DNA from: Flavobacterium sp. MDT1-60
Lineage (GTDB): Bacteria > Bacteroidota > Bacteroidia > Flavobacteriales > Flavobacteriaceae
NCBI RefSeq assembly: GCF_014844035.1
Contig: NZ_CP062159.1
Coordinates: 1,116,001 to 1,180,000, forward strand
Direction of reading: 5' to 3'
DNA length: 64,000 nt
Below the pieces are notes generated by a model. That model had not been told where the DNA came from. It made no database searches and saw nothing but the letters and a program-made list of their open reading frames with translations. Both the position numbers and the translations under genes were made by a program. The stretch's first letter is position 1; each line of letters opens with the position of its first letter. Below, piece after piece: positions 1-64,000 of the stretch.

Positions 1-25
1 CCAACAGGGAGCTTTTTTTTATATT

Positions 26-364
26 TTACCGAATAATGAGCTTTCGGGTTGCGGAGGCATCTTGTTCGTATATTTTGATGATATAAACACCGGGAACCAA
101 ATCAGAAACATTTAATTCTTTTGACGATAAATGGGTTTGAATTACTTTTTTTCCGAGAACATCAAAAATGATTACCTCTTTCTCTAAATCATTTTTAGAG
201 GAGATATAAACCTTTCCGTTTGTCACTGGATTAGGGTACAAGCTTAGTCCCTCAATAGTTGTAGGCTCTTGAGGTTTTGGTAATTGCTTACTGTCTTGTG
301 CTGAAACACTTAAAGTAAAGAAAAATGCCAATAAGAATGTAATATAAAAGTAGTTTTTTGCCAT
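26..364 (-). CDS. Small secreted protein with T9SS type A sorting domain
   Basis: 112-residue protein. Residues 1-22 form a signal peptide ending SVSAQ, followed by about 20 linker residues. The rest is a T9SS C-terminal sorting domain: LYPNPV near residue 43, VLGKKV near 70, GVYIIKI near 93 and a basic end (TRKLIIR). The family role is to direct proteins to the outer-membrane type IX translocon. Here almost no passenger domain exists, so the protein is nearly all sorting signal. I chose the ATG giving MAKNYF because it puts the signal peptide at the N-terminus. It lies in the same orientation downstream of the lipoprotein gene, with a terminator between them. Its function is unknown. Confidence 0.8.
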   Translation of the reverse strand: MAKNYFYITFLLAFFFTLSVSAQDSKQLPKPQEPTTIEGLSLYPNPVTNGKVYISSKNDLEKEVIIFDVLGKKVIQTHLSSKELNVSDLVPGVYIIKIYEQDASATRKLIIR

Positions 365-420
365 CGCGTAATTTTGGTTACAGTAAATATACAAAAAAAA
401 TTACAAAAACTACACCAAAA

Positions 421-450
421 AAAAACATCCTAAATATTTAGGATGTTTTT
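421..450. terminator. Symmetrical rho-independent terminator
   Basis: A 30-base perfect palindrome: AAAAACATCCTAAAT followed by its reverse complement, with U-tracts on both strands. It lies between the lipoprotein stop (472) and the start of the small T9SS protein (364). It most likely ends the leftward lipoprotein transcript. Confidence 0.8.
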
Positions 451-471
451 AACATTTTATGTTTGAAGAGA

Positions 472-1662
472 TTATAGTTTCTCTAATAAGTTTACACCGT
501 CAACAATTGCCCAAGCTCCAGGAGTTAAAGCAGCTCCGGTTGCAGTTGTGCTTGTTGTGAAGTTTCCTGTAGGGAAAGCTACTGTAAATCCAGCAGCACC
601 AGTTCCTGTTAAAGGAGTAGCAGCTTCAGCAACTTTTACGTTTAACATCTTGATTTTTCCACCAGCAACTTGATTTGTATTTGTAGCAGCTTCCTGAATT
701 CTAACAGCAACAGCTCCTGTTGTAGTAAATCCTGATATTACAACATTTGAATATTCACCGTTTCCATCTTTTTTGAATTGGATTGCATCATATTCTACAG
801 AACCTGCAGCTTCAGTTGCTGTTCCTGCAGCTCTTCTTAAAGTAATGTTAGAAACTTTAGGGAAGAACAAGTTGTTTACACTTTTTGCTTCGATTTCCAT
901 TCCGAAATTTCCAGAACCTGTTTGGTAAGCAAACCAGTTAGTGTTTGTTTGTCCTTGCCACCCATCTTGCCAGTCAAAAGAGTCATCTGTATTTCCGTAA
1001 GAAATCAAGTTTTTAGCACTTACAGTTCCACCATAAAATTCAAAACCGTCATCAGCACCTTTGTAAGCAACTAAGTTTTCTAAAACAGTTCCTGAACCTA
1101 CTGCGTAAAATGAAAAACCATTCATTTCTGAGTTTCCGTCAAGAATCTTTTTTCCAGCATATTCTACACGCACATATTTTAACGAACCACTGTTACTTGC
1201 AGCATTTGTACCACCGTAAACGATATTTGTTCCATCTTCTGAAGTTGCAGTAGTAATAGGTGTTCCGTCAGCAGTTTTTCCTGAAACGATTGGAGCGTCA
1301 CCAAATAGGATAATTCCACCCCATGAACCTGCAGTTTTAGATTTTTCTGTAAAAACAACTGGTTCTGCAGCAGTACCTGCAATATTTAGCATACCACCTT
1401 TTTCTACTAATAATACATCAGTACCGTTAGTTACATCAGCAGTAATTGTAGATCCTGCGTCAAATGTTAAAGTTACACCGCTTTTTATTCTTACTGTACC
1501 ACTTAGGGTATATGTTCCTTTGATAAAAGTTTTTGAAGCTGTAATATCTCCTGTGATTTCACCAGAACCAGTAGCTGGAGGTGTTACAACATCGTCGTCG
1601 TTAGAAGAACAACTTGCGAAAATCAAGCTTAATAGAGAAAGACTTAAGACTAATTTTTTCAT
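472..1662 (-). CDS. Secreted lipoprotein with beta-helix-like repeats
   Basis: 396-residue protein starting MKKLVLS, with a lipoprotein signal ending FASC. After the Cys comes an acidic SSNDDD stretch, a pattern linked to surface export of Bacteroidetes lipoproteins. The body is rich in short Gly/Asn/Thr strands and aromatic repeats (DDGFEFYGG, DDSFDWQDG), suggesting a right-handed beta-helix or carbohydrate-binding-like fold. Enzymatic activity cannot be assigned. It reads the same way as the TonB receptor at 3.3-6.1 kb and was its direct neighbour before the IS inserted. Its promoter shares the 11-base-phased TAACA motif with that receptor, which suggests co-regulation and perhaps partnership. 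Confidence 0.75.
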   Translation of the reverse strand: MKKLVLSLSLLSLIFASCSSNDDDVVTPPATGSGEITGDITASKTFIKGTYTLSGTVRIKSGVTLTFDAGSTITADVTNGTDVLLVEKGGMLNIAGTAAEPVVFTEKSKTAGSWGGIILFGDAPIVSGKTADGTPITTATSEDGTNIVYGGTNAASNSGSLKYVRVEYAGKKILDGNSEMNGFSFYAVGSGTVLENLVAYKGADDGFEFYGGTVSAKNLISYGNTDDSFDWQDGWQGQTNTNWFAYQTGSGNFGMEIEAKSVNNLFFPKVSNITLRRAAGTATEAAGSVEYDAIQFKKDGNGEYSNVVISGFTTTGAVAVRIQEAATNTNQVAGGKIKMLNVKVAEAATPLTGTGAAGFTVAFPTGNFTTSTTATGAALTPGAWAIVDGVNLLEKL

Positions 1663-1735
1663 TTTTAATGATTTTAAAATTATTTTTTTTGTGTTATTTA
1701 TTTGAATCAAAAATACTATTGAGGTTTCTAAATTT

Positions 1736-1776
1736 AGTTAGCTAATTGTTACTAAAGTATTATATAACAATTAGCT
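1736..1776 (-). promoter_or_regulatory. Candidate PhoB-type operator upstream of lipoprotein
   Basis: On the minus strand, TAATA (from 1762), TAACA (from 1751) and TAACT (from 1740) are spaced exactly 11 bases apart, the period of E. coli Pho-box units. The central 15-mer (1737-1751) matches one in the TonB receptor promoter at 14 of 15 positions. The same region contains a perfect 12-base inverted repeat, AGCTAATTGTTA at 1740-1751 and its complement at 1765-1776. It lies 75-115 bases upstream of the lipoprotein start. The regulatory role is inferred from position and from the PhoB gene nearby. Confidence 0.5.
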
Positions 1777-1803
1777 GTATGTAAATTTTATGTTACGTGC
1801 TCA

Positions 1804-1818
1804 AAACAAAAAAGAGCC
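1804..1818. terminator. Left arm of a terminator hairpin split by the IS
   Basis: AAACAAAAAAGAGCC here is the exact reverse complement of 3271-3285. With the IS and one copy of its target duplication removed, the two arms flank the loop GTGA. This recreates a 15-bp stem with U-tracts on both sides, directly downstream of the TonB receptor stop codon. Confidence 0.85.
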
Positions 1819-1825
1819 GTGAGGC
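1816..1825. repeat. Target-site duplication, left copy
   Basis: GCCGTGAGGC, repeated exactly at 3264-3273 on the other side of the IS. Ten bases is within the range seen for IS4-family elements. The duplication is centred on the axis of the original terminator hairpin. Confidence 0.95.
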
Positions 1826-3263
1826 CTACCGTCTGGACACAAATATTTTTTTTAATTATATTTGAGAAAAAGTGCAGACTAGATATTTTGAAAATTTAAA
1901 AGACAAGCGATTGTTGAATAGAGGTAATTCTATTCTCAATCGCTTGTTTGCTAATAGTATTTATTCGATAAGACAATTAGCAGAAAGTGACGCTGAAGCC
2001 AAAGCGATTTACCGATTTTTGCAAAATGATAATGTCAGTGAGGCTGATATTATAAAGAACATGTCTCTTAATTGTGTAAGCTGCGTTGAAGATAAATCTG
2101 TTTTGTGTATTCAGGACAGTAGTGAAATAAACCTTTATAATCACAGAAACAGGATCAAAAAGGATGAGTCAATTGGACTGACCAATGCTTCTGTTGGTGG
2201 ACTTGGCTTTTTTATTCATCCGAGTTTTATCATAGATGCAGATACTTTAATGCCATATGGTTTTTCAGATGTGAAAATATGGAATAGAAGTCATGAACTG
2301 CCACCTAAAATGAAGACCAATACTCACAATCGTATACCCATTGAAGAAAAAGAGTCTTACAGATGGATCGATTCTTCTCTTGAAACTAAGAAAAGACTAA
2401 GTAAAGCAAAAGAAATAATCATTATTCAGGACAGAGAGGGAGATATTTTTGAACAATTTTGCCTTGTCCCAGACAGTAAAACACATTTATTGATTAGATC
2501 CCGATTTAATCGATTGTTGGGTAATAAAATCAAACTTTTCGATCATCTAAGTTCTCAGCCGCTTCAAGGGATGTACACAATTGAACTAGAAGGAGACAAA
2601 AGGAGAAATATCCAGAAAAGAACAGCTACTATAGAAGTACGCTTTTCAGAAATAACAATAGGCAAACATCAATATTCAGGTAAACATCTTCCTGATAAAA
2701 TCAAGCTTTACGCTATTGAGGCAAAAGAGGTTGGAGAAAACATTGAAAACCCAATACTTTGGAGATTACTAACGACAAAGAAAGTTGAAGATCTGCAAAC
2801 TGCATTACTTTGTATCCAATGGTATACCTACAGGTGGACTATCGAAGAAGTATTTAGAATTTTAAAGAAAGAGGGCTTCAACATAGAAGCTAGCGAATTA
2901 TCCCAAGGCAAAGCAGTTCGTAAACTATGTCTTTTGATGCTGGAGACTATTATAAAGCTCTTTATTATGCAAATCGCCTATGGCTGCGAAGAAGAGACTG
3001 AACCCAGAAGCTGTTTTTCAGAGCAAGAAATGGAATGTTTAGAATTGCAAATCACACAATTAGAGGGTAAAACAGAAAAACTAAAAAACCCATATAAATC
3101 GTCAGATTTGAAACGATATATATGGGCTATTGCTAGATTAGGAGGATGGAAAGGTTATCTTTCAGAAAGAAAACCAGGCATCACAACCTTTTGGATTGGC
3201 CTGCAAAAATTCAATTCAGTCATGCAAGGTTGGATACTCTTTAGAGATGTGTCCAGACGGTAG
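1826..3263 (+). mobile_element. IS4-family insertion sequence, complete
   Basis: 1438-bp element bounded by 16-bp perfect terminal inverted repeats, CTACCGTCTGGACACA at 1826-1841 and its reverse complement at 3248-3263. It has 10-bp direct repeats on both sides and one intact transposase gene. The perfect ends and intact duplication point to a recent insertion. The transposase stop codon TAG forms the last three bases of the element. Confidence 0.95.
1872..3263 (+). CDS. IS4-family (Tn5-like) DDE transposase
   Basis: 463 residues, about the usual length for the family, starting at GTG. The N-terminal DNA-binding part holds the family pattern of SIYSIRQLAESDAEAKAIYRF. Catalytic candidates are D82 in CIQDSSEI, D187 in IIQDREGD and E325. 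The IS4 signature Y-x2-R-x3-E-x6-K is complete at Y318, R321, E325 and K332. No frameshift is visible, so it is probably active. It is transcribed against the flanking lipoprotein and TonB receptor genes and contains the whole right inverted repeat in its reading frame. Confidence 0.95.
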   Translation: MQTRYFENLKDKRLLNRGNSILNRLFANSIYSIRQLAESDAEAKAIYRFLQNDNVSEADIIKNMSLNCVSCVEDKSVLCIQDSSEINLYNHRNRIKKDESIGLTNASVGGLGFFIHPSFIIDADTLMPYGFSDVKIWNRSHELPPKMKTNTHNRIPIEEKESYRWIDSSLETKKRLSKAKEIIIIQDREGDIFEQFCLVPDSKTHLLIRSRFNRLLGNKIKLFDHLSSQPLQGMYTIELEGDKRRNIQKRTATIEVRFSEITIGKHQYSGKHLPDKIKLYAIEAKEVGENIENPILWRLLTTKKVEDLQTALLCIQWYTYRWTIEEVFRILKKEGFNIEASELSQGKAVRKLCLLMLETIIKLFIMQIAYGCEEETEPRSCFSEQEMECLELQITQLEGKTEKLKNPYKSSDLKRYIWAIARLGGWKGYLSERKPGITTFWIGLQKFNSVMQGWILFRDVSRR

Positions 3264-3285
3264 GCCGTGAGGCTCTTTTTTGTTT
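3264..3285. repeat. Right target duplication and right terminator arm
   Basis: 3264-3273 repeats the ten target bases of 1816-1825. 3271-3285 is the right arm of the terminator interrupted by the IS. The arm ends two bases before the TonB receptor stop codon at 3288-3290, so after insertion that gene keeps only a 3-bp stem remnant (GCC/GGC) at the element edge. Confidence 0.85.
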
Positions 3286-3287
3286 AA

Positions 3288-6074
3288 TTAAAATGTGTAT
3301 CCAAGATTAACAGAGAAGCCGACTCCCCTTTTATAATCACGAACGATTAATGAACTTTCAGTAATATCGATAGTACTGTCTTTTCCTAATTCTTTTTTGT
3401 AATAAGGATTCAATAGATTTTCTGCACTAAACTTCAATTCAATATTTTTAGAAAGTGTGCTTGTCCAGATAAAATCTAATTTGCTAAATGATTTTTCATA
3501 TATATGATCAATTCCTGAAGAACCTACTGCAAAAATTCTGTCTCCATAAACATTATAGACTAGCGTCATTGAGTTTTTCCAATCATTTTTTAATCTGAAG
3601 TCATATTTTAAATCACTGTTTATAATCCAGTTTGATGCTCCCTGAAGTTGACGGTGTTTACTGTTCTCTAACTCATTTCCTTGTTGTGTTAAATCAATTT
3701 TCACGTCAGTACTCATTACAGAAGTATTGAATCCGAAAGTAAAGTTAGAAAGTGATTCATTAATTCTGCTTAGTTGTAAACTCATTTCCAGTTCAGCACC
3801 GTAAATTATAGCTTGCTCAGAATTTTTGAAGGTTGTGATCTGGCCACCACTATTGGCAGTTGGCTTAAAAACTCTTTCGATTGGATTTTCAATCATTTTT
3901 CCGAATGCGCCAATAGCAAAAACTTCCTTACTGTTAGGGAATAATTCGTATTTGAAATCAACATTGTAGTTGTCGCTGTTTAATAAATCTGAATTTCCAC
4001 TTTCAGACGTTCCATCAGCATTGATGTAGTTGATCGGAAGTAATTCCATTGCAACTGGTCTTGTGATAGTTTTGCTTAAAGAAGCACGTAGATTGCTGTT
4101 TTCGTTTAAAGCATACTTACTGTTTAACGATGGTAAGAAATCAAGCTTGTCATCAGTTTTAATTCGGTAAGGGCTTCCAAAAGGATCTCCTAATTGTCTG
4201 TATTTAATTTCGCGGGTTGAACTTTCAGCTCTTACTCCAACATTTAAATCAAATTTTTCTCCAAATGTCCAATACAAATTAAAGTAACCAGCATTAACGA
4301 ACTGATTTAATTTTACTTTATAATCTCCGTTTGATTCTTCCTGTACATACAGAATCCCGTTATCGATATCTTGATTAATTTCAGAACTAATTGTATTTAG
4401 GTTGGCAGTATAATTTTTCTCTATATTTCTTCTTCCAGAGAAAAAACGGTAGCTGGACTCCATGTCATTGATGAAATTATTATATCCTACAGTAAGGTTA
4501 TTCATCTTTTCTTTGTCACCAAATTTAATACTGTACTCTGCAAGAGCCGAGAAGTAAAAGTTTCCGGTTACATCTAAATACTGACGGTTTAGGTTATTAC
4601 CGCCATAAGACATATTGATTTCGTCATCATTCAGTTTTAAACCTGTAATGAATTTTCTGTCTGGTTGTTGGAAACCTGTTTTTACGTATGAACCACCTGC
4701 TTTGATGGTTTGTTTTCCGTCTTCAGTCAATTTGTAATCACCAAATAATTGCGTATTCCAATATTGAGATTCTTCAAATTGATTCATTCGGATAAGGTTA
4801 TTGGTTACGTTTGCCAAACTGTTGGTATAACCTAACTGATCTTGAATTTTGCTTTCAGTAGCCTGAATAAACAAAGTGTTGAAGTTTAAGTTCAAACGAT
4901 TTGTTTTGTATTTTAAACCTGCTAAACCAGAAAAAGTTGTTTGGTAAGCATACTGAGTGTTGTATAAGTTGTTGTCGTAGTTACCCTGTCCAAGGTTAAA
5001 AGTTCTTTCAACACCTTCTCTAAATATGTATTTGTTGTCGAAGTTAATAGACATGATATAACTTATGCTTCTTTCTTTTTCAAGATTAAATTTTTGCGAA
5101 TGTAAAAAACCAATGCTTGAATTTAATGGACTGGCGGTTTGATCAACATCCCAGTTTTTGTCTCCATAAGCATTATGATATTCATCCGGAGATAATTTTA
5201 CACCACTTGGAACAGATCCGAAAACAGATGGAAGCTCTCTTTTGTTTCCTAAAAGTCCAAAAGTTCCTTCAGTTGTATTGGCATCATCAGACAGAAGGAA
5301 TTTTTTTAAATTATTGTTTGTAGTATAGCCAAATCCAACATTCAATTTAGTAATGTTTTTAGGTTGCGTAGTTTCGATGTTTACAGTTGCTCCAGCAAAA
5401 TCACCTGAGATATTTGGGTTGAAAGTTTTGTAGATATTTAAAACACCTACAATGTCAGTTGGGAACAAATCAAGTGGAATTATCTTTTTGAAAGGACTGT
5501 TTGAAGGGGTTTGTAAATCATTTACCAATAAATTGTTATAACGATCTTCAAGTCCTCTGATGAATAAACCTCTACCATCAACTTTAGTGATTCCGGTTAC
5601 TTTCGTTAATCCGTCCTCAACGTCACTAACCCCTTTTCTGGACATTTCTTGTGCCCCGATGCTTTGTTTGATAACTACAGCATTTTTTTGGTCTAGTAAT
5701 AAAGCGGTTTCTTTTTCTCTGTTGGTAGTGTTTTTTACTACAACATCTTTAAGAGTATAACCTCCAGAAGAAAGAACCTGATCTAGAGTTACAGTTTCTC
5801 CTGCTTTAACCGTTACAGGTTTTTCTACAGATTCATATCCTACGAAGCTAAAAATAATAGTATAAGTTCCAGGATTTACAGTTAACGAATATTTTCCGTC
5901 AATGTCAGTGTTAGCGCTCATGTTAGTTCCTTTTATAAGGACATTTGCAAAAGGTAAAGGCTGATTATTGCTTTCTTTGTCAGTTAATAAGCCAGAAATT
6001 GTACCTTTGTTTTGTGCGATCGAAATCGTACAGATAAATAATGTGAATAATAGAAATTTTAAATTGAATTTCAT
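3288..6074 (-). CDS. TonB-dependent outer-membrane receptor
   Basis: 928 residues from the ATG giving MKFNLKFLL. A signal peptide ends SIAQ. A carboxypeptidase-regulatory-like domain follows at about 20-105 (GLLTDKES, GTYTIIFSFVGYE), then the TonB plug at about 115-235 (VVVKNTTNREKE, GLFIRGLEDRYNNLLVND), then a long beta-barrel ending in Phe. The family imports large or scarce solutes across the outer membrane using TonB-ExbBD energy; the substrate is not readable from sequence. The lipoprotein, PhoB/PhoR and OprP neighbours and the phased operator suggest a phosphate-containing substrate. An IS now sits three bases past its stop codon. Confidence 0.9.
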   Translation of the reverse strand: MKFNLKFLLFTLFICTISIAQNKGTISGLLTDKESNNQPLPFANVLIKGTNMSANTDIDGKYSLTVNPGTYTIIFSFVGYESVEKPVTVKAGETVTLDQVLSSGGYTLKDVVVKNTTNREKETALLLDQKNAVVIKQSIGAQEMSRKGVSDVEDGLTKVTGITKVDGRGLFIRGLEDRYNNLLVNDLQTPSNSPFKKIIPLDLFPTDIVGVLNIYKTFNPNISGDFAGATVNIETTQPKNITKLNVGFGYTTNNNLKKFLLSDDANTTEGTFGLLGNKRELPSVFGSVPSGVKLSPDEYHNAYGDKNWDVDQTASPLNSSIGFLHSQKFNLEKERSISYIMSINFDNKYIFREGVERTFNLGQGNYDNNLYNTQYAYQTTFSGLAGLKYKTNRLNLNFNTLFIQATESKIQDQLGYTNSLANVTNNLIRMNQFEESQYWNTQLFGDYKLTEDGKQTIKAGGSYVKTGFQQPDRKFITGLKLNDDEINMSYGGNNLNRQYLDVTGNFYFSALAEYSIKFGDKEKMNNLTVGYNNFINDMESSYRFFSGRRNIEKNYTANLNTISSEINQDIDNGILYVQEESNGDYKVKLNQFVNAGYFNLYWTFGEKFDLNVGVRAESSTREIKYRQLGDPFGSPYRIKTDDKLDFLPSLNSKYALNENSNLRASLSKTITRPVAMELLPINYINADGTSESGNSDLLNSDNYNVDFKYELFPNSKEVFAIGAFGKMIENPIERVFKPTANSGGQITTFKNSEQAIIYGAELEMSLQLSRINESLSNFTFGFNTSVMSTDVKIDLTQQGNELENSKHRQLQGASNWIINSDLKYDFRLKNDWKNSMTLVYNVYGDRIFAVGSSGIDHIYEKSFSKLDFIWTSTLSKNIELKFSAENLLNPYYKKELGKDSTIDITESSLIVRDYKRGVGFSVNLGYTF

Positions 6075-6118
6075 TTCAGTTGTGTTTAATTTATTTTTGT
6101 GCAAAGAAATGACCGCTT

Positions 6119-6178
6119 TGTAAAGTTCATGTTAGCTACTTGTTATGTTTTTGTTCCGGCTAGATTATCAAATTGTTA
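6119..6178 (-). promoter_or_regulatory. Six-unit 11-base-phased operator upstream of TonB receptor
   Basis: On the minus strand, TAACA, TAATC, GAACA, TAACA, TAACA and TTACA begin at 6178, 6167, 6156, 6145, 6134 and 6123, each exactly 11 bases apart. The array ends about 45 bases before the receptor start. It also lies about 125 bases before the divergent phoB start, so it could serve both genes. E. coli PhoB binds 11-base direct-repeat units, and phoB is the adjacent gene. That this array is its target is inference. Confidence 0.55.
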
Positions 6179-6303
6179 CCAGATTAAATTACCGTTAACA
6201 CGAATTTTTAACCGTTGATTTATTGTTATATTTACCATCGCAATTAAAAATCATCGGATTTATAGAAGAGAATTTGATGAAAAAACTCAATTTTTGCTAT
6301 TTT

Positions 6304-6987
6304 ATGAAAAAAACACAAACCAAGATCTTATTAGTTGACGATGAACCGGATATCCTGGAAATTGTAGGCTATAACCTTGCTCAGGAAGGCTACCAAATTG
6401 TAACAGCTTCAAATGGAAAAGATGCCATCGCAAAAGCTCAAAAAGAATTGCCGGACTTAATTATTATGGATGTGATGATGGCTGAAATGGATGGAATGGA
6501 AGCCTGTGAACACATCAGAAAAATTCCTGAATTAAATAATGTTATCATAACATTTTTAACAGCGAGAAGTGAAGATTATTCGCAAGTTGCTGGTTTTGAT
6601 GCAGGTGCAGATGACTACATTACAAAACCAATAAAACCAAAATTATTGGTCAGCAAAGTAAAGGCTTTGTTAAGAAGGTTAAAAGAACAAGAAGTGGTTA
6701 GCGATACCTTAAACGTTGGCGGTATCGAGATTAACCGTGAAGAATATAAGATCATTAAAGGCAATGTCGAAATTGCTTTGCCAAGAAAAGAATTCGAATT
6801 GTTTTACTTATTAGCTTCAAAACCAGGAAAAGTTTTTAAAAGAGACGAAATCCTTGATAAAGTTTGGGGTAACGAAGTGGTTGTAGGAGGTAGAACAATA
6901 GATGTTCACATCAGAAAACTACGTGAAAAGATTGGAGAAGATCTTTTTAAAACAATAAAAGGAGTAGGATACAAATTTGAAGTTTAA
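6304..6987 (+). CDS. phoB: Response regulator, OmpR/PhoB family
   Basis: 227 residues. The receiver domain is at about 6-122: acidic pair D12-D13, phospho-acceptor D56 in IIMDVMM, conserved T86 and K108. The DNA-binding winged helix is at about 130-227 (RKEFELFYLL, KVFKRDEIL, GRTIDVHIRKLREK, IKGVGYKFEV). I chose the start giving MKKTQTKILLVDDEP because it begins at the receiver fold; in-frame ATGs at 6223 and 6277 would only add an unsupported extension. A sensor kinase follows 264 bases later, and a phosphate-type porin lies beyond it. The phoB name rests on this context and on the domain pair. Confidence 0.85.
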   Translation: MKKTQTKILLVDDEPDILEIVGYNLAQEGYQIVTASNGKDAIAKAQKELPDLIIMDVMMAEMDGMEACEHIRKIPELNNVIITFLTARSEDYSQVAGFDAGADDYITKPIKPKLLVSKVKALLRRLKEQEVVSDTLNVGGIEINREEYKIIKGNVEIALPRKEFELFYLLASKPGKVFKRDEILDKVWGNEVVVGGRTIDVHIRKLREKIGEDLFKTIKGVGYKFEV

Positions 6988-7103
6988 TTTTTTTAAGATT
7001 CTAAGTTGCTTAAGATACTAAGACTCTAAGATTCTGGTATTTTAGTTGATTAGCGAATTTTAGTTAAGATTTTAAACTGATTCGATTTAAAGTATAAAAA
7101 ACT

Positions 7104-7155
7104 AAACCATATAAAAAATTAAAGCTATTATTATCTTTAATTTCTTATATGGTTT
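7104..7155. repeat. Long intergenic inverted repeat
   Basis: 21-base arms at 7104-7124 and 7135-7155, beginning AAACCATATAA, match at 20 of 21 positions around a 10-base loop. Related AACCATATAAG or ACCATATAAG segments recur near 48013 and 59570. A CTTAATCTCTTAATGG segment at 7223-7238 recurs at 34042-34057. The repeat lies between phoB and phoR and could act as a terminator or a structured spacer. Confidence 0.7.
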
Positions 7156-7251
7156 TTAAGTTAACTTTGTTTCGACTTCTAATGTTAGAAACATATTAAC
7201 TCAAAGCGAAAACTTAATTTTTCTTAATCTCTTAATGGTTAAATAATTTCA

Positions 7252-8330
7252 ATGAAAATTAATTTTAAAAAAACATACAAATTTGCTGTAAAATCGGCGC
7301 TATACATAAGTCTTTTTGGGACAGGCTTTGTACTTATTTTGATGTCTCTCTTTTATAAAGGTCAGTTGAATCATCAAATCGCTTTTGGAATAATTTTTAT
7401 TATATCAATTTATATTTTCTCTTTTTTGGTTTTGCAATATCGTGTAGAACGCTTTATCTATAGAAGAGTAAAAAAAATCTACGATGAGGTTTCTCTGTTA
7501 GAATCAACCACATTGATCAATCAGCCGATTACTACCGATATGGAAACGCTTTCACGAGAAGTGAAAAAGTTTGCTACAGATAAAAAACTCGAAATCGAAA
7601 TGCTCGAAATTCGTGAACAATATCGAAGAGAGTTTTTAGGAAATGTTTCGCACGAACTTAAAACGCCTTTGTTTACCGTTCAGGGTTATGTTTCCACTTT
7701 ATTGGATGGTGCGATGGATGATAAAAACATCCGAAAAAATATTTAAAACGTGCCGAAAAAGGAGTAGAGCGTCTTATATATATAGTCGAAGATTTAGATA
7801 TGATTACCAAACTGGAATCTGGTGATCTGGATTTGAATATGACCGATTTTGATATTGTGGAGCTGATTCAGAATGTTTTCGATTTATTAGAAATGAAAGC
7901 GGACAAAAAGAAAATCAAATTGGCCTTTGAAAGCCGAAATGTAAAATCGGTTATTATTCGCGGAGATCAGGACAGAATTCAGCAAGTTTTGGAAAATCTG
8001 ATTGTAAACTCTATTAAATACGGAAAAGATGGCGGCTTAACAGAAGTTGGCGTTGTAAATTTAACCAAGAAAAAAGTATTAATTCGTATTAGTGATAACG
8101 GTGAAGGTGTTGAAAAACAAAATATTACAAGACTTTTTGAGCGTTTTTACAGAGTGGACAAAAGCGGAACCCGATCAGAAGGTGGTTCTGGTTTAGGTTT
8201 GGCTATTGTAAAACATATTATTGAAGCGCATAAAGAAAAAGTTTATGTAGAAAGCGAATTTGGAATTGGTTCTGAATTCTCTTTTACACTCGAAAAAGCA
8301 CATAAAACAATAAAAGCTGAGGTTAATTAA
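7252..8330 (+). CDS. phoR: Sensor histidine kinase PhoR (one-base frameshift)
   Basis: Two N-terminal membrane helices (about residues 12-35 and 40-62), then a HisKA domain with H134 in [12 protein letters not shown] HATPase domain follows with N box [15 protein letters not shown]1 ISDNGEGV, F box [10 protein letters not shown] and G2 SGLGLAIV. The first frame ends at 7746 (IRKNI then stop) and the rest continues one frame back. Adding one T near 7739-7742 restores NYLKRAEKG and gives exactly 360 codons. It probably autophosphorylates and signals to the upstream PhoB. No PAS domain is evident. Either a sequencing error or a real knockout of the system. Confidence 0.8.
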
Positions 8331-8425
8331 TTGTAAGTTCAATTATTTTAAAGTGCTATGGAATAAAATGTGCTGAACTCAATAATAATTACCTAACTAT
8401 TTCGAAACAAATATTCTTATAATGG

Positions 8426-8470
8426 TAACATATTGTTAATGATTTCTTAACATAGGTGGTTACATCTTTG
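8426..8470 (+). promoter_or_regulatory. Phased TAACA operator and -7 box of porin gene
   Basis: TAACA (8426), TAATG (8437) and TAACA (8448) are 11 bases apart on the plus strand. They stop just upstream of CATCTTTG at 8463-8470, which matches the Bacteroidetes -7 box TAnnTTTG at 7 of 8 positions. Repeats covering the -33 zone fit an activated promoter. The porin start codon lies 35 bases further on. Confidence 0.55.
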
Positions 8471-8504
8471 CACCCGAAATTGAGTGTCAAAGAAAAAAGA
8501 AATA

Positions 8505-9797
8505 ATGAGAATAAAATTATTGGCAATTTTGCTGCTGTGTAGTTGTGTATTAAGTGCGCAAGAACTAAGTAAAGAAGACGTAAAAAAAGAAGTAGTTCGC
8601 CTTCTGGATTCTATCAATAAAGCAAAACTACCAGATACGAAATCGGGAGTTAGTAATGATGAACACTGGTACGACAGAATCTCGTTAAGAGGTTATGCGC
8701 AAATCAGATACAATGGTTTATTATCTACAAATGATAAAGTTTCCTGCGAACAATGTGATAAATCATGGGGGACAACTTCTACGGCTCCGAATGCAAAAGC
8801 AAACAACGGACTTTTTATTCGTCGTGCACGTTTAGTGTTTTCTGGTCAGGTTCATCCAAATGTGTTTTTCTATTTTCAGCCTGATTTTGCCAGTTCACCG
8901 GTAACCGGAATTCAAAACTTCGTTCAGATTCGGGACTTATACTTTGATCTTTCTTTTGATAAGAAAAAGGAATATCGCGTTCGTGTAGGTCAAAGTAAGA
9001 TTCCGTATGGTTTCGAAAATATGCAGTCAAGTTCTCAACGTTTAACTCTAGACCGCGCTGATGCTATAAACAGTTCAATAGCAAATGAACGTGATTTGGG
9101 TATATTCTTTTATTGGGCACCAGCCGAAATCAGAGAACGTTTTGCCATGTTGGTTAAAGACGGTTACAAAGGTTCGGGTGATTTTGGTGTCTTTGCTTTT
9201 GGAGTTTATAATGGGCAGATTGCAAATAAAATAGACGGAAACAGAGATTTGAATGTGGTAACAAGAGTAACTTATCCGTTTGTTATCGGAAGCCAGATTA
9301 TTGAACCTGGAATTCAGGCATACACAGGAAAGTGGGCTTTTACCGGTGAAGTTTCATCAGGGGTTATTGTTAATGATCCGCAATATGTAAAAGATCAAAG
9401 AATTGGTGCCACTTTTGTTTTATATCCAAGACCTTTCGGAATCCAGACAGAATATAATATTGGTAAAGGACCTCGTTATAATACACTTACTAAAACTATT
9501 GATGAAACTGATCTAAACGGTGGTTACGTTTTGTTAAATTACAAATGGGATTTGAAAAAACAGTATATTTATCCTTTTGCCAAATTTCAGTATTATGACG
9601 GAGGAAAAAAATATGAAAAAGATGCCAGAAGTTATGTCGTAAGAGATTACGAGTTCGGTGTAGAATGGCAGCCAATTAGTGCATTAGAACTTACTGCTGA
9701 ATATGTAATTGCAGATCGTACTTTCGAAGACAGTGCGCTTCCAATAAACAGGCAACAAGGAAATGTTTTGCGATTACAAGCACAGTTTAATTTCTAA
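8505..9797 (+). CDS. Phosphate-selective porin, OprP/OprO-like
   Basis: 430 residues starting MRIKLLAILL, with a signal peptide ending VLSAQ. A short charged segment (EDVKKEVVRLLDSINKAK) precedes the barrel. Barrel strands include RGYAQIRYNG, LFIRRARLVFSGQVHPN, FFYFQPDF, VRVGQSKIPYGFENMQSS and the terminal LRLQAQFNF. These resemble OprO/OprP phosphate and polyphosphate porins. The strand-3 region (GQSKIPYG) and the final Phe are typical. It lies downstream of phoB-phoR with its own phased operator, consistent with induction by phosphate starvation. The substrate itself is inferred from family and context. Confidence 0.85.
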   Translation: MRIKLLAILLLCSCVLSAQELSKEDVKKEVVRLLDSINKAKLPDTKSGVSNDEHWYDRISLRGYAQIRYNGLLSTNDKVSCEQCDKSWGTTSTAPNAKANNGLFIRRARLVFSGQVHPNVFFYFQPDFASSPVTGIQNFVQIRDLYFDLSFDKKKEYRVRVGQSKIPYGFENMQSSSQRLTLDRADAINSSIANERDLGIFFYWAPAEIRERFAMLVKDGYKGSGDFGVFAFGVYNGQIANKIDGNRDLNVVTRVTYPFVIGSQIIEPGIQAYTGKWAFTGEVSSGVIVNDPQYVKDQRIGATFVLYPRPFGIQTEYNIGKGPRYNTLTKTIDETDLNGGYVLLNYKWDLKKQYIYPFAKFQYYDGGKKYEKDARSYVVRDYEFGVEWQPISALELTAEYVIADRTFEDSALPINRQQGNVLRLQAQFNF

Positions 9798-9799
9798 AA

Positions 9800-10870
9800 T
9801 TAATCTTCAAAAACAGAAAATAACTTGTCCCAATCGATTTCATTATTAAATTGAGACAAACCTTTAAACGACTTTACTTTGGAGAGATCTTCAATGGTAA
9901 AGTCGTCTTGCATTGCATATGGTACTAAATTTTCTTCCTGAAGTTTTATCGCCAGATATTCTTGTTCATATTGTCCTGGAGTTGGTATAAAAAACGCTTT
10001 TTTGCCCAATTTAGCCAAATCCATTACGGTTGTATATCCAGAACGGCATAAAACAAATTCACTTTCATTGAAAGTTTGTTCCAGTTGTTTTGAGTTCATG
10101 AAATTATAATACGTCACATTTCCGGCTTGCCATTTGGTTTGTGTTTTCTCTACAACTCCTTGCACAAAAACTACTTTGCCATTAAAGTTTACAATTTCCT
10201 TTTGCAATTTCTCATCCAGATAAGTTCGTTGAGGTTCCGGCCCTGACAAAATAATCATTAAGTCATATACTTTTGGCGTATCTTTTCGACGCATTCTACT
10301 TAATGGACCAATATATTTTAAATTAAGATGATTGGTTTTTAAATGTCCTAAATCACCTGTAAGATTGGTTGCTTCATTGGTATCAGGAACCCAGCATTCC
10401 GTATATTTTTTAATGATATGCTGATGATATTTACTAGTAAACCACGTCGTGTTTCCTGTCATCACATTCAATTGATGTGTCATAAAAACAGATGGAATTT
10501 TTCGGCTAAAAACTCCTAATCTATTGTCTGAAATGATACCGTCAATTCCATGTTTTTTAATCCAGGAATTCACTATTTTTTTCTCGTCCAAAATAGCGGT
10601 AATCATTTTGGGCAAATTCTTAATCAGTTTCCATTTAAAGTTTTTACCATTTTTTGCATATTCAATATGATAAGATGGTAATTCTAAAGTTTGTATGTAA
10701 GGAAATTCTTTTCTAAGCAAAGCAAGTGCAACTCCATCAGAAGCTATAATCGGAATAAAATTATTCTCTTGAAGCGCTTTAATGATTGGGATACATCTTG
10801 TGGCATGGCCTAACCCCCAGTTTAATGGAGCAACTAATATTGTTTTGTTCGCAGAATAGTCAATGCTCAT
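9800..10870 (-). CDS. MurG-like (GT28-type) glycosyltransferase
   Basis: 356 residues. The N-terminal Rossmann domain opens ILVAPLNWGLGHATRCIPII, with the glycine-rich GLGHATR acceptor loop. The C-terminal nucleotide-sugar domain contains ILSGPEPQR, VVFVQGVV, FVLCRSGYTTVMDLAKLGK and IPTPGQYEQEYLA. The gene layout gives no partner pathway: it is convergent with the porin gene, three bases from its stop. The family transfers a sugar from a UDP- or NDP-donor. It is not MurG itself, because the peptidoglycan lipid-I motifs are not evident. It is probably a peripheral inner-membrane enzyme. Confidence 0.75.
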   Translation of the reverse strand: MSIDYSANKTILVAPLNWGLGHATRCIPIIKALQENNFIPIIASDGVALALLRKEFPYIQTLELPSYHIEYAKNGKNFKWKLIKNLPKMITAILDEKKIVNSWIKKHGIDGIISDNRLGVFSRKIPSVFMTHQLNVMTGNTTWFTSKYHQHIIKKYTECWVPDTNEATNLTGDLGHLKTNHLNLKYIGPLSRMRRKDTPKVYDLMIILSGPEPQRTYLDEKLQKEIVNFNGKVVFVQGVVEKTQTKWQAGNVTYYNFMNSKQLEQTFNESEFVLCRSGYTTVMDLAKLGKKAFFIPTPGQYEQEYLAIKLQEENLVPYAMQDDFTIEDLSKVKSFKGLSQFNNEIDWDKLFSVFED

Positions 10871-11103
10871 AGTTTAACGCTTTTTAAAAACGAAGATAAA
10901 GAAATATGTTTTCTATGCTATTTCGGACACATTACTAAATTATTAACTCTGTAGACTATATTTTGCTACGTTTTTATAGAAAAAAGAAGGGAAATTAAAA
11001 TGTAAGGTTAATTGTATGTTAACTGCTGATTTTGTTTTTGATATTGCAAATAAAAAAAGGAACTAAATTTATTAGTTCCTTTTCTATATCTGTAAAATGG
11101 TTT

Positions 11104-11712
11104 TTATTCCTGAATATAAGTTTTGTTTCCGTTTTTATTAATGTAGTATTTACCACCTCTCGGCCCTGTATATACTTTTTTGCCATTGTATTCCCCTGTA
11201 ACTTTGTCCGGAACTGAAGGTGCTTTTTCGTTAGTTTCTTTTAACGTTTTAGTAGCGCTTTTTTTAGTAGCAGTTGCATCTTTTTTAACTTTGTCAGCGC
11301 TAGTTTTGGCTTTGTCAGCACTACTTTTTGCTTTATCAGCACTTGTTTTTGCCTTTGCAGCTTCCTTGTCTGCTGTTTTTTTAGCTGCGCTTGCAGATTC
11401 TTTTTTCGCTTTTGATGCAGCTGTAGTAGCGTCATCTGCTGATTTTTTTGCTTTGGCAGCTTCTTTATCTACAGATTTTTTAGTTGCGCTTGCGGATTCT
11501 TTTTTAGCTTTTGATGCTGCTGCAGTTGCATCATCTGCTGACTTTTTCGCTTTTGCTGATTCTTTTTTTGCATCTGCCGCAGCTTTATCAGCTGTTGCTT
11601 TTTCCTTTTTAGCCGTCGCTTCGCTTTTGGCTTTAGTCGTTGTTGCAGTTTCCTGAGCATAAAAATTACCCGATAAAACTACTAGAAAACAAAGTAAAAA
11701 TAATTTTTTCAT
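11104..11712 (-). CDS. Lys/Ala repeat protein with PBCV-type basic adaptor tail
   Basis: 202 residues. The signal peptide ends GNFYAQ. Residues 27-150 are almost only Lys, Ala, Ser, Asp and Thr, with two 33-residue tandem repeats (57-89 and 90-122) followed by 7-residue TSADKAK-like units. These probably form a long charged helix or coil. The C-terminus (about 165-202: PDKVTGEYNGKKVYTG, PRGGKYYINKNGNKTYIQ) matches the short basic adaptor domain first described in chlorovirus PBCV-1 proteins. It is exported, with unknown function. The repeats are the type that expand or contract by slippage. Single gene, no operon partner. Confidence 0.7.
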   Translation of the reverse strand: MKKLFLLCFLVVLSGNFYAQETATTTKAKSEATAKKEKATADKAAADAKKESAKAKKSADDATAAASKAKKESASATKKSVDKEAAKAKKSADDATTAASKAKKESASAAKKTADKEAAKAKTSADKAKSSADKAKTSADKVKKDATATKKSATKTLKETNEKAPSVPDKVTGEYNGKKVYTGPRGGKYYINKNGNKTYIQE

Positions 11713-11774
11713 GAGGTTAAGAGTTTAAATTTCAATTAAAATTAAACAATTTATCTATACGTTTTTGTAAAGTG

Positions 11775-14700
11775 TTAAAAATAAGCACGTAACTGAACGT
11801 TTCCTGTGTGAACAGTTGCGCCGGTCTCACTTTTACGCCCTTGATAATTCAAATTCACATCTAGAAACTGCGTGATATTTTTCTGCAAGAGCAATTTCCA
11901 GACTAAGTTTTGTCCAGCCTGAAGTCCTTCCAGCATCTGAAAGCCGACAGAGGAGAATTCATTCCCGTCAAATTTATTTTCATAGAAAGAAAACTCTCCG
12001 TTTAGTGTGACTTTTTTTCACCGGCATAAGAAAATGATGTTCCAAGTCGGTTTTGATGCAAAGTTTCTAAATTTCCAATTTGATTTTCCTTGTTCTGAAA
12101 TTCATAAAAGAAGTCTAAGCTGGTATTCTTTGAAAATAAATAACTGATTTTTGGCGCAATTTGATAGCCTTTTAGATCATAATTTTTCTCCACAAAATCT
12201 TCCGAAACCAGATCGGTTTTAATGGTTTTAGTAAAGAAATTAAACAACCAGCTTTTTTGATACAAATGGGTGTACTGTAATTGATGCGAATTGTTTTTAA
12301 CCGTTTGTGAACCTACCGAAAGCAAATTTTTTCCTTTATTGACAAGATAAGAATAGGTAATCGAATGTTTCTGTTTTCCCCGATTATAGAATAAACTATT
12401 CCTGAAACTCGAATTTAATCCCAAAATATTTTCTTCAGAGGAAGCAAACGGATTAAGCTCTAAACGTTTGCCATTACTTTTTACTTTTCGATCCATTATA
12501 AAGGACGTCTGATTGTAAAAATAAGAAGCAAACTTTTTAAAACCTTTTTCATTTTGCCATTGCAACGGATTCAGAGCAACAGATTGTGAAAACTTATTTT
12601 GATTGGTTTTAATATAAATCTGATTTGGTAAAAAGATCCTGATAAATCTGGCCTGATCTGAATATTGGGCAATTTCAAATTCTTCCAATTCCTGAATTCC
12701 GTTACCGTTATAATCATTCCAGATATAAACACCCTGACCCGTTGGAACTTCAATATAAGTAAATTCCTGTTGGGCAATAGTTCCTGAACTTGTTTCGTAA
12801 GCGGTTCCAAGTTGCATTAACTGATTGAAAAAACGATCGTTGTACAGAATTCTGGAATTTAATGAAGGTTCATTTTTTCTCGTAGTGTCTGTAAAATCTA
12901 AAGTTCTGTAACTTGCATAAACAGCTAGATCTGTTTTTTTGTTCTGAATCAATTTTGATCGTAAAAAGTAGGTTTGCGAATTGTTTACATGTTGTAATAA
13001 TCCATTTTGTAAACTGTCATTACGGCGTTGTAAAAAACCTAGTTCGACGAAAACTTTTGTGCTGTCGCCGCGTCCTATAAAAGCGCCATATTCTGAAAAT
13101 CTCTGGCTCAAAGCCGAAAACTGATTGGTGACTTTATCTTTTTCCTGATTGTCTTCTATTTGAAAACTCGCCCCAATCCAGTTTTTTCCAAAATGATATT
13201 TGGTTCGTGCCTGATTTCGAATAAATTTCGAAGTCGAAGTTATAGCGTCACTATTTAAAAAACTACCCTGATTTTCAATCGTCCATTTTTTTAATTTGAA
13301 AAAGGCAGTTGTAGTATGTCGCGCTCCCGAGTAACTTTCGGTATAATCTAATTTCTCAAATTGATAGGTAAACAAACCAATATTTGATGTTTTCTTTTTA
13401 GCAAACAAATTAAAATTTAAACCTGTAACCAAAAGACTTTGATTGCCAAAAAGCGTGGTATTTAAGTTCCAGTCCCGGTTAAATTCAATATTATACAAAC
13501 GCTCTACAGACCTGAAATCTTCCTGCACAAATTGATAATTGACAAATCCGTCTAAAGTCCAGCTGCGGGTAAAAAGACGTTTTTTGATATTGGTTTTCAA
13601 AGCAATTCCGTCATTATTGGCATCATCAATATTCGAAAACAAATTTTTATCATTGCTGCTCATGGCAATTTCAAAATCAACAGCCGTTTTTTCATCAGGA
13701 TTGTATTTTCCTAAAAAAGTGGCAACCTGAATTTTTATGGGTGCAACCAATTGAACGATGGGTTCATAATTTCCTTGCGAAATCCCATTTACAGGAGCAA
13801 TATATTCGAAAATTCGTTCTACGGTATTACTGTTTTGAATAATGTAATTCCCTAGATTATTCCCTACAAGACTAAATTTTACATTGTACAAAACTTCATT
13901 GGGATCGTTTGAATATTCATAAACTTCAATCGAATTAAGAATCGTTTTTTTATACAGAATTTTGTTGTCGGCATATTTGTCCACGTAAGCAGATGGCGCA
14001 GTCATTAATGTGGGGTCATCTCCGGCCTGGCTTAAAACCTGTACCTGATCTGTCGAAAGATTTTGCTGTAAAGGCTGATTTTTTAAATCGTTTTCAGAAT
14101 ATAAATAACCGCCAAAGCTCCAGTTTTTGCTTTCATGAGTGGCGCCGGCGTAGGTTACTAATCGATTGTAATTTCGTTCTGAATATTGATATTCGACGTT
14201 AATTCTCATTTCAGAAGTAATCGTAAAAAGAGAGGTAAACACAATTTCACCGGCATTGTAATCAATCACATAATCGTTGTTTTCACCACGTTTCAGTAAA
14301 ACTCCATTGACATAAACACGCTCAGAACCCGAAATAACCAAAACATACAATTCACCATTTTGTCCTTTTAGTTTGTATGGTCCCTGATTGCCTTCCTGAC
14401 CGGTAAAAGTACTTTTCGCATATTGCCCTTTTACAAAAGCAACCGATGCAAAAACGTTGGTCTTGCTTTCGTCAGTGCCAAAATTAAAACTGGTTGAAAG
14501 TCCCTGAACCTTTTTGTTGAAACTTAAAAATTGAGTTTTTCTGTTTTCTAAAAAAATATCACCTGCGCGAATGTTCCAGTCATCGCTAAAAAGTTCCATA
14601 AAAATATTATCGAACTGATCTAGTTTTTGAGAATATCCACCATCCTGCAACGGAATATTACTATCCTGTAGTGAGGCTCTCAAACTAACTTTATCCGATA

Positions 14701-15205
14701 TTTTACCGGTAATCTGAAGATCGAGATTTGAGTTTAAAACGGTATTTTGATTATTACCAACTGTGACACCGCGCGTAATACTTCCTGAAGTGTTTAAACC
14801 ATCAAATGGCGTAACTTTTTTTGTGTTTTGATTTTCTATCTTATATAATTTCTCAGTACCAACATCATTACTCACCACCTGGCTTTCTTTATAAAGGCCA
14901 TATTCTTTAGTTAGAAAATCTGGGTATTTTAGATAATTGACAATTAAGGTGTCAGAGCCTGAAGTGAATTTTTCATTTAAAAGCAAAGTTCCTTTTTGGA
15001 AATCGATTTTATAAAAGGTTGAATCAACAGGTTCATTTTTGGTATTTAAAAGCTGAAAAAAACTGGAGTTGATGCTGAATTCTTCCAGGTGAATAGTGTC
15101 GCGGGTTGCAATTACTTTTTTGGTTTTGTACGCTGATTCTGTTTCCTGAGCGTGAAGTCCAGAAAACCAGATGAAAAACGTTAAAAATAGTAATTTTTTC
15201 AACAT
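11775..15205 (-). CDS. Giant outer-membrane beta-barrel protein (one-base frameshift)
   Basis: The first frame covers 1067 residues and stops at 12002. An A7 run (T7 at 12012-12018 on the plus strand) breaks the frame. With one A added the product continues 76 residues through VTLNGEFSFYENKF to LRAYF and an in-frame stop at 11775. That makes 1143 residues with the C-terminal aromatic expected of a barrel. A signal peptide ends LHAQE. The N-terminal part (GSITRGVTVGNNQ, AGDIFLENRKTQFLSFNKKV) recalls SprA-like or cellulose-synthase-like outer-membrane proteins. Alternating strands fill the rest. I do not recognise a specific function. Confidence 0.7.
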
Positions 15206-15412
15206 AAATACTTTAACTCTAAAAATCCAAAAGTAGTATTTATAATTGGGAAATACGGGGTCGTAAATTTTAGTTTTATTAGCTAATAAGTACGATTACA
15301 GCCGTATTTGGCAAATTTTATAAAAATGACTATAACAGCAATTAATGATGAAATTGTAATTATGATAGTAATATTTTGAAATTTTATTCTCAGCGTACGT
15401 CAATCTTTTTTT

Positions 15413-15420
15413 TAGCTTTG
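15413..15420 (+). promoter_or_regulatory. -7 promoter box of AraC-type regulator
   Basis: TAGCTTTG is a perfect match to the Bacteroidetes TAnnTTTG element, 24 bases before the regulator start codon. No clear -33 element at standard spacing was found. Confidence 0.5.
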
Positions 15421-15443
15421 TCCTGATAAAATAAACTTAAATC

Positions 15444-16505
15444 ATGGATACAGGCAAAGAACTTTTATTCTTTTTTAGTGCTTTGGGAGTTTTCAACGGA
15501 ATTATTTTGGGAGTTTATTTCTTCTTCTTTACAAAGAAAAAATACCTGACCAACTATTTCCTGGGAGCGCTTTTATTCGCATTAAGTATACGAATTGGGA
15601 AATCTGTATTTGTATACTTTGATTCGGCTTTGCCAAAAATGTATTTACAATTTGGGCTTACGGCTTGTTTTTTTATTGGTCCTTGTTTGTATTATTTCCT
15701 TAAATCGGCAATTGAAGAAATCAATATAATGCCAAAATCCTGGAAACTCACACTTTTATTCTGGGCGATACTTATTATTGCTATTGGTGTTGTATTTCCG
15801 TATGAATATTATCCAAAACTTTGGGGTGGTTATTTTATAAGAATTATTTATTTGCAATGGCTTATTTACATTGTTTTTTCAGGTTTTGCAATCAAAGATA
15901 TATTAGCAAAAATCATAAGCAGAAAACAGAAAGCAACTCCGGCAGAAACGTGGTTTGGAATGCTTTTTCTAGGGAATTTTTTATTATTTCTTTTTTATTT
16001 TCTTTCAATAATGGGAGCTCCGGGAGCAACTTATATAAGCGGAGCAGTAGTTTTTTCTTTTATTCTGTACTTAATTATTTCGATTCTTTTATACCGAAAA
16101 AAGACAGACGATTTGTTTCTTTTGAATAATCAGAAGTATTCCGGCAAGAAAATAGATTCGGCAGAAGTAGCAATTTTATCAGAAAAACTGGAAAATGTAA
16201 TGATTGAAAAAGAACTGTTTAAAAATTCTAATTTAACTTTACAGGATTTGGCTAAAGAAGTAAATATTTCAAGTCATCAACTCTCTCAGTTTTTAAATAA
16301 TAATCTGGGGAAGAATTTCACGAGTTTTATCAACGAGTTCAGAGTAAACGAAGCCTGTCAAATTATAAAATCAAGTGATAAATTTACTTTAGAATCCATA
16401 GGTTATGACGTCGGTTTTAATTCTAAATCAGCTTTTTTTGCTGCTTTTAAAAAACATACCGGAACAACGCCTCTAAATTATCAACTTCAGGCTTTACAAG
16501 CATAA
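15444..16505 (+). CDS. Membrane-bound AraC-family transcriptional regulator
   Basis: 353 residues. About seven hydrophobic helices fill residues 8-218 (FFFSALGVFNGIILGVYFFF through FSFILYLIISILLY). A cytoplasmic AraC/HTH_18 DNA-binding domain occupies about 245-350: LTLQDLAKEVNISSHQLSQFLN, then FINEFRVNEA, then SIGYDVGFNSKSAFFAAFKKHTG. This architecture is common in Flavobacteriia, where it often controls an adjacent outer-membrane receptor. The receptor gene begins 116 bases downstream in the same orientation and is the likely target. The signal sensed is unknown. Confidence 0.85.
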   Translation: MDTGKELLFFFSALGVFNGIILGVYFFFFTKKKYLTNYFLGALLFALSIRIGKSVFVYFDSALPKMYLQFGLTACFFIGPCLYYFLKSAIEEINIMPKSWKLTLLFWAILIIAIGVVFPYEYYPKLWGGYFIRIIYLQWLIYIVFSGFAIKDILAKIISRKQKATPAETWFGMLFLGNFLLFLFYFLSIMGAPGATYISGAVVFSFILYLIISILLYRKKTDDLFLLNNQKYSGKKIDSAEVAILSEKLENVMIEKELFKNSNLTLQDLAKEVNISSHQLSQFLNNNLGKNFTSFINEFRVNEACQIIKSSDKFTLESIGYDVGFNSKSAFFAAFKKHTGTTPLNYQLQALQA

Positions 16506-16620
16506 AATGAAGTGTGAATTTATAAATTCGTACTCCTGATTTCTCTTTTGGTTACCTCATTTTGCGATTAACGATTGACTTTTGTCTCAGATAAAGTCAA
16601 ATTTTAAATCGCCAAAGTTT

Positions 16621-18798
16621 ATGAGATTCCTGGTTTTAGTTCTCTTCTCTATTTACAGTCTGCTTTTGTATGCTACAGGAGTAAATGCGCAGACAGCACA
16701 AGCTATTTCAGATAAGGTTGTCAACAAGAATAATGAGTTAAATGAGGTTGTCATTAAAAGACAGACGTCATTAGTAAAGTATTCTTCAAACGGAACAATC
16801 GAAGTAAATGTGACCAATACATTGCTTTCGACGAGTAGTTCTGTAAATGAATTATTAGGCAGGGTTCCAAATGTGATTGTTGCTGAAGGACAAATTGGTG
16901 TACTCGGAAAAGGAGAAGCAATAATTTACCTTAACGGAATACTGATTAATTACGAAAGGTTTGCTGCAATCCCGGTTTCGCAAATCTTGAAAATTGAAGT
17001 AATTTCAAATCCTTCGGCAAAGTATGATGCCGAGGGAAAAGCGGTAATTAATATCATTACCAAAAAAAATATTGAAAATGGAATTATGGGAACGGCAACT
17101 CAGCAAGTAACTGTTTCAGAATTTGCCGGAACGAGCACGAATACACTTCTCGATTTTAATTATACAGAAGGGAAATTTTCGTTTATAACCAATTACGGTT
17201 TGCAGTTAGGTAAAGGGAGAGAGTTATTGTACACGACGAGAACACGGCCAAACCCTGACGAATTTATGCGATCAGAATTAACCACAGATTGGAAACGTCA
17301 GTTTAATAATTACTCTAATTTCGGATTTGGAGTTCAATACACTTTTTCGGAAAAAAATTATATCTCACTTGCTTATAGTGGTAATATTGAAGATTTGGGC
17401 GGAGTTGTCGAAAGCCGAAATTCAATAGAAGATAATTCCGGAACTAATTTCTATGCTACAGATATTGCTAAAAATGATGTGTTGCTCAATCAATTTATCA
17501 ATTTAAATTATAATGTTGTTACAGATGTTAAAGGTTCGTCCTTATTTATCGGAACTCAATATTCGAATTATAACGGAACTGTAAAGGATTTTATTGATGA
17601 AAATAGTTTGGTTGATAAAACAAATACTGAGCGATATTTGAAGAATAATGTTGCGAATGGTATAAATATAATTATGGCACAGGCCGATTATTCTAAAAAA
17701 ATTAATGAAAACAAAAAACTCGAAACAGGAGCGAAGTACAGTTACGCTACCATAACGTCAGGAACTGATTTTTTAATTGCAAGGCCTGAAGAAATGAATT
17801 TTGTTTTGGATGACGAACTCTCCAGTGATTTTTCGTATAAAGAAAAAATTGGTGCGGCGTATTTTAATTACGGAAATTCGATTGTTGAAAAGGTTAATTT
17901 TTCTGTTGGCGCCCGAGGAGAATGGACCACTTATGAATTGTTTACAAACGCAAACGGAATTCAGAAATTCAGTAAAAGTTACGGTAATATTTTTCCAAAC
18001 TTACTCCTTAATTTTGATTTTTCTGATGATTTAAAAGGGCATGCCTCTTACGTATCGAGAATTACAAGACCAAGATATCAGGCGTTAAACCCGTATGTTA
18101 TTTATCAGGATCCATTTACGACTATCGAAGGAAATCCTAATTTGATTCCGGAAAAAATTCACGCTTTTGAAATCGGAACAATGTATAAAAAGTTTGATTT
18201 TAAAATAGGATATACTTATAAAACAGATCCTATTTCCGGAGCAGCTTTAAGAGGTAATACGCCCAATACTTATATCTTGAGATCCTTAAATTTAGAAAAA
18301 GAACATACTTTTTTTACCTCACTTTCAAAATCATTTACAATCAAAAGGTGGAATTCGACCAATACCGTAAGTATGAATTTAACAAAAGCTATTGATAACG
18401 TTTATGAATATGTGTCAGGACCGGTAAAACCTCAAATATATTTGTATTCCAATAATACATTTTCGATTCCGAATCTTTTTAAAATTCAATTACTTGCGTG
18501 GTATCTTGGCGATAAAAGTTACGGATTGCGTAGCGACAATAGTCGATCAACAGTGACCTTGGGAATTGAGAGAAATTTTTTTAAAGAGGCACTAAAACTG
18601 AATTTCACTGCAAATGATATTTTTCATGACTTCATGGTTTCCGGAGATTATAATGTCGGGCAAACTCAAATATATTATCATAGAACTTATACAACCAACT
18701 ACTTTAGATTTATTGCAACGTATAGTTTTGGGCATTCAAAAAAACAAACTTTCAAGAAATCAGAAATTGAGCAGACTGAGAATAGTAGGGCGAGGTAA
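16621..18798 (+). CDS. TonB-dependent-receptor-like outer-membrane beta-barrel protein
   Basis: 725 residues starting MRFLVLVLFSIYS. The signal peptide ends GVNAQ. No carboxypeptidase-like domain is present. The plug-like region follows directly (ELNEVVIKRQTSLVKYSSNG, VNELLGRVPNVIVAEGQIGV, EAIIYLNGILIN, ISNPSAKYDAEGKAVINIIT), then a barrel ending FIATYSFGHSKKQ. This fits the outer-membrane beta-barrel family related to TonB receptors (OMP_b-brl_3 type). An upstream TTG at 16582 is less likely than the ATG because it would bury the signal peptide. Probably regulated by the preceding AraC protein. The substrate is unknown. Converges with the ABC exporter gene, nine bases apart. Confidence 0.85.
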   Translation: MRFLVLVLFSIYSLLLYATGVNAQTAQAISDKVVNKNNELNEVVIKRQTSLVKYSSNGTIEVNVTNTLLSTSSSVNELLGRVPNVIVAEGQIGVLGKGEAIIYLNGILINYERFAAIPVSQILKIEVISNPSAKYDAEGKAVINIITKKNIENGIMGTATQQVTVSEFAGTSTNTLLDFNYTEGKFSFITNYGLQLGKGRELLYTTRTRPNPDEFMRSELTTDWKRQFNNYSNFGFGVQYTFSEKNYISLAYSGNIEDLGGVVESRNSIEDNSGTNFYATDIAKNDVLLNQFINLNYNVVTDVKGSSLFIGTQYSNYNGTVKDFIDENSLVDKTNTERYLKNNVANGINIIMAQADYSKKINENKKLETGAKYSYATITSGTDFLIARPEEMNFVLDDELSSDFSYKEKIGAAYFNYGNSIVEKVNFSVGARGEWTTYELFTNANGIQKFSKSYGNIFPNLLLNFDFSDDLKGHASYVSRITRPRYQALNPYVIYQDPFTTIEGNPNLIPEKIHAFEIGTMYKKFDFKIGYTYKTDPISGAALRGNTPNTYILRSLNLEKEHTFFTSLSKSFTIKRWNSTNTVSMNLTKAIDNVYEYVSGPVKPQIYLYSNNTFSIPNLFKIQLLAWYLGDKSYGLRSDNSRSTVTLGIERNFFKEALKLNFTANDIFHDFMVSGDYNVGQTQIYYHRTYTTNYFRFIATYSFGHSKKQTFKKSEIEQTENSRAR

Positions 18799-18807
18799 AT
18801 TAAAGGT

Positions 18808-20958
18808 TTAATTTTCTTTCCAATAGTCGCTATAAAAATTGTTGGTTTCCATTAGTTTAAAATGATTTCCAGAGACTAATACAGTTTTATTTTCTAAAAT
18901 GTAGATCATATCCGCTGTATTTTTTAATCTGTTTAATCGATGAGAGATGAACAAAATAGCGCAATTTGGTTTTATTTTTTGAAATAAATTCATTGTAAAG
19001 TTTTCTGTATTTCTGTCCATTGCCGAGGTAGCTTCGTCTAGAATTAGAAATTGAGGTTTTTTGTATAACGCTCTCGCCAAAGCTATAATTTGTTTTTGTC
19101 CTCCGCTTAAATTAATTCCTTCTTCGCCAAGATTAGTTGCCAGTCCTTGTGGTAATTGGTCGAAATAATAGTCAAATTCATATTCTTGAATAAATTGCAT
19201 CACTTTTTCTGGTGTATCAATTGCGTCAAGAAGGATATTATAAATTAGATCTCCGTTGAATATTGTAATTTCTTGTGGAATCACCGCAATTAAGTCTCTA
19301 TAACTTTTTAGAGCTATGCTTTGAAGCGGATATTGATTGTTTACAATTATATTTCCATTTTCAAATGGATAAAAGCGCTGCAATATTTGTCCCAAGGTAC
19401 TTTTTCCACTACCACTTTCTCCAACAATAGCAATAAATTTTCCTTTTTGGATTTCAATATTTATGTTGTGAAATAGCTCGCTTCTTCCTGCAAAACGGAA
19501 AGAGAGATCTTGAACGGAGATTTGTTCAATTCCTGAAATTTCGGACCCTTCTTTTTTCTCTTTTTCGATTGATGCGAATTCATACATTCGGTTAAAAGCA
19601 ATTTTGGCTTCGTTGATTGGAATTGCAACCAACGCTAAATTTGCAATCGATGGTAAAAGTGAACCAGTAATCCCCAAAATTGCAATTAATTCTCCCGTTT
19701 TTATTCCTTTATTAAATACCTGTATTGATGTATAAATTAAAATACCAATTAGAAAGACAATACTGGCCAGTCCTGACTGCCAAGAAAGTGTTATGTGTAT
19801 CTTTCCAAGATTGAATATTTTTTCTTGAAAATTGGCAAAAATCAGATTGTTTGTTTTGCTGAAAATTTCTTGTTTATTATCATTTTTTATAGTCGAAATT
19901 CCTTGAATGGTATTGATGTAATTACTTTCGTTAAAAGCATAGCTTTGCATCACTTCTTTTTGTGCAATGATTATTTTTTTATTGCTTCTGTAGATGATGC
20001 AAAAATAAATAGGCAAACTCAACAATGAAATTAATCCTAACTTCCAGGAATAGCTAAACAGAAATCCCAGCGATATAATAGAAACAAAAACATCTATTAC
20101 CAAAGAACTCGTTAATGTTTTTATAACGTTTTGTACACGTTGCGTATCGTTTAATCGAGCGACTAATTCCCCAATTTCCTAGTGTCAAAAAAAGGTTTTG
20201 GCAAATGTAAAAGAGAACCAAAAAATTGATTATTGATTCGGTTGTTAAAATCTTTAGATTGCTGTAATAAAAAGAATCCTCTCAAAACAGCAAATCCTAC
20301 TCTTGCCAATAATAAAATGGTCAACAGACCAATACCTGAAATTAATTTTTTGATATTGTGAGATGGCAAAATGTCATCAATTAGTTTTTGGGAGAATAAT
20401 GACATCGCCATTCCTAAACAGGCAACAAAAATACCTAGTAAAATGCTAATCCATAAAAGGTTATAATCTTCTCTCAGGATTCTAAAAACCATGTTCTTTG
20501 AGCATTTCTCTCTCTTTTTTCTTTAATAAAAGTTTCATTTGGTTCAAGGGTGAGGCAGGTTTTTGAGACCCAAATTTTTTCTAATTCATTTTAGATAAAT
20601 AAAAGACCCCTTTTCCCGGGTCCCCAATTAAGAAGCCTTTTGTTCCGTCATACTCATAGCAAACTACATAATGATTAAGTTGCTTTTCGATTAAAACATG
20701 TAAGATTACGGGTTTTTTATGGTCTATAAGAACTTGAATATCGGCTTCACAGCCTTCTGCAGTAAAGCCTAATTTGTTTGCCGCCTGATACAAACCTAAC
20801 AGTGAAGTACCTTGTTTGTTTGAACCACTTAGCTCACGAATTTTTTCAATAGTATTATTACCTTGATAAAGTTTTATGATGCTCATTAAACAAGCAACGC
20901 CACAATCTGATTGATCTAGTTGTTGTGCATGTATTTTTTCGATATGTTTTAGGTTCAT
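18808..20958 (-). CDS. C39-peptidase bacteriocin ABC exporter (three frameshifts)
   Basis: A single gene read in four frame segments. The C39 peptidase has the catalytic Cys in QSDCGVAC, the His in NHYVVCY and the Asp in IGDPGKG. Six membrane helices follow. The ATPase has Walker A VGESGSGKST, signature LSGGQKQ, Walker B FLILDEATSAMD and H-loop FISHRL. Breaks lie at a T4 run (20589-20592), at 20475-20488 and at a C4 run (20169-20172), all plus-strand coordinates. Adding one base at each restores the linking sequence IWVSKTCLTLEPNETF and LGELVARLNDT, giving exactly 718 codons, the usual exporter length. It would cleave the leader of the precursor peptide and export it. Three lesions make true inactivation possible. 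Confidence 0.75.
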
Positions 20959-20976
20959 GGTTGATTTATTCAAGAT

Positions 20977-21497
20977 TCATTTTTTTATCAAAGTTTCAAT
21001 CTTCATTTGCCCTTTTACTTGTTCGATAAGGTTTTGATTTTTGTCATAAAGAAGTAGGCATGGTAAGTTATTTATGTCAAAAGTAGAAGCGAAAGTAACT
21101 TTACTGTCAGATAAAAAATGAATACAATCATAGATGTTTAATTGTTTTTTTTGAGCGAATTTTTTGATTTTGTCAGGATTTTCAAATGACACGAAAATTA
21201 ATTCTACATCTTTGAGATTTGTGATGTTTTCCTTTATCATTTGAGCTTCTTCGTTACAATATTCACATTCTGTATTGAAATAAATAAAAATTGTGGCGTG
21301 TCCTCTTTTTAGATTTTCATTTGTAAAAAAACCTCCTTTTGTGTTCTTATAAGAGAATTTAGGGATAGTTTTAATGTTCTCTGCAACTTCTTTTTATGGT
21401 TTATTTTGGATGCGATTTTATAGGCAAAAAAAGAAAGAACACTTATGAATAGTATAATGAATATTGTTTTTATATGTTTTTTCATTGATTTTTTCAT
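20977..21497 (-). CDS. Membrane-anchored thioredoxin-like protein (one-base frameshift)
   Basis: The N-terminal helix (HIKTIFIILFISVLSFFAYK) anchors it. The thioredoxin fold follows, with ATIFIYFNTECEYCNEEA holding a CxxC (C-E-Y-C) and NLPCLLLYD at the cis-Pro region. The frame breaks in a T5 run (21391-21395). Adding one base joins NHKKEVAENIKTIPKFSYKN and gives 174 codons. ATGA overlap with the upstream gene indicates translational coupling. It precedes the exporter gene directly. Redoxin-like proteins are frequent in Bacteroidetes bacteriocin clusters. The mature precursor peptide here has two Cys, so a role in disulfide formation is plausible but inferred. Confidence 0.65.
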
Positions 21498-22123
21498 GAA
21501 TAATTAAGTGTGAAAAACATCATGGTTACTACCCAGAGTAATAAAGAAGGCACATAACTATAAGCGACAATCTTAAGGCCATTATCTGTATTGGTTGTAG
21601 TGAGTTGTCCCACTTGATAACCTAAATAAATGATATAAGCGAGTTCAAAAAGATTAAGAGTTTGAAACGGATAAATAAACCAGGTTTCTAGACCCTTATA
21701 GCCAACTATATTTAAAGCTGATAGAGGATAGAAATTTTGAATATCTTCTAAAGTATAATCAGTTTGAAAAAAATAAAACCAAACTATTTTGAAAACAGGA
21801 ATCATCAAAAAAATAAATTCTGCTTTTAATGTAATATCCCAAAGGTTTTTGAATTTTAAATCTTTATTAGAAAAAAATAAACCAATATAAAGTATGGTAG
21901 CAATTATACTGGTTTTTATTAAAATGAAAACAGGCATAAACACATTTGCAACCCATTGCCATTTTTTTTGTAATCCTAGAATTTTTTTTATTTGTTGCGA
22001 GGTAAGTTGTTCGGATAACGAATTATAAAGTAGATCATCAAAATGTATTGCTTTTTTAAAAATTTCAGTAATTACAATTGAGATAATAGAGAGTATTAAC
22101 CATTTTAGAAATGGTGATTTCAT
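21494..22123 (-). CDS. Multi-spanning membrane protein of the bacteriocin cluster
   Basis: 209 residues with about five hydrophobic helices: near residues 8-25, 62-84, 100-120, 155-170 and 185-207. There are no catalytic motifs. The loop after the first helix is rich in Gln, Lys and Leu (EQLTSQQIKKILGLQKK). It is embedded in the bacteriocin operon, overlaps the thioredoxin-like gene by four bases, and has no relative elsewhere in the window. Immunity proteins are often small multi-spanning proteins beside the precursor gene, so immunity is a reasonable guess. A permease-like role is the alternative. I do not recognise the family. Confidence 0.6.
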   Translation of the reverse strand: MKSPFLKWLILSIISIVITEIFKKAIHFDDLLYNSLSEQLTSQQIKKILGLQKKWQWVANVFMPVFILIKTSIIATILYIGLFFSNKDLKFKNLWDITLKAEFIFLMIPVFKIVWFYFFQTDYTLEDIQNFYPLSALNIVGYKGLETWFIYPFQTLNLFELAYIIYLGYQVGQLTTTNTDNGLKIVAYSYVPSLLLWVVTMMFFTLNYS

Positions 22124-22225
22124 AATATTAATTTAGAGTTGAAAAATAGAGTGTTTTAATAGACTTTCATTTCTTTGACAAAAAGATGAAGTAATGTTTT
22201 AAAATATTGAAATAAGCTGAAATTT

Positions 22226-22453
22226 TTATTGGTGCTTAGTGTTATTCTTTTTTATTTTACCAATATACAATTCCCAATAACAGCCTAATGCTAATAGACT
22301 TGAAGAGATAAGACCGGATAATTGAATGTAAATGTTTATTGTATGGTCTAATCCATACTTTAATAATTCATAAATTTTTTGGCCAATTATAAATAGCGCA
22401 AAAAAAAGAATTATGGTTAGAATTGTTCGTCTGTTTTTTTTTATAAAATTCAT
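22226..22453 (-). CDS. Small two-helix membrane protein, possible immunity protein
   Basis: 75 residues: a basic start (MNFIKKNRR), two hydrophobic helices (about 10-30 and 42-62), and a basic tail (KIKKNNTKHQ). It starts 115 bases after the precursor gene stop and just past a strong palindromic terminator. Size, topology and position are typical of bacteriocin immunity proteins, but no sequence signature supports a firm call. Confidence 0.55.
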   Translation of the reverse strand: MNFIKKNRRTILTIILFFALFIIGQKIYELLKYGLDHTINIYIQLSGLISSSLLALGCYWELYIGKIKKNNTKHQ

Positions 22454-22471
22454 TAGATTTTTCGTTGTTAA

Positions 22472-22499
22472 AAATCTCTCTCGAATTCGAGAGAGATTT
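22472..22499 (-). terminator. Terminator between precursor peptide and export genes
   Basis: A 28-base perfect palindrome: AAATCTCTCTCGAA followed by its reverse complement, then a U-tract in the leftward direction. It would stop most transcripts after the small peptide gene and let a minority read into the membrane, redoxin and exporter genes, a known way to overproduce precursor relative to export machinery. Confidence 0.75.
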
Positions 22500-22567
22500 C
22501 TTAAAGTTTGAACTATGATTACTTTTAAAATTTAAATTGTTTTAAAACTTGGATTTTTAAAGTTAAA

Positions 22568-22786
22568 TTAGCGATCCATTTCTTCTTCTCGGGGACGTGA
22601 TCCACCAGTGCCACAATCTTGCGCTAAAGCAATACTCCCATGAATAAAGGATGCGGCAAAGAGACCGGCACCAATAGGGCCAGTAACTAAAAATGCTCCT
22701 GCAAAAGTTAATCCTAAGCCAATTGCTGACCACCCACAACCTGAGGCTTGTAAATCAGCCATCTGATTTAATTCTAATTTTTTCAT
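22568..22786 (-). CDS. Bacteriocin-like precursor peptide with double-glycine-type leader
   Basis: 72 residues starting MKKLELNQMADLQASG, the leader pattern of Bacteroidetes class IIb-like (cerein/ComC-type) precursors. A C39 peptidase should cut after the SG at 15-16. The mature part begins CGWSAIG, is hydrophobic and rich in Gly and Ala (GLGLTFAGAF, GPIGAGLFAA) with GxxxG-like spacing suited to membrane insertion, and ends in a polar tail (GGSRPREEEMDR). It has two Cys, one directly at the cut site and one in QDCGTGG. The first ATG (22825) would bury the leader, so I used the second. Its C39 exporter is encoded downstream in the same orientation. No HlyD-type adaptor gene is present. Confidence 0.8.
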   Translation of the reverse strand: MKKLELNQMADLQASGCGWSAIGLGLTFAGAFLVTGPIGAGLFAASFIHGSIALAQDCGTGGSRPREEEMDR

Positions 22787-22822
22787 AATAATTTGATTAT
22801 TGGTTAATATTTTTATTAATAT

Positions 22823-22830
22823 CAAAATTA
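22823..22830 (-). promoter_or_regulatory. -7 promoter box of the precursor peptide gene
   Basis: On the minus strand TAATTTTG fully matches TAnnTTTG and lies 37 bases before the precursor ATG. The intergenic space is shared with the divergent XRE regulator. Confidence 0.5.
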
Positions 22831-22890
22831 GAATGAAAGAGAAAAAAATCTTAGTCGAAAATCGGTTATTTAAAACCTAAATCTGAATAA

Positions 22891-22918
22891 TTGTAAATTA
22901 AATCTTATTTTATATTTG
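22891..22918 (+). promoter_or_regulatory. Promoter of the XRE-family regulator
   Basis: TTG at 22891 and TATATTTG at 22911-22918 with a 17-base gap, close to the flavobacterial consensus. The first ATG (22924) is only six bases past the -7 box, which favours the second ATG at 22933 as start. Confidence 0.55.
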
Positions 22919-22932
22919 TAAAAATGTTAAAT

Positions 22933-23304
22933 ATGAATAAAATTGTAGGAAATAATTTAAAGATGTTGCGTAAAGCAAAAAACATGTCTCAAGAAGAAGT
23001 AGCCGATATTTTAAAAATTTCTCAGTCGGCATATGCAAGAATGGAGAGAGGAGAAAGTGCTTCTTGGGCTGCCCATTTCAATCGAATCTGTCAGGCGTTT
23101 GAAATAGTCCCTGAAGAATTAATTAAAAAAGAGTTAGGAACTGAAATATATGCGAGTTTGATTGATCCTGAGCGATTAACTGAGCTTCGAATCTTAAGCG
23201 TTTACAGAAAAATAATAAAGAAATATGAATTGGAAATTGAAGATTTAAAAACTATCATTAAATATTTAAATAGGGTAAAAACAAAAAAGGCCTCACATAA
23301 GTGA
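22933..23304 (+). CDS. XRE-family transcriptional regulator
   Basis: 123 residues. The N-terminal helix-turn-helix spans about residues 4-60 (IVGNNLKMLRKAKNMSQEEV, then ISQSAYARMERGES, then QAFEIVPEELI). The C-terminal half (SVYRKIIKKYELEIEDLKTI) looks like a coiled coil for dimerisation. It is transcribed away from the bacteriocin precursor with a 146-base shared promoter region, so control of that cluster is likely. An alternative start at 22924 adds three residues. A weak hairpin overlaps the stop region (about 23289-23312). Confidence 0.8.
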   Translation: MNKIVGNNLKMLRKAKNMSQEEVADILKISQSAYARMERGESASWAAHFNRICQAFEIVPEELIKKELGTEIYASLIDPERLTELRILSVYRKIIKKYELEIEDLKTIIKYLNRVKTKKASHK

Positions 23305-23358
23305 AACCTTTCTAAAATATATATTTGAATTGAAATAATTACCTTTTATAAAGCAACA

Positions 23359-23637
23359 TTAGTTTAGCTCTTTAGTCACAATCTGCATGGTCTCCCTACT
23401 CACTTGTTTCAATAAAACCGCTTTGTTTTCTTCAACCGTTTGAGCAGCTTTTTCTGTCAAGTGACGAATAGTGTACAAAGTCACATTTTCGTTATAATCA
23501 ACTTTGAATTTTTTCGAAAGTATCGCGTTCAATTCATTGAAATTCTCAAATTTATCTTCCACGCAAACAGAAAAACTAATCGCTGAATTCTGAATTAAGT
23601 TTACTTTTAGTTTTAATGAAGTTTTGTAAAATATCAC
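23359..23637 (-). pseudogene. Detached duplicate of the aspartokinase 3' end
   Basis: The last ~85 residues (VNLIQNSAISFSVCVEDKFE to QIVTKELN) repeat the C-terminus of the aspartokinase at 26602-27860, with about six substitutions. By hand alignment the DNA matches at roughly 92% over about 250 bases, starting at the stop codon. The match ends near 23612 and the first few codons are unrelated. It corresponds to the second ACT region only, so it cannot be an enzyme. It is separated from the full gene by the GH74-type gene, suggesting an insertion that rebuilt the gene end. Confidence 0.9.
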
Positions 23638-24076
23638 TAAAAGTTGTATTGTATAGCATTGCTTTAAATTTATAAGTTTTTTTTTATATTAATGATAAAA
23701 AAGATTAGCTGTTACTGGTAAAATACCTCAATATTCGAGAAGTATCTTTGAGCCTATTGAAATACCAAAAAATAACTTTGGACAAGAATATTTTTTATGT
23801 GAATGTATATACAAACAATTAAAAACAATGCATATTTAATATTTGAAATATGCTTCTATAAATTTTTTAGCTATAGCTCTTTTTAGGAATGCAAACAGCG
23901 CTTAAAGATTATATTTTTTAATTGTTACGTTTTTGAATATTCTTTTTATTTAAAAAAGAAAAATGTATACTTGTTATCAATTTAACCATAAGTTAAGATG
24001 AAATATTTTCGATAGTCAATTGAGAATATTTTTGATCTAAGAATTTACTTAAACCATAATTTAAATGATTACTAAA
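23638..24076. other. AT-rich intergenic stretch with no identified gene
   Basis: About 440 bases between the aspartokinase fragment and the GH74-type gene. I see no convincing coding frame, tRNA or repeat. It probably holds the promoter of the glycosidase gene. The aspartokinase-like sequence stops abruptly at its left edge, so one insertion boundary should lie near 23612-23640. Confidence 0.5.
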
Positions 24077-26500
24077 ATGAAGAAAAACTATTTTTTACTT
24101 TTTTTATTGCTTCTGGTTTCCTTGTCAGGAAAAGCACAAAATGCATGGAAGAATGTTCAGATAGGAGGAGGGGGTTTTGTATCTGGAATTATTACCAGTA
24201 AAAATGATGCAGATTTAAAATATGCCAGAACTGATGTTGGCGGCGCTTACAGATGGGATGCTGCTAATAAAAAATGGATCTCTTTGCTGGATTGGCTAAG
24301 TATAGATCAGGTTGGTTATTTTGGCGTTGAATCGTTGGCAATAGATCCACAAAATAATAATGTGGTCTACTTATTGGTTGGAACCAGTTATTTTAATAAT
24401 GGAAAAACGGCTATTTTAAAATCTACAAATAAAGGAAATACATTTACTGAAATTGAAGTGACTTCTCAATTTAAAGCACACGGTAATGGTATGGGGCGTT
24501 CGAATGGTGAACGTTTAGCTGTTGATCCAAATAATTCGAATATTATTTATTGCGGAACCAGAAACAACGGTATTTTTCAAAGTATTGATGCCGGTTTGAC
24601 TTGGAATAAGTTGTCAGGTTTTCCGGTTACGACAACTTCAAATGCAAATGGGGTATGTTTTGTTGTTTTGGATCCGGCTTCGGTTTCAGGAGGTAAAACA
24701 CAAACTATTTATGCCGGGGTTTCACAAGTTGGAGCTTCTAATCTATACAAAAGCCTTGATGGCGGAATTAGCTGGACTGCTGTTTCAGGAGCCACAACAT
24801 CTTATATGCCTCAGCGTGCTGTTTTAGATTCAAATCGATCTTTATTAATTACTTATGCTGATATGGAAGGACCCTGGAATGGAACCCAAGGAAAAATATC
24901 AAAATTAAGCAGTACAGGAATTTTTACAGACATTACGCCAGCTGGTATTACAAGGCCGTTTGCAGGTATTGATGTAGATCCGGCAAATCCACAACGATTA
25001 ATCGCTTCAACGACAAACACATGGTCGTTCCAATATAATACTCCTGGGGGGACAGCTGTATATGGGGATCATTTTTATGTAAGTACAGACGGAGGAACTA
25101 ATTGGAGAGATTTAGTTGGTAATTCCGGATTTTCTTTTGAAACTAATGGCTGTACATGGGTTACCGGTCAGTCAATACACTGGGCAACAGATTTTAAATT
25201 TAACCCGACAAATACATCTCAGGCAAGTATTGTTTCAGGAAACGGACTTTTTACTTGCGATGATATTAATGCAGTTAAAACTACCTGGAAATTTGATGCA
25301 ATCGGTATTGAAGAATCAGTTCCTTTAGATTTAATAAGTATTCCATCTGGTCCATTAATGAGTGTAATTGGTGACTTTGACGGATTTAAACATACAGATG
25401 TAACTGTTTTTGCTCCGCAACATGCTCCGACTATGGGTACTTCAACTTCTATTTCGTATGCTGCAGGAAACACAAACAAAATTGTGAGGTTAGGGGATTT
25501 CATGTATTATTCTGGAAATCAAGGTGCGACATGGGCCAAAACTGCAGCGGCCTTAATGGGACAAAGGGGCAGAGCAGCCTTGTCTTATGATGGTAATACC
25601 ATTTTACATTGTCCTTCCGGTGCAACAAGTATATATCGTTCTGTTGATAACGGAACTTCATGGACAACCTGTAACGGTATAAGTCTTAGTGATGCAATCC
25701 CGGTTTCTGATCAGGTAATCAATAATAAGTTTTATGTTTATGATCAACCAACAGGATTGATGATGATTAGTACTGATGGAGGGGCTAATTTTGTTTCTGC
25801 AGGTAATGCCGGTTCATTGGGTTCAAAATTAATTCGAACTGTTCCCGGTAATGCAGGACAAATCTGGATTGCAATGAATGGTGGAGGTTTAAAACGTTCA
25901 ATTGATGGCGGTCTGACTTTTGTTGTTCCTTCAGCAAATGTAACAGCTGCTTCAGCTGTAGGTATTGGTAAAGCAGCTCCTGGAAAAACATATCCTTCTA
26001 TATATATTTGGGGAACAGTAAATGGAGTTACCGGTGTGTTTCGTTCTATTGATGAGGGCGTTACATGGCTTCGTGTAAATAATGATGCGTATGAATTTGG
26101 CGGAACAGGAAACGGTAATTTTGTAATTGGTGATATGAATACTTTTGGCAAGGTTTATATGAGTACCGTAGGAAGAGGAATTGTTTACACCGACAGTGAT
26201 GCAAGTCTTGGGATTTCTGATAACGAATTTAAGAATGATACTCAGATATTCTCTGTAAAAGCGCATCCTAATCCAATGAAAGATTATGTGGTATTAGAAC
26301 TGCCTGATTATACAAACGGAACTCTGGTTAATATTCAGGTTTATAATTTATTAGGGAAATTGATAAAGAAAGATATGTATACGGTTTCAAATAATACTGT
26401 AACATTGTTCTCTAATGATTTATCAAATCAACATGGTATATTATTGGTAAAAGTAAAAACCAGCAACGGAAAATCAGGTATTGTAAAAATTATAAAATAA
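24077..26500 (+). CDS. Secreted GH74-type xyloglucanase-like protein with T9SS tail
   Basis: 807 residues. The signal peptide ends SGKAQ. The body is two seven-bladed propellers built from BNR/sialidase-type repeats (STNKGNTF, SIDAGLTWNKLSGFP, SLDGGISWTA, SVDNGTSWTTCNG, SIDEGVTWLRVN). YARTDVGGAYRWD near residue 50 matches the GH74 region with the catalytic Asp (D53). GIEESVPLDLISIPSGP, then GDFDGFKHTDVT, match the conserved second-domain block. The C-terminal ~75 residues (AHPNPMKDYVVLELPDY to GKSGIVKIIK) are a T9SS sorting domain. The family cuts xyloglucan backbones. It lies between two copies of the aspartokinase 3' end, so it may be acquired. Confidence 0.85.
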   Translation: MKKNYFLLFLLLLVSLSGKAQNAWKNVQIGGGGFVSGIITSKNDADLKYARTDVGGAYRWDAANKKWISLLDWLSIDQVGYFGVESLAIDPQNNNVVYLLVGTSYFNNGKTAILKSTNKGNTFTEIEVTSQFKAHGNGMGRSNGERLAVDPNNSNIIYCGTRNNGIFQSIDAGLTWNKLSGFPVTTTSNANGVCFVVLDPASVSGGKTQTIYAGVSQVGASNLYKSLDGGISWTAVSGATTSYMPQRAVLDSNRSLLITYADMEGPWNGTQGKISKLSSTGIFTDITPAGITRPFAGIDVDPANPQRLIASTTNTWSFQYNTPGGTAVYGDHFYVSTDGGTNWRDLVGNSGFSFETNGCTWVTGQSIHWATDFKFNPTNTSQASIVSGNGLFTCDDINAVKTTWKFDAIGIEESVPLDLISIPSGPLMSVIGDFDGFKHTDVTVFAPQHAPTMGTSTSISYAAGNTNKIVRLGDFMYYSGNQGATWAKTAAALMGQRGRAALSYDGNTILHCPSGATSIYRSVDNGTSWTTCNGISLSDAIPVSDQVINNKFYVYDQPTGLMMISTDGGANFVSAGNAGSLGSKLIRTVPGNAGQIWIAMNGGGLKRSIDGGLTFVVPSANVTAASAVGIGKAAPGKTYPSIYIWGTVNGVTGVFRSIDEGVTWLRVNNDAYEFGGTGNGNFVIGDMNTFGKVYMSTVGRGIVYTDSDASLGISDNEFKNDTQIFSVKAHPNPMKDYVVLELPDYTNGTLVNIQVYNLLGKLIKKDMYTVSNNTVTLFSNDLSNQHGILLVKVKTSNGKSGIVKIIK

Positions 26501-26530
26501 AAACACCTTTTTTGAATTGGCTGATTAAAA

Positions 26531-26569
26531 AAATAAAGGTCTCACTTTTTGGTGAGACCTTTATTTTTT
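26531..26569. terminator. Bidirectional terminator after the GH74-type gene
   Basis: A 14-bp stem, AATAAAGGTCTCAC with GTGAGACCTTTATT, around a short T-rich loop, with U-tracts on either strand. It serves both the rightward glycosidase gene and the leftward aspartokinase gene. Confidence 0.85.
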
Positions 26570-26601
26570 ATGCTGAATTTAATAATGTAACCTGTCTAAA
26601 A

Positions 26602-27860
26602 CTAATTTAGTTCTTTAGTCACAATCTGCATGGTCTCCCTACTCACTTGTTTCAATAAAACTTCTTTATTTTCTTCAACAGTTTGTGCAGCTTGTTCTGT
26701 AAAATGACGAATCGTGTATAAAGTCACATGTTCGTTATAATCAACTTTGAATTTTTTCGAAAGTATCGCGTTCAATTCGTTGAAATTCTCAAATTTATCT
26801 TCCACACAAACAGAAAAACTAATCGCTGAATTCTGAATCAAGTTCACTTTGATTTTAAATTCATGGAACAAGGCAAAAATCTCACTGATATTTTCTTCCA
26901 TGATGAAAGAGAAATCGATAGACGAAAGCGAAATTAAAAGCTGATTTCTTTTTACAATAAAACAAGGATATTGTGGTTCTAAATCAACACCTTTAGAAAC
27001 GCAGGTTCCTTTTAATAATGGGTTGATAAATGATTTTACATACAAAGGAATTTCTTTTTTCTGTAAAGGTTGTAATGTTTTTGGGTGAATTACCGTTGCA
27101 CCATAAAAAGCCAATTCAATCGCTTCACGATACGAAATTTGATTTAACAAACTCGCATTTTCAAAATAGCGCGGATCGGCATTCATAACTCCCGGAACGT
27201 CTTTCCAGATCGTTACACTTTCGGCATTTAAGCAATAAGCAAAAATTCCGGCAGTATAATCAGAACCTTCACGGCCTAAAGTCGTAGTGAAATTATTTTC
27301 ATCTGCACCTAAAATCCTTGTGTGATATTTAATGTTTTTCTTGGAACATTTTTGCTGATGTTTTGTTGTGTAATTTCCCAATCCACTTCTGCATCTCTGT
27401 AATTTGCATTGGTTTTAATGAAATTACGAACGTCAAGCCAGTTAGTCTTAATTTCCATAAAATTCATGAAATGACTTAGAATTGTAGTCGAAATCAATTC
27501 TCCAAAACTCACGATCTGATCGTAAACAAAATTGTAATTTGGAGATTTATTGTGTGCTAAAAAGTATTCTAAATCAGAGAATTGATCTTTTACAGCCGCA
27601 AAAACAGCATGTTTTTCATCCTCAAATAAATCCAATAATATTTGATTATGATATTTCTTAATTTCCTGTACAGACGAATTTAACTCTGCCGATTTATCAA
27701 AGTAATTCTTGATCACAACTTCAAGAGCATTTGTGGTTTTACCCATAGCCGAAACCACCAAAATTACATCTTCATACCCCACTTTTTGTAAAACGTCATA
27801 AACGTTTTTAATTCCATCTGCATCTTTTACAGATGCACCACCAAATTTAAATACTCTCAT
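26602..27860 (-). CDS. lysC: Aspartate kinase (one-base frameshift)
   Basis: Converts aspartate to aspartyl phosphate, the first step to lysine, methionine and threonine. The kinase domain begins MRVFKFGGASVKDADG (KFGG nucleotide motif), with VVSAMGKTTNAL, then GREGSDYTAG and WKDVPGVMNADPR. Two ACT domains fill the C-terminal third (about 290-419). The frame breaks in a T5 run (27335-27339). One added base restores NVPRKNIKYHTRILGADENN and gives 420 codons with all motifs. Monofunctional, without a homoserine dehydrogenase part. Because aspartokinase is central to cell-wall and amino-acid synthesis, a sequencing error is more likely than loss. Its 3' end is duplicated at 23359-23612. Confidence 0.85.
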
Positions 27861-27957
27861 TTTTAATTTTGTATATTCTTTTAAACTCCAATTTTTTTAA
27901 ATTCCAAACTCCAATTCTTGCTTAATTTCATAAAGATGCAGTAAAGTATCTTTTTAT

Positions 27958-28020
27958 TTGCCAGGAATTTCACAAATTCACGATAATCAATTCGTGCTAA
28001 TTCGTGGCGAACTGACACAG
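27958..28020. repeat. CACGAATT-type intergenic repeat
   Basis: Contains TTCACAAATTCACGA, then AATTCGTGCTAATTCGTGGC, the same words found in inverted arrangement at 43379-43472. It lies between lysC and the GNAT gene and has no coding frame. Confidence 0.55.
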
Positions 28021-28064
28021 ATTTAAAAGCATTTTAATCTTATAATCTTTGGCAAAATATATTT

Positions 28065-28553
28065 TTATAGTTTTTCGAGAAACGAATTAATTCCTGCTTC
28101 ATCCATTTGAACCACTTGCCAGTCTTCAAGAATTCTTGCGCCTGAATTCTTATAAAAATTAACTGCCGGTGTATTCCAGTCTAAAACGTTCCACTCAATT
28201 CTTCTGACATTATCTCTTTTTCCTTGTTGCATAATTTCAGCATAAAGTGCAGATCCTAGACCTGTACCACGCATTTTTTCTTTCACAATTAAATCTTCAA
28301 GATGTATTGTTTTTCCTTTCCAGGTTGAGTAACGGTAATAGTATAATGCGATTCCAACAATTTCTTTCTGTTTTTCCTCATTTTCAATTTCTGCTACAAA
28401 AACATGAAATAATGGTTTTTCACCAAAGCCATCACGCACTAAATCTTCTTCGGTTATTACAACAGCTTCCGGTTCTTTTTCGAATATTGCCAACTCCTGT
28501 ATCAATCCTAAAACTGATTTCATGTCTTCAGGATTTCCTTTTCTAATATTCAT
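28065..28553 (-). CDS. GNAT-family N-acetyltransferase (diamine/thialysine type)
   Basis: 162 residues of a single GNAT fold: N-terminal MNIRKGNPEDMKSVLGLIQE, acceptor loop FEKEPEAVVITEEDLVRDGF, central IHLEDLIV, acetyl-CoA loop KMRGTGLGSALYAEI, and WNVLDWNTPAVNFYKNSGA. This matches spermidine/spermine or thialysine acetyltransferase-like proteins, which acetylate small primary amines with acetyl-CoA in the cytoplasm. The exact substrate cannot be read. Monocistronic, with a 263-base spacer shared with the divergent fbp gene. Confidence 0.85.
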   Translation of the reverse strand: MNIRKGNPEDMKSVLGLIQELAIFEKEPEAVVITEEDLVRDGFGEKPLFHVFVAEIENEEKQKEIVGIALYYYRYSTWKGKTIHLEDLIVKEKMRGTGLGSALYAEIMQQGKRDNVRRIEWNVLDWNTPAVNFYKNSGARILEDWQVVQMDEAGINSFLEKL

Positions 28554-28816
28554 AATGATAAAATTTATTCTTTTGTACTATAATACAGTATTACCTTCCT
28601 CTCAACGCGTTTCTTTACGTAAACCTTTTCTTAAGGGCAATTTCTATATTCTTATTATTAAGTGTTTATTAGCTAAAAAAGTGTGTTTTTACTACGTGCT
28701 TTGTATCTTTAATTAGCAAATATACAATAGTAGCAAACTAACAAAATAATTTTTAAATCATTCTCACAAAATAAGCGATATTTGTGACTTAAAATTAAAA
28801 CTATAACGATATAGCA

Positions 28817-29824
28817 ATGGAAGAACGCAATAAAACACTGGGAGAGTTTATTATTGAGAACCAAAAAGCATTTCAGTATTCGTCGGGGGAGCTTTCCCGA
28901 ATTATCAACTCGATACGTTTGGCAGCAAAGGTTGTCAACTATAAAGTAAACAAGGCTGGATTAGTCGATATTATTGGCGCTGCAGGCGAACAAAATATTC
29001 AGGGCGAAGACCAGCAAAAATTAGATGTGTATGCCAACGAAGTATTTATCCAGACGTTAATAAATCGTGAGATTGTCTGTGGAATTGCTTCTGAAGAAAA
29101 CGACGAATTTATTACTGTCAAGGGGAGCGACAACAGTAATAATAATAAGTACGTGATCTTAATGGATCCGCTTGACGGATCTTCAAACATTGATGTAAAT
29201 GTTTCTTTGGGAACTATTTTTTCTGTTTTTAGAAGAATAACGCCAATTGGAACTCCGGTAACAAGCGAGGATTTTTTACAACCGGGAATCAATCAGGTAG
29301 CAGCAGGTTATGTAATTTACGGAACATCCACAATGCTGGTTTATACAACCGGACATGGTGTAAACGGTTTTACATTAAACCCGGCAATCGGAACATTTTA
29401 TCTTTCACATCCAAATATGCAATTTCCAAAAGACGGACATATTTATTCGGTAAACGAAGGGAATTATGTTCATTTTCCACAGGGAGTAAAAAATTACATT
29501 AAATATTGTCAACGCGAAGAAGATGACAGACCTTATACTTCAAGATACATTGGAAGTTTAGTTTCTGATTTTCATCGAAATATGATCAAAGGCGGAATTT
29601 ATATTTATCCGACAAGTTCAAAAGCACCAAAAGGGAAATTACGTTTATTATATGAATGTAATCCTATGGCATTTATTGCTGAACAGGCTGGAGGAAAAGC
29701 GACAGATGGTTTTGGAAGAATTATGGAAATCCAGCCAACTGAATTGCACCAGAGAGTTCCGTTCTTCTGTGGAAGTCAAAATATGGTTGAAAAAGCCGAA
29801 GAGTTTATGGCAGAAGCTGAATAG
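28817..29824 (+). CDS. fbp: Fructose-1,6-bisphosphatase, class I
   Basis: 335 residues, normal for class I enzymes. It hydrolyses fructose 1,6-bisphosphate to fructose 6-phosphate in gluconeogenesis. Metal and substrate motifs: [27 protein letters not shown], the signature [54 protein letters not shown] and [10 protein letters not shown]. Monocistronic, closed by a good terminator. Confidence is high because every family block is present. Confidence 0.97.
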
Positions 29825-29879
29825 TTTTCAGTCACAGCTTTCAGTCTTCAGTCTCAGATTCGACTATGAAATAAATAGC

Positions 29880-29916
29880 AAACCCGACAGGATTTTAATA
29901 AAAACCTGTCGGGTTT
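29880..29916 (+). terminator. Terminator of fbp
   Basis: 12-bp perfect stem, AAACCCGACAGG with CCTGTCGGGTTT, around a 13-base A/T loop. It ends in a T-rich stretch 90 bases past the fbp stop. Confidence 0.8.
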
Positions 29917-29986
29917 ATCCGGTTAATTTCGATATAAGTTTTCTACTCCGTTCAAAAACAGTAAACGGCGACTAAAAATCTGAATA

Positions 29987-30418
29987 TTATTTATGCATAT
30001 GTTGCATTTCATAAATAAAAGTATCCCCGTCAACTTTTTGGTCTACTAATGACAATGCTTTTGCAATGATATAATCCACGTTACTTGGAGTAAATCCTAA
30101 AGCAACACTTATCTTTTTTAATAGTACTTCTTGTTTGTCTTCAAGATGATGATCAACATGTACCATTCTGGTTAAATCATATAAACGCTCTAAACGCTGA
30201 ACATATGAATAAGGCGGATTAATTGGATATTTTAATGGATCGCTAAGAATTTCTTCGTACTCAGACTCTGTGATTTCTAAACGTGTAGCTAATTTATCTA
30301 AGAAACTTTTTTCTTCAGGATATACAACTCCATCTGCTAATGCTACGCGAACAATAGCTGAAAAGTGTCCTTTGTTTCTTTGTTTGAATTCGCTATCAAA
30401 TAATTCTGAAAATGACAT
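29987..30418 (-). CDS. TerB-like protein
   Basis: 143 residues, all-helical. FSAIVRVALADGVVYPEEKS, then FLDKLATRLEITESEYEEI, match the TerB/DjlA-type domain, with the acidic ADGxxxxEE motif that can bind metal. MVHVDHHLEDKQEVLLKKIS repeats the pattern. The family is linked to tellurite-resistance gene products, but isolated copies in Bacteroidetes have no proven role. I used the ATG giving MSFSELFDSEFK; the longer frame adds only seven residues. Cytoplasmic. Converges with fbp. Confidence 0.8.
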   Translation of the reverse strand: MSFSELFDSEFKQRNKGHFSAIVRVALADGVVYPEEKSFLDKLATRLEITESEYEEILSDPLKYPINPPYSYVQRLERLYDLTRMVHVDHHLEDKQEVLLKKISVALGFTPSNVDYIIAKALSLVDQKVDGDTFIYEMQHMHK

Positions 30419-30590
30419 AATTATAAAGTTTTTTATCATGCAAAGATAAATCTTATTTTAAATTATTAATTTTAATTTTCTCATAAAATTTAACTTATTT
30501 TTCTACGTTGATTTAATATCGGGGTTTCTTGAATTTTCAAAATAAATCGTAAGTTTACATCCCCTTAATCAATTAATACCATTACCCCCT

Positions 30591-31184
30591 ATGTCAGAAT
30601 TTTGGATTTATTTTCAGATAGGATTAAAACACGTTTTAGATATCCATGCCTACGATCACGTTCTTTTTTTAATCGCCTTAACGATTCCGTATTTGTTTAA
30701 AGACTGGAAACGTATTTTGCTTTTGGTCTCTCTTTTTACAATCGGTCATACCTTGGCTTTGCTGCTTTCTGTCTTTGGAATTATTGCTATAAAAGTAAAT
30801 ATAGTCGAATTTTTAATTCCGATTACCATTTTAATAACAGCAGTATATCATCTTTTTACAGCTGGAAAAGCGACTAAAAATGAAGGTGTAAATTTAATTT
30901 TTATGGTGACGCTGTTTTTCGGAATCATACACGGACTTGGTTTTTCAAACTATTTTAAAACCATTTTAGGTGGTTCGCCAAGCTCAAAATTATTACCTTT
31001 AGGCGAATTTGCACTAGGAATTGAAGTAGCGCAGTTAATTGTGGTTTTTGTGGTTTTGATACTATCCTATATTGTGCAGACCGTGTTTCGTTTTTCAAAA
31101 CGCGATTGGGCACTTGTAATGTCGGCTTTTATTATCGGAGTTGTGATTCCGATGATTATTGAAAGCCCAATTTGGAACAGATAA
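30591..31184 (+). CDS. HupE/UreJ-like membrane protein
   Basis: 197 residues with six to seven hydrophobic helices. The N-terminus carries IGLKHVLDIHAYDHVLFLIA, then FTIGHTLALLL and FGIIHGLGFSNYF, with conserved His residues on helices as in HupE/UreJ nickel or cobalt permease-like proteins. Metal transport is the family suggestion only, as no hydrogenase or urease genes are nearby. It is followed within five bases by the dCMP deaminase gene and then ctpA, forming a rightward operon. Confidence 0.8.
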   Translation: MSEFWIYFQIGLKHVLDIHAYDHVLFLIALTIPYLFKDWKRILLLVSLFTIGHTLALLLSVFGIIAIKVNIVEFLIPITILITAVYHLFTAGKATKNEGVNLIFMVTLFFGIIHGLGFSNYFKTILGGSPSSKLLPLGEFALGIEVAQLIVVFVVLILSYIVQTVFRFSKRDWALVMSAFIIGVVIPMIIESPIWNR

Positions 31185-31189
31185 AATAA

Positions 31190-31621
31190 ATGGACTTAAA
31201 AAAAATAAATAAGTACGATAAAGCGTACCTTCGTATTGCCAAGGAATGGGGGGCACTCTCTTACTGCAAACGTAAACAGGTAGGAGCTATTATCGTAAAA
31301 GACCGAATGATTATTTCTGACGGATACAACGGAACACCATCGGGATTTGAAAATTGCTGCGAAGACGAAGAAGGATTAACCCGCTGGGAAGTTCTCCATG
31401 CCGAAGCAAATGCAATTCTAAAAGTGGCCAGATCAACACAATCTTGTGAAGGTGCTACTTTGTATATTACACTTTCGCCCTGTAAAGAATGTAGTAAACT
31501 AATACATCAGTCTGGGATAAAAAGAGTGGTTTACCAAAACGGATATCGTGATGATTCAGGAATTCAATTTTTATTAAAAGCAGGTGTCGAAGTCGAACAT
31601 ATTCCTGTTTTAGAAGAGTAA
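31190..31621 (+). CDS. dCMP deaminase
   Basis: 143 residues. Zinc-dependent deaminase motifs HAEAN (His ligand and catalytic Glu) and PCKEC (two Cys ligands) are present, with GYNGTPSGFENCCEDEEG typical of the dCMP branch. It makes dUMP for thymidylate synthesis. The stop codon TAA shares a base with the ATG of the protease gene (TAATG-type junction at 31619-31624), so translation is probably coupled. Confidence 0.93.
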   Translation: MDLKKINKYDKAYLRIAKEWGALSYCKRKQVGAIIVKDRMIISDGYNGTPSGFENCCEDEEGLTRWEVLHAEANAILKVARSTQSCEGATLYITLSPCKECSKLIHQSGIKRVVYQNGYRDDSGIQFLLKAGVEVEHIPVLEE

Positions 31622-33202
31622 ATGAAATTTAATTCGAAATATTTACCAATCGTGATCGGAGCGACTTTTGCTCTGGGAACTGTCCTCGGAAGCCTGATGA
31701 ATGCTCCCGTTGATGATGGCCTTTTGGCTAAAAATTACTCTAAAACCAAACTCAATAAACTGATCGATTTTATTAATAATGAATATGTCGACAGTATCAA
31801 TACAGATTCAATTGTAAACCTGACAGTTGATAATATTTTATCCAAATTAGACCCGCACTCTGTTTATATTCCGCCAAGCGAACAGGCAGAAGTGGCGGAA
31901 AGTATGAAAGGTGATTTCGTTGGAATCGGAATTAATTTTTATATGTATAAAGATTCGGTTGCGATTATAAAACCAATTGAAAACGGCCCTTCGGCGAAAG
32001 CCGGAATAAAATCGGGTGACCGAATTTTATTTGCAGGAAAAACGAAATTATTTGGCAGAAAATTGCCTTCAGATAGTTTATTTTCTAAATTAAAAGGGCT
32101 ACAAGGTTCGGAAATCGAATTAACCGTTTTTAGAAAATCGGAACAAAAGAAACTGAAGTTTAAAGTAAAAAGAGATGTTATTCCGATAAAAAGTGTCGAT
32201 GCCTCTTTATTGCTTGGAAATAGTACAGGTTACATCAAAATTAATCGTTTTGCTGAAACTACTTTTAAAGAATTCAAAACCGGCTTGACAAGATTAAAAC
32301 AAAGTGGTGCACAATCGCTTGTAATTGATCTTCGTGACAACGGAGGTGGTTATATGGAAGAAGCGGTGGCTATTGCCGATGAATTTTTGAAAGACAAACA
32401 ATTAATCGTTTTTACCAAAAATAAAAATGGAACAACAGAGAAAACATATGCGACAAAAGCCGGAAGTTTTGAAACCGGAAAAGTATATGTTTTGATTAAT
32501 GAAAATAGCGCATCTGCAAGTGAAATTTTAGCAGGAGCATTACAAGATAACGATCGCGGAATTATTGTCGGACGTCGTTCTTTCGGAAAAGGTTTAGTGC
32601 AGCGCGAAATGGATTTCAACGACGGATCTGCGGTACGTTTAACAGTGGCGCGCTATTATACGCCAACAGGAAGATCGATTCAAAAACCTTATAAAAAAGG
32701 AAACGAAGAATATTTTAAAGAATCGGAATCTCGTGTAAAATCAGGTGAACTTTATGCTAAAGACAGTATAAAAGTAGCTGATTCATTAAAATTTAAAACA
32801 CCAAAAGGTAAAATCGTATACGGCGGCGGCGGAATCGTTCCCGATGTTTTTGTTCCGATGGAAGCAGAACACGGAAATGAAAACGTTGGATATTTACTTC
32901 AAACCGGAGTCGTGGGTCATTTTGTTTTTGAAGAATTGGATAAAAACCGAAAAGCTTTTGCCGGACTTAAGTTTAATGAGTTTTTAGTCGAAATGAAAAA
33001 CTCGGATGTTTATTTTAAGAAATTCAAAAACTATATTTTTATGACTGGTCTGGATTTAAAATTAGACAAGACCAAAGCTTTAGTAAACCGTTATATTACT
33101 GCCGAATTTGCCAGACAATTATATGGTGAAATATATTACTACGACGTGATTTTGAAAGAAGATGCGATGATTAAAGCAGTTCAGAATCCGAAGAAAAAAT
33201 AA
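31622..33202 (+). CDS. Carboxyl-terminal processing protease, S41 family
   Basis: 526 residues. One N-terminal membrane or signal helix, then a PDZ domain at about 85-170 (GIGINFYMYKDSVAIIKPIE, GPSAKAGIKSGDRI). The S41 catalytic core contains GYIKINRFAETTFKEF, LVIDLRDNGGGYMEEAV, NENSASASEILAGALQDNDR (catalytic Ser region near residue 300) and RSFGKGLVQ (catalytic Lys). An extra ~170-residue C-terminal segment is usual in Bacteroidetes copies. It cleaves C-termini of periplasmic proteins. Last gene of the HupE-dCMP deaminase-protease run. Confidence 0.93.
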   Translation: MKFNSKYLPIVIGATFALGTVLGSLMNAPVDDGLLAKNYSKTKLNKLIDFINNEYVDSINTDSIVNLTVDNILSKLDPHSVYIPPSEQAEVAESMKGDFVGIGINFYMYKDSVAIIKPIENGPSAKAGIKSGDRILFAGKTKLFGRKLPSDSLFSKLKGLQGSEIELTVFRKSEQKKLKFKVKRDVIPIKSVDASLLLGNSTGYIKINRFAETTFKEFKTGLTRLKQSGAQSLVIDLRDNGGGYMEEAVAIADEFLKDKQLIVFTKNKNGTTEKTYATKAGSFETGKVYVLINENSASASEILAGALQDNDRGIIVGRRSFGKGLVQREMDFNDGSAVRLTVARYYTPTGRSIQKPYKKGNEEYFKESESRVKSGELYAKDSIKVADSLKFKTPKGKIVYGGGGIVPDVFVPMEAEHGNENVGYLLQTGVVGHFVFEELDKNRKAFAGLKFNEFLVEMKNSDVYFKKFKNYIFMTGLDLKLDKTKALVNRYITAEFARQLYGEIYYYDVILKEDAMIKAVQNPKKK

Positions 33203-33219
33203 CACTAAGTTTTGTTTTG

Positions 33220-33582
33220 ATGAAAAAACAAGTAATAGAAGCAGAAATAGAATTATTGACAGCCATTAAAAATGCAGATGTTTCAGTTTTAGAAAGACTG
33301 CTTCATGATGACTTGCTTTTTAATATGCCTGACGGACAAACAATAAACAAAGAATTTGATTTGCATTCCTATCGTTCCGGTAAAATGAGTATTGATACAC
33401 TCGAGGTTTCAGATCAGGTTGTTAATGTAATTAAAGATTCAGCTGTGGTTTGTGTTACAGTTTCATTAAAAGGAAATTATGAAAATAATCCAATCGAAGG
33501 TACATTTCGTTATATCAGAGTTTGGAAACAATTTCATGATCAGGTAAAAGTGATTGCCGGAAGTTGCATTCAATTACAATAG
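33220..33582 (+). CDS. NTF2-like / DUF4440-type protein
   Basis: 120 residues starting MKKQVIEAEIELLTAIKNAD. The pattern of an N-terminal helix, LLHDDLLFNMPDGQ, a mixed sheet (VVCVTVSLKGNYENNP, GTFRYIRVWKQFHDQVKVIA) and a closing strand fits the cone-shaped NTF2-like fold. Such proteins can be small enzymes, binding proteins or immunity factors. No catalytic residues can be assigned. It follows ctpA by 17 bases, so it may be co-transcribed. Confidence 0.75.
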   Translation: MKKQVIEAEIELLTAIKNADVSVLERLLHDDLLFNMPDGQTINKEFDLHSYRSGKMSIDTLEVSDQVVNVIKDSAVVCVTVSLKGNYENNPIEGTFRYIRVWKQFHDQVKVIAGSCIQLQ

Positions 33583-33660
33583 AATAATTAATAATAATTT
33601 AAATATTACTTAGCGAACTTCGTGTAAAACCTGGCGAACTTTGCGGTTAAATACACAAAC

Positions 33661-33978
33661 ATGAAAAATCTAAAAAAAGTAAGTTTCCTTGTAGTTTTAA
33701 TGACATTTATAATTTCCTGCACCAGTATGAAGGATACTAAGAGTAATACCGTAACAGGTAAAGTCGATTCAATCGAAGCGGGAAAAGATGGTTATACCGC
33801 TAAAATTTCTACAGCTGCGAAAGAAGTTTATTTCGCAACAATCAGTATAGTAAATGTTGGCGGGCCTCAAAATTACAAACAATTAAAAATTGGAGATAAT
33901 GTTTCTGTAAAAGGAGAAATCTGGAAAACAGAGGATGAAAAACATATCAAAGTAACTGAGATTGTTTCAGTAAAATAA
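33661..33978 (+). CDS. Small lipoprotein
   Basis: 105 residues with lipoprotein signal FIISC (Cys 20). The mature domain of about 75 residues is beta-rich (TVTGKVDSIEAGKDGYTAKI, KIGDNVSVKGEIW, HIKVTEIVSVK) and looks like a small OB-fold. Function is unknown. Monocistronic, preceded by a repeat-like AACTTCGTG/GCGAACTTTGCGG spacer. The next gene converges on it, with a large hairpin between. Confidence 0.7.
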   Translation: MKNLKKVSFLVVLMTFIISCTSMKDTKSNTVTGKVDSIEAGKDGYTAKISTAAKEVYFATISIVNVGGPQNYKQLKIGDNVSVKGEIWKTEDEKHIKVTEIVSVK

Positions 33979-33992
33979 AACAATATAAAATT

Positions 33993-34682
33993 TTAAACCA
34001 TTAAGAGATTAAGGAAAATTAAGACTTTGCGCTTAATAAAACTTAATCTCTTAATGGTTTTTAATATATTGTTAATTTGTCGAATACTATCGTGAGCATG
34101 TGTTTGCACGCCATTATTCCATAAGGTAAGAATATCTGTGGCAACAGCTGCGCCGCTTCCGGCAGCAATGGCTAATTGACTTCTCCAGCCTGCTAAAGTT
34201 CCAATAACATAAATGCCATCGGCGACTTTATGATCGTCGTTTTTAAGCTGAATACGTTGTTTTTCGGGAAGTGCTTTTTTGTGAGGTTCAATATATTGCA
34301 TTAAACCCTCGATATCAAAAGTATTGGCAGATCCTATTCCGATAACGATACTTTTTGTTTTGTATGTGTTTTTATTTGTAGTAACTGTAAATTCAGGATA
34401 AGTACCTTCAACTTTAACTACTTTCTCGTTTGGAATCTGAGTAATGTGAGGATAAGTCATAGCAAGGTCTTGTGTGCTTTCTACAAGTAATTCAGATCCT
34501 AATTTACCAGGTGTTATTCCGTATGCGTTATAGAAGACTGCTTCTTGCAGTGAAGAATTCTTTTGATGGGTGAAGATTCCGATTTTTTTATCGGTTACAA
34601 AAGCTTTGTTTTTGGCAGAACCTAAAACGAGAGCACATGATATTCCTGATACGCCTCCGCCAATAATAAGAACGTCAAACAT
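33993..34682 (-). CDS. FAD/NAD(P)-binding oxidoreductase, thioredoxin-reductase-like
   Basis: 229 residues starting MFDVLIIGGGVSGISCALVL, a complete FAD-binding GxGxxG fold. The other conserved part is GIYVIGTLAGWRSQLAIAAG with SGAAVATDIL, matching the second FAD motif. The NADPH domain and redox CxxC of true thioredoxin reductases are absent, so this is a reduced family member. After HDSIRQ the last ~26 residues read through an intergenic hairpin repeat (33995-34060), suggesting a lost original stop. The start follows the upstream small membrane protein stop within two bases, so the two form an operon. Confidence 0.75.
   Translation of the reverse strand: MFDVLIIGGGVSGISCALVLGSAKNKAFVTDKKIGIFTHQKNSSLQEAVFYNAYGITPGKLGSELLVESTQDLAMTYPHITQIPNEKVVKVEGTYPEFTVTTNKNTYKTKSIVIGIGSANTFDIEGLMQYIEPHKKALPEKQRIQLKNDDHKVADGIYVIGTLAGWRSQLAIAAGSGAAVATDILTLWNNGVQTHAHDSIRQINNILKTIKRLSFIKRKVLIFLNLLMV
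33995..34060. repeat. Large intergenic inverted repeat
   Basis: 19-base perfect arms, AAACCATTAAGAGATTAAG at 33995-34013 and its complement at 34042-34060, with a 28-base loop. The right-arm sequence recurs upstream of phoR (7223-7238). It overlaps the 3' end of the oxidoreductase gene and lies downstream of the convergent lipoprotein gene, so it may terminate both. Confidence 0.8.
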
Positions 34683-34683
34683 A

Positions 34684-34887
34684 TTATCTGTTGTCGTGCA
34701 TTTTTTCTTCAATTCTTTTTGAAATTCTAAAAATCAAAAGAATCAATACTGCGCAAAATGCCGCCGCGATTCCAATAAGCGCAACACCACTATCTCCCTG
34801 AAAAGGATTTTTGAAGTCTAATTGCGTAATATTAAAAACAATTAAAGCTAATGCTAAAAGCACTAAGATTGAAGTAAAGATTTTCAT
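34684..34887 (-). CDS. Small two-helix membrane protein
   Basis: 67 residues from the ATG giving MKIFTSILVLLALALIVFN. Two hydrophobic helices (about 4-18 and 36-54) are joined by LDFKNPFQGDSGVA, with a charged tail (RISKRIEEKMHDNR). Its stop lies two bases from the start of the oxidoreductase gene. Function is unknown; co-occurrence with that enzyme suggests a shared role. Confidence 0.65.
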   Translation of the reverse strand: MKIFTSILVLLALALIVFNITQLDFKNPFQGDSGVALIGIAAAFCAVLILLIFRISKRIEEKMHDNR

Positions 34888-34993
34888 AGGGTTGTTTGTT
34901 TGTCTAAAAATTAAACTAGAACTTCCTGCATATATCAAATATGTTAAAATTCTGTTTTAGAAATTTTATGGGGTAAATTTATAAAAATATCCG

Positions 34994-35572
34994 TTAGACG
35001 AACAAACCTTTAACATTAGCAGCGAATAATTTAACAGCAATTGCTAAAAGTATGACTCCAAATGTCTTGCGAACCACACCAAGCCCATTTTCTCCTAATA
35101 AATTTTCGATTTTTTTAGAAGATTTTAAAACGATATAAACCAATATAATATTCAATAATATGGCAATAATGATATTGATAGTATGAAATTGAGATCGGAG
35201 TGAGAGTAAAGTAGTCATTGTTCCTGCTCCGGCAATTAATGGGAAAGCCAATGGAACAATAGATGCTGAACCAGGTTCTTCGTCACGGTAGATTCTAATT
35301 CCCAAAATCATTTCCAAAGCCAGAAAGAATAATACAAAAGAACCGGCAACGGCAAAAGAATGCACGTCAATTCCGATAAGATTTAGCAAACCTTCTCCAA
35401 CGAAAAGAAAAACAATCATAATTAGTCCGGCTACAATCGAAGCTTTTTCAGATTCAATATGTCCCACTTTTGCTCTTAGATTGACAATAATCGGAATAGA
35501 TCCTACAATATCAATTACAGCGAAAAGCACCATTCCAACAGTAATAATTTCTTTAAAGTCAATTTCTAACAT
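34994..35572 (-). CDS. MarC-family integral membrane protein
   Basis: 192 residues with six hydrophobic helices. Family motifs: FAVIDIVGSIPIIV, VAGLIMIVFLFVGEGLLNLI, EDPGSASIVPLAFPLIAGAG-like block (here EEPGSASIVPLAFPLIAGAG) and GVVRKTFGVILLAIAVKLFA. Once thought an antibiotic-resistance factor, the family has no settled function. Monocistronic. The sequence is full length. Confidence 0.9.
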   Translation of the reverse strand: MLEIDFKEIITVGMVLFAVIDIVGSIPIIVNLRAKVGHIESEKASIVAGLIMIVFLFVGEGLLNLIGIDVHSFAVAGSFVLFFLALEMILGIRIYRDEEPGSASIVPLAFPLIAGAGTMTTLLSLRSQFHTINIIIAILLNIILVYIVLKSSKKIENLLGENGLGVVRKTFGVILLAIAVKLFAANVKGLFV

Positions 35573-35735
35573 ATTAGTTTGATTTTAAGGGTTTAAAATT
35601 TTTGCAAAGGTAGATAATAAAGATAGGTGTTTTTTGAATAGAATTCATTTTTGTTATAAAAACATGTTTTGTTTGTTATAAAAGTGATATTTGTAACAAT
35701 TGTAAGTTTTATCACAGAGTATCGCAAAGATTTTT

Positions 35736-35831
35736 CGCAGAGATTCACAAAGATTTAATGGTAAAAAGAGAAAAAAACAAATTATTCTTTGTGAATCTCT
35801 GTGGAAGCCTCTGTGAATCTTTGTGGTAAAT
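35736..35831. repeat. CACAGAGATTCACAAAG-type intergenic repeat
   Basis: Arms CGCAGAGATTCACAAAG (35736-35752) and CTTTGTGAATCTCTGTG (35787-35803) are inverted with one mismatch, and further partial copies follow (CTCTGTGAATCTTTGTGG). No coding frame. It belongs to the class of inverted, near-repetitive spacers also seen at 43379-43472 and 62469-62519. Confidence 0.7.
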
Positions 35832-35852
35832 TTTTTATCCGCTTTCTTTGAC

Positions 35853-35860
35853 TATCTTTG
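35853..35860 (+). promoter_or_regulatory. -7 promoter box of the DUF3109 gene
   Basis: TATCTTTG, a perfect TAnnTTTG match 30 bases before the chosen ATG at 35890. It argues against the upstream in-frame start at 35848, which lies before this box. Confidence 0.6.
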
Positions 35861-35889
35861 CATTTTATAAATTTCAGTACTTTATTATC

Positions 35890-36459
35890 ATGTTTCAATT
35901 AGGGAAAACCATTATTTCAGAAGATATTCTTGAGAAAGAATTTGTGTGCAACTTGTCAGCTTGTAAAGGAGCCTGCTGTGTTGATGGAGATGCCGGTGCG
36001 CCTTTAAGCGAAGCAGAAACTAAAATTCTGGAAGAAATTTACCCAAAAGTAAAACCATTTTTACGCAAGGAAGGAATTGCAGCTATCGAAGCGCAGGGAA
36101 CCTGGGTAAAAGGAACCGATGGTGATCTTGAAACACCGTTAATAGATGAAAAAGATTGTGCTTACGTTATTTTTGACGGAAAAACTGCCCTTTGCGGAAT
36201 TGAGCAAGCTTACAATCAGGGAATCGTAGATTGGAAAAAACCAGTTTCGTGTCATTTATATCCAATCCGTGTGAAAGACTTTACGGAGTTTGCTGCGGTG
36301 AATTATGATAAATGGGATATTTGCGATGATGCCTGTTCTTTAGGTAAAGAATTGGAAGTTCCGGTGTATAAATTTGTGAAAGAAGCCTTGATTCGCCGCT
36401 TTGGTGAAGACTGGTATATGGAACTCGAAAAAGTAGCTGAAGAGCTTAAAAACTCTTAA
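35890..36459 (+). CDS. DUF3109-family Cys-rich protein
   Basis: 189 residues starting [18 protein letters not shown]. The conserved cluster [20 protein letters not shown], with later Cys in [26 protein letters not shown] and [11 protein letters not shown], suggests a bound zinc or Fe-S centre as in YkgJ/DUF3109 proteins. No biochemical role is established. Monocistronic, with a clear promoter box. Confidence 0.85.
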
Positions 36460-36795
36460 AGATTTAAGTGTCCTAATTACATCTTTTCGAGGATATATTT
36501 TAACTCAAAAAATAAAGTTTTAACTCAAAAAAAACTTTTTAAAAACAATTAGAATTTCTTGCTTTTTATTCTAAAAAGTCTATATTTTACAGGGGCTTTA
36601 GGTATGGATGACTATATTAAATGTCTCATTTACAAATATTTAATTATTGTCTGAAAAGTATCTCAATTTTTACGCGTTGTTAAAAACTACATCGAATTGT
36701 GAATAAGTTTGGCTTTCATTTTTGGCTACAAATGACAATCTTTGTAATCGTTCTGAATAAGTAAAAATTCAGCATAAAAATTAAATAAAACAGTC
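36460..36795. promoter_or_regulatory. Long AT-rich region upstream of nrdB
   Basis: 336 bases without a gene. TTTAACTCAAAAAA occurs at 36498-36511 and again at 36518-36531, a 20-base period or two helical turns, which could be a regulator-binding pair. I do not recognise a canonical NrdR box. The rest shows no hairpin or coding frame of note. Confidence 0.35.
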
Positions 36796-37773
36796 ATGTC
36801 ACAAGTCGAACCAATATTACAAGAAAATAAAAATCGTTTCGTTATTTTTCCAATCAAACATCATGATATTTGGGAATGGTACAAAAAGATGGAAGCTAGT
36901 TTTTGGACTGCGGAAGAAATCGACTTACACCAGGATTTGACAGATTGGAATAATAAGTTAAGTGACGACGAAAGATATTTCATCAAACATATTTTAGCAT
37001 TCTTTGCTGCATCTGATGGAATCGTAAATGAAAACCTTGCTGAGAATTTTGTAAATGAGGTACAATATGCTGAAGCGAAGTTTTTCTATGGTTTCCAAAT
37101 CATGATGGAGAACATTCATAGTGAAACGTATTCATTATTAATTGATACTTATGTGAAAGATGAAGCAGAAAAAGCAGAATTGTTTAATGCTTTGGAGGTT
37201 TTTCCTGCTATTAGAAAAAAAGCAGACTGGGCTTTAAAATGGATAGAATCTGATTCGTTTGCTGAAAGACTAATTGCTTTTGCTGCTGTTGAAGGTATAT
37301 TCTTTTCAGGTGCTTTTTGTTCTATTTATTGGTTGAAAAAACGTGGTTTAATGCCAGGTTTAACTTTTTCTAATGAGTTGATTTCTCGTGACGAAGGCGT
37401 ACATTGTGATTTTGCAGTTCACCTGCATAATCATCACTTAATTAATAAAGTTCCAAAAGACAGAATTAAAGAAATCATCGTTGATGCTTTGGATATCGAG
37501 AGAGAATTTGTAACAGAATCTCTTCCGGTAAGTTTAATTGGAATGAATGCTGTTCTAATGACGCAATATCTGGAATTTGTTGCCGATAGATTATTGGTAG
37601 AATTAGGTTGTGAGCGTGTATATGGATCAGCGAATCCGTTTGATTTCATGGACATGATCTCTCTTCAGGGAAAAACTAATTTCTTTGAAAAACGTGTTGC
37701 CGAGTATCAAAAATCTGGTGTGATGAACACAGACAGCGATGCTCAGAAAATTTCATTTGACGCAGATTTTTAG
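36796..37773 (+). CDS. nrdB: Ribonucleotide reductase small subunit
   Basis: 325 residues. It houses the di-iron/tyrosyl radical cofactor that activates the large subunit to reduce ribonucleotides. Motifs: [39 protein letters not shown] with [35 protein letters not shown] and [19 protein letters not shown]. Length is normal for class Ia. nrdA follows after 253 bases in the same direction, a larger gap than usual for this pair. Confidence 0.96.
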
Positions 37774-38026
37774 ACAACAAAATATTTTAGCGACCCCAAA
37801 AACGCTAAAAGAATAAAATCATTTTTTTAAGATTGAATCTCCTTCCCAAATCGTAGATTCAATAACAATTTTTAATGGATTTAAATTCATATTTCGAATT
37901 TGAAGCGGATAACTATTGAGAATCCTGCAATTCTCAAAAAATAATTTAAAAACACGCAATGTTTAAGTGCTGGAATTCGTTTTCTAGTGTCTTTCATTAT
38001 TTCAATAACAATAAAATAGTAAGCTT
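37774..38026. other. nrdB-nrdA spacer with two hairpins
   Basis: Inverted repeats TTTTAGCG/CGCTAAAA (37785-37792 and 37803-37810) and TTGAGAAT/ATTCTCAA (37916-37923 and 37930-37937). The first may be a partial terminator for nrdB. The second lies in the nrdA leader. No coding frame is seen. Confidence 0.45.
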
Positions 38027-40420
38027 ATGTATGTAGTAAAAAGAGATGGCCACAAAGAGCCCGTAATGTTTGATAAGATTACAGAAAGAATTAAAAAGTT
38101 GTGTTACGGCTTGAATGAACTTGTAGATCCTGTTAAGGTAGCCATGAGAGTTATTGAGGGATTGTATGATGGGGTTTCTACTTCTGAACTGGATAATCTT
38201 GCGGCAGAAACGGCAGCTTCTATGACTATTGCGCATCCTGATTATGCTCAATTGGCAGCACGTGTGGCAATTTCAAACCTACATTCAAATACAAAAAAAT
38301 CTTTCTCAGAAACGATGAAAGATATGTATCACTACGTAAATCCAAGAAATGGACAAGAAGCGCCATTACTTTCGGATGAAGTATTTAACGTGATCCAGGA
38401 AAACGCTGCGTTTTTAGATTCTCATATCATTTATACAAGAGATTTCAATTACGATTACTTTGGTTTCAAAACTTTAGAGCGTTCGTATTTGCTTAAAATA
38501 AACGGAAAAATCGTAGAAAGACCACAACATATGTTGATGCGTGTTTCGGTTGGTATTCACTTAGACGATTTAAAATCGGTAATTGAAACTTACGATTTAA
38601 TGTCTAAAAAGTTCTTTACGCATGCAACGCCAACGTTGTTCAATGCCGGAACTCCAAAACCTCAAATGTCTTCTTGTTTCCTTTTGGCAATGCAGGATGA
38701 TAGTATTGATGGTATTTACGATACTTTAAAACAAACGGCTAAAATCTCGCAATCAGCGGGAGGAATAGGTCTTTCTATTCATAACGTTCGTGCAACGGGA
38801 TCTTACATTCGCGGTACAAACGGAACTTCAAACGGAATTGTTCCGATGTTGAGAGTTTTCAACGATACGGCTCGTTACGTAGATCAGGGTGGTGGAAAAC
38901 GTAAAGGAAGTTTTGCGATTTACATCGAAACCTGGCATGCTGATATCTTTGAATTCTTGGATTTAAAGAAAAATACAGGAAAAGAAGAAATGCGTGCGAG
39001 AGATTTATTCTTCGCTATGTGGACTTCTGATTTATTCATGAAACGTGTGCAGGAAGACGCTAGTTGGACATTAATGTGCCCGAACGAATGTCCTGGATTA
39101 TACGATGTTTACGGAGAAGAATTCGAAACCATGTATTTGGATTATGAATTTAGAGGAAAAGGAAGAAAAACAATTCGTGCGCGTGAATTATGGGAGAAAA
39201 TCCTTGAATCACAAATCGAAACAGGGACGCCTTATATGTTGTACAAAGATGCAGCAAACCGTAAATCGAACCACAAGAATTTAGGGACAATTCGTTCTTC
39301 TAACTTGTGTACTGAGATTATGGAGTACACTTCTAAAGATGAAATCGCAGTTTGTAACCTGGCTTCTATTTCGTTGCCAATGTTTATCGACAACGGAAAA
39401 TTCGATCACCAGGCACTTTACAACGTTACTAAACGTGTAACACGTAACCTGAACAAAGTAATCGACAGAAACTATTACCCGGTAAAAGAAGCTGAAAACT
39501 CTAACATGCGTCACCGTCCGGTTGGATTGGGAGTGCAAGGTTTAGCAGATGCTTTCATCATGTTGCGTATGCCATTTACAAGTGATGAGGCTAAAGCATT
39601 AAACCAGGAAATTTTCGAAACTTTATACTTCGCTGCTGTAACTGCTTCTATGGAAATGGCGAAAGAAGAAGGGCCATATTCTACATTTGAAGGTTCTCCA
39701 ATGTCTAAAGGGGAATTCCAATACAATATGTGGGGAATGAAGGATGAAGAATTATCTGGTCGTTGGGACTGGGCTTCATTAAGAAAAGAAGTAATGGAGC
39801 ATGGAGTTCGTAACTCATTATTAGTAGCGCCAATGCCAACTGCTTCGACTTCTCAAATTCTTGGAAACAACGAAGCTTTCGAACCGTATACATCAAACAT
39901 TTACACGCGTCGTGTATTGTCTGGAGAATTCATTGTAGTAAACAAACACTTACTTCATGATTTAGTAGAAAGAGGTTTATGGAATGAGACTTTGAAACAA
40001 GAAATTATGCGTCATAACGGATCTGTTCAAAATATTGATGTGATTCCGCAAGACTTAAAAGAATTATACAAAACAGTTTGGGAAATGTCGATGAAAGATA
40101 TTATCGATATGTCACGCCAAAGAGGTTATTTCATTGACCAATCGCAATCATTGAACTTATTCATGCAAGATGCAAACTATTCTAAACTAACGTCAATGCA
40201 CTTCTACGCTTGGCAATCAGGTTTGAAAACTGGAATGTATTATTTAAGAACAAAATCAGCTGTTGATGCGATTAAATTCACATTAAACAACGATAAAAAA
40301 GAAGAAACGACTCCAGCCTTAGTAGCAGAAACAGAAGAAATAAACCTTGAAGAGTATAAAGCGATGCTGTTAAAAGCACAAGCTGCAGGTCCTGAGGATT
40401 GTGAAATGTGTGGGTCTTAA
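38027..40420 (+). CDS. nrdA: Ribonucleotide reductase large subunit
   Basis: 797 residues. An N-terminal ATP-cone ([20 protein letters not shown]) gives allosteric activity control. The catalytic barrel contains [20 protein letters not shown] (active-site Cys), [32 protein letters not shown] (second Cys of the pair, with Glu) and [20 protein letters not shown]. The C-terminal redox pair is in EDCEMCGS. Acts with nrdB. A strong terminator follows. Confidence 0.97.
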
Positions 40421-40478
40421 TTTTTTTTAAGAAGAAAGATAATAGAACAAAGAAGAAAGATTTGTTCTGGATTTATAG

Positions 40479-40515
40479 AAAGCAGTTATCGTAATGATAA
40501 CTGCTTTTGTTTTTT
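40479..40515 (+). terminator. Terminator of nrdA
   Basis: 12-bp perfect stem, AAAGCAGTTATC with GATAACTGCTTT, around a 5-base loop (GTAAT), followed by a T-rich tail. Confidence 0.85.
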
Positions 40516-40607
40516 AAAAACTGTTTTTCTTAAATTAGGTTAGAGAAAGAATTAAAAGAAGATATTTATGAATTCCAAAGAATATGGAATCTCCACAAAC
40601 ATTTTAA

Positions 40608-40639
40608 CATAGCCCACGGTTTCAACCGTGGGAGTTCTT
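40608..40639. repeat. REP-like palindrome
   Basis: CATAG then CCCACGGTTTCAACCGTGGG, a nearly perfect hairpin with a T-tract after it. The same CATAGCCCACGGTTTCAACC word starts the double element at 48147-48225. Confidence 0.8.
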
Positions 40640-40795
40640 TTTTGTGTCATTTTGAAATGTGCAATATCCTTAAAAATCCCTCGTTTAAATTATTATCAAA
40701 AACCTTTTCGGAAACTTAGCCCCTTAGCATCTCAGAACCTTCAATTAAACCTTTCAATAAAAACAAAGTCTTATTTCTAAACAAATTCCTGCGTT

Positions 40796-42193
40796 ATGAA
40801 AAAAAGCAATCTTTGGTCGTTACGATTGGGTTTCTCCGGTAAAGAAGCCGATAAAATTGAAAAACTAGGATTAGAAAAATTTCTAAAACATTCCTATGAT
40901 TCAAAGTTTGACACGCAACTTCCTGCTTTTTTAGATGACGATCCCAAAACACTTCTCGAGCTCAAAGCATTGCGCGAATCCATAAAAACTGCGGATTCTG
41001 AATTCAAAAAGAAGATTCTCAAAAAAGAAATTTATTCAAACGTAGAATTAAAAAAATGGTGGATTGCCAAAATGCGAAATGACGAATTTCCATTACGGGA
41101 GAGTATGGTTTGTTTTTGGCACAATCATTTCGTTTCAACTTCCCAAAAAGTAAAGGTCAATTATTGGATTTACCAACACAATATGATTTTACGGGAACAT
41201 GCTTTTGGAAATTTCAAGGAATTAACCAGGCAAATTGTAAAATCGAATGCGATGGTAAAATACTTAGATAATGTCGATAATAAAAAGGGTAAATACAATG
41301 AAAATCTAAGTCGGGAATTGCTGGAATTATTCACGATCGGAATTGGAAACTATTCTGAAAGTGATATCAAAGAAGGAGCGAGAGCTTTAGCGGGATTAAA
41401 TTACGGTGATGACGGCGCTGTTTACAGAAAAAATATAGAAGATAATAGCGACAAAACCTATTTCGGTAAAACGGGAAACTGGAAAGCTGATGATTTGGTC
41501 GACATTATTTTTGAACAGAAAAATATTCCGTATTTAATTACCCGAAAAATCCTGAAATGGTTTGTTTATGATAATCCGTCAGAAGATTTGGTGACTTATT
41601 ACGGAGATTATTTTAGAAAAGTAAAGTTTGAAATCCAACCACTGCTGACTAAAATTTTCACAGAAGAATATAAAAAGGACAATTCAGGAACGAAAATTAA
41701 AAACCCGCTGGTTTATATTCTACAGCTTTTAGAAGAATTGCATATTGATGATTTAGATGATGCCATGATTTTATTTTTTCTGAAACAACAGGGAATGGAT
41801 TTGTACAACCAAATAAATGTGAAAGGCTGGGACGGAGGAAATTCCTGGCTGACTTCGCAAATTTATCTGCAACGCAATAACACTTCAGATTTGCTTTGCA
41901 GTGGAAGAAGCATCACCAAAAGAGTTTTAAATACAATGAATTCTGAGAATGAAAAAACAAAAACAGAATTCGAAAAAATCAATGTAAAAATTGATTTTGA
42001 TGCTGATGGAAATAACAAAACCATAATTACTGAATTGTCAGACAGATTGCTGTTTAAAGTAAATGACTCCATGCAAAAAGACATGGAAAATTTACTGAAA
42101 TACGATTTTGATCTCAAAGATGAGCATGCCAATTTTGCGGTGGCGAGACTCTTTAATTACATCACGAAATTGCCGGAATATCAGTTGATTTAA
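40796..42193 (+). CDS. DUF1800-family protein
   Basis: 465 residues. Conserved blocks: ESMVCFWHNHFVSTSQKVKV (His-x-His), IVKSNAMVKYLDNVDNKKGK, LSRELLELFTIGIGNYSE and VKGWDGGNSWLTSQIYLQRN. The family is widespread in Bacteroidetes and Planctomycetes, nearly always beside a DUF1501 gene as here (12-base gap). No signal peptide is obvious. Function is not established; an export or hydrolase role has been suggested only from context. Confidence 0.9.
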   Translation: MKKSNLWSLRLGFSGKEADKIEKLGLEKFLKHSYDSKFDTQLPAFLDDDPKTLLELKALRESIKTADSEFKKKILKKEIYSNVELKKWWIAKMRNDEFPLRESMVCFWHNHFVSTSQKVKVNYWIYQHNMILREHAFGNFKELTRQIVKSNAMVKYLDNVDNKKGKYNENLSRELLELFTIGIGNYSESDIKEGARALAGLNYGDDGAVYRKNIEDNSDKTYFGKTGNWKADDLVDIIFEQKNIPYLITRKILKWFVYDNPSEDLVTYYGDYFRKVKFEIQPLLTKIFTEEYKKDNSGTKIKNPLVYILQLLEELHIDDLDDAMILFFLKQQGMDLYNQINVKGWDGGNSWLTSQIYLQRNNTSDLLCSGRSITKRVLNTMNSENEKTKTEFEKINVKIDFDADGNNKTIITELSDRLLFKVNDSMQKDMENLLKYDFDLKDEHANFAVARLFNYITKLPEYQLI

Positions 42194-42205
42194 AAATCTG
42201 AAATT

Positions 42206-43372
42206 ATGAACAGAAGAAATTTTCTAACATTGACGGGGACATTCACAGGAGGATTGCTTGTGCTTCCTGATTTTTTGCATGCTTTTGGTTCACAAAACAA
42301 TTTGATAACCGGCGAGCAATGTATTGTTTTTGTACAACTGAACGGAGGAAATGACGGATTGAATACTTTTATTCCGTACGACAATCCTTTGTATTATGAT
42401 TTGAGGACTAAAATTGCTTTGAATAAAGATGTAGTTATCGGAAAAAATAAAGGAATGGCATTTCATCCCTCTCTGAAAGATTTTGCTCAAATACAACAAA
42501 ATGGAGATTTAACCGTAATTCAGAATGTGGGTTATCCAGAACCAATTCGCTCGCATTTCAGAAGTCAGGAAATTTGGCAAACCGCAACCGATTCTAATAA
42601 ATATATAAATGAAGGCTGGCTGGGAAGATATTTAGATTTGCAATGCAATGGTCATCAGGCTACGGCGGGAATAAATTTAGATTCGATTGATAATTTAGCG
42701 TTGAAAGGAATGGAACCCAATTCGATTACGGTAAAAGATCCAAACCGATTTAAAGTGAAGTCAGATAAGGATGAAAATGTAGTATTGTCTGATAATCCAC
42801 AATTAGATTTTGTTAGAAAAATTGCCAATTCGGTAACAGAAGGTTCTGATGAAATTCAGAAAGCATTGGCAAAATCCAAAACAGAAATCAGTTATCCAAA
42901 AACAGGTTTATCTAAAAATCTCGAATGGATCGCCCGATTAATAAAAGGAAATTTGAATTCGAAAGTCTATTACACATCACTGGGAGGTTTTGATACCCAC
43001 GACAATCAGCTCGCCATTCACGAAAGAAAGTTAACCGATCTGAATGATGCCTTATATAGCTTTTATCAGGATTTAAAACAGGCACAATTAATGCAAAATG
43101 TTACAGTTGTTGTATTCTCCGAATTCGGAAGGAGAGTTAGAGACAACGGAAACGGCACAGATCACGGAACTGCAGCGCCAATGTTTATTATTGGAGGAAA
43201 CAATAAAGGAACCATTTTAGGAAATAATCCAAACTTATCTGACTTAGATAATGGTGATTTAAAATATGAAATTGATTTCAGAAGTGTGTATGCTTCTTTA
43301 TTAAAAGAAAAAATGAATTTCGATTATTCTAAAATTGGAATTAGGAATAGGCCGGTTTCTGGATTGTTTTAA
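42206..43372 (+). CDS. DUF1501-family protein with Tat-type signal
   Basis: 388 residues. The N-terminus MNRRNFLTLTGTFTGGLLVL has the twin-arginine pattern RRNFL and a hydrophobic stretch, indicating folded export. The body belongs to the sulfatase-like DUF1501 family: FVQLNGGNDGLNTFIPYDNP, FHPSLKDF, GGFDTHDNQ, VVVFSEFGRRVRDNGNGTDH, GTAAPMFIIGGNNKG. Forms a two-gene operon with the DUF1800 gene. The metal-binding DH residues in GTDHG are kept. Substrate unknown. Confidence 0.9.
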   Translation: MNRRNFLTLTGTFTGGLLVLPDFLHAFGSQNNLITGEQCIVFVQLNGGNDGLNTFIPYDNPLYYDLRTKIALNKDVVIGKNKGMAFHPSLKDFAQIQQNGDLTVIQNVGYPEPIRSHFRSQEIWQTATDSNKYINEGWLGRYLDLQCNGHQATAGINLDSIDNLALKGMEPNSITVKDPNRFKVKSDKDENVVLSDNPQLDFVRKIANSVTEGSDEIQKALAKSKTEISYPKTGLSKNLEWIARLIKGNLNSKVYYTSLGGFDTHDNQLAIHERKLTDLNDALYSFYQDLKQAQLMQNVTVVVFSEFGRRVRDNGNGTDHGTAAPMFIIGGNNKGTILGNNPNLSDLDNGDLKYEIDFRSVYASLLKEKMNFDYSKIGIRNRPVSGLF

Positions 43373-43655
43373 AAGATAGCCACGAATTGCACGAATTTCC
43401 ACGAATGTTTTATTCGGATTTAAGCTTTATTTTAAAAGTAAATAATTTGTGCTAATTCGTGAAATTCGTGGCAAAAAATAGTCATGATTTCAATTCAGGA
43501 GTAAAACCTCAGTCCCTTAGCAACTCAGAATCTTAGAACCTTCCTCAAAACCAATTGCCTAAATCGCATTTTAAGACCGATTTATTAAATTATCCTACAA
43601 AACCAATAGATTTTGTTAAGAAATCCTTTTTTGTTTCATAAAATGCATTATTTTT
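43373..43655. repeat. Inverted CACGAATT repeat and repeat words before the Phe/Tyr operon
   Basis: GCCACGAATT (43379-43388) pairs with AATTCGTGGC (43463-43472), and the inner CACGAATTT/AAATTCGTG-type segments extend the arms to about 28 bases with few mismatches. Further on, CAGTCCCTTAGCAACTCAGA with TCTTAGAACCTTC belongs to a second repeat family. No gene is visible. Confidence 0.7.
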
Positions 43656-43686
43656 TTTGGTGCGGTAAAAATAATTTATACATTCG
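43656..43686 (+). promoter_or_regulatory. Promoter of the Phe/Tyr operon
   Basis: TTTG at 43656-43659 and TACATTCG at 43679-43686, separated by 19 bases, match the Bacteroidetes TTTG/TAnnTTTG promoter at 7 of 8 positions in the -7 box. Transcription should begin near 43692, 24 bases before the leader peptide ATG. Confidence 0.6.
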
Positions 43687-43715
43687 CAGAGAATTTAAAT
43701 AATAACACAAACAAA

Positions 43716-43796
43716 ATGGCATCTAACCGTTTTTATTTTAGCAACTCTTTTTATTTCTTCTTTAGTAGAAGTAAGGATTGTGCTATGGTTATTTGA
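43716..43796 (+). CDS. Phe/Tyr leader peptide of pheA attenuator
   Basis: 26-codon frame: ATG GCA TCT AAC CGT, then FYFSNSFYFFF at residues 6-16 (six Phe and two Tyr in eleven residues), then SRSKDCAMVI and TGA. It ends 66 bases before pheA and 31 before a terminator. The composition is that of amino-acid-sensing leaders such as E. coli pheL. A stalled ribosome at the Phe codons would leave 43774-43781 free to form the antiterminator. Coding is inferred from composition and architecture; no family match is claimed. Confidence 0.85.
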   Translation: MASNRFYFSNSFYFFFSRSKDCAMVI

Positions 43797-43833
43797 GAAA
43801 TATAAAAGACAAATAAAACTAATATACAATCCT
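43774..43833 (+). promoter_or_regulatory. Candidate antiterminator pairing
   Basis: AGGATTGT (43774-43781, inside the end of the leader peptide frame) is perfectly complementary to ACAATCCT (43826-43833), which overlaps the 5' arm of the terminator. The two structures exclude each other, as in classical attenuation. A small hairpin CTTCT/AGAAG (43757-43761 and 43767-43771) lies within the control codons. Confidence 0.7.
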
Positions 43834-43856
43834 GATGAAAATCAGGATTTTTTTTT
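43828..43856 (+). terminator. Attenuator terminator upstream of pheA
   Basis: Perfect 9-bp stem, AATCCTGAT with ATCAGGATT, capped by a GAAA tetraloop and followed by a run of T to 43856, seven bases before the pheA ATG. No gene ends nearby that would need it, other than the leader peptide. Confidence 0.9.
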
Positions 43857-43862
43857 GAATAT

Positions 43863-44702
43863 ATGACAACTAAAATTGCAATACAAGGTATAAAAGGTTC
43901 TTTTCATCATCAGGTAGTGAAGGAGTATTTCTCTGAAAATGTGGCTATTGATGAATGTTTGTCTTTTGAAGAATTAATTGACAGTTTGCTTTCAGGAAAA
44001 TCGGATCAGGCGGTTATGGCGATTGAGAATTCGATTGCAGGTCCAATTATTCCGAATTATGCATTGATTGACAAGAATAATTTGCACATCATTGGAGAAC
44101 ATTATTTAAGCATCCACCAAAATTTGATGGCTTTGAAAGGTCAGAAAATTGAAGATATAAAAGAAGTTCATTCGCACCCAATGGCAATATTGCAATGTAT
44201 GGATTTCTTAAAGCAGTATCCAAACATTAAATTGGTTGAAGATAAAGATACGGCGGAAACGGCCAGAAGAATTCAGGAAAAACAATTAACTGGAATCGCA
44301 GCAATTGCAAGCAAAACAGCTTCGGAAATGTATGATTTAGAAATTATTGCTCCGGAAATTCAAACGATCAAAAATAATATGACCCGTTTTGTGATCATCA
44401 AAAAACAGAATTCATTTTTACCGGAAAGCGAAATCAACAGAGCTTCAATAAAATTTGAATTAGATCACAAAAGAGGAAGCTTGGCAGCGGTTTTGAATGT
44501 AATGAGCGACTGCAAACTGAATTTAACAAAAATTCAGTCGCTTCCGAAAATTGAAACACCCTGGAAATATTCATTCTTCGTAGATGTGACATTTGAGAAA
44601 TACGAAGATTTTGCAAAAGCCAAAACGTTATTAAATATAATGGCAGAATATTTTAAAATTCTGGGAGAATATAAAAACACAAAACCTTTAAGTGAGTCTT
44701 AA
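43863..44702 (+). CDS. pheA: Prephenate dehydratase
   Basis: 279 residues, a monofunctional enzyme converting prephenate to phenylpyruvate. The catalytic domain (about 3-180) shows IAIQGIKGSFHHQVVKEYF, AVMAIENSIAGPI, KEVHSHPMAILQCMDFL, DTAETARRI and NNMTRFVII (TRF catalytic region). The ACT domain (about 195-275) includes HKRGSLAAVLNVMSDCKLNL with TKIQSLPKIETPWKYSFFVD, where Phe would bind for feedback control. First structural gene after the attenuator, followed by an aminotransferase 88 bases later. Confidence 0.95.
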   Translation: MTTKIAIQGIKGSFHHQVVKEYFSENVAIDECLSFEELIDSLLSGKSDQAVMAIENSIAGPIIPNYALIDKNNLHIIGEHYLSIHQNLMALKGQKIEDIKEVHSHPMAILQCMDFLKQYPNIKLVEDKDTAETARRIQEKQLTGIAAIASKTASEMYDLEIIAPEIQTIKNNMTRFVIIKKQNSFLPESEINRASIKFELDHKRGSLAAVLNVMSDCKLNLTKIQSLPKIETPWKYSFFVDVTFEKYEDFAKAKTLLNIMAEYFKILGEYKNTKPLSES

Positions 44703-44790
44703 AGTTGGAAAGTGGAAAGTCATAAAGTCAAAAGTGAAAGCCTAAAGCTTACGGCCTATAGCCTAGAGCATTTTTTAATAAAAAATAGAA

Positions 44791-45936
44791 ATGATTACAA
44801 CAGCAAAAAGATTAGATACAGTTGAAGAATACTATTTCTCATCAAAATTGAGAGAAGTGCGTCAACTGCAGTCTGAAGGAAAATCTATCATCAATATGGG
44901 AATTGGAAGCCCTGATTTGAGTCCGTCGAAAGCAGTAATTGAAGCGGTTGCCGCAGCAATTCAAGATGAAAACGGACATGGTTATCAGAGTTATCAGGGA
45001 TTGCCGGAATTGAGAAAAGGAATGGCAGATTTTTATCAGAATCAGTTTGGTGTTGAGTTGAATCCGAATAATGAGATTTTGCCTTTGATGGGTTCGAAAG
45101 AAGGAATTATGCATATTTCATTAGCTTTTTTAAATGAAGGCGATCACGTTTTAATTCCGAATCCAGGTTATCCAACGTATACTTCGGTAACCAATTTGGT
45201 TGGAGCGGTTCCGGTTTATTACGATCTGAAAGAAGTAAATGCCTGGGAACCGGATTTTGAAGCTTTAGAAAAACTGGATCTTTCGAAAGTAAAAATTATG
45301 TGGCTGGGATATCCGCACATGCCTACAGGAGCAAGAGGAAGTTTAGCGTTATTTGAAAAATTGGTTGCTTTTGCTAAAAAACACAACATATTATTGGTTA
45401 ACGATAATCCGTATAGTTTTGTTTTGAATGATAATCCGATGAGTTTATTGCAAGTTGAAGGCGCGAAGGAAGTGGCCTTAGAATTGAATTCATTAAGCAA
45501 AACTTTCAACATGGCAGGCTGGAGAGTGGGAATGGTTTTAGGAAATCCTGAAATTATCGATGCGGTGCTGAAAGTAAAAAGTAATATGGACAGCGGAATG
45601 TATTACGGAATTCAGAAAGGTGCAATTGCCGCCTTAAATTGTGATAAATCATGGTTTGAAGATCAAAACAAAATTTACAGACGACGTAGAGAATTAACAG
45701 AAAAACTAGCAGAAAAACTAGGTTGCAAAGTGTATAAAGAAGGAGTTGGACTTTTTGTCTGGGCAAAATTGCCGGAAGGAATCGAATCTGCAGAAAAGTT
45801 CATCGACGAAATATTATACGAGAAACATATTTTTATCACACCGGGAACAATCTTCGGAAGTAATGGTGAAGGATATATCAGATTTTCGTTGTGTGTAAAA
45901 GAAGAAAAAGTACAAGAAGCGATTGATAGATTTTAG
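44791..45936 (+). CDS. Class I/II aminotransferase of the Phe/Tyr operon
   Basis: 381 residues, PLP-dependent fold type I. Motifs: MGIGSPDLSPSKAVIEAVAA, GYQSYQGLPELRKGMADFY, NPGYPTYTSV, LVNDNPYSFVLND and the PLP-Lys motif SLSKTFNMAGWRVGMVLGNP. Its place between pheA and tyrA indicates it transaminates phenylpyruvate and 4-hydroxyphenylpyruvate (or prephenate). The family also includes diaminopimelate and alanine aminotransferases, so the substrate is inferred from the operon. The spacer before it carries a short degenerate repeat. Confidence 0.9.
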   Translation: MITTAKRLDTVEEYYFSSKLREVRQLQSEGKSIINMGIGSPDLSPSKAVIEAVAAAIQDENGHGYQSYQGLPELRKGMADFYQNQFGVELNPNNEILPLMGSKEGIMHISLAFLNEGDHVLIPNPGYPTYTSVTNLVGAVPVYYDLKEVNAWEPDFEALEKLDLSKVKIMWLGYPHMPTGARGSLALFEKLVAFAKKHNILLVNDNPYSFVLNDNPMSLLQVEGAKEVALELNSLSKTFNMAGWRVGMVLGNPEIIDAVLKVKSNMDSGMYYGIQKGAIAALNCDKSWFEDQNKIYRRRRELTEKLAEKLGCKVYKEGVGLFVWAKLPEGIESAEKFIDEILYEKHIFITPGTIFGSNGEGYIRFSLCVKEEKVQEAIDRF

Positions 45937-46048
45937 TAGTAAGATTTTAGAAGGAAGAATCAAGATTTTTATTCAGGTTGTCAGGTTGAGCGATTCCGAG
46001 GCTTCGGAAGAAGCTTTTTAGTTGGAATTTGGAATTTAAAGAAATAGT

Positions 46049-46908
46049 ATGAAAGTATACGTAATAGGAATAGGGTTAATAGGGGGGTCGATGGTGCTGG
46101 ACATCAAAGACCAACATCCGAACGCAACTATTTTTGGGATTGACAGCAACGAGAAACATTTGCAGGAAGCAATTGATTTGGGTGTTATCGATCAGGCAGG
46201 AAACTTTGAAGATTTGGCTGAAGCCGATTTTGTAATTGTTTCGGTTCCGGTTGATGTTGCACTGGTCGTTTTGCCAAAAGTATTGGATTTGGTTGGAGAT
46301 AAAACAATTGTTTTTGAAGTAGGTTCTACTAAAAAGCCAATTTGTGATGCAGTTGGCAGTCATCCGAAAGAAGAAATTTTATAGCAACGCATCCAATTGC
46401 AGGAACAGAGTTTTCAGGACCTTCGGCGGCGATAAGAGGTTTGTTTAAAGGAAAGACAAACATTATTTGCGAAGTGGAAAAAACCACTTTTAAATTGCAG
46501 GAAAAGGCGTTACAGCTTTTCAGCGAAATTGGAATGAGGATTCGATATATGGATCCGACGTCACACGACAAACACATTGCTTACGTTTCGCATTTGTCGC
46601 ACATTAGCTCGTTTATGCTTGGAAAAACGGTAATGAACAAAGAAAAAGACGAACAGGATATCTTTGATATGGCGGGAAGTGGATTTGAAAGTACAGTTCG
46701 TTTAGCAAAAAGTTCTCCAGCGATGTGGACACCGATTTTTAAGCAAAACAAAGAGCACGTTATTGAAACATTAGAAGAATATATTTCAAATCTCAGTCGG
46801 TTTAGGGATTTGCTAAAAGAAGATAATTACAATGCCATTTTTGAAGAAATGGAAAGCACAAATAAAATAAAAGAAATACTAAACGGATTAACAACAACTA
46901 AAAAGTAA
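46049..46908 (+). CDS. tyrA: Prephenate dehydrogenase (one-base frameshift)
   Basis: Oxidises prephenate to 4-hydroxyphenylpyruvate for tyrosine. The N-terminal Rossmann fold begins MKVYVIGIGLIGGSMVLDIK. The first frame ends at 46384. Adding one A to the A3 run at 46367-46369 restores SHPKRRNFIATHPIAGTEFS, including the HPIAG substrate motif, and joins the C-terminal helical domain (DPTSHDKHIAYVSHLSHISS). The total is then exactly 287 codons. In a Phe/Tyr biosynthetic operon a real knockout would cause tyrosine auxotrophy, so an assembly error is likelier. Confidence 0.85.
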
Positions 46909-46920
46909 ATTAGAATTAAG

Positions 46921-48003
46921 ATGGAAAATAAGAAAGAAATGAGAAAGTGGTTAGAAGATTTCAATTTAAATCACCCACTTGTGATAGCTGGACCTTGTAG
47001 TGCAGAAACGGAAGATCAAGTATTAAAGATTGCTCATGAATTGAAAGATTCAAAAGTTAGTGTATTCAGAGCTGGAATCTGGAAACCAAGAACGCGTCCG
47101 GGAGGATTTGAAGGTGTTGGAGAAATTGGTTTAAAATGGTTACAAAAAGCTAAAAAAGAAACTGGTTTATTAATGGGAACTGAAGTTGCGACTGCAGCGC
47201 ATTGTAAACTGGCTTTAGAACATGATATCGACGTTTTATGGGTTGGTGCACGTACAACTGCAAACCCATTCGCAGTTCAGGAAATTGCTGATACATTAAA
47301 AGGAACTGATAAAATCGTTTTGGTTAAAAACCCTGTAAATCCGGATTTAGCTTTATGGTTAGGTGGTGTTGAGCGTTTGCACATGGCTGGAATTGAGAAA
47401 TTAGGAGTAATTCACAGAGGTTTCTCTACTTACGAGAAAACAAAATACAGAAACATTCCGGAATGGCAAATTGCTATCGAATTGCAAAATAAATTCCCTG
47501 ATTTACCTTTAATCATCGATCCATCTCACATTACCGGAGATCGTAAAATGATTTTCGAAGTAACACAAGAGGCTTTAGATTTGAATTACGATGGTATGAT
47601 TATCGAAACGCACTACGATCCGGACAACGCCTGGTCTGATGCTGCTCAACAAGTTACTCCTGATGTTTTGAAACAAATTATTAAAGATTTGACGATCAGA
47701 AAAACAGATGACACTACAGATGAGTACAGTTCAAAAATGACTAAATTAAGAGCCAATATCGACGTTTTGGATGCTAACTTATTAGAGTTATTAGGAAAAC
47801 GTATGAAAGTAGCTGACGAAATTGGTCAGGTGAAAAAAGATGCAAACGTAGCGATTCTTCAAAACAATCGTTGGAATGAAATCTTAGGAAAAATGATTTT
47901 AGAAGGTGAGAAAAAAGGTCTTACTGAAGAGTTTGTTTTGAGAATGTTCAAAGCAATCCACCAGGAAAGTATCGGTCACCAGGAAAAAATATTCAACGCA
48001 TAA
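46921..48003 (+). CDS. DAHP synthase / chorismate mutase fusion
   Basis: 360 residues. The N-terminal DAHP synthase domain (about 1-260) carries HPLVIAGPCSAETEDQVLKI, FRAGIWKPRTRPGGFEGVGE, TEVATAAHCKLAL, LWVGARTTANPFAVQE, LVKNPVNPD, GVIHRGFSTYEKTKYRN and IDPSHITGDRK. The C-terminal AroQ-type chorismate mutase (about 268-355) has MTKLRANIDVLDANLLELLG with KRMKVADEIGQVKK. It condenses PEP with erythrose 4-phosphate and also rearranges chorismate to prephenate, feeding both pheA and tyrA products. Last gene of the operon; a terminator follows. Confidence 0.95.
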   Translation: MENKKEMRKWLEDFNLNHPLVIAGPCSAETEDQVLKIAHELKDSKVSVFRAGIWKPRTRPGGFEGVGEIGLKWLQKAKKETGLLMGTEVATAAHCKLALEHDIDVLWVGARTTANPFAVQEIADTLKGTDKIVLVKNPVNPDLALWLGGVERLHMAGIEKLGVIHRGFSTYEKTKYRNIPEWQIAIELQNKFPDLPLIIDPSHITGDRKMIFEVTQEALDLNYDGMIIETHYDPDNAWSDAAQQVTPDVLKQIIKDLTIRKTDDTTDEYSSKMTKLRANIDVLDANLLELLGKRMKVADEIGQVKKDANVAILQNNRWNEILGKMILEGEKKGLTEEFVLRMFKAIHQESIGHQEKIFNA

Positions 48004-48097
48004 TATTTTTTAAACCATATAAGTGGTATAAGTCTATTTAAGTTATTTGTAACATTAACTATAAATTTACTTATAACATAGTGGTTGTTTTAAATAT

Positions 48098-48138
48098 AAA
48101 TCCTCATTTCTTCTTTAGAAGATTTGGGGATTTTTGTT
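48098..48138 (+). terminator. Terminator of the Phe/Tyr operon
   Basis: An outer stem of AAATCCTC with GGGGATTT and an inner stem of CTTCT with AGAAG around TTT(A), followed by five or more T. Some G-U pairing, but the U-tract is clear. Confidence 0.65.
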
Positions 48139-48146
48139 TTATATTA

Positions 48147-48225
48147 CATAGCCCACGGTTTCAACCGTGGGGACGTAAATCAATAATCATAATCTTTATC
48201 CACACGTTTAAAACCGTGGGCTATG
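48147..48225. repeat. REPIN-like pair of inverted REP palindromes
   Basis: CATAGCCCACGGTTT (48147-48161) and its exact complement AAACCGTGGGCTATG (48211-48225) bracket a 49-base spacer. Each end is itself a small hairpin: CCCACGG with CCGTGGG at the left, and a looser CCACACG/CCGTGGG version at the right. A single copy occurs at 40608. This is the layout of REP doublets mobilised by RAYT transposases; no RAYT gene is in the window. Confidence 0.75.
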
Positions 48226-48241
48226 TTTAAAATTATTCATT

Positions 48242-48249
48242 TATCTTTG
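48242..48249 (+). promoter_or_regulatory. -7 promoter box of rsgA
   Basis: TATCTTTG, a perfect TAnnTTTG match 55 bases upstream of the rsgA ATG, directly downstream of the REP doublet. Confidence 0.5.
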
Positions 48250-48303
48250 CAAAGATTTAGTTTTCAAATCTGAAATCTAAAATCGTATATCTAAAATTAA
48301 AAA

Positions 48304-49288
48304 ATGACAGGACTCGTATATAAATCTACAGGAAGTTGGTATACCGTAAAATCGGAACAAGGCGATTTTATAGAATGCCGTATGAAAGGGAAGTTTAGGA
48401 TGAAAGGTATAAAAAGTACTAATCCTATTGCTGTAGGCGATATTGTCGATTATGAACTCGAAGAAACTTCAGATGCTGTAACCGGAACTATTTTTAATAT
48501 TCACGAAAGAAAGAATTACATTGTTCGTAAATCGGTTAACCTTTCGCATCAAATGCATATTATTGCGTCGAATATTGATCGTGTCTTTTTATTGATAACG
48601 ATTAATAATCCACCCACAACCTTCAATTTTATAGACCGTTTTTTTGGTAACTGCCGAAGCTTATAATATTGAAACTATATTAGTTTTTAATAAGATCGAT
48701 ACTTTTGACGATGCTACGTTAGATGATCAATTGTATATGCAATATGTCTATGAGCAGATTGGTTATAAATGCCTTCGCGTTTCGTCGACTGAAATGAAGG
48801 GAATTGAGGAACTGAAAGAAATGATGATTGGTAAAGTAAGTATGTTCTCTGGACATTCCGGTGTGGGAAAATCAACTTTGGTAAATGCTATGGAGCCTTC
48901 TTTGCATCTTAAAACCAAAACCATTTCAGAAGCCAGTAAACAAGGTCAGCACACCACTACTTTTGCTGAAATGTATGACTTGTCTTTTAATGCTAAAATT
49001 ATTGATACCCCGGGAATTAAAGGTTTCGGAATTGTGGATATGGAAAAAGAAGAAATCAGCGGCTATTTTCCTGAGTTTTTCAGACTGAAAGATCAATGTA
49101 AATTCAACAATTGTCTGCATAAAGAAGAACCACACTGTGCTATAAAAGCAGCTTTGGAAAAAGACGAAATTTCGTGGACGCGTTACAATAGTTATTTGAA
49201 AATTCTTGAAGGCGATGAAGAAAATTATCGTACAGATTCGTATGATGAAGATCGTAAAATTAGCGATGAAACCAGAAACCAGAAATAA
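48304..49288 (+). CDS. rsgA: Ribosome small-subunit GTPase RsgA (one-base frameshift)
   Basis: Circularly permuted GTPase that checks maturation of the 30S subunit. The N-terminal OB fold (MTGLVYKSTGSWYTVKSEQG) is followed by the G4 motif VFNKID, G1 GHSGVGKSTLVN and G3 DTPGIKGFG. A zinc knuckle follows: CKFNNC, then HKEEPHC. The frame breaks in a T7 run (48639-48645) which should be T6. Removing one T restores FIDRFLVTAEAYNIETILVF and gives 328 codons. This is the only one of the nine indels that is a gain. Confidence 0.88.
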
Positions 49289-49377
49289 ATTCCAAAATAA
49301 AAATTGCTTCGCCTGTTCGCTAGCGCTCGGGTCCAAATTCCAAACCTATAATAATCATAAACAATAGTTTATTGTAG

Positions 49378-49397
49378 AGATGCACTGCAGTGCATCT
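49378..49397. repeat. 20-base perfect palindrome
   Basis: AGATGCACTG followed by its exact reverse complement, in the rsgA-dtd spacer. A nearby segment, CTTCGCCTGTTCGCTAGCGC (from 49309), is also repeat-like. Possible terminator for rsgA or a REP-type element; there is no T-run. Confidence 0.5.
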
Positions 49398-49462
49398 AAC
49401 AACAGAATTTAAAAATCTTTTTAATCCTGTAATCTGTGGCAAAAACCACATCATTAAAAAAC

Positions 49463-49915
49463 ATGAAAATAGTTCTTCAAAGAGTTTCTCAGGCATCTGT
49501 AACGGTAGATTCTAAAATTGTTGCCGATATTCATAAAGGACTATTAGTGTTAGTTGGGATTCAAGATTCCGATACCCGGGAAGACATCGATTGGCTGGTT
49601 GGAAAAATCATTAAAATGAGAATTTTTGGCGATGAAAATGACGTCATGAATTGCTCGGTTCAGGATATTGACGGCGATATCATTGTAGTAAGTCAGTTTA
49701 CACTTCACGCTTCTACAAAAAAAGGAAACCGCCCTTCGTATATAAAAGCTTCAAAGCCAGAGTTTGCGATTCCGATGTATGAGAACTTCGTAAAATCTTT
49801 AGAAAAAGATTTTAATAAAAAAGTACAGACCGGAATTTTTGGTGCAGATATGAAAGTCAGTCTGTTGAATGACGGCCCGGTTACGATTTTAATTGACAGC
49901 AAAAACAGGGAATAA
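49463..49915 (+). CDS. dtd: D-aminoacyl-tRNA deacylase
   Basis: 150 residues from MKIVLQRVSQASVTVDSKIV. Removes D-amino acids wrongly attached to tRNA. Motifs: GLLVLVGIQDSDTREDIDWL, VVSQFTLHASTKKGNRPSYI (SQFTL and the Gly-x-Pro-type NRPS region) and FGADMKVSLLNDGPVTILID. An upstream in-frame ATG at 49436 adds nine residues that do not match the family start. Usual length. Monocistronic or co-transcribed with rsgA. Confidence 0.93.
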   Translation: MKIVLQRVSQASVTVDSKIVADIHKGLLVLVGIQDSDTREDIDWLVGKIIKMRIFGDENDVMNCSVQDIDGDIIVVSQFTLHASTKKGNRPSYIKASKPEFAIPMYENFVKSLEKDFNKKVQTGIFGADMKVSLLNDGPVTILIDSKNRE

Positions 49916-49954
49916 AAATTCATAAACAAATGTTAAGGATTTCTAAAAATAATA

Positions 49955-49962
49955 TATATTTG
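49955..49962 (+). promoter_or_regulatory. -7 promoter box of the DUF3857 gene array
   Basis: TATATTTG matches TAnnTTTG and lies 17 bases before the first DUF3857 start codon. The four following genes are separated by 2-14 bases and probably share it. Confidence 0.5.
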
Positions 49963-49978
49963 GAGAAATTCCCTACTA

Positions 49979-51886
49979 ATGAAAAAACCTTTTTTTGCGT
50001 TATTTTTTTTGTTATTTTCCTTTATTTCTTCTGCTCAAAAGAACAATTATTCTGTTTTAACTCTTACTGATAGTTTAAAGGCTAATGCCGATGCTGTGGT
50101 GCGCTTGGATCAAATGGATATAGTCATTGCTTCGCAAAGAGCTATGAACATTAAAACACAAAGAATTGTAACGGTTTTTAATGAAACAGGGTTGAGTGAC
50201 ATCGAAGCCTATCAGGGATATGATAAATCCACTTCGGTAAAAAATATTGAAGCGATTGTTTATGATGCTTTTGGGAATGAAATCAAGAAAATTAAACGTA
50301 AAGATTTTAAAGACCAAAGTGCAGTTAGCGGGAGCACCCTCTTCTCAGATAATCGTGTAATTTTTTTAGAATATACTCCGGTTTCTTATCCTTTTACCAT
50401 TGTTTACAATAGTGAGATTGAAAGTTCAAATACAGCCTTTTTACCACAATGGTATTTCTTAGGAGGCTATTCTGTAAGTATTGAGAAATGCGTTTTAAAT
50501 GTTACTTATCCAAATAATCTCGGATTTAAAAAGAAAGAATTTCAATTTACCGGTTATAATATCAAAAAAACTTTAGATACGGACACACAATTAAGCTATG
50601 TTGCGAACAATATTTTAGCTCAGAAACCTGAAAATTTAAGCCCTTCCGGGAGAGATCTTTTTCCAAGAGTTATCATGGGTCTGGAGAATTTTCATTTAGA
50701 AGGTGTTGACGGAACGGCTAAAACCTGGGAAGCATTTGGTAAATGGTACAGTGACAAAATTCTAACCGGAACTACTGATTTATCTGAAGAAACTAAAGCG
50801 AAAATAAAAGCATTAGTAGGTGATGAAAAAGACCCAATAAAGAAAGCAAAAATCATTTATGACTATGTTCAGAAAAAATCAAGATATGTAAATATTGCTG
50901 TTGGTATTGGAGGATGGAAACCAATGCTTGCAGCAGATGTTGATCGTTTAGGATATGGAGATTGTAAAGCATTGTCAAATTACACCAAAGCACTTTTACA
51001 GGCTGTTGATGTTCCTTCCTATAACACTATTTTGTATGGCGATACCTATAAATCGAACATCCAGTCTGATTTTGTTTCGATGCAGGGAAACCATATGATC
51101 CTGGCAATCCCAAATGGGGATAATTATACTTTTCTGGAATGTACCAGCCAGGATGATCCTTTTGGTTATCAGGGAACTTTTACAGACGATAGAGACGTTT
51201 TAGTTGTTAAACCGGAAGGTGGTGTAATTGTAAGAACTAAAATATATGAGGACAAAGGTAACAGGCAAATTGATAAAGGAATTTATACTATTGATGAAAA
51301 CGGTAATTTTTCGGGTTCAATTTCGATAATTTCAGAAGGTTCTCAGTATAATTCTAAACAAAGACTAGAAAGTAGTCAGCCTACAGAAAAAGAAAAATAT
51401 TATAAGAAGTATTGGGATCATATCAATAATCTGAAATTAGGTAAAATAAATTTTACTAACGATAAGCAAAGCATTCGTTTTACTGAGGATATTCAAATTA
51501 GTGCAATGAACTATGCTCCAATTTCGGCTAATAAAATGATTTTTGCTGTCGATGCATTTAATCAAAATGCCGAAAATGTAAGACGGATCAGAAATAGAAA
51601 AAATCCTTTTGAGATTCAGCGTGGTTATTTGGATACAGATGAAATTGAAATTAATTTACCAGCTGGTTTTGCTATTGAGTTTTTGCCTTCAAACTATGAA
51701 TTGAAGGGGAAATTTGGAGAATACAAAACTGAAATCATCAAAAAAGAAAATAACAAACTGCTTTACAAACGCTCTATGCTCGTAAATAAAGGTAAATATT
51801 CGAATAAGGAATACGATGAATATCGCCTTTTTATGGAACAAGTATCGAGAAACGATAACGCTAAAATTATCCTTACCAAAAACTAA
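49979..51886 (+). CDS. DUF3857/transglutaminase-like protein, catalytic residues present
   Basis: 635 residues. Signal peptide ends ISSAQ. N-terminal DUF3857 domain about 45-230 (ERIV-type strand QRIVTVFNETGLSDIEAYQG, YTPVSYPFTIVYNSEIES). Transglutaminase core about 285-395, with the Cys in YGDCKALSNYTKALLQAV (C329), the His in GNHMILAIP (H372) and E387 in FLECTSQDDP at the usual Asp place. A C-terminal beta domain follows. Exported to the periplasm or outer surface. First of four tandem paralogues and the only one that keeps the Cys-His pair. Substrate unknown. Confidence 0.85.
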   Translation: MKKPFFALFFLLFSFISSAQKNNYSVLTLTDSLKANADAVVRLDQMDIVIASQRAMNIKTQRIVTVFNETGLSDIEAYQGYDKSTSVKNIEAIVYDAFGNEIKKIKRKDFKDQSAVSGSTLFSDNRVIFLEYTPVSYPFTIVYNSEIESSNTAFLPQWYFLGGYSVSIEKCVLNVTYPNNLGFKKKEFQFTGYNIKKTLDTDTQLSYVANNILAQKPENLSPSGRDLFPRVIMGLENFHLEGVDGTAKTWEAFGKWYSDKILTGTTDLSEETKAKIKALVGDEKDPIKKAKIIYDYVQKKSRYVNIAVGIGGWKPMLAADVDRLGYGDCKALSNYTKALLQAVDVPSYNTILYGDTYKSNIQSDFVSMQGNHMILAIPNGDNYTFLECTSQDDPFGYQGTFTDDRDVLVVKPEGGVIVRTKIYEDKGNRQIDKGIYTIDENGNFSGSISIISEGSQYNSKQRLESSQPTEKEKYYKKYWDHINNLKLGKINFTNDKQSIRFTEDIQISAMNYAPISANKMIFAVDAFNQNAENVRRIRNRKNPFEIQRGYLDTDEIEINLPAGFAIEFLPSNYELKGKFGEYKTEIIKKENNKLLYKRSMLVNKGKYSNKEYDEYRLFMEQVSRNDNAKIILTKN

Positions 51887-51900
51887 CCAAAAACCAACCA

Positions 51901-53910
51901 ATGAAATCTATCAAACTTTTTAGTCTATCTGTTCTCTTACTGTTTTTTTCGAAAGTAACAGCACAGGAATTTAAATTAGGAAAGGTATCCATTGCTGAAT
52001 TAGAGCAAAAAGTGCATCCAAAAGATTCAGCAGCAGTTGCAGCTGTTTTGTATAAAAAGGGAAAATCAAGAATCGAATATGATCAAACTGACGGATTTGT
52101 GGTTTTGACCGATGTTGAAACCCGAATAAAAATATATAAAAAAGAAGGTTATAATTGGGCAAATCATAGTGTTTGGTATTTTAATACCTCAAATTTGACT
52201 GAAAAAGTGTTTTTTACTGATGCATATACTTATAATTTGGTTAATGGTAAAATTGAAAAAACTAAACTAAAGAGTGAAGGAACTTTTGACGAAGTATTAG
52301 ATAAGGTAAGAGGTCAAAAAAAGATCACTATGCCTAACGTAAAAGAAGGTTCAGTTGTAGAATTTAAATATTCTGTAAAAAGTCCTTCCAGAATGATCAG
52401 AGAATGGAATTTTCAATCCAGTATTCCGGTAAATTATTCAGAATTCAGTACTTATATTCCTGAATATTATGTTTTTAATCCAAGACAAAAAGGATATATT
52501 TTTCCTAAAGTTACAGCCACAAAAAACAATAAATCAATTACTCTTACAAGTAAGGAAAGATCTGAAGGACGAGTGATAAGAACGGAGTATTCTACTGAAA
52601 AAGTGGAGTATATAGAGAGTCAAAATACTTATATAGCTCAAGATTTTCCCGCTATGAAAGACGAAGCTTTTGTGAATAATATGGATAATTATGTCTCTAG
52701 TATAGAGCATGAATTAGCGATGGTTAAATTTCCCAATGAACCATTAAAACCATATTCTACAGATTGGAATTCGGTTGCGAAAACAATTTACGATTACGAT
52801 ACTTTTGGACCGGAACTAAATAAGACGGGTTATTTTGAAGATGACCTGGAAGTGTTGTTAGCCGGAAAAAACACACCTGAAGAAAAAATATTGGCTATTT
52901 TAAATCATGTGAAATCAAATGTAAAATGGAACAAGTATACTGGTTACGATTGCGATTTGGGCGTTAAGAAGGCTTATAAAGAAAAAACAGGAAATATTGG
53001 GGATATCAATTTAATGCTAACTGCAATGTTGCGCTTTGCAGGTTTAAATGCAGATCCTGTTTTGGTTAGTACACGCTCTAACGGAATTTCATTATTTCCC
53101 AATAGAAATGCTTTCAATTATGTAATTGCAGCTGTTGAAACTCCAACGGGATATGTTCTTTTAGATGCATCTGATAAATTTTCAATTCCAAATGTTTTGC
53201 CGGTTCACTGTTTAAATTGGTACGGAAGATTAATTCGTAAAGATGGAAGTTCTGAAGAAATTGATTTGATGCCTAAAAAACCATCCCTTGATACCGTTTT
53301 TATGAATTATACTATTGATGCTGATGGTAAAATTACTGGTAAAACAAGAAGACAATGTACAGATTATAATGCATTAGTTACAAGAGATAATATTGATGGC
53401 GTTAAAGAAGAAACTTATTTGGAAAGGTTGGAGAATGAAAATAATAAAATTGAAATTAGCGAATATTCCAGAACTAATGAAAAGGAAATTTTATTACCAA
53501 TGATAGAATCGTATTCTTTTACCGGAAACGATTTGTGTGAAGTTATTGGAGGAAAAATTTATGTAAATCCTATGTTGTTTTTTACAGAAAGCCAAAATCC
53601 ATTTAAGCAGGAAATCAGAGAATATCCGGTGGATTTTAAATACCCTTTTGCTGATAAATACAATATTATTATTAAAATACCTGAGGGATTTGCAGTAGAA
53701 ACACTCCCAGCACCTGCAGTAATTGCGATGGCAGATGATTTAGGTACTTTTAAGTTCAATATTGCGTCAAACGATGGAACGTTGCAATTGATGATATCAA
53801 ATCAAATTAATGAAGCCATTATTTCTACAGAGAAATACGAAATGCTAAAAGAATATTACAAAGGAATGGTTGCAAAAGAAACCGAGAAAATAGTTTTAAA
53901 AAGAATTTAA
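51901..53910 (+). CDS. DUF3857/transglutaminase-like protein, catalytically degenerate (copy 2)
   Basis: 669 residues, signal peptide ending KVTAQ. Then EFKLGKVSIAELEQKVHPKD, a start shared by copies 3 and 4. DUF3857 strands (MPNVKEGSVVEFKYSVKSPS) lead to the transglutaminase fold, but the Cys position reads GDINLMLTAML (Ile, about residue 368) and the His position reads AFNYVIAA (Asn). The Asp is kept in LLDASDKF. It should therefore not act as a transglutaminase and may bind a ligand or partner. It begins 14 bases after copy 1, with a 2-base gap to copy 3. Confidence 0.85.
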   Translation: MKSIKLFSLSVLLLFFSKVTAQEFKLGKVSIAELEQKVHPKDSAAVAAVLYKKGKSRIEYDQTDGFVVLTDVETRIKIYKKEGYNWANHSVWYFNTSNLTEKVFFTDAYTYNLVNGKIEKTKLKSEGTFDEVLDKVRGQKKITMPNVKEGSVVEFKYSVKSPSRMIREWNFQSSIPVNYSEFSTYIPEYYVFNPRQKGYIFPKVTATKNNKSITLTSKERSEGRVIRTEYSTEKVEYIESQNTYIAQDFPAMKDEAFVNNMDNYVSSIEHELAMVKFPNEPLKPYSTDWNSVAKTIYDYDTFGPELNKTGYFEDDLEVLLAGKNTPEEKILAILNHVKSNVKWNKYTGYDCDLGVKKAYKEKTGNIGDINLMLTAMLRFAGLNADPVLVSTRSNGISLFPNRNAFNYVIAAVETPTGYVLLDASDKFSIPNVLPVHCLNWYGRLIRKDGSSEEIDLMPKKPSLDTVFMNYTIDADGKITGKTRRQCTDYNALVTRDNIDGVKEETYLERLENENNKIEISEYSRTNEKEILLPMIESYSFTGNDLCEVIGGKIYVNPMLFFTESQNPFKQEIREYPVDFKYPFADKYNIIIKIPEGFAVETLPAPAVIAMADDLGTFKFNIASNDGTLQLMISNQINEAIISTEKYEMLKEYYKGMVAKETEKIVLKRI

Positions 53911-53912
53911 AA

Positions 53913-55883
53913 ATGGGATTACGTTTAATGGTTGTCTCCGCTTTATTGGTTTTGGGGGCTTCAAAAGTCAATGCTCAAAATTATGAGTTGGGGAAAGTTA
54001 CAATTGCTGAATTACAAGAAAAATCGAATGCAAAAGATACAGCGGCTCCGGCCGCTATTTTATTTAAAAAAGGAAGAACCTTTTTTACCTATACTGAAGG
54101 AAAAGGACTTGTTATTAATAATGTCTATGAATTCAGGATTAAAATTTATAAAAAAGAAGGATTAAAATGGGCAAATCAGGAAGTTTCTTATTATGTAGGA
54201 TATGAGAATCTGAATGATGATACTGTGAATTTTTCTAACGCAGCAACATACAATCTTGAAAATGGAGAAATTGTAAAAACGAAACTGAATAGTGAGGGAA
54301 GTTTCAAAAATAAAATAAACAATTATTGGAACAAGGCGACTATCACCTTACCAAATGTTAAAGTAGGTTCTATTATAGAATTTAAGTATGTCTTGAAATC
54401 AGAAAATATAGTGAAGCTACCTGATTTTGATTTTCAATATACTATTCCGGTCAGTTATTTCGAGTATAAAACAGAGATTCCCGAGTTTTTTATTTATAAA
54501 TCTTTGCTTATCGGAAATTTAAAAATAGAAACAAAAGCAGAATTAGTTTTAAGTAGTCAGGTCTTTGCAAGAGGTTATAAACAGATTAATAGTTTTTATA
54601 CTTCAAAAGATATTCCGGCACTTAATGAGGAAAGATTTGTTGATAATATAAATAATTATAAAGGGTCAATTCAAAACGAATTAGAAAAAGAAAGATATCC
54701 TGATAAGCCAGGTATTGATTATACAAAAACATGGGAAGGCGTAGCTACTTCAATCTATAAGAATAAGGATTTTGGAGGAGAACTTAAACAAAAAGATTAT
54801 TTTTTAGAAGATATAAAAGAGATCTTGCAGAAAACAGATTCTAAAAAAGAACGGTTAAACTTGATTTTTCAGTTTGTTCAAAATAGAATGAACTGGACGG
54901 GAAAAAGGGGGTACTTTGTAGATAAAGGTGTAAAAAAAGCCTATGAAGAAAAGTCAGGAAATGTTGCTGAAATAAATTTTATTTTGATTTCGATGCTTAA
55001 AGCAGCCGGAATCGACGTAAATCCTGTTTTAGCGAGTACAGTTGAAAATGGTGTTCCGGTATTTCCAAATAGAACTGTTTTTAATTATGTCATTGGTGCT
55101 GCCGAAATTGAGGGACAGAAAATTTTGATGGATGCTTCAAATAAGTTTACAACGCCTAATATTTTGCCATTAAATCTTTTAAACTGGAAAGGCAGGCTTA
55201 TCAAAGAAGATGGTTCTTCTCAAGAAATTGATATGATTCCTAAAATAGCTTCAAAAGAAAATTATACAATAACAGCAAGTATAAATCCTGATCTTGGTGA
55301 GATTGACGGAAGGTTGCGAATCAAGAAAACAGATTATGATGCTTTTCGTTTTAGAGAAATAAATTCAAATAGTAATGAGAATTCTTATCTCGAAAAATTA
55401 GAGAATGATTTAGGAAAAATTGAAATCGAAGACTATAAGATCGAGAATAAAATCGGAGATTTATCAAAACCAGTTCAGGAAGAATTTAATTTTAAGGCCA
55501 GACACTCTTATGATATTATTGGTGGGAAAATATTTTTAAGACCAATACTTTTTTTTACTGATGTCATTAATCCGTTTAAGCAAGAAAAAAGACAAATGCC
55601 TATTTATTTTGGGTATCCAAGTCAGGAGACTTATAACGTATTTTTAGATATTCCAGATGGTTTTGTTGTTGAATCGCTTCCAAAGCCAATGCGAATTGTA
55701 ACAGAAAACAGAGATGCATCTTATACAATGAATATGATTTCTGAAGAAAACAAAGTCCATATTCAGGTTGTTAAGGAAATAAACAAATATATTTTTGCTA
55801 CGGATGATTATGATATGCTCAAAGAGTTTTTTCAAAATATAATTGTGAGTCAAAATGAAAAAATAGTTTTAAAAAGAATCTAA
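53913..55883 (+). CDS. DUF3857/transglutaminase-like protein, catalytically degenerate (copy 3)
   Basis: 656 residues; signal peptide MGLRLMVVSALLVLGASKVNAQ in form. Its strongest likeness is to copy 4 (shared NVKVGSIIE, ENIVKLPDFDFQY, YFEYKTEIPEF). The would-be active site reads GNVAEINFILISMLKAAG (no Cys) and VFNYVIGAAEI (Asn for His), with the Asp in LMDASNKF. Ends with the shared tail IIVSQNEKIVLKRI. Two bases separate it from each neighbour, so the four genes are one transcription unit. Function unknown. Confidence 0.85.
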   Translation: MGLRLMVVSALLVLGASKVNAQNYELGKVTIAELQEKSNAKDTAAPAAILFKKGRTFFTYTEGKGLVINNVYEFRIKIYKKEGLKWANQEVSYYVGYENLNDDTVNFSNAATYNLENGEIVKTKLNSEGSFKNKINNYWNKATITLPNVKVGSIIEFKYVLKSENIVKLPDFDFQYTIPVSYFEYKTEIPEFFIYKSLLIGNLKIETKAELVLSSQVFARGYKQINSFYTSKDIPALNEERFVDNINNYKGSIQNELEKERYPDKPGIDYTKTWEGVATSIYKNKDFGGELKQKDYFLEDIKEILQKTDSKKERLNLIFQFVQNRMNWTGKRGYFVDKGVKKAYEEKSGNVAEINFILISMLKAAGIDVNPVLASTVENGVPVFPNRTVFNYVIGAAEIEGQKILMDASNKFTTPNILPLNLLNWKGRLIKEDGSSQEIDMIPKIASKENYTITASINPDLGEIDGRLRIKKTDYDAFRFREINSNSNENSYLEKLENDLGKIEIEDYKIENKIGDLSKPVQEEFNFKARHSYDIIGGKIFLRPILFFTDVINPFKQEKRQMPIYFGYPSQETYNVFLDIPDGFVVESLPKPMRIVTENRDASYTMNMISEENKVHIQVVKEINKYIFATDDYDMLKEFFQNIIVSQNEKIVLKRI

Positions 55884-55885
55884 AC

Positions 55886-57874
55886 ATGAAGTTTCAAAGC
55901 TTAATAATAATTTTTGTTTTTTTCTGTATTTCAAAAATTAATGCCCAAAATTATGAATTAGGGAAAGTGACTGTAGCGCAATTACAGGAAAAAGTGCATC
56001 CGAAAGACACTACTGCACCTGCGGCAATCATTTTTAAGAAAGGAAGAACTTTTTTTACTTACAATAATACTAATGGTTTTTCTGCGAATCATGTTTATGA
56101 ATTTAAAATTAAAATTTATAAAAAAGAAGGACTTGCCTGGGCAGATCAAAAAGTCCGATTTTATATTGGTTATGAAAAACTAAATGAAGATCGATTGGAG
56201 TTTTCACAAGGTGTTACTTATAATTTGGAAAATGGTTCAATTGTCAAGACAAAATTGGACAATCAGGGAACTTTTAAGAAGAAAATAAATAAATATTGGA
56301 ATGAGAAAACCATAACATTACCAAATGTAAAAGTAGGGTCGATTATTGAATATAAATATATCTTAAAAACAGAGAATATTGTAAAACTTCCGGATTTTGA
56401 TTTTCAATATGAAATTCCTGTTGATTATTTTGAATATAAAACCGAGATTCCTGAATTCTACATCTACAAGACGATTTTAGTCGGAAGGACACCTGTAACA
56501 TCAGATTCTAAAATTGTTGCAGGAAGCCAGAGTTTTGAGAATGAGCACAACCAAACGAGCACACTTTACTTCAGACAAGTTAATTCTCTATTTAGCGGAA
56601 AAGATATTTCTCCATTAATATTAGAGCCTTACGTAAATAATATTGATAATTATAAAGGAAGCATTCAACACGAGCTTGAACGCATACGTTATCCAGAGCA
56701 GCCTGTAAAAGATTTTACAATGACTTGGGAAGGAGTTGCCTCAACTATTTTTAAGGACGAAAATTTTGGAAAAGAACTCAGTCAAAATGATTTTTTGCTG
56801 GAAGATGTCAAAAAATTATTAGGGAATGTTGAATCGCTTAATGAGAGATTAAATATCATTTTTAAATTCGTTCAGAATAAAATGAACTGGAATGAAGAGA
56901 ATGGTTATTATACTGATATAGGAGTTAGAAAAGCGTATACAAATCAAACTGGAAATGTAGCCGAAATCAATTTTATATTGATTAATATGCTGAAATTGGC
57001 CAGTGTAGAAGTAAGTCCGGTTTTGGTCAGTACAATTGATAATGGAATTCCTGTATATCCTACAAGAACTGGTTTTAATTACGTTATTGCTGCTGCCGAA
57101 ATTGATGGAAAACAAATCCTGCTAGATGCTTCTCATAAATTTACTTCGCCAAATATTTTGCCTTTAAACGTGTTGAATTGGAAGGGAAGACTGATTGAGA
57201 AAGATGGGACATCAAAAGAAATTGATTTATATCCGGTTTCAGTATCTAAAGAATTTTCAAATACAGTAGCCAAATTAGATGCTTCGGGTAAAATAGAAGG
57301 AAAGGTTAGAGTGCAAAGAACAGATTATGATGCTTATACTTTCAGAGTTGAAAATGCAGATAAAAATCAGGAAAACTATCTTGAAAAGTACGAAGAGCAA
57401 TTAGGCGATTTGAAGATATCAGATTATGCAATTGAAAACAAGAAAACGAATTTTTCAAATCCGATTATAGAGACTTTTTCTTTTAGTTCAGATAATCAAT
57501 CGGAGATTATTGGTGGTAAAATATTCATTAATCCGTTATTGTTTTTTACCAGAACAAAAAATCCTTTTACGCAGGAAAAAAGACAAATGGGAATTTATTT
57601 TGGATATCCAACACAGGAAAAGTTCAATTTAAATTTAGATATTCCAGAAGGATATGTTGTAGAGTCAATACCAACTCCTGTTCGAATCTCTACTGAAGAT
57701 AAAGCGATAACTTATATTTTTAATATTTCTAACGTAGGGAATAAAATTCAAATTAGTTGTATAAAAGAGATTAACAATAGTATTTTTGCAGCAGATGAGT
57801 ATACTGGATTGAAAGATATTTTTCAGAAAATTCTTGCCAGTCAAAATGAAAAAATTGTTCTTAAAAAAATATAA
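55886..57874 (+). CDS. DUF3857/transglutaminase-like protein, catalytically degenerate (copy 4)
   Basis: 662 residues; signal peptide ends SKINAQ. Same domain order as copy 3. The active-site region reads GNVAEINFILINMLKLAS and GFNYVIAAAEI, again lacking Cys and His, with LLDASHKF keeping the Asp. The C-terminus LASQNEKIVLKKI almost repeats copy 3. Probably arose by tandem duplication. The MazG-like gene starts two bases past its stop, so it is in the same operon. Confidence 0.85.
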   Translation: MKFQSLIIIFVFFCISKINAQNYELGKVTVAQLQEKVHPKDTTAPAAIIFKKGRTFFTYNNTNGFSANHVYEFKIKIYKKEGLAWADQKVRFYIGYEKLNEDRLEFSQGVTYNLENGSIVKTKLDNQGTFKKKINKYWNEKTITLPNVKVGSIIEYKYILKTENIVKLPDFDFQYEIPVDYFEYKTEIPEFYIYKTILVGRTPVTSDSKIVAGSQSFENEHNQTSTLYFRQVNSLFSGKDISPLILEPYVNNIDNYKGSIQHELERIRYPEQPVKDFTMTWEGVASTIFKDENFGKELSQNDFLLEDVKKLLGNVESLNERLNIIFKFVQNKMNWNEENGYYTDIGVRKAYTNQTGNVAEINFILINMLKLASVEVSPVLVSTIDNGIPVYPTRTGFNYVIAAAEIDGKQILLDASHKFTSPNILPLNVLNWKGRLIEKDGTSKEIDLYPVSVSKEFSNTVAKLDASGKIEGKVRVQRTDYDAYTFRVENADKNQENYLEKYEEQLGDLKISDYAIENKKTNFSNPIIETFSFSSDNQSEIIGGKIFINPLLFFTRTKNPFTQEKRQMGIYFGYPTQEKFNLNLDIPEGYVVESIPTPVRISTEDKAITYIFNISNVGNKIQISCIKEINNSIFAADEYTGLKDIFQKILASQNEKIVLKKI

Positions 57875-57876
57875 CG

Positions 57877-58203
57877 ATGGATTTGAAAAATGCCCAACTT
57901 GATGTTGATACCTGGATAAAAGAACACGGAGTTCGCTATTTTAACGAATTAACCAATATGGCACAACTTACTGAAGAAGTAGGTGAAGTAGCCCGAATTA
58001 TCGCGCGCCGCTATGGTGAACAATCTGAGAAAGAAAGCGATAAAAACAAAGATTTAGGCGAAGAATTGGCTGATGTTGTTTTTGTAGTTTTATGCCTCGC
58101 GAATCAGACCGGAATAGATCTGCAAGCCGCTTTTGATAAAAAAATGGATTTGAAATCGGTTAGAGATAAGGATCGTCATAAAAACAACGATAAATTAAAA
58201 TAA
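57877..58203 (+). CDS. MazG-like nucleotide pyrophosphohydrolase
   Basis: 108 residues, a single MazG-type helical domain. Metal-binding acidic motifs are LTEEVGEVARI and DLGEELADVVFVVLCLANQ, with a third pattern DKKMDLKSVRDKDRHKNND. It hydrolyses NTPs or dNTPs to monophosphates and may clean the nucleotide pool. Joined to the DUF3857 array by a 2-base gap, though there is no evident functional link. A repeat-like spacer follows (TTTTGAATTATGAG words). Confidence 0.88.
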   Translation: MDLKNAQLDVDTWIKEHGVRYFNELTNMAQLTEEVGEVARIIARRYGEQSEKESDKNKDLGEELADVVFVVLCLANQTGIDLQAAFDKKMDLKSVRDKDRHKNNDKLK

Positions 58204-58338
58204 TTGTGAAATATCACTCATAAGTTTTGAATTATGAGTTTTGAATTTTGAATTATGAACGGGGAGTGGTAAATTTGCATGGCTGAATTACGTTTCTAAT
58301 CATTCATAATTCATAATTTACAACTTACAATTAAAAAA

Positions 58339-59562
58339 ATGAATTTACTACTTCAGACAACTCAACATAACTTACAAGGACAAATTGCAGTAACAGGATC
58401 AAAAAGCGAAACCAATCGTTTATTGTTGTTAAAAGCATTATTTCCAAATATTACACTTGCCAACACTTCAAACTCTGATGACAGTGAGGTAATGCAAAAA
58501 GCTTTGGTTGGGAATGATGAAATTGTAGATATTCATCACGCCGGAACAGCAATGCGCTTTTTAACAGCTTATTTTGCTGTGAACGAAGGCAGAGATGTAG
58601 TTATGACAGGTTCAGGCAGAATGCAGGAGCGTCCGATTAAAATTTTAGTGGAAGCTTTAGCACAATTAGGTGTTGAAATCTCATATGAAAAAGAAGTAGG
58701 TTATCCACCTATAAAAATCAAAGGAAAAAAAGTTACCGCTTCAAAAGTAACTTTGGCAGCGAATGTTAGCAGCCAATATATTTCGGCACTTTTATTAGTA
58801 GCTTCAAAATTAGAAAATGGTTTAGAGTTGACTTTAGAAGGAGAAATTACTTCAATTCCTTATATCAAAATGACTTTAGCGTTGCTGAATGATTTAGATA
58901 TTCAAACTAGTTTTGAAGGAAATGTCATTAAAGTTTATCCTAAAGAAACTGTTGCTTCAAAAGAAATGGTTGTAGAATCTGACTGGAGCTCGGCATCTTA
59001 CTTTTTTAGTTTAGTGGCTTTGGCTGATACGGCTTCAATAACATTAACCAGTTATAAAGAAAATAGCTTACAAGGAGATTCTGAATTGGTTTCATTTTAT
59101 GAGAAATTAGGAGTGAAAACAACGTTTCAAAATAATAAAATGACATTGGTAAAACAAGAGAATTTTAAATATGAAACCATAAATTTTGAATTAAACAATA
59201 CACCGGATATTGCGCAAACAATCGTTGTGACATGTTTAGGTTTGGGAATCGGTTGCCATTTAACAGGTCTTCATACTTTAAAAATTAAAGAAACGGATCG
59301 ATTGGAAGCATTAAAAATCGAGCTTACAAAATTGGGAGCTACTATTTCTGTTACAAATGATTCATTGACTTTAACAGCTTCAGAAAATATCAACCATAAT
59401 GTAAAAATTGCGACATACAACGATCACCGTATGGCAATGGCATTTGCTCCATTAGCTCTGAAAGTTCCAATTATTATCGAAGATGCAGGAGTAGTTTCAA
59501 AATCATACCCGGATTTCTGGAATGATTTAGAGACACTAAACTTGCAAATTTCAGAATTGTAA
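58339..59562 (+). CDS. aroA: 3-phosphoshikimate 1-carboxyvinyltransferase
   Basis: 407 residues, EPSP synthase of the shikimate pathway, which leads to chorismate for the Phe/Tyr operon enzymes. Motifs: VTGSKSETNRLLLLKALFPN, HHAGTAMRFLTAYF, GSGRMQERPI (phosphate/PEP-binding Arg), SSQYISALLLVASKL, ESDWSSASYFFSLVAL, KETDRLEALKIELTKLGA and YNDHRMAMAFAPLAL. A little shorter than the ~430 usual for enterobacterial enzymes, as is common in Bacteroidetes. Monocistronic, closed by a strong terminator. Confidence 0.95.
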   Translation: MNLLLQTTQHNLQGQIAVTGSKSETNRLLLLKALFPNITLANTSNSDDSEVMQKALVGNDEIVDIHHAGTAMRFLTAYFAVNEGRDVVMTGSGRMQERPIKILVEALAQLGVEISYEKEVGYPPIKIKGKKVTASKVTLAANVSSQYISALLLVASKLENGLELTLEGEITSIPYIKMTLALLNDLDIQTSFEGNVIKVYPKETVASKEMVVESDWSSASYFFSLVALADTASITLTSYKENSLQGDSELVSFYEKLGVKTTFQNNKMTLVKQENFKYETINFELNNTPDIAQTIVVTCLGLGIGCHLTGLHTLKIKETDRLEALKIELTKLGATISVTNDSLTLTASENINHNVKIATYNDHRMAMAFAPLALKVPIIIEDAGVVSKSYPDFWNDLETLNLQISEL

Positions 59563-59620
59563 ATTTTCCACCATATAAGAAATAGAAGTTCATTTAAACA
59601 AAATGAGCATAATTTGAATA

Positions 59621-59648
59621 GCCTCCAGTTTTAACTGGAGGTTTTTTT
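59621..59648 (+). terminator. Terminator of aroA
   Basis: 9-bp perfect stem, CCTCCAGTT with AACTGGAGG, with a tight loop and T7 after it. Confidence 0.85.
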
Positions 59649-59801
59649 GTTTTTATTTTCGGCTTTAGCCAAATAATTACGTTTCAATTCTTTAGAATCC
59701 AATTTAAATGAACTTATATTTCTAATATAGTGAAAAAAACGTTTTTTAACGGTCCCAAACCATCAGTAAATCAACGACTTTTGAAAATAAACATCAAAAC
59801 A

Positions 59802-59834
59802 CTTGACAACGCCTATCTCACAATCGTATATTTG
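59802..59834 (+). promoter_or_regulatory. Promoter of queA
   Basis: CTTG at 59802-59805 and TATATTTG at 59827-59834 with a 21-base gap, near the TTTG/TAnnTTTG consensus. The -7 box is a full match. The queA ATG is 63 bases downstream. Confidence 0.55.
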
Positions 59835-59897
59835 CACACGATTTATAATTTTAGATATAAAATCTAAGATCTACACTTTAAAATCAACAATTCAAAT

Positions 59898-60947
59898 ATG
59901 AAATTATCACATTTTCAATTTAATTTACCAAAAGAACTTTTAGCAGAATTTCCAGCAGAAAACAGAGATGAGTCTCGTTTAATGGTAATCGATCGTCAAA
60001 AACAAACTATAGAACATAAAATGTTTAAAGATGTTATCAATTATTTTGATGACGGAGACGTTTTAATTCTTAACAATACAAAAGTTTTTCCTGCTCGTTT
60101 GTATGGAAACAAAGAAAAAACAGGAGCAAGAATCGAGGTTTTCTTATTAAGAGAATTAAATTCTGAGCAACGTCTTTGGGACGTTTTGGTTGATCCGGCC
60201 AGAAAAATCCGTATCGGAAACAAACTTTATTTTGGTGATGACGATTCGTTAGTTGCTGAGGTAATTGACAATACAACTTCTCGTGGTAGAACTTTACGTT
60301 TTTTATATGACGGTTCTTACGAAGAATTCAGAAACAAATTGACAGAACTTGGAGAAACTCCAATTCCTAAATACATCAACAGAGAAGTAACTGCTGAAGA
60401 TGCTGAAAGATACCAAACTATTTATGCAAAAGAAGAAGGAGCTGTAGCTGCACCAACTGCAGGTTTACACTTCTCAAAACACCTTTTGAAAAAATTAGAA
60501 ATCAAAGGAATAAACTTTGCTGAGGTTACACTTCACGTTGGTTTAGGAACTTTTAATCCGGTTGAGGTTGAAGATTTATCTAAACACAAAATGGATTCTG
60601 AGGAACTGATCATCAAACAAGAAGCTTGTGATATTGTAAACGAAGCAAAAACGAAGAAAAAACGTATCTGTGCTGTTGGAACGACTTCAATGCGTGCTAT
60701 TGAAAGTTCAGTTTCATCTCAAAATACTTTAAATCCTTACGAAGGTTGGACAAATAAATTCATTTTTCCACCTCACGATTTTAGTATTGCAAACTGTATG
60801 ATTACAAATTTCCACACACCAAAATCAACATTATTAATGATGATTTCTGCTTTCTGTGGACATGATTTAATGAAAAGAGCATACGAAGAGGCAATTAAAG
60901 AAGGATACAAATTCTATTCTTACGGAGATGCAATGTTGATTATCTAA
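59898..60947 (+). CDS. queA: S-adenosylmethionine:tRNA ribosyltransferase-isomerase
   Basis: 349 residues. It builds epoxyqueuosine on tRNA from SAM in queuosine synthesis. Conserved blocks: [114 protein letters not shown] and [19 protein letters not shown]. Full length. Monocistronic with a terminator. Confidence 0.96.
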
Positions 60948-60970
60948 TTCATAGAATTATTAAATATTTA

Positions 60971-60998
60971 AAACCTGTCATTGATGACGGGTTTTTTT
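60971..60998 (+). terminator. Terminator of queA
   Basis: 10-bp stem, AAACCTGTCA with TGACGGGTTT (one G-U), TTGA loop and T7 tail. Confidence 0.85.
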
Positions 60999-61011
60999 AT
61001 GGTTTTTGGTC

Positions 61012-61090
61012 TCAGTCTCAGTCTCAGTTTGCATTCAGTCTTCCGTCACAGTTTGAAAACTGAAAACTGCGACTGCGACTGAAAACTTTA
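61012..61090. repeat. GTCTCAGTCTCAG-type low-complexity spacer
   Basis: Iterated CAGTCTCAGTCTCAGT words, then TGAAAACTGAAAACTGCGAC and GCGACTGAAAACT. A related CAGTCACAGCTTTCAGTC segment lies at 29830. No coding frame. This is one of several near-repeat classes in the spacers. Confidence 0.55.
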
Positions 61091-61165
61091 ACCAAAACTC
61101 AAAACGTGTTAATTTTTGATAGAATATAGTAAAAGTTGTTATTTTTACGCCTCAAAACAAAAACA

Positions 61166-62443
61166 ATGACTTTTCAAAATACACGCGAATTCGCACGAGA
61201 GCTTGATTCGCAAGACACTTTAAATCACTATCAGGAGCAGTTTATTTTTCCGAAAGTGAATGACAAACGCGTAATTTATTTCACAGGAAATTCCTTAGGA
61301 TTACAACCAAAACGCACCAAAGCTTATATTGACGAAGTAATGAACGACTGGGCCAAATTGGCTGTTGAAGGTCATTTTTATGCACAAAAACCGTGGTGGG
61401 ATTATCAGGAAAGATTTGCAGAACCATTGAGTAAAATTGTAGGGGCTTTGCCTTCAGAAGTTACGGTAATGAACACTTTGACTGTAAATCTTCATTTACT
61501 GATGGTTTCTTTTTATCAGCCAAAAGGCAAACGTTACAAAATTATCTGCGAAGAAAAAGCTTTTCCTTCAGATCAATATATGTTTCAGAGTCAGGTTCAT
61601 TTTCATGGATATAAACCAGAAGATGCGATCGTAGAAATTAAACGTCGTGACGGTGAACACAATATTCGCTTAGAAGATGTCTTAGCAAAAATTGATGAAG
61701 TTGGTGATGAACTAGCTTTGGTTTTAATTGGAGGAGTAAACTATTATACCGGACAGGTTTTCGATATCAAAACCATCACAGCAGCTGGCCAAAAAGCGGG
61801 TGCAAAAGTTGGTTGGGATTTAGCACATGCCGCCGGAAATATAAAATTAGAACTTCACGATTGGAATGTCGACTTTGCTGCCTGGTGCAGTTATAAATAC
61901 ATGAATTCAGGTCCTGGAAATGCTTCAGGCTGTTTTGTTCACGAAAAACATCATAATGATCCTGATTTGCCAAGATTTGCTGGTTGGTGGGGCCATAACA
62001 AAGAACGCCGTTTTAAAATGGAACCAACTTTCGATCCTGTTCATGGAGCAGGAGGATGGCAAATTAGTAATTTACCGGTACTTTCTTTAGCACCTTATTT
62101 AGCATCAGTAGAAATGTTCGCTGAGGTTGGAATGGATGCCTTAATTGCAAAAAGAGATCATATCACGTCTTATTTAGAATTCATTTTGCATGAAATTGAT
62201 AAAGAAGTTAAAGGTAATTTCGAAATTATTACACCCTTAAATCCTTTGGAAAGAGCGTCTCAATTATCTGTTTTTTTACATGGAGAAGGAAGAAGTTTAT
62301 TTGATTATTTAATGAAAAACGGCGTGATTACCGACTGGCGTGAACCGAATGTAATTCGTTTAGCTCCGGTTCCGCTATATTGTTCATATGAAGATATGTA
62401 CGATTTTGGACAAATTCTGAAAAAAGGAATTTTAGAGAAATAG
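61166..62443 (+). CDS. kynU: Kynureninase
   Basis: 425 residues from MTFQNTREFARELDSQDTLN. A PLP enzyme that cleaves kynurenine or 3-hydroxykynurenine to anthranilate or 3-hydroxyanthranilate plus alanine. Motifs: VIYFTGNSLGLQPKRTKAYI, FYAQKPWWDYQERFAEPLSK, NTLTVNLHLLMVSFY, CEEKAFPSDQYMFQSQ, GWDLAHAAGNIKLELHDWNV, FAAWCSYKYMNSGPGNASG (PLP Lys) and GWWGHNKERRFKM. The in-frame ATG at 61136 lacks family likeness. No other kynurenine-pathway gene is adjacent. Confidence 0.95.
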   Translation: MTFQNTREFARELDSQDTLNHYQEQFIFPKVNDKRVIYFTGNSLGLQPKRTKAYIDEVMNDWAKLAVEGHFYAQKPWWDYQERFAEPLSKIVGALPSEVTVMNTLTVNLHLLMVSFYQPKGKRYKIICEEKAFPSDQYMFQSQVHFHGYKPEDAIVEIKRRDGEHNIRLEDVLAKIDEVGDELALVLIGGVNYYTGQVFDIKTITAAGQKAGAKVGWDLAHAAGNIKLELHDWNVDFAAWCSYKYMNSGPGNASGCFVHEKHHNDPDLPRFAGWWGHNKERRFKMEPTFDPVHGAGGWQISNLPVLSLAPYLASVEMFAEVGMDALIAKRDHITSYLEFILHEIDKEVKGNFEIITPLNPLERASQLSVFLHGEGRSLFDYLMKNGVITDWREPNVIRLAPVPLYCSYEDMYDFGQILKKGILEK

Positions 62444-62468
62444 TATTAATCTATAAAAGGAATCTCGG

Positions 62469-62519
62469 CAAAGTCGCGAAACCGCAAAGTTTTATTTTCT
62501 TTGCTACTTCGCGACTTTG
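62469..62519. repeat. Nested intergenic hairpin repeat
   Basis: CAAAGTCGCGAA (62469-62480) pairs perfectly with TTCGCGACTTTG (62508-62519), and inside them GCAAAG (62484-62489) pairs with CTTTGC (62499-62504). Followed by related words (AACTTTGCATACTTTGC, AATACGCGAAATCGTG). No T-run, so more likely a repeat than a terminator. Confidence 0.7.
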
Positions 62520-62661
62520 GTATCATAAGCGGATGAACTTTGCATACTTTGCTTTTAAATACGCGAAATCGTGAAATTCTGTAACCTTTATTTTAAATCA
62601 TGTAACATCATAAAAAAGTATCTTCTTTACTTTGTAGTGTATAATTATTAAAACTACAACC

Positions 62662-63090
62662 ATGAAAGCCTTATATGTATTATTTGCCGTATTATCTATT
62701 GTTTCTTGTCAAAACCAAGGAAAAGAAGATATCAATAAAGCAAAACAAGCCAGCATTGATTCAATGAAAGTTGAAATTAATAAACAGCGCGTTATTGATT
62801 CCATGAAAACTGAAATGGCAAATTTAGAAGCAGAAAAAGCAAAAGCACAAGAGCAAAAAGTTGTAGTTGTTCATCAACAAGACGGAACTGCAACAACGAC
62901 AACAACAACTAAAAAGAAAGGTTGGAGTTCTACCGCTAAGGGTGCTGTAATTGGTGCCGGAGTTGGTGCTGCAACAGGAGCGATAATCAGTAAGAAAAAA
63001 GGTGAAGGTGCTATTATTGGTGGTTTGGCCGGAGCCGGAGTTGGTGCCGGAACGGGTGCTATAATTGATGGCAGTAAAAAGAAAGAATAA
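62662..63090 (+). CDS. Glycine-zipper lipoprotein
   Basis: 142 residues. Lipoprotein signal ends SIVSC (Cys 16). A charged coil follows (about 20-70: SIDSMKVEINKQRVIDSMKT), then a poly-Thr linker (ATTTTTTKKKG). A double glycine zipper fills about 94-136 (GAVIGAGVGAATGAIIS and GAIIGGLAGAGVGAGTGAII). YMGG/OmpA-like glycine zippers insert in membranes. It probably tethers the outer membrane. Monocistronic, closed by a very strong terminator. Confidence 0.8.
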   Translation: MKALYVLFAVLSIVSCQNQGKEDINKAKQASIDSMKVEINKQRVIDSMKTEMANLEAEKAKAQEQKVVVVHQQDGTATTTTTTKKKGWSSTAKGAVIGAGVGAATGAIISKKKGEGAIIGGLAGAGVGAGTGAIIDGSKKKE

Positions 63091-63100
63091 TATTGATATA

Positions 63101-63147
63101 AAAAAGAAGCCCCGATTTAGAATTCTAAATCGGGGCTTCTTTTTTTA
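63101..63147. terminator. Long symmetrical terminator
   Basis: A palindrome with about 20-bp arms (AAAAAGAAGCCCCGATTTAG and its complement, meeting at GAATTC) and U-tracts on both strands. It closes the rightward glycine-zipper gene and the leftward gene whose stop codon is at 63145. Confidence 0.9.
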
Positions 63148-64000
63148 CGCTATTTCGTGGGAAGGAATATTTATAGAGATTAGTTCTAACTTATAAAAAT
63201 CAATTTGGTATTTAATTTTTTCTGTTTCGCTTTTGAAATAAAAAGTCGATTCGAACAAATTATGATAGTATTCAATTCCTTCTAAAAGATTTGCTTTGAA
63301 ACTATTCAATTTTTTAAGCTGATTGGCTGTGATTTCACCTGAAATACTTTCAATTTCATTTCTAAAATAATCCACATACATTTTCAATTCCTTTACAAAC
63401 AAATTAGGGCGATTATTAGCTCGTAAAACAGACTTGTTTCCGTAAATATGTTCTACCATATGCTTTAAAGAAACTTCCTGGTCAAAATAAGCCATATTAG
63501 GCCCGGGACAAATTACAACACCTTGCGCCTGACCTTTAATTTTGATGTCGTTTTCTAAATAAGAAGAATTGGCCAAACCAACACATAAACAAGATTTTTC
63601 AGTAATTTTTACTTTTGATTTTTCAAAGGCATCAGCAGAAAGTGTGTCTTTTATGTTTTCTAATTCTGCTAATTTTATATCCTGATATTTTTTTGAAGCA
63701 GTACAAATTCCGTGTGGATCATATTCTTTGCTTAATGCCAGGAATTTTTTCGGGCATGAACTTCCTGCCTTGTTTTCCTGAATTCTTTTCTGTTTTAGAA
63801 TTTCATTTGTAGTTCCTTTCAAAGTATTAAATGGAACTCCTAAAGGCGAAATATGACTTAAATACAAATCTCTTTCTTTCGCATTAATCAGTAAATTTCG
63901 GGTGGTCTGATCTACAGAAGTGGCCTCAGGAACCAATAAAAATGGAGTTCCCCAGCCTACAGAATCGATATTGTAATTACTTAATAGAAATTCATGCTCT
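63145..64000 (-). CDS. Unidentified protein, 5' end outside the window
   Basis: The frame is open from the window edge (EHEFLLSNYNIDSVGWGTPF) to a stop at 63145, at least 284 residues. Visible features: FLLVPEATSVDQTTRNLL, YLSHISPLGVPFNTLKG, then Cys residues in SSCPKKFL, HGICTASK, KSCLCVGLANSSY and VVICPGPNMAYFD that might bind metal or form disulfides. The last third is helical and charged (YVDYFRNEIESISGEITANQ). I do not recognise the family. It shares a terminator with the glycine-zipper gene. Confidence 0.6.
   Translation of the reverse strand, partial: EHEFLLSNYNIDSVGWGTPFLLVPEATSVDQTTRNLLINAKERDLYLSHISPLGVPFNTLKGTTNEILKQKRIQENKAGSSCPKKFLALSKEYDPHGICTASKKYQDIKLAELENIKDTLSADAFEKSKVKITEKSCLCVGLANSSYLENDIKIKGQAQGVVICPGPNMAYFDQEVSLKHMVEHIYGNKSVLRANNRPNLFVKELKMYVDYFRNEIESISGEITANQLKKLNSFKANLLEGIEYYHNLFESTFYFKSETEKIKYQIDFYKLELISINIPSHEIA

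Follow-up and report, generated by a model that had tools for sequence, protein, structure and literature searches.

A putative phenylalanine/tyrosine attenuator with a leader peptide 5' of pheA in Flavobacterium sp. MDT1-60 and its conservation in the Flavobacteriaceae

In enteric bacteria, the pheL region consists of a Phe-rich leader peptide with a protector, an antiterminator, and a terminator, all located before pheA. Action by order of folding is accepted for trpL, the equivalent system of the tryptophan operon. Attenuation is also described for hisG in the enterobacteria (PMC8305728). Within the Bacteroidota, the Bacteroid-trp element (RF01692), which Rfam describes as a tryptophan peptide leader, is listed in Weinberg et al. 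2010 (PMC2864571), and short ORFs resembling leader peptides are described from Bacteroides thetaiotaomicron (PMC7366714). Closest to the present case, structured 5' regions were reported in 2021 at pheA and hisG of Flavobacterium psychrophilum, which are kept in other genera and are without Rfam matches, and the amino-acid operons of that species gave strong clues for leader-peptide attenuation (PMC9723704). All of these sources are cited here from the portions that were accessible. No literature on a pheA leader peptide in the Bacteroidota was found besides PMC9723704, in a search that had most subscription journals outside its reach.

The sequence analysed here, referred to as the window, is a stretch of 64,000 nt corresponding to positions 1116001-1180000 of the 5.56 Mb, single-contig genome of Flavobacterium sp. 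MDT1-60. All features are on the forward strand and are numbered from the first base of the window. The pheA gene (43863-44702) encodes a prephenate dehydratase with a PDT domain (Pfam PF00800, 3.8e-58) and an ACT-like end that scores below the Pfam cut-off; its product is 100% identical to that of F. aquidurense DSM 18293. A DUF1501 gene 5' of the leader ends at 43372. On the same strand behind pheA there is a presumed operon (44791-48003) of a class I/II aminotransferase (44791-45936), tyrA, encoding prephenate dehydrogenase (46049-46908), and a DAHP synthase with a chorismate mutase domain (46921-48003). From their order and strand, the genes from pheA to the DAHP synthase may be carried on one transcript and be jointly controlled.

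The tyrA gene is split by a frameshift into the frames 46049-46384 and 46441-46908, where a run of A in the window is one A shorter than in two compared loci. The frame is open, with 283-286 codons, in 78 of 79 Flavobacterium relatives, and runs past the end of the locus in the remaining one. The split is either an assembly error or a recent mutation. A second gene, rsgA, also seems to be split, into the overlapping frames 48304-48666 and 48644-49288, which match the Pfam RsgA_N and RsgA_GTPase pieces, and this would fit indel errors in the assembly.

The region 5' of pheA begins with a promoter-like sequence of the Bacteroidota type, with elements at -33 and -7 (43656-43686), read directly from the sequence as TTTG (43656-43659), a 19-nt spacer, and TACATTCG (43679-43686). 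It is followed by a leader peptide ORF of 26 codons, MASNRFYFSNSFYFFFSRSKDCAMVI (43716-43796), with its TGA stop at 43794-43796. Residues 6-16 of the peptide, FYFSNSFYFFF (43731-43763), hold six Phe and two Tyr. The bases 43774-43781, AGGATTGT, are a perfect 8-nt complement of 43826-43833, ACAATCCT. The terminator is a 9-bp stem (43828-43836 with 43841-43849) with a GAAA loop and a T-run ending at 43856, and the stem lies 13 nt from pheA. It is the only terminator-like site between 43500 and 43900, where shuffled sequences have a mean of 0.1. The leader RNA from 43693 to 43852 folds with a z of -3.64, and an equally good fold was obtained from none of 200 shuffles. The promoter, leader ORF, terminator, and 8-nt complement named in the preliminary description of this locus are thus confirmed base for base. 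What that description overlooked is a pairing of the aromatic codons with the purine stretch that follows them and with the arm. This 1:2 pairing, predicted in the fold without a ribosome, completes the four-segment design of trpL and pheL in the window: segment 1 is the stretch of aromatic, sensing codons; segment 2 is the purine-rich linker with the antiterminator arm (43764-43781); segment 3 comprises the partner of segment 2 and the 5' arm of the terminator (43826-43836); and segment 4 is the 3' arm with the remainder of the T-run (43841-43856).

Conservation of the leader was assessed as the presence, within 300 nt 5' of pheA, of an ORF starting with ATG, scored by the number of aromatic residues (Phe, Tyr, or Trp) in its best stretch of ten. 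From the 303 relatives found, 80 named Flavobacterium loci were kept. For the family, 120 genomes were drawn, one per genus, of which 102 have pheA; upstream DNA was taken from 101 of these, the window's own being excluded. All 80 Flavobacterium loci have an ORF scoring at least 7, and therefore at least 6, while in the family this is the case for 94 loci at the higher threshold and 96 at the lower. At a threshold of 6, such an ORF occurs in 2 of 101 reverse complements, 1 of 98 stretches of the next 300 nt upstream, and 130 of 5050 dinucleotide shuffles (2.6%); at 7, the corresponding values are 1 of 101, 1 of 98, and 20 of 5050. The leader is absent from four family loci with upstream DNA present, and a fifth locus without it has a contig end that leaves only 128 nt upstream. 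The leader before pheA is not a chance feature.

Both Phe and Tyr occur in every one of the 96 family leaders. Trp occurs in 68 of them, but in 0 of the 80 leaders from named Flavobacterium. Where Trp is present in the other genera, it often sits immediately ahead of the Phe/Tyr cluster. It is possible that all three aromatic amino acids are sensed by the leaders bearing Trp.

The terminator is found behind the leader in 223 of 224 loci, a count that pools all ranks and includes the window's copy and some duplicated genomes. Covariation of its stem was examined in a MAFFT alignment of 61 sequences, made up of the window and 60 of the 96 family loci, 36 having been removed by eye as near-duplicates before pairs were counted. 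In this alignment, 96.5% of the cells are paired and there are two-sided changes at 6 of the 8 pairs. The 41 cells with two-sided changes compare with 11.2 in shuffles, and this number is reached by none of 500. Since the antiterminator arms are, by eye, out of register between lineages by a one-base shift, the alignment was limited to the terminator, and arms were exchanged between loci to test the antiterminator.

The antiterminator arm and its partner differ by lineage, as GGATTGT/ACAATCC, CGGGACT/AGTCCCG, CGAGAC/GTCTCG, AGCGGTC/GACCGCT, CCGGGTT/AACCCGG, AGCGGGA/TCCCGCT, and AAGGCT/AGCCTT. In the 96 family loci the pairing score in cis is 17.2, against 12.5 for partners from a different arm class and 16.4 for partners from the same class; in 40 loci from the order, class, and phylum it is 19.0 in cis and 12.3 when swapped. 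With one locus per arm class from all ranks (n=18, 4 loci without a class label being excluded), the scores are 17.15 and 11.89, and in each of 20 draws the cis value was reached by 0 of 2000 permutations; this class-level test leans little on close relatives. There is in addition one variable pair within the antiterminator, which matches in 36 of 36 scorable loci (C:G in 14, T:A in 22); the register motif was required exactly once, which left 59 of the 95 loci with a GTC..G arm unscorable. A Fisher value for this pair takes no account of relatedness and is given no weight here.

The spacing of these parts corresponds to the size of a ribosome. The usual ribosome footprint extends 15 nt past the first base of the P site, which would mean that, with the last Phe codon (43761-43763) in the A site, the RNA is covered to about 43773; the arm starts at 43774. 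In 93 of the 96 family loci the arm starts 8-14 nt past the last aromatic codon, compared with 18% of shuffled stretches. The offset lies outside this range in 3, and it is at least 9 nt in 91. Among the 40 loci from the order, class, and phylum, 4 have offsets outside 6-16 nt. The arm ends no more than 12 nt beyond the stop codon in all 96 family loci, and a ribosome at the stop would therefore cover it. The nine bases after the aromatic cluster are 85% purine, and there is a Lys or Arg within four residues in 87 of 96 leaders, as would be expected if those codons pair with the Phe codons.

It could be proposed that the leader is a small protein with its own function, for example a hydrophobic membrane peptide, and that the terminator is separate from it. 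The ORF is conserved and rich in Phe, as membrane peptides can be, but the peptides diverge outside the aromatic cluster, which is kept, such that there are 95 distinct sequences in the 96 family loci. The C-terminal codons of the leader track the terminator arm, the aromatic cluster lies at a fixed distance from the antiterminator arm, and in 8 of the 80 Flavobacterium loci the peptide ends directly after SRS with the arm still present and pairing. A function as a small protein is thus very improbable.

Sensing of Phe, Tyr, or uncharged tRNA by a riboswitch, a T-box, or a protein-bound RNA antiterminator, with the ORF being incidental, would account for the existence of a structured 5' element with a terminator. 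Yet no Rfam family, including the T-box and riboswitch models, reaches its gathering cut-off in the window. Between 43600 and 43900 the only matches with E up to 1 are the patAB leader, at 24.1 bits (cut-off 92), and Phe_leader (RF01859), which is matched along its whole length at 18.7 bits (E 0.89; cut-off 55 bits); Bacteroid-trp (cut-off 49 bits) has no match there at this level. Sensing of this kind would also leave the enrichment of aromatic codons and the ribosome-sized spacing unexplained, and its probability is very low.

The promoter motif TAnnTT(T/C)G, preceded by a TTG at the distance of a -33 element, lies 5' of the leader in all 80 Flavobacterium loci; TAHHTTTG is the consensus element given in PMC6847099. 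In the other genera, the -7 element is found in 25 of 96 loci and 12 of 98 control windows, its combination with a -33 TTG in 15 of 96 and 4 of 98, and a loose promoter pattern in 36 of 96 and 27 of 294. The motif, as judged by such matches, is clear in Flavobacterium and only moderately above background elsewhere. That the terminator merely ends upstream transcripts, with pheA having its own promoter behind it and the leader now being irrelevant, is scarcely credible, for although the distance from terminator to pheA is up to 124 nt in the family, enough to fit another promoter in certain genera, the 13 nt in the window are too short for the known promoter type, and the motif precedes the leader in every Flavobacterium locus.

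The start context of the leader is rich in A. In the 80 Flavobacterium leaders there is an A at -3 in 95%, at -6 in 97%, and at -12 in 96%, and none has a site resembling a Shine-Dalgarno sequence; among the 96 family leaders, 77% have an A at -3 and one has such a site. According to the accessible parts of PMC6847099, an A at -3 and at -6 promotes initiation in F. johnsoniae, and the mRNA of the family in which these leaders are found lacks Shine-Dalgarno sequences. By its A-rich context, the leader thus has the features expected of a gene that is well initiated in these bacteria.

In the state model for the window, the probability of the antiterminator is 0.99 with a ribosome on the last Phe codon and segment 4 absent, and that of the terminator is 0.965 with a ribosome at the stop codon. 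When no ribosome is present, the RNA of 43693-43800 folds strongly, at -21.3 kcal/mol, by pairing of the aromatic codons with the linker and arm, and the terminator has a probability of 0.964 in the complete RNA. At equilibrium without a ribosome, with segment 3 present and segment 4 absent, the antiterminator still wins (0.91), and protection would therefore have to be kinetic. In the full RNA, the terminator is favoured (0.95) when the ribosome stalls at the first Phe codon, and stalling at the last one gives similar values for the two states (0.64 and 0.58). These equilibrium results, with and without stalls, would mean that the switch acts by order of folding.

Across the 96 family loci, the protector hairpin has a mean z of -0.93, with 15 loci above 0, and the arm is paired upstream with a probability above 0.5 in 81. 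The mean z is -2.31 for 20 Flavobacterium loci (every fourth of the 80) and -0.95 for 27 loci from the class and phylum, of which 8 are above 0. As predicted by folding, the protector hairpin is clear in the window and weaker across the family than in Flavobacterium.

With the parts present and conserved, the paired arms changing jointly, and the geometry observed, the element very probably belongs to the ribosome-mediated transcription attenuators of pheL/trpL type and responds to the supply of Phe and Tyr. The RNA polymerase would start some 25 nt upstream of the leader ATG. A ribosome would initiate on the leader without a Shine-Dalgarno sequence, in an A-rich, Kozak-like context. When Phe-tRNA or Tyr-tRNA is scarce, either of which may be the one that matters most, the ribosome would stall within FYFSNSFYFFF, opening the hairpin between segments 1 and 2 and leaving 43774-43781 just outside the ribosome. 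Segment 2 could then pair with 43826-43833 as it emerges, so that the terminator would be prevented and transcription would continue into pheA and the genes that follow. With ample Phe and Tyr, the ribosome would go on to the stop codon and cover segment 2, the terminator would form, and transcription would end before pheA. The preliminary description had read the locus in this way, with a stall freeing 43774-43781 and a ribosome at the stop covering it, and this classical attenuation reading is supported by conservation, covariation, and the joint change of the arms. The computational tests of refutation suggested there have also come out in its favour: the leader frame and its Phe/Tyr bias are kept in relatives (80 of 80 and 96 of 101, against 2.6% of shuffles), the terminator covaries, and the antiterminator arm changes jointly with it between lineages.

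Leaders of this type extend beyond the family. A draw of 149 genomes from the class gave 41 with a detectable pheA, 36 of them outside the window's family and outside a family with a divergent pheA. Of these 36 loci, 22 score at least 6 out of 10, 3 score 5, and 11 are lower. Among 11 further loci of the class obtained in the phylum draw, 9 score at least 6 and two score below this. Within the order, 14 loci come from other families, the divergent one and one with small genomes being set apart; 9 score at least 6, three score 5, and two are below 5. The leader was found in 0 of 8 loci of the family with the divergent pheA (2 of its 10 matches not being included) and in 0 of 9 loci of the family with small genomes. 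In other classes of the phylum, where the loci were picked by hand and not at random, there is an aromatic leader in four (L215, L251, L252, and L295), to which pheA might possibly have been transferred together with the switch, and none in 12 others. The pheA products of L215, L251, L252, and L295 are 41-46% identical to the query, with the listed matches from outside the class being mostly 29-38%.

Other leader peptides are present in the same genome 5' of hisG (MISNQLHHHHFHYCSQAMC, His-rich), trpE (MNNTWWWKNLRQTS, Trp-rich), and ilvD (MQISIIITSVVVVNVIFTSASGMV, Ile/Val-rich), and the Thr-rich MTTQTGVAIAATTISTTTTP precedes a fused, thrA-like gene with a homoserine dehydrogenase domain. By eye, there are terminator-like hairpins after the his, trp, and ilv leaders and no clear terminator behind the thrA-like one; a Thr/Ile-rich leader was not seen at two further homoserine dehydrogenase genes. 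The trpE leader matches Bacteroid-trp (RF01692) at 74.5 bits, above its cut-off of 49, and the his, ilv, and thr leaders have no Rfam match at the cut-offs. Attenuation is probably general in the control of amino-acid genes in this genome.

A wider reading would be that the leader is a joint sensor of aromatic supply, kept since early in the class Bacteroidia, with a tail written by RNA pairing, and that attenuation is general in the Flavobacteriaceae (phe/tyr, his, trp, ilv, and thr). Since such a sensor works only with a ribosome close behind the RNA polymerase, it would show tight coupling of transcription and translation without Shine-Dalgarno sequences. This reading is favoured here, if with some reserve. 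With the switch, a single reporter would suffice for a direct test of such coupling in the Bacteroidota. Over 200 loci were gathered whose leader tail, antiterminator, and terminator change jointly between lineages. They form a data set for models of the ribosome footprint and of the order of folding, and a new RNA family could be built from them.

The pheA leader resembles E. coli pheL (RF01859) in having a Phe-rich leader peptide and a predicted antiterminator and terminator before pheA, in its four-segment logic, and, in the window, in a predicted protector, which is weaker across the family. It differs in that every family leader has Tyr codons and 68 of the 96 have Trp codons, that no Shine-Dalgarno-like site is found in the 80 Flavobacterium leaders, and that the presumed operon includes tyrA and the DAHP synthase/chorismate mutase. 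Of the features of trpL/pheL-type attenuators, the Phe/Tyr-rich leader ORF and a predicted intrinsic terminator before pheA are both present, and an exclusive antiterminator exposed on a stall is indicated by comparison, geometry, and the folding model. Judged on sequence, the leader has the tested anatomy of the pheL/trpL attenuators, and by score it lies outside both Rfam Phe_leader and Bacteroid-trp. Bacteroid-trp is, by its Rfam description, likewise a peptide leader of the same phylum, but has Trp codons and other genes. The element of F. psychrophilum is 5' of the same gene in the same family, and the parts of PMC9723704 examined give no leader sequence, segments, or covariation for it. 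An attenuator in the Bacteroidota had been put forward as notable in the preliminary description. With these two precedents, the pheA element is partly anticipated in print and is not the first such element in the phylum. What is added here is the coupling of leader tail, antiterminator, and terminator at the level of lineages, the spacing that matches a ribosome, and the tie between transcription and translation that these would imply.
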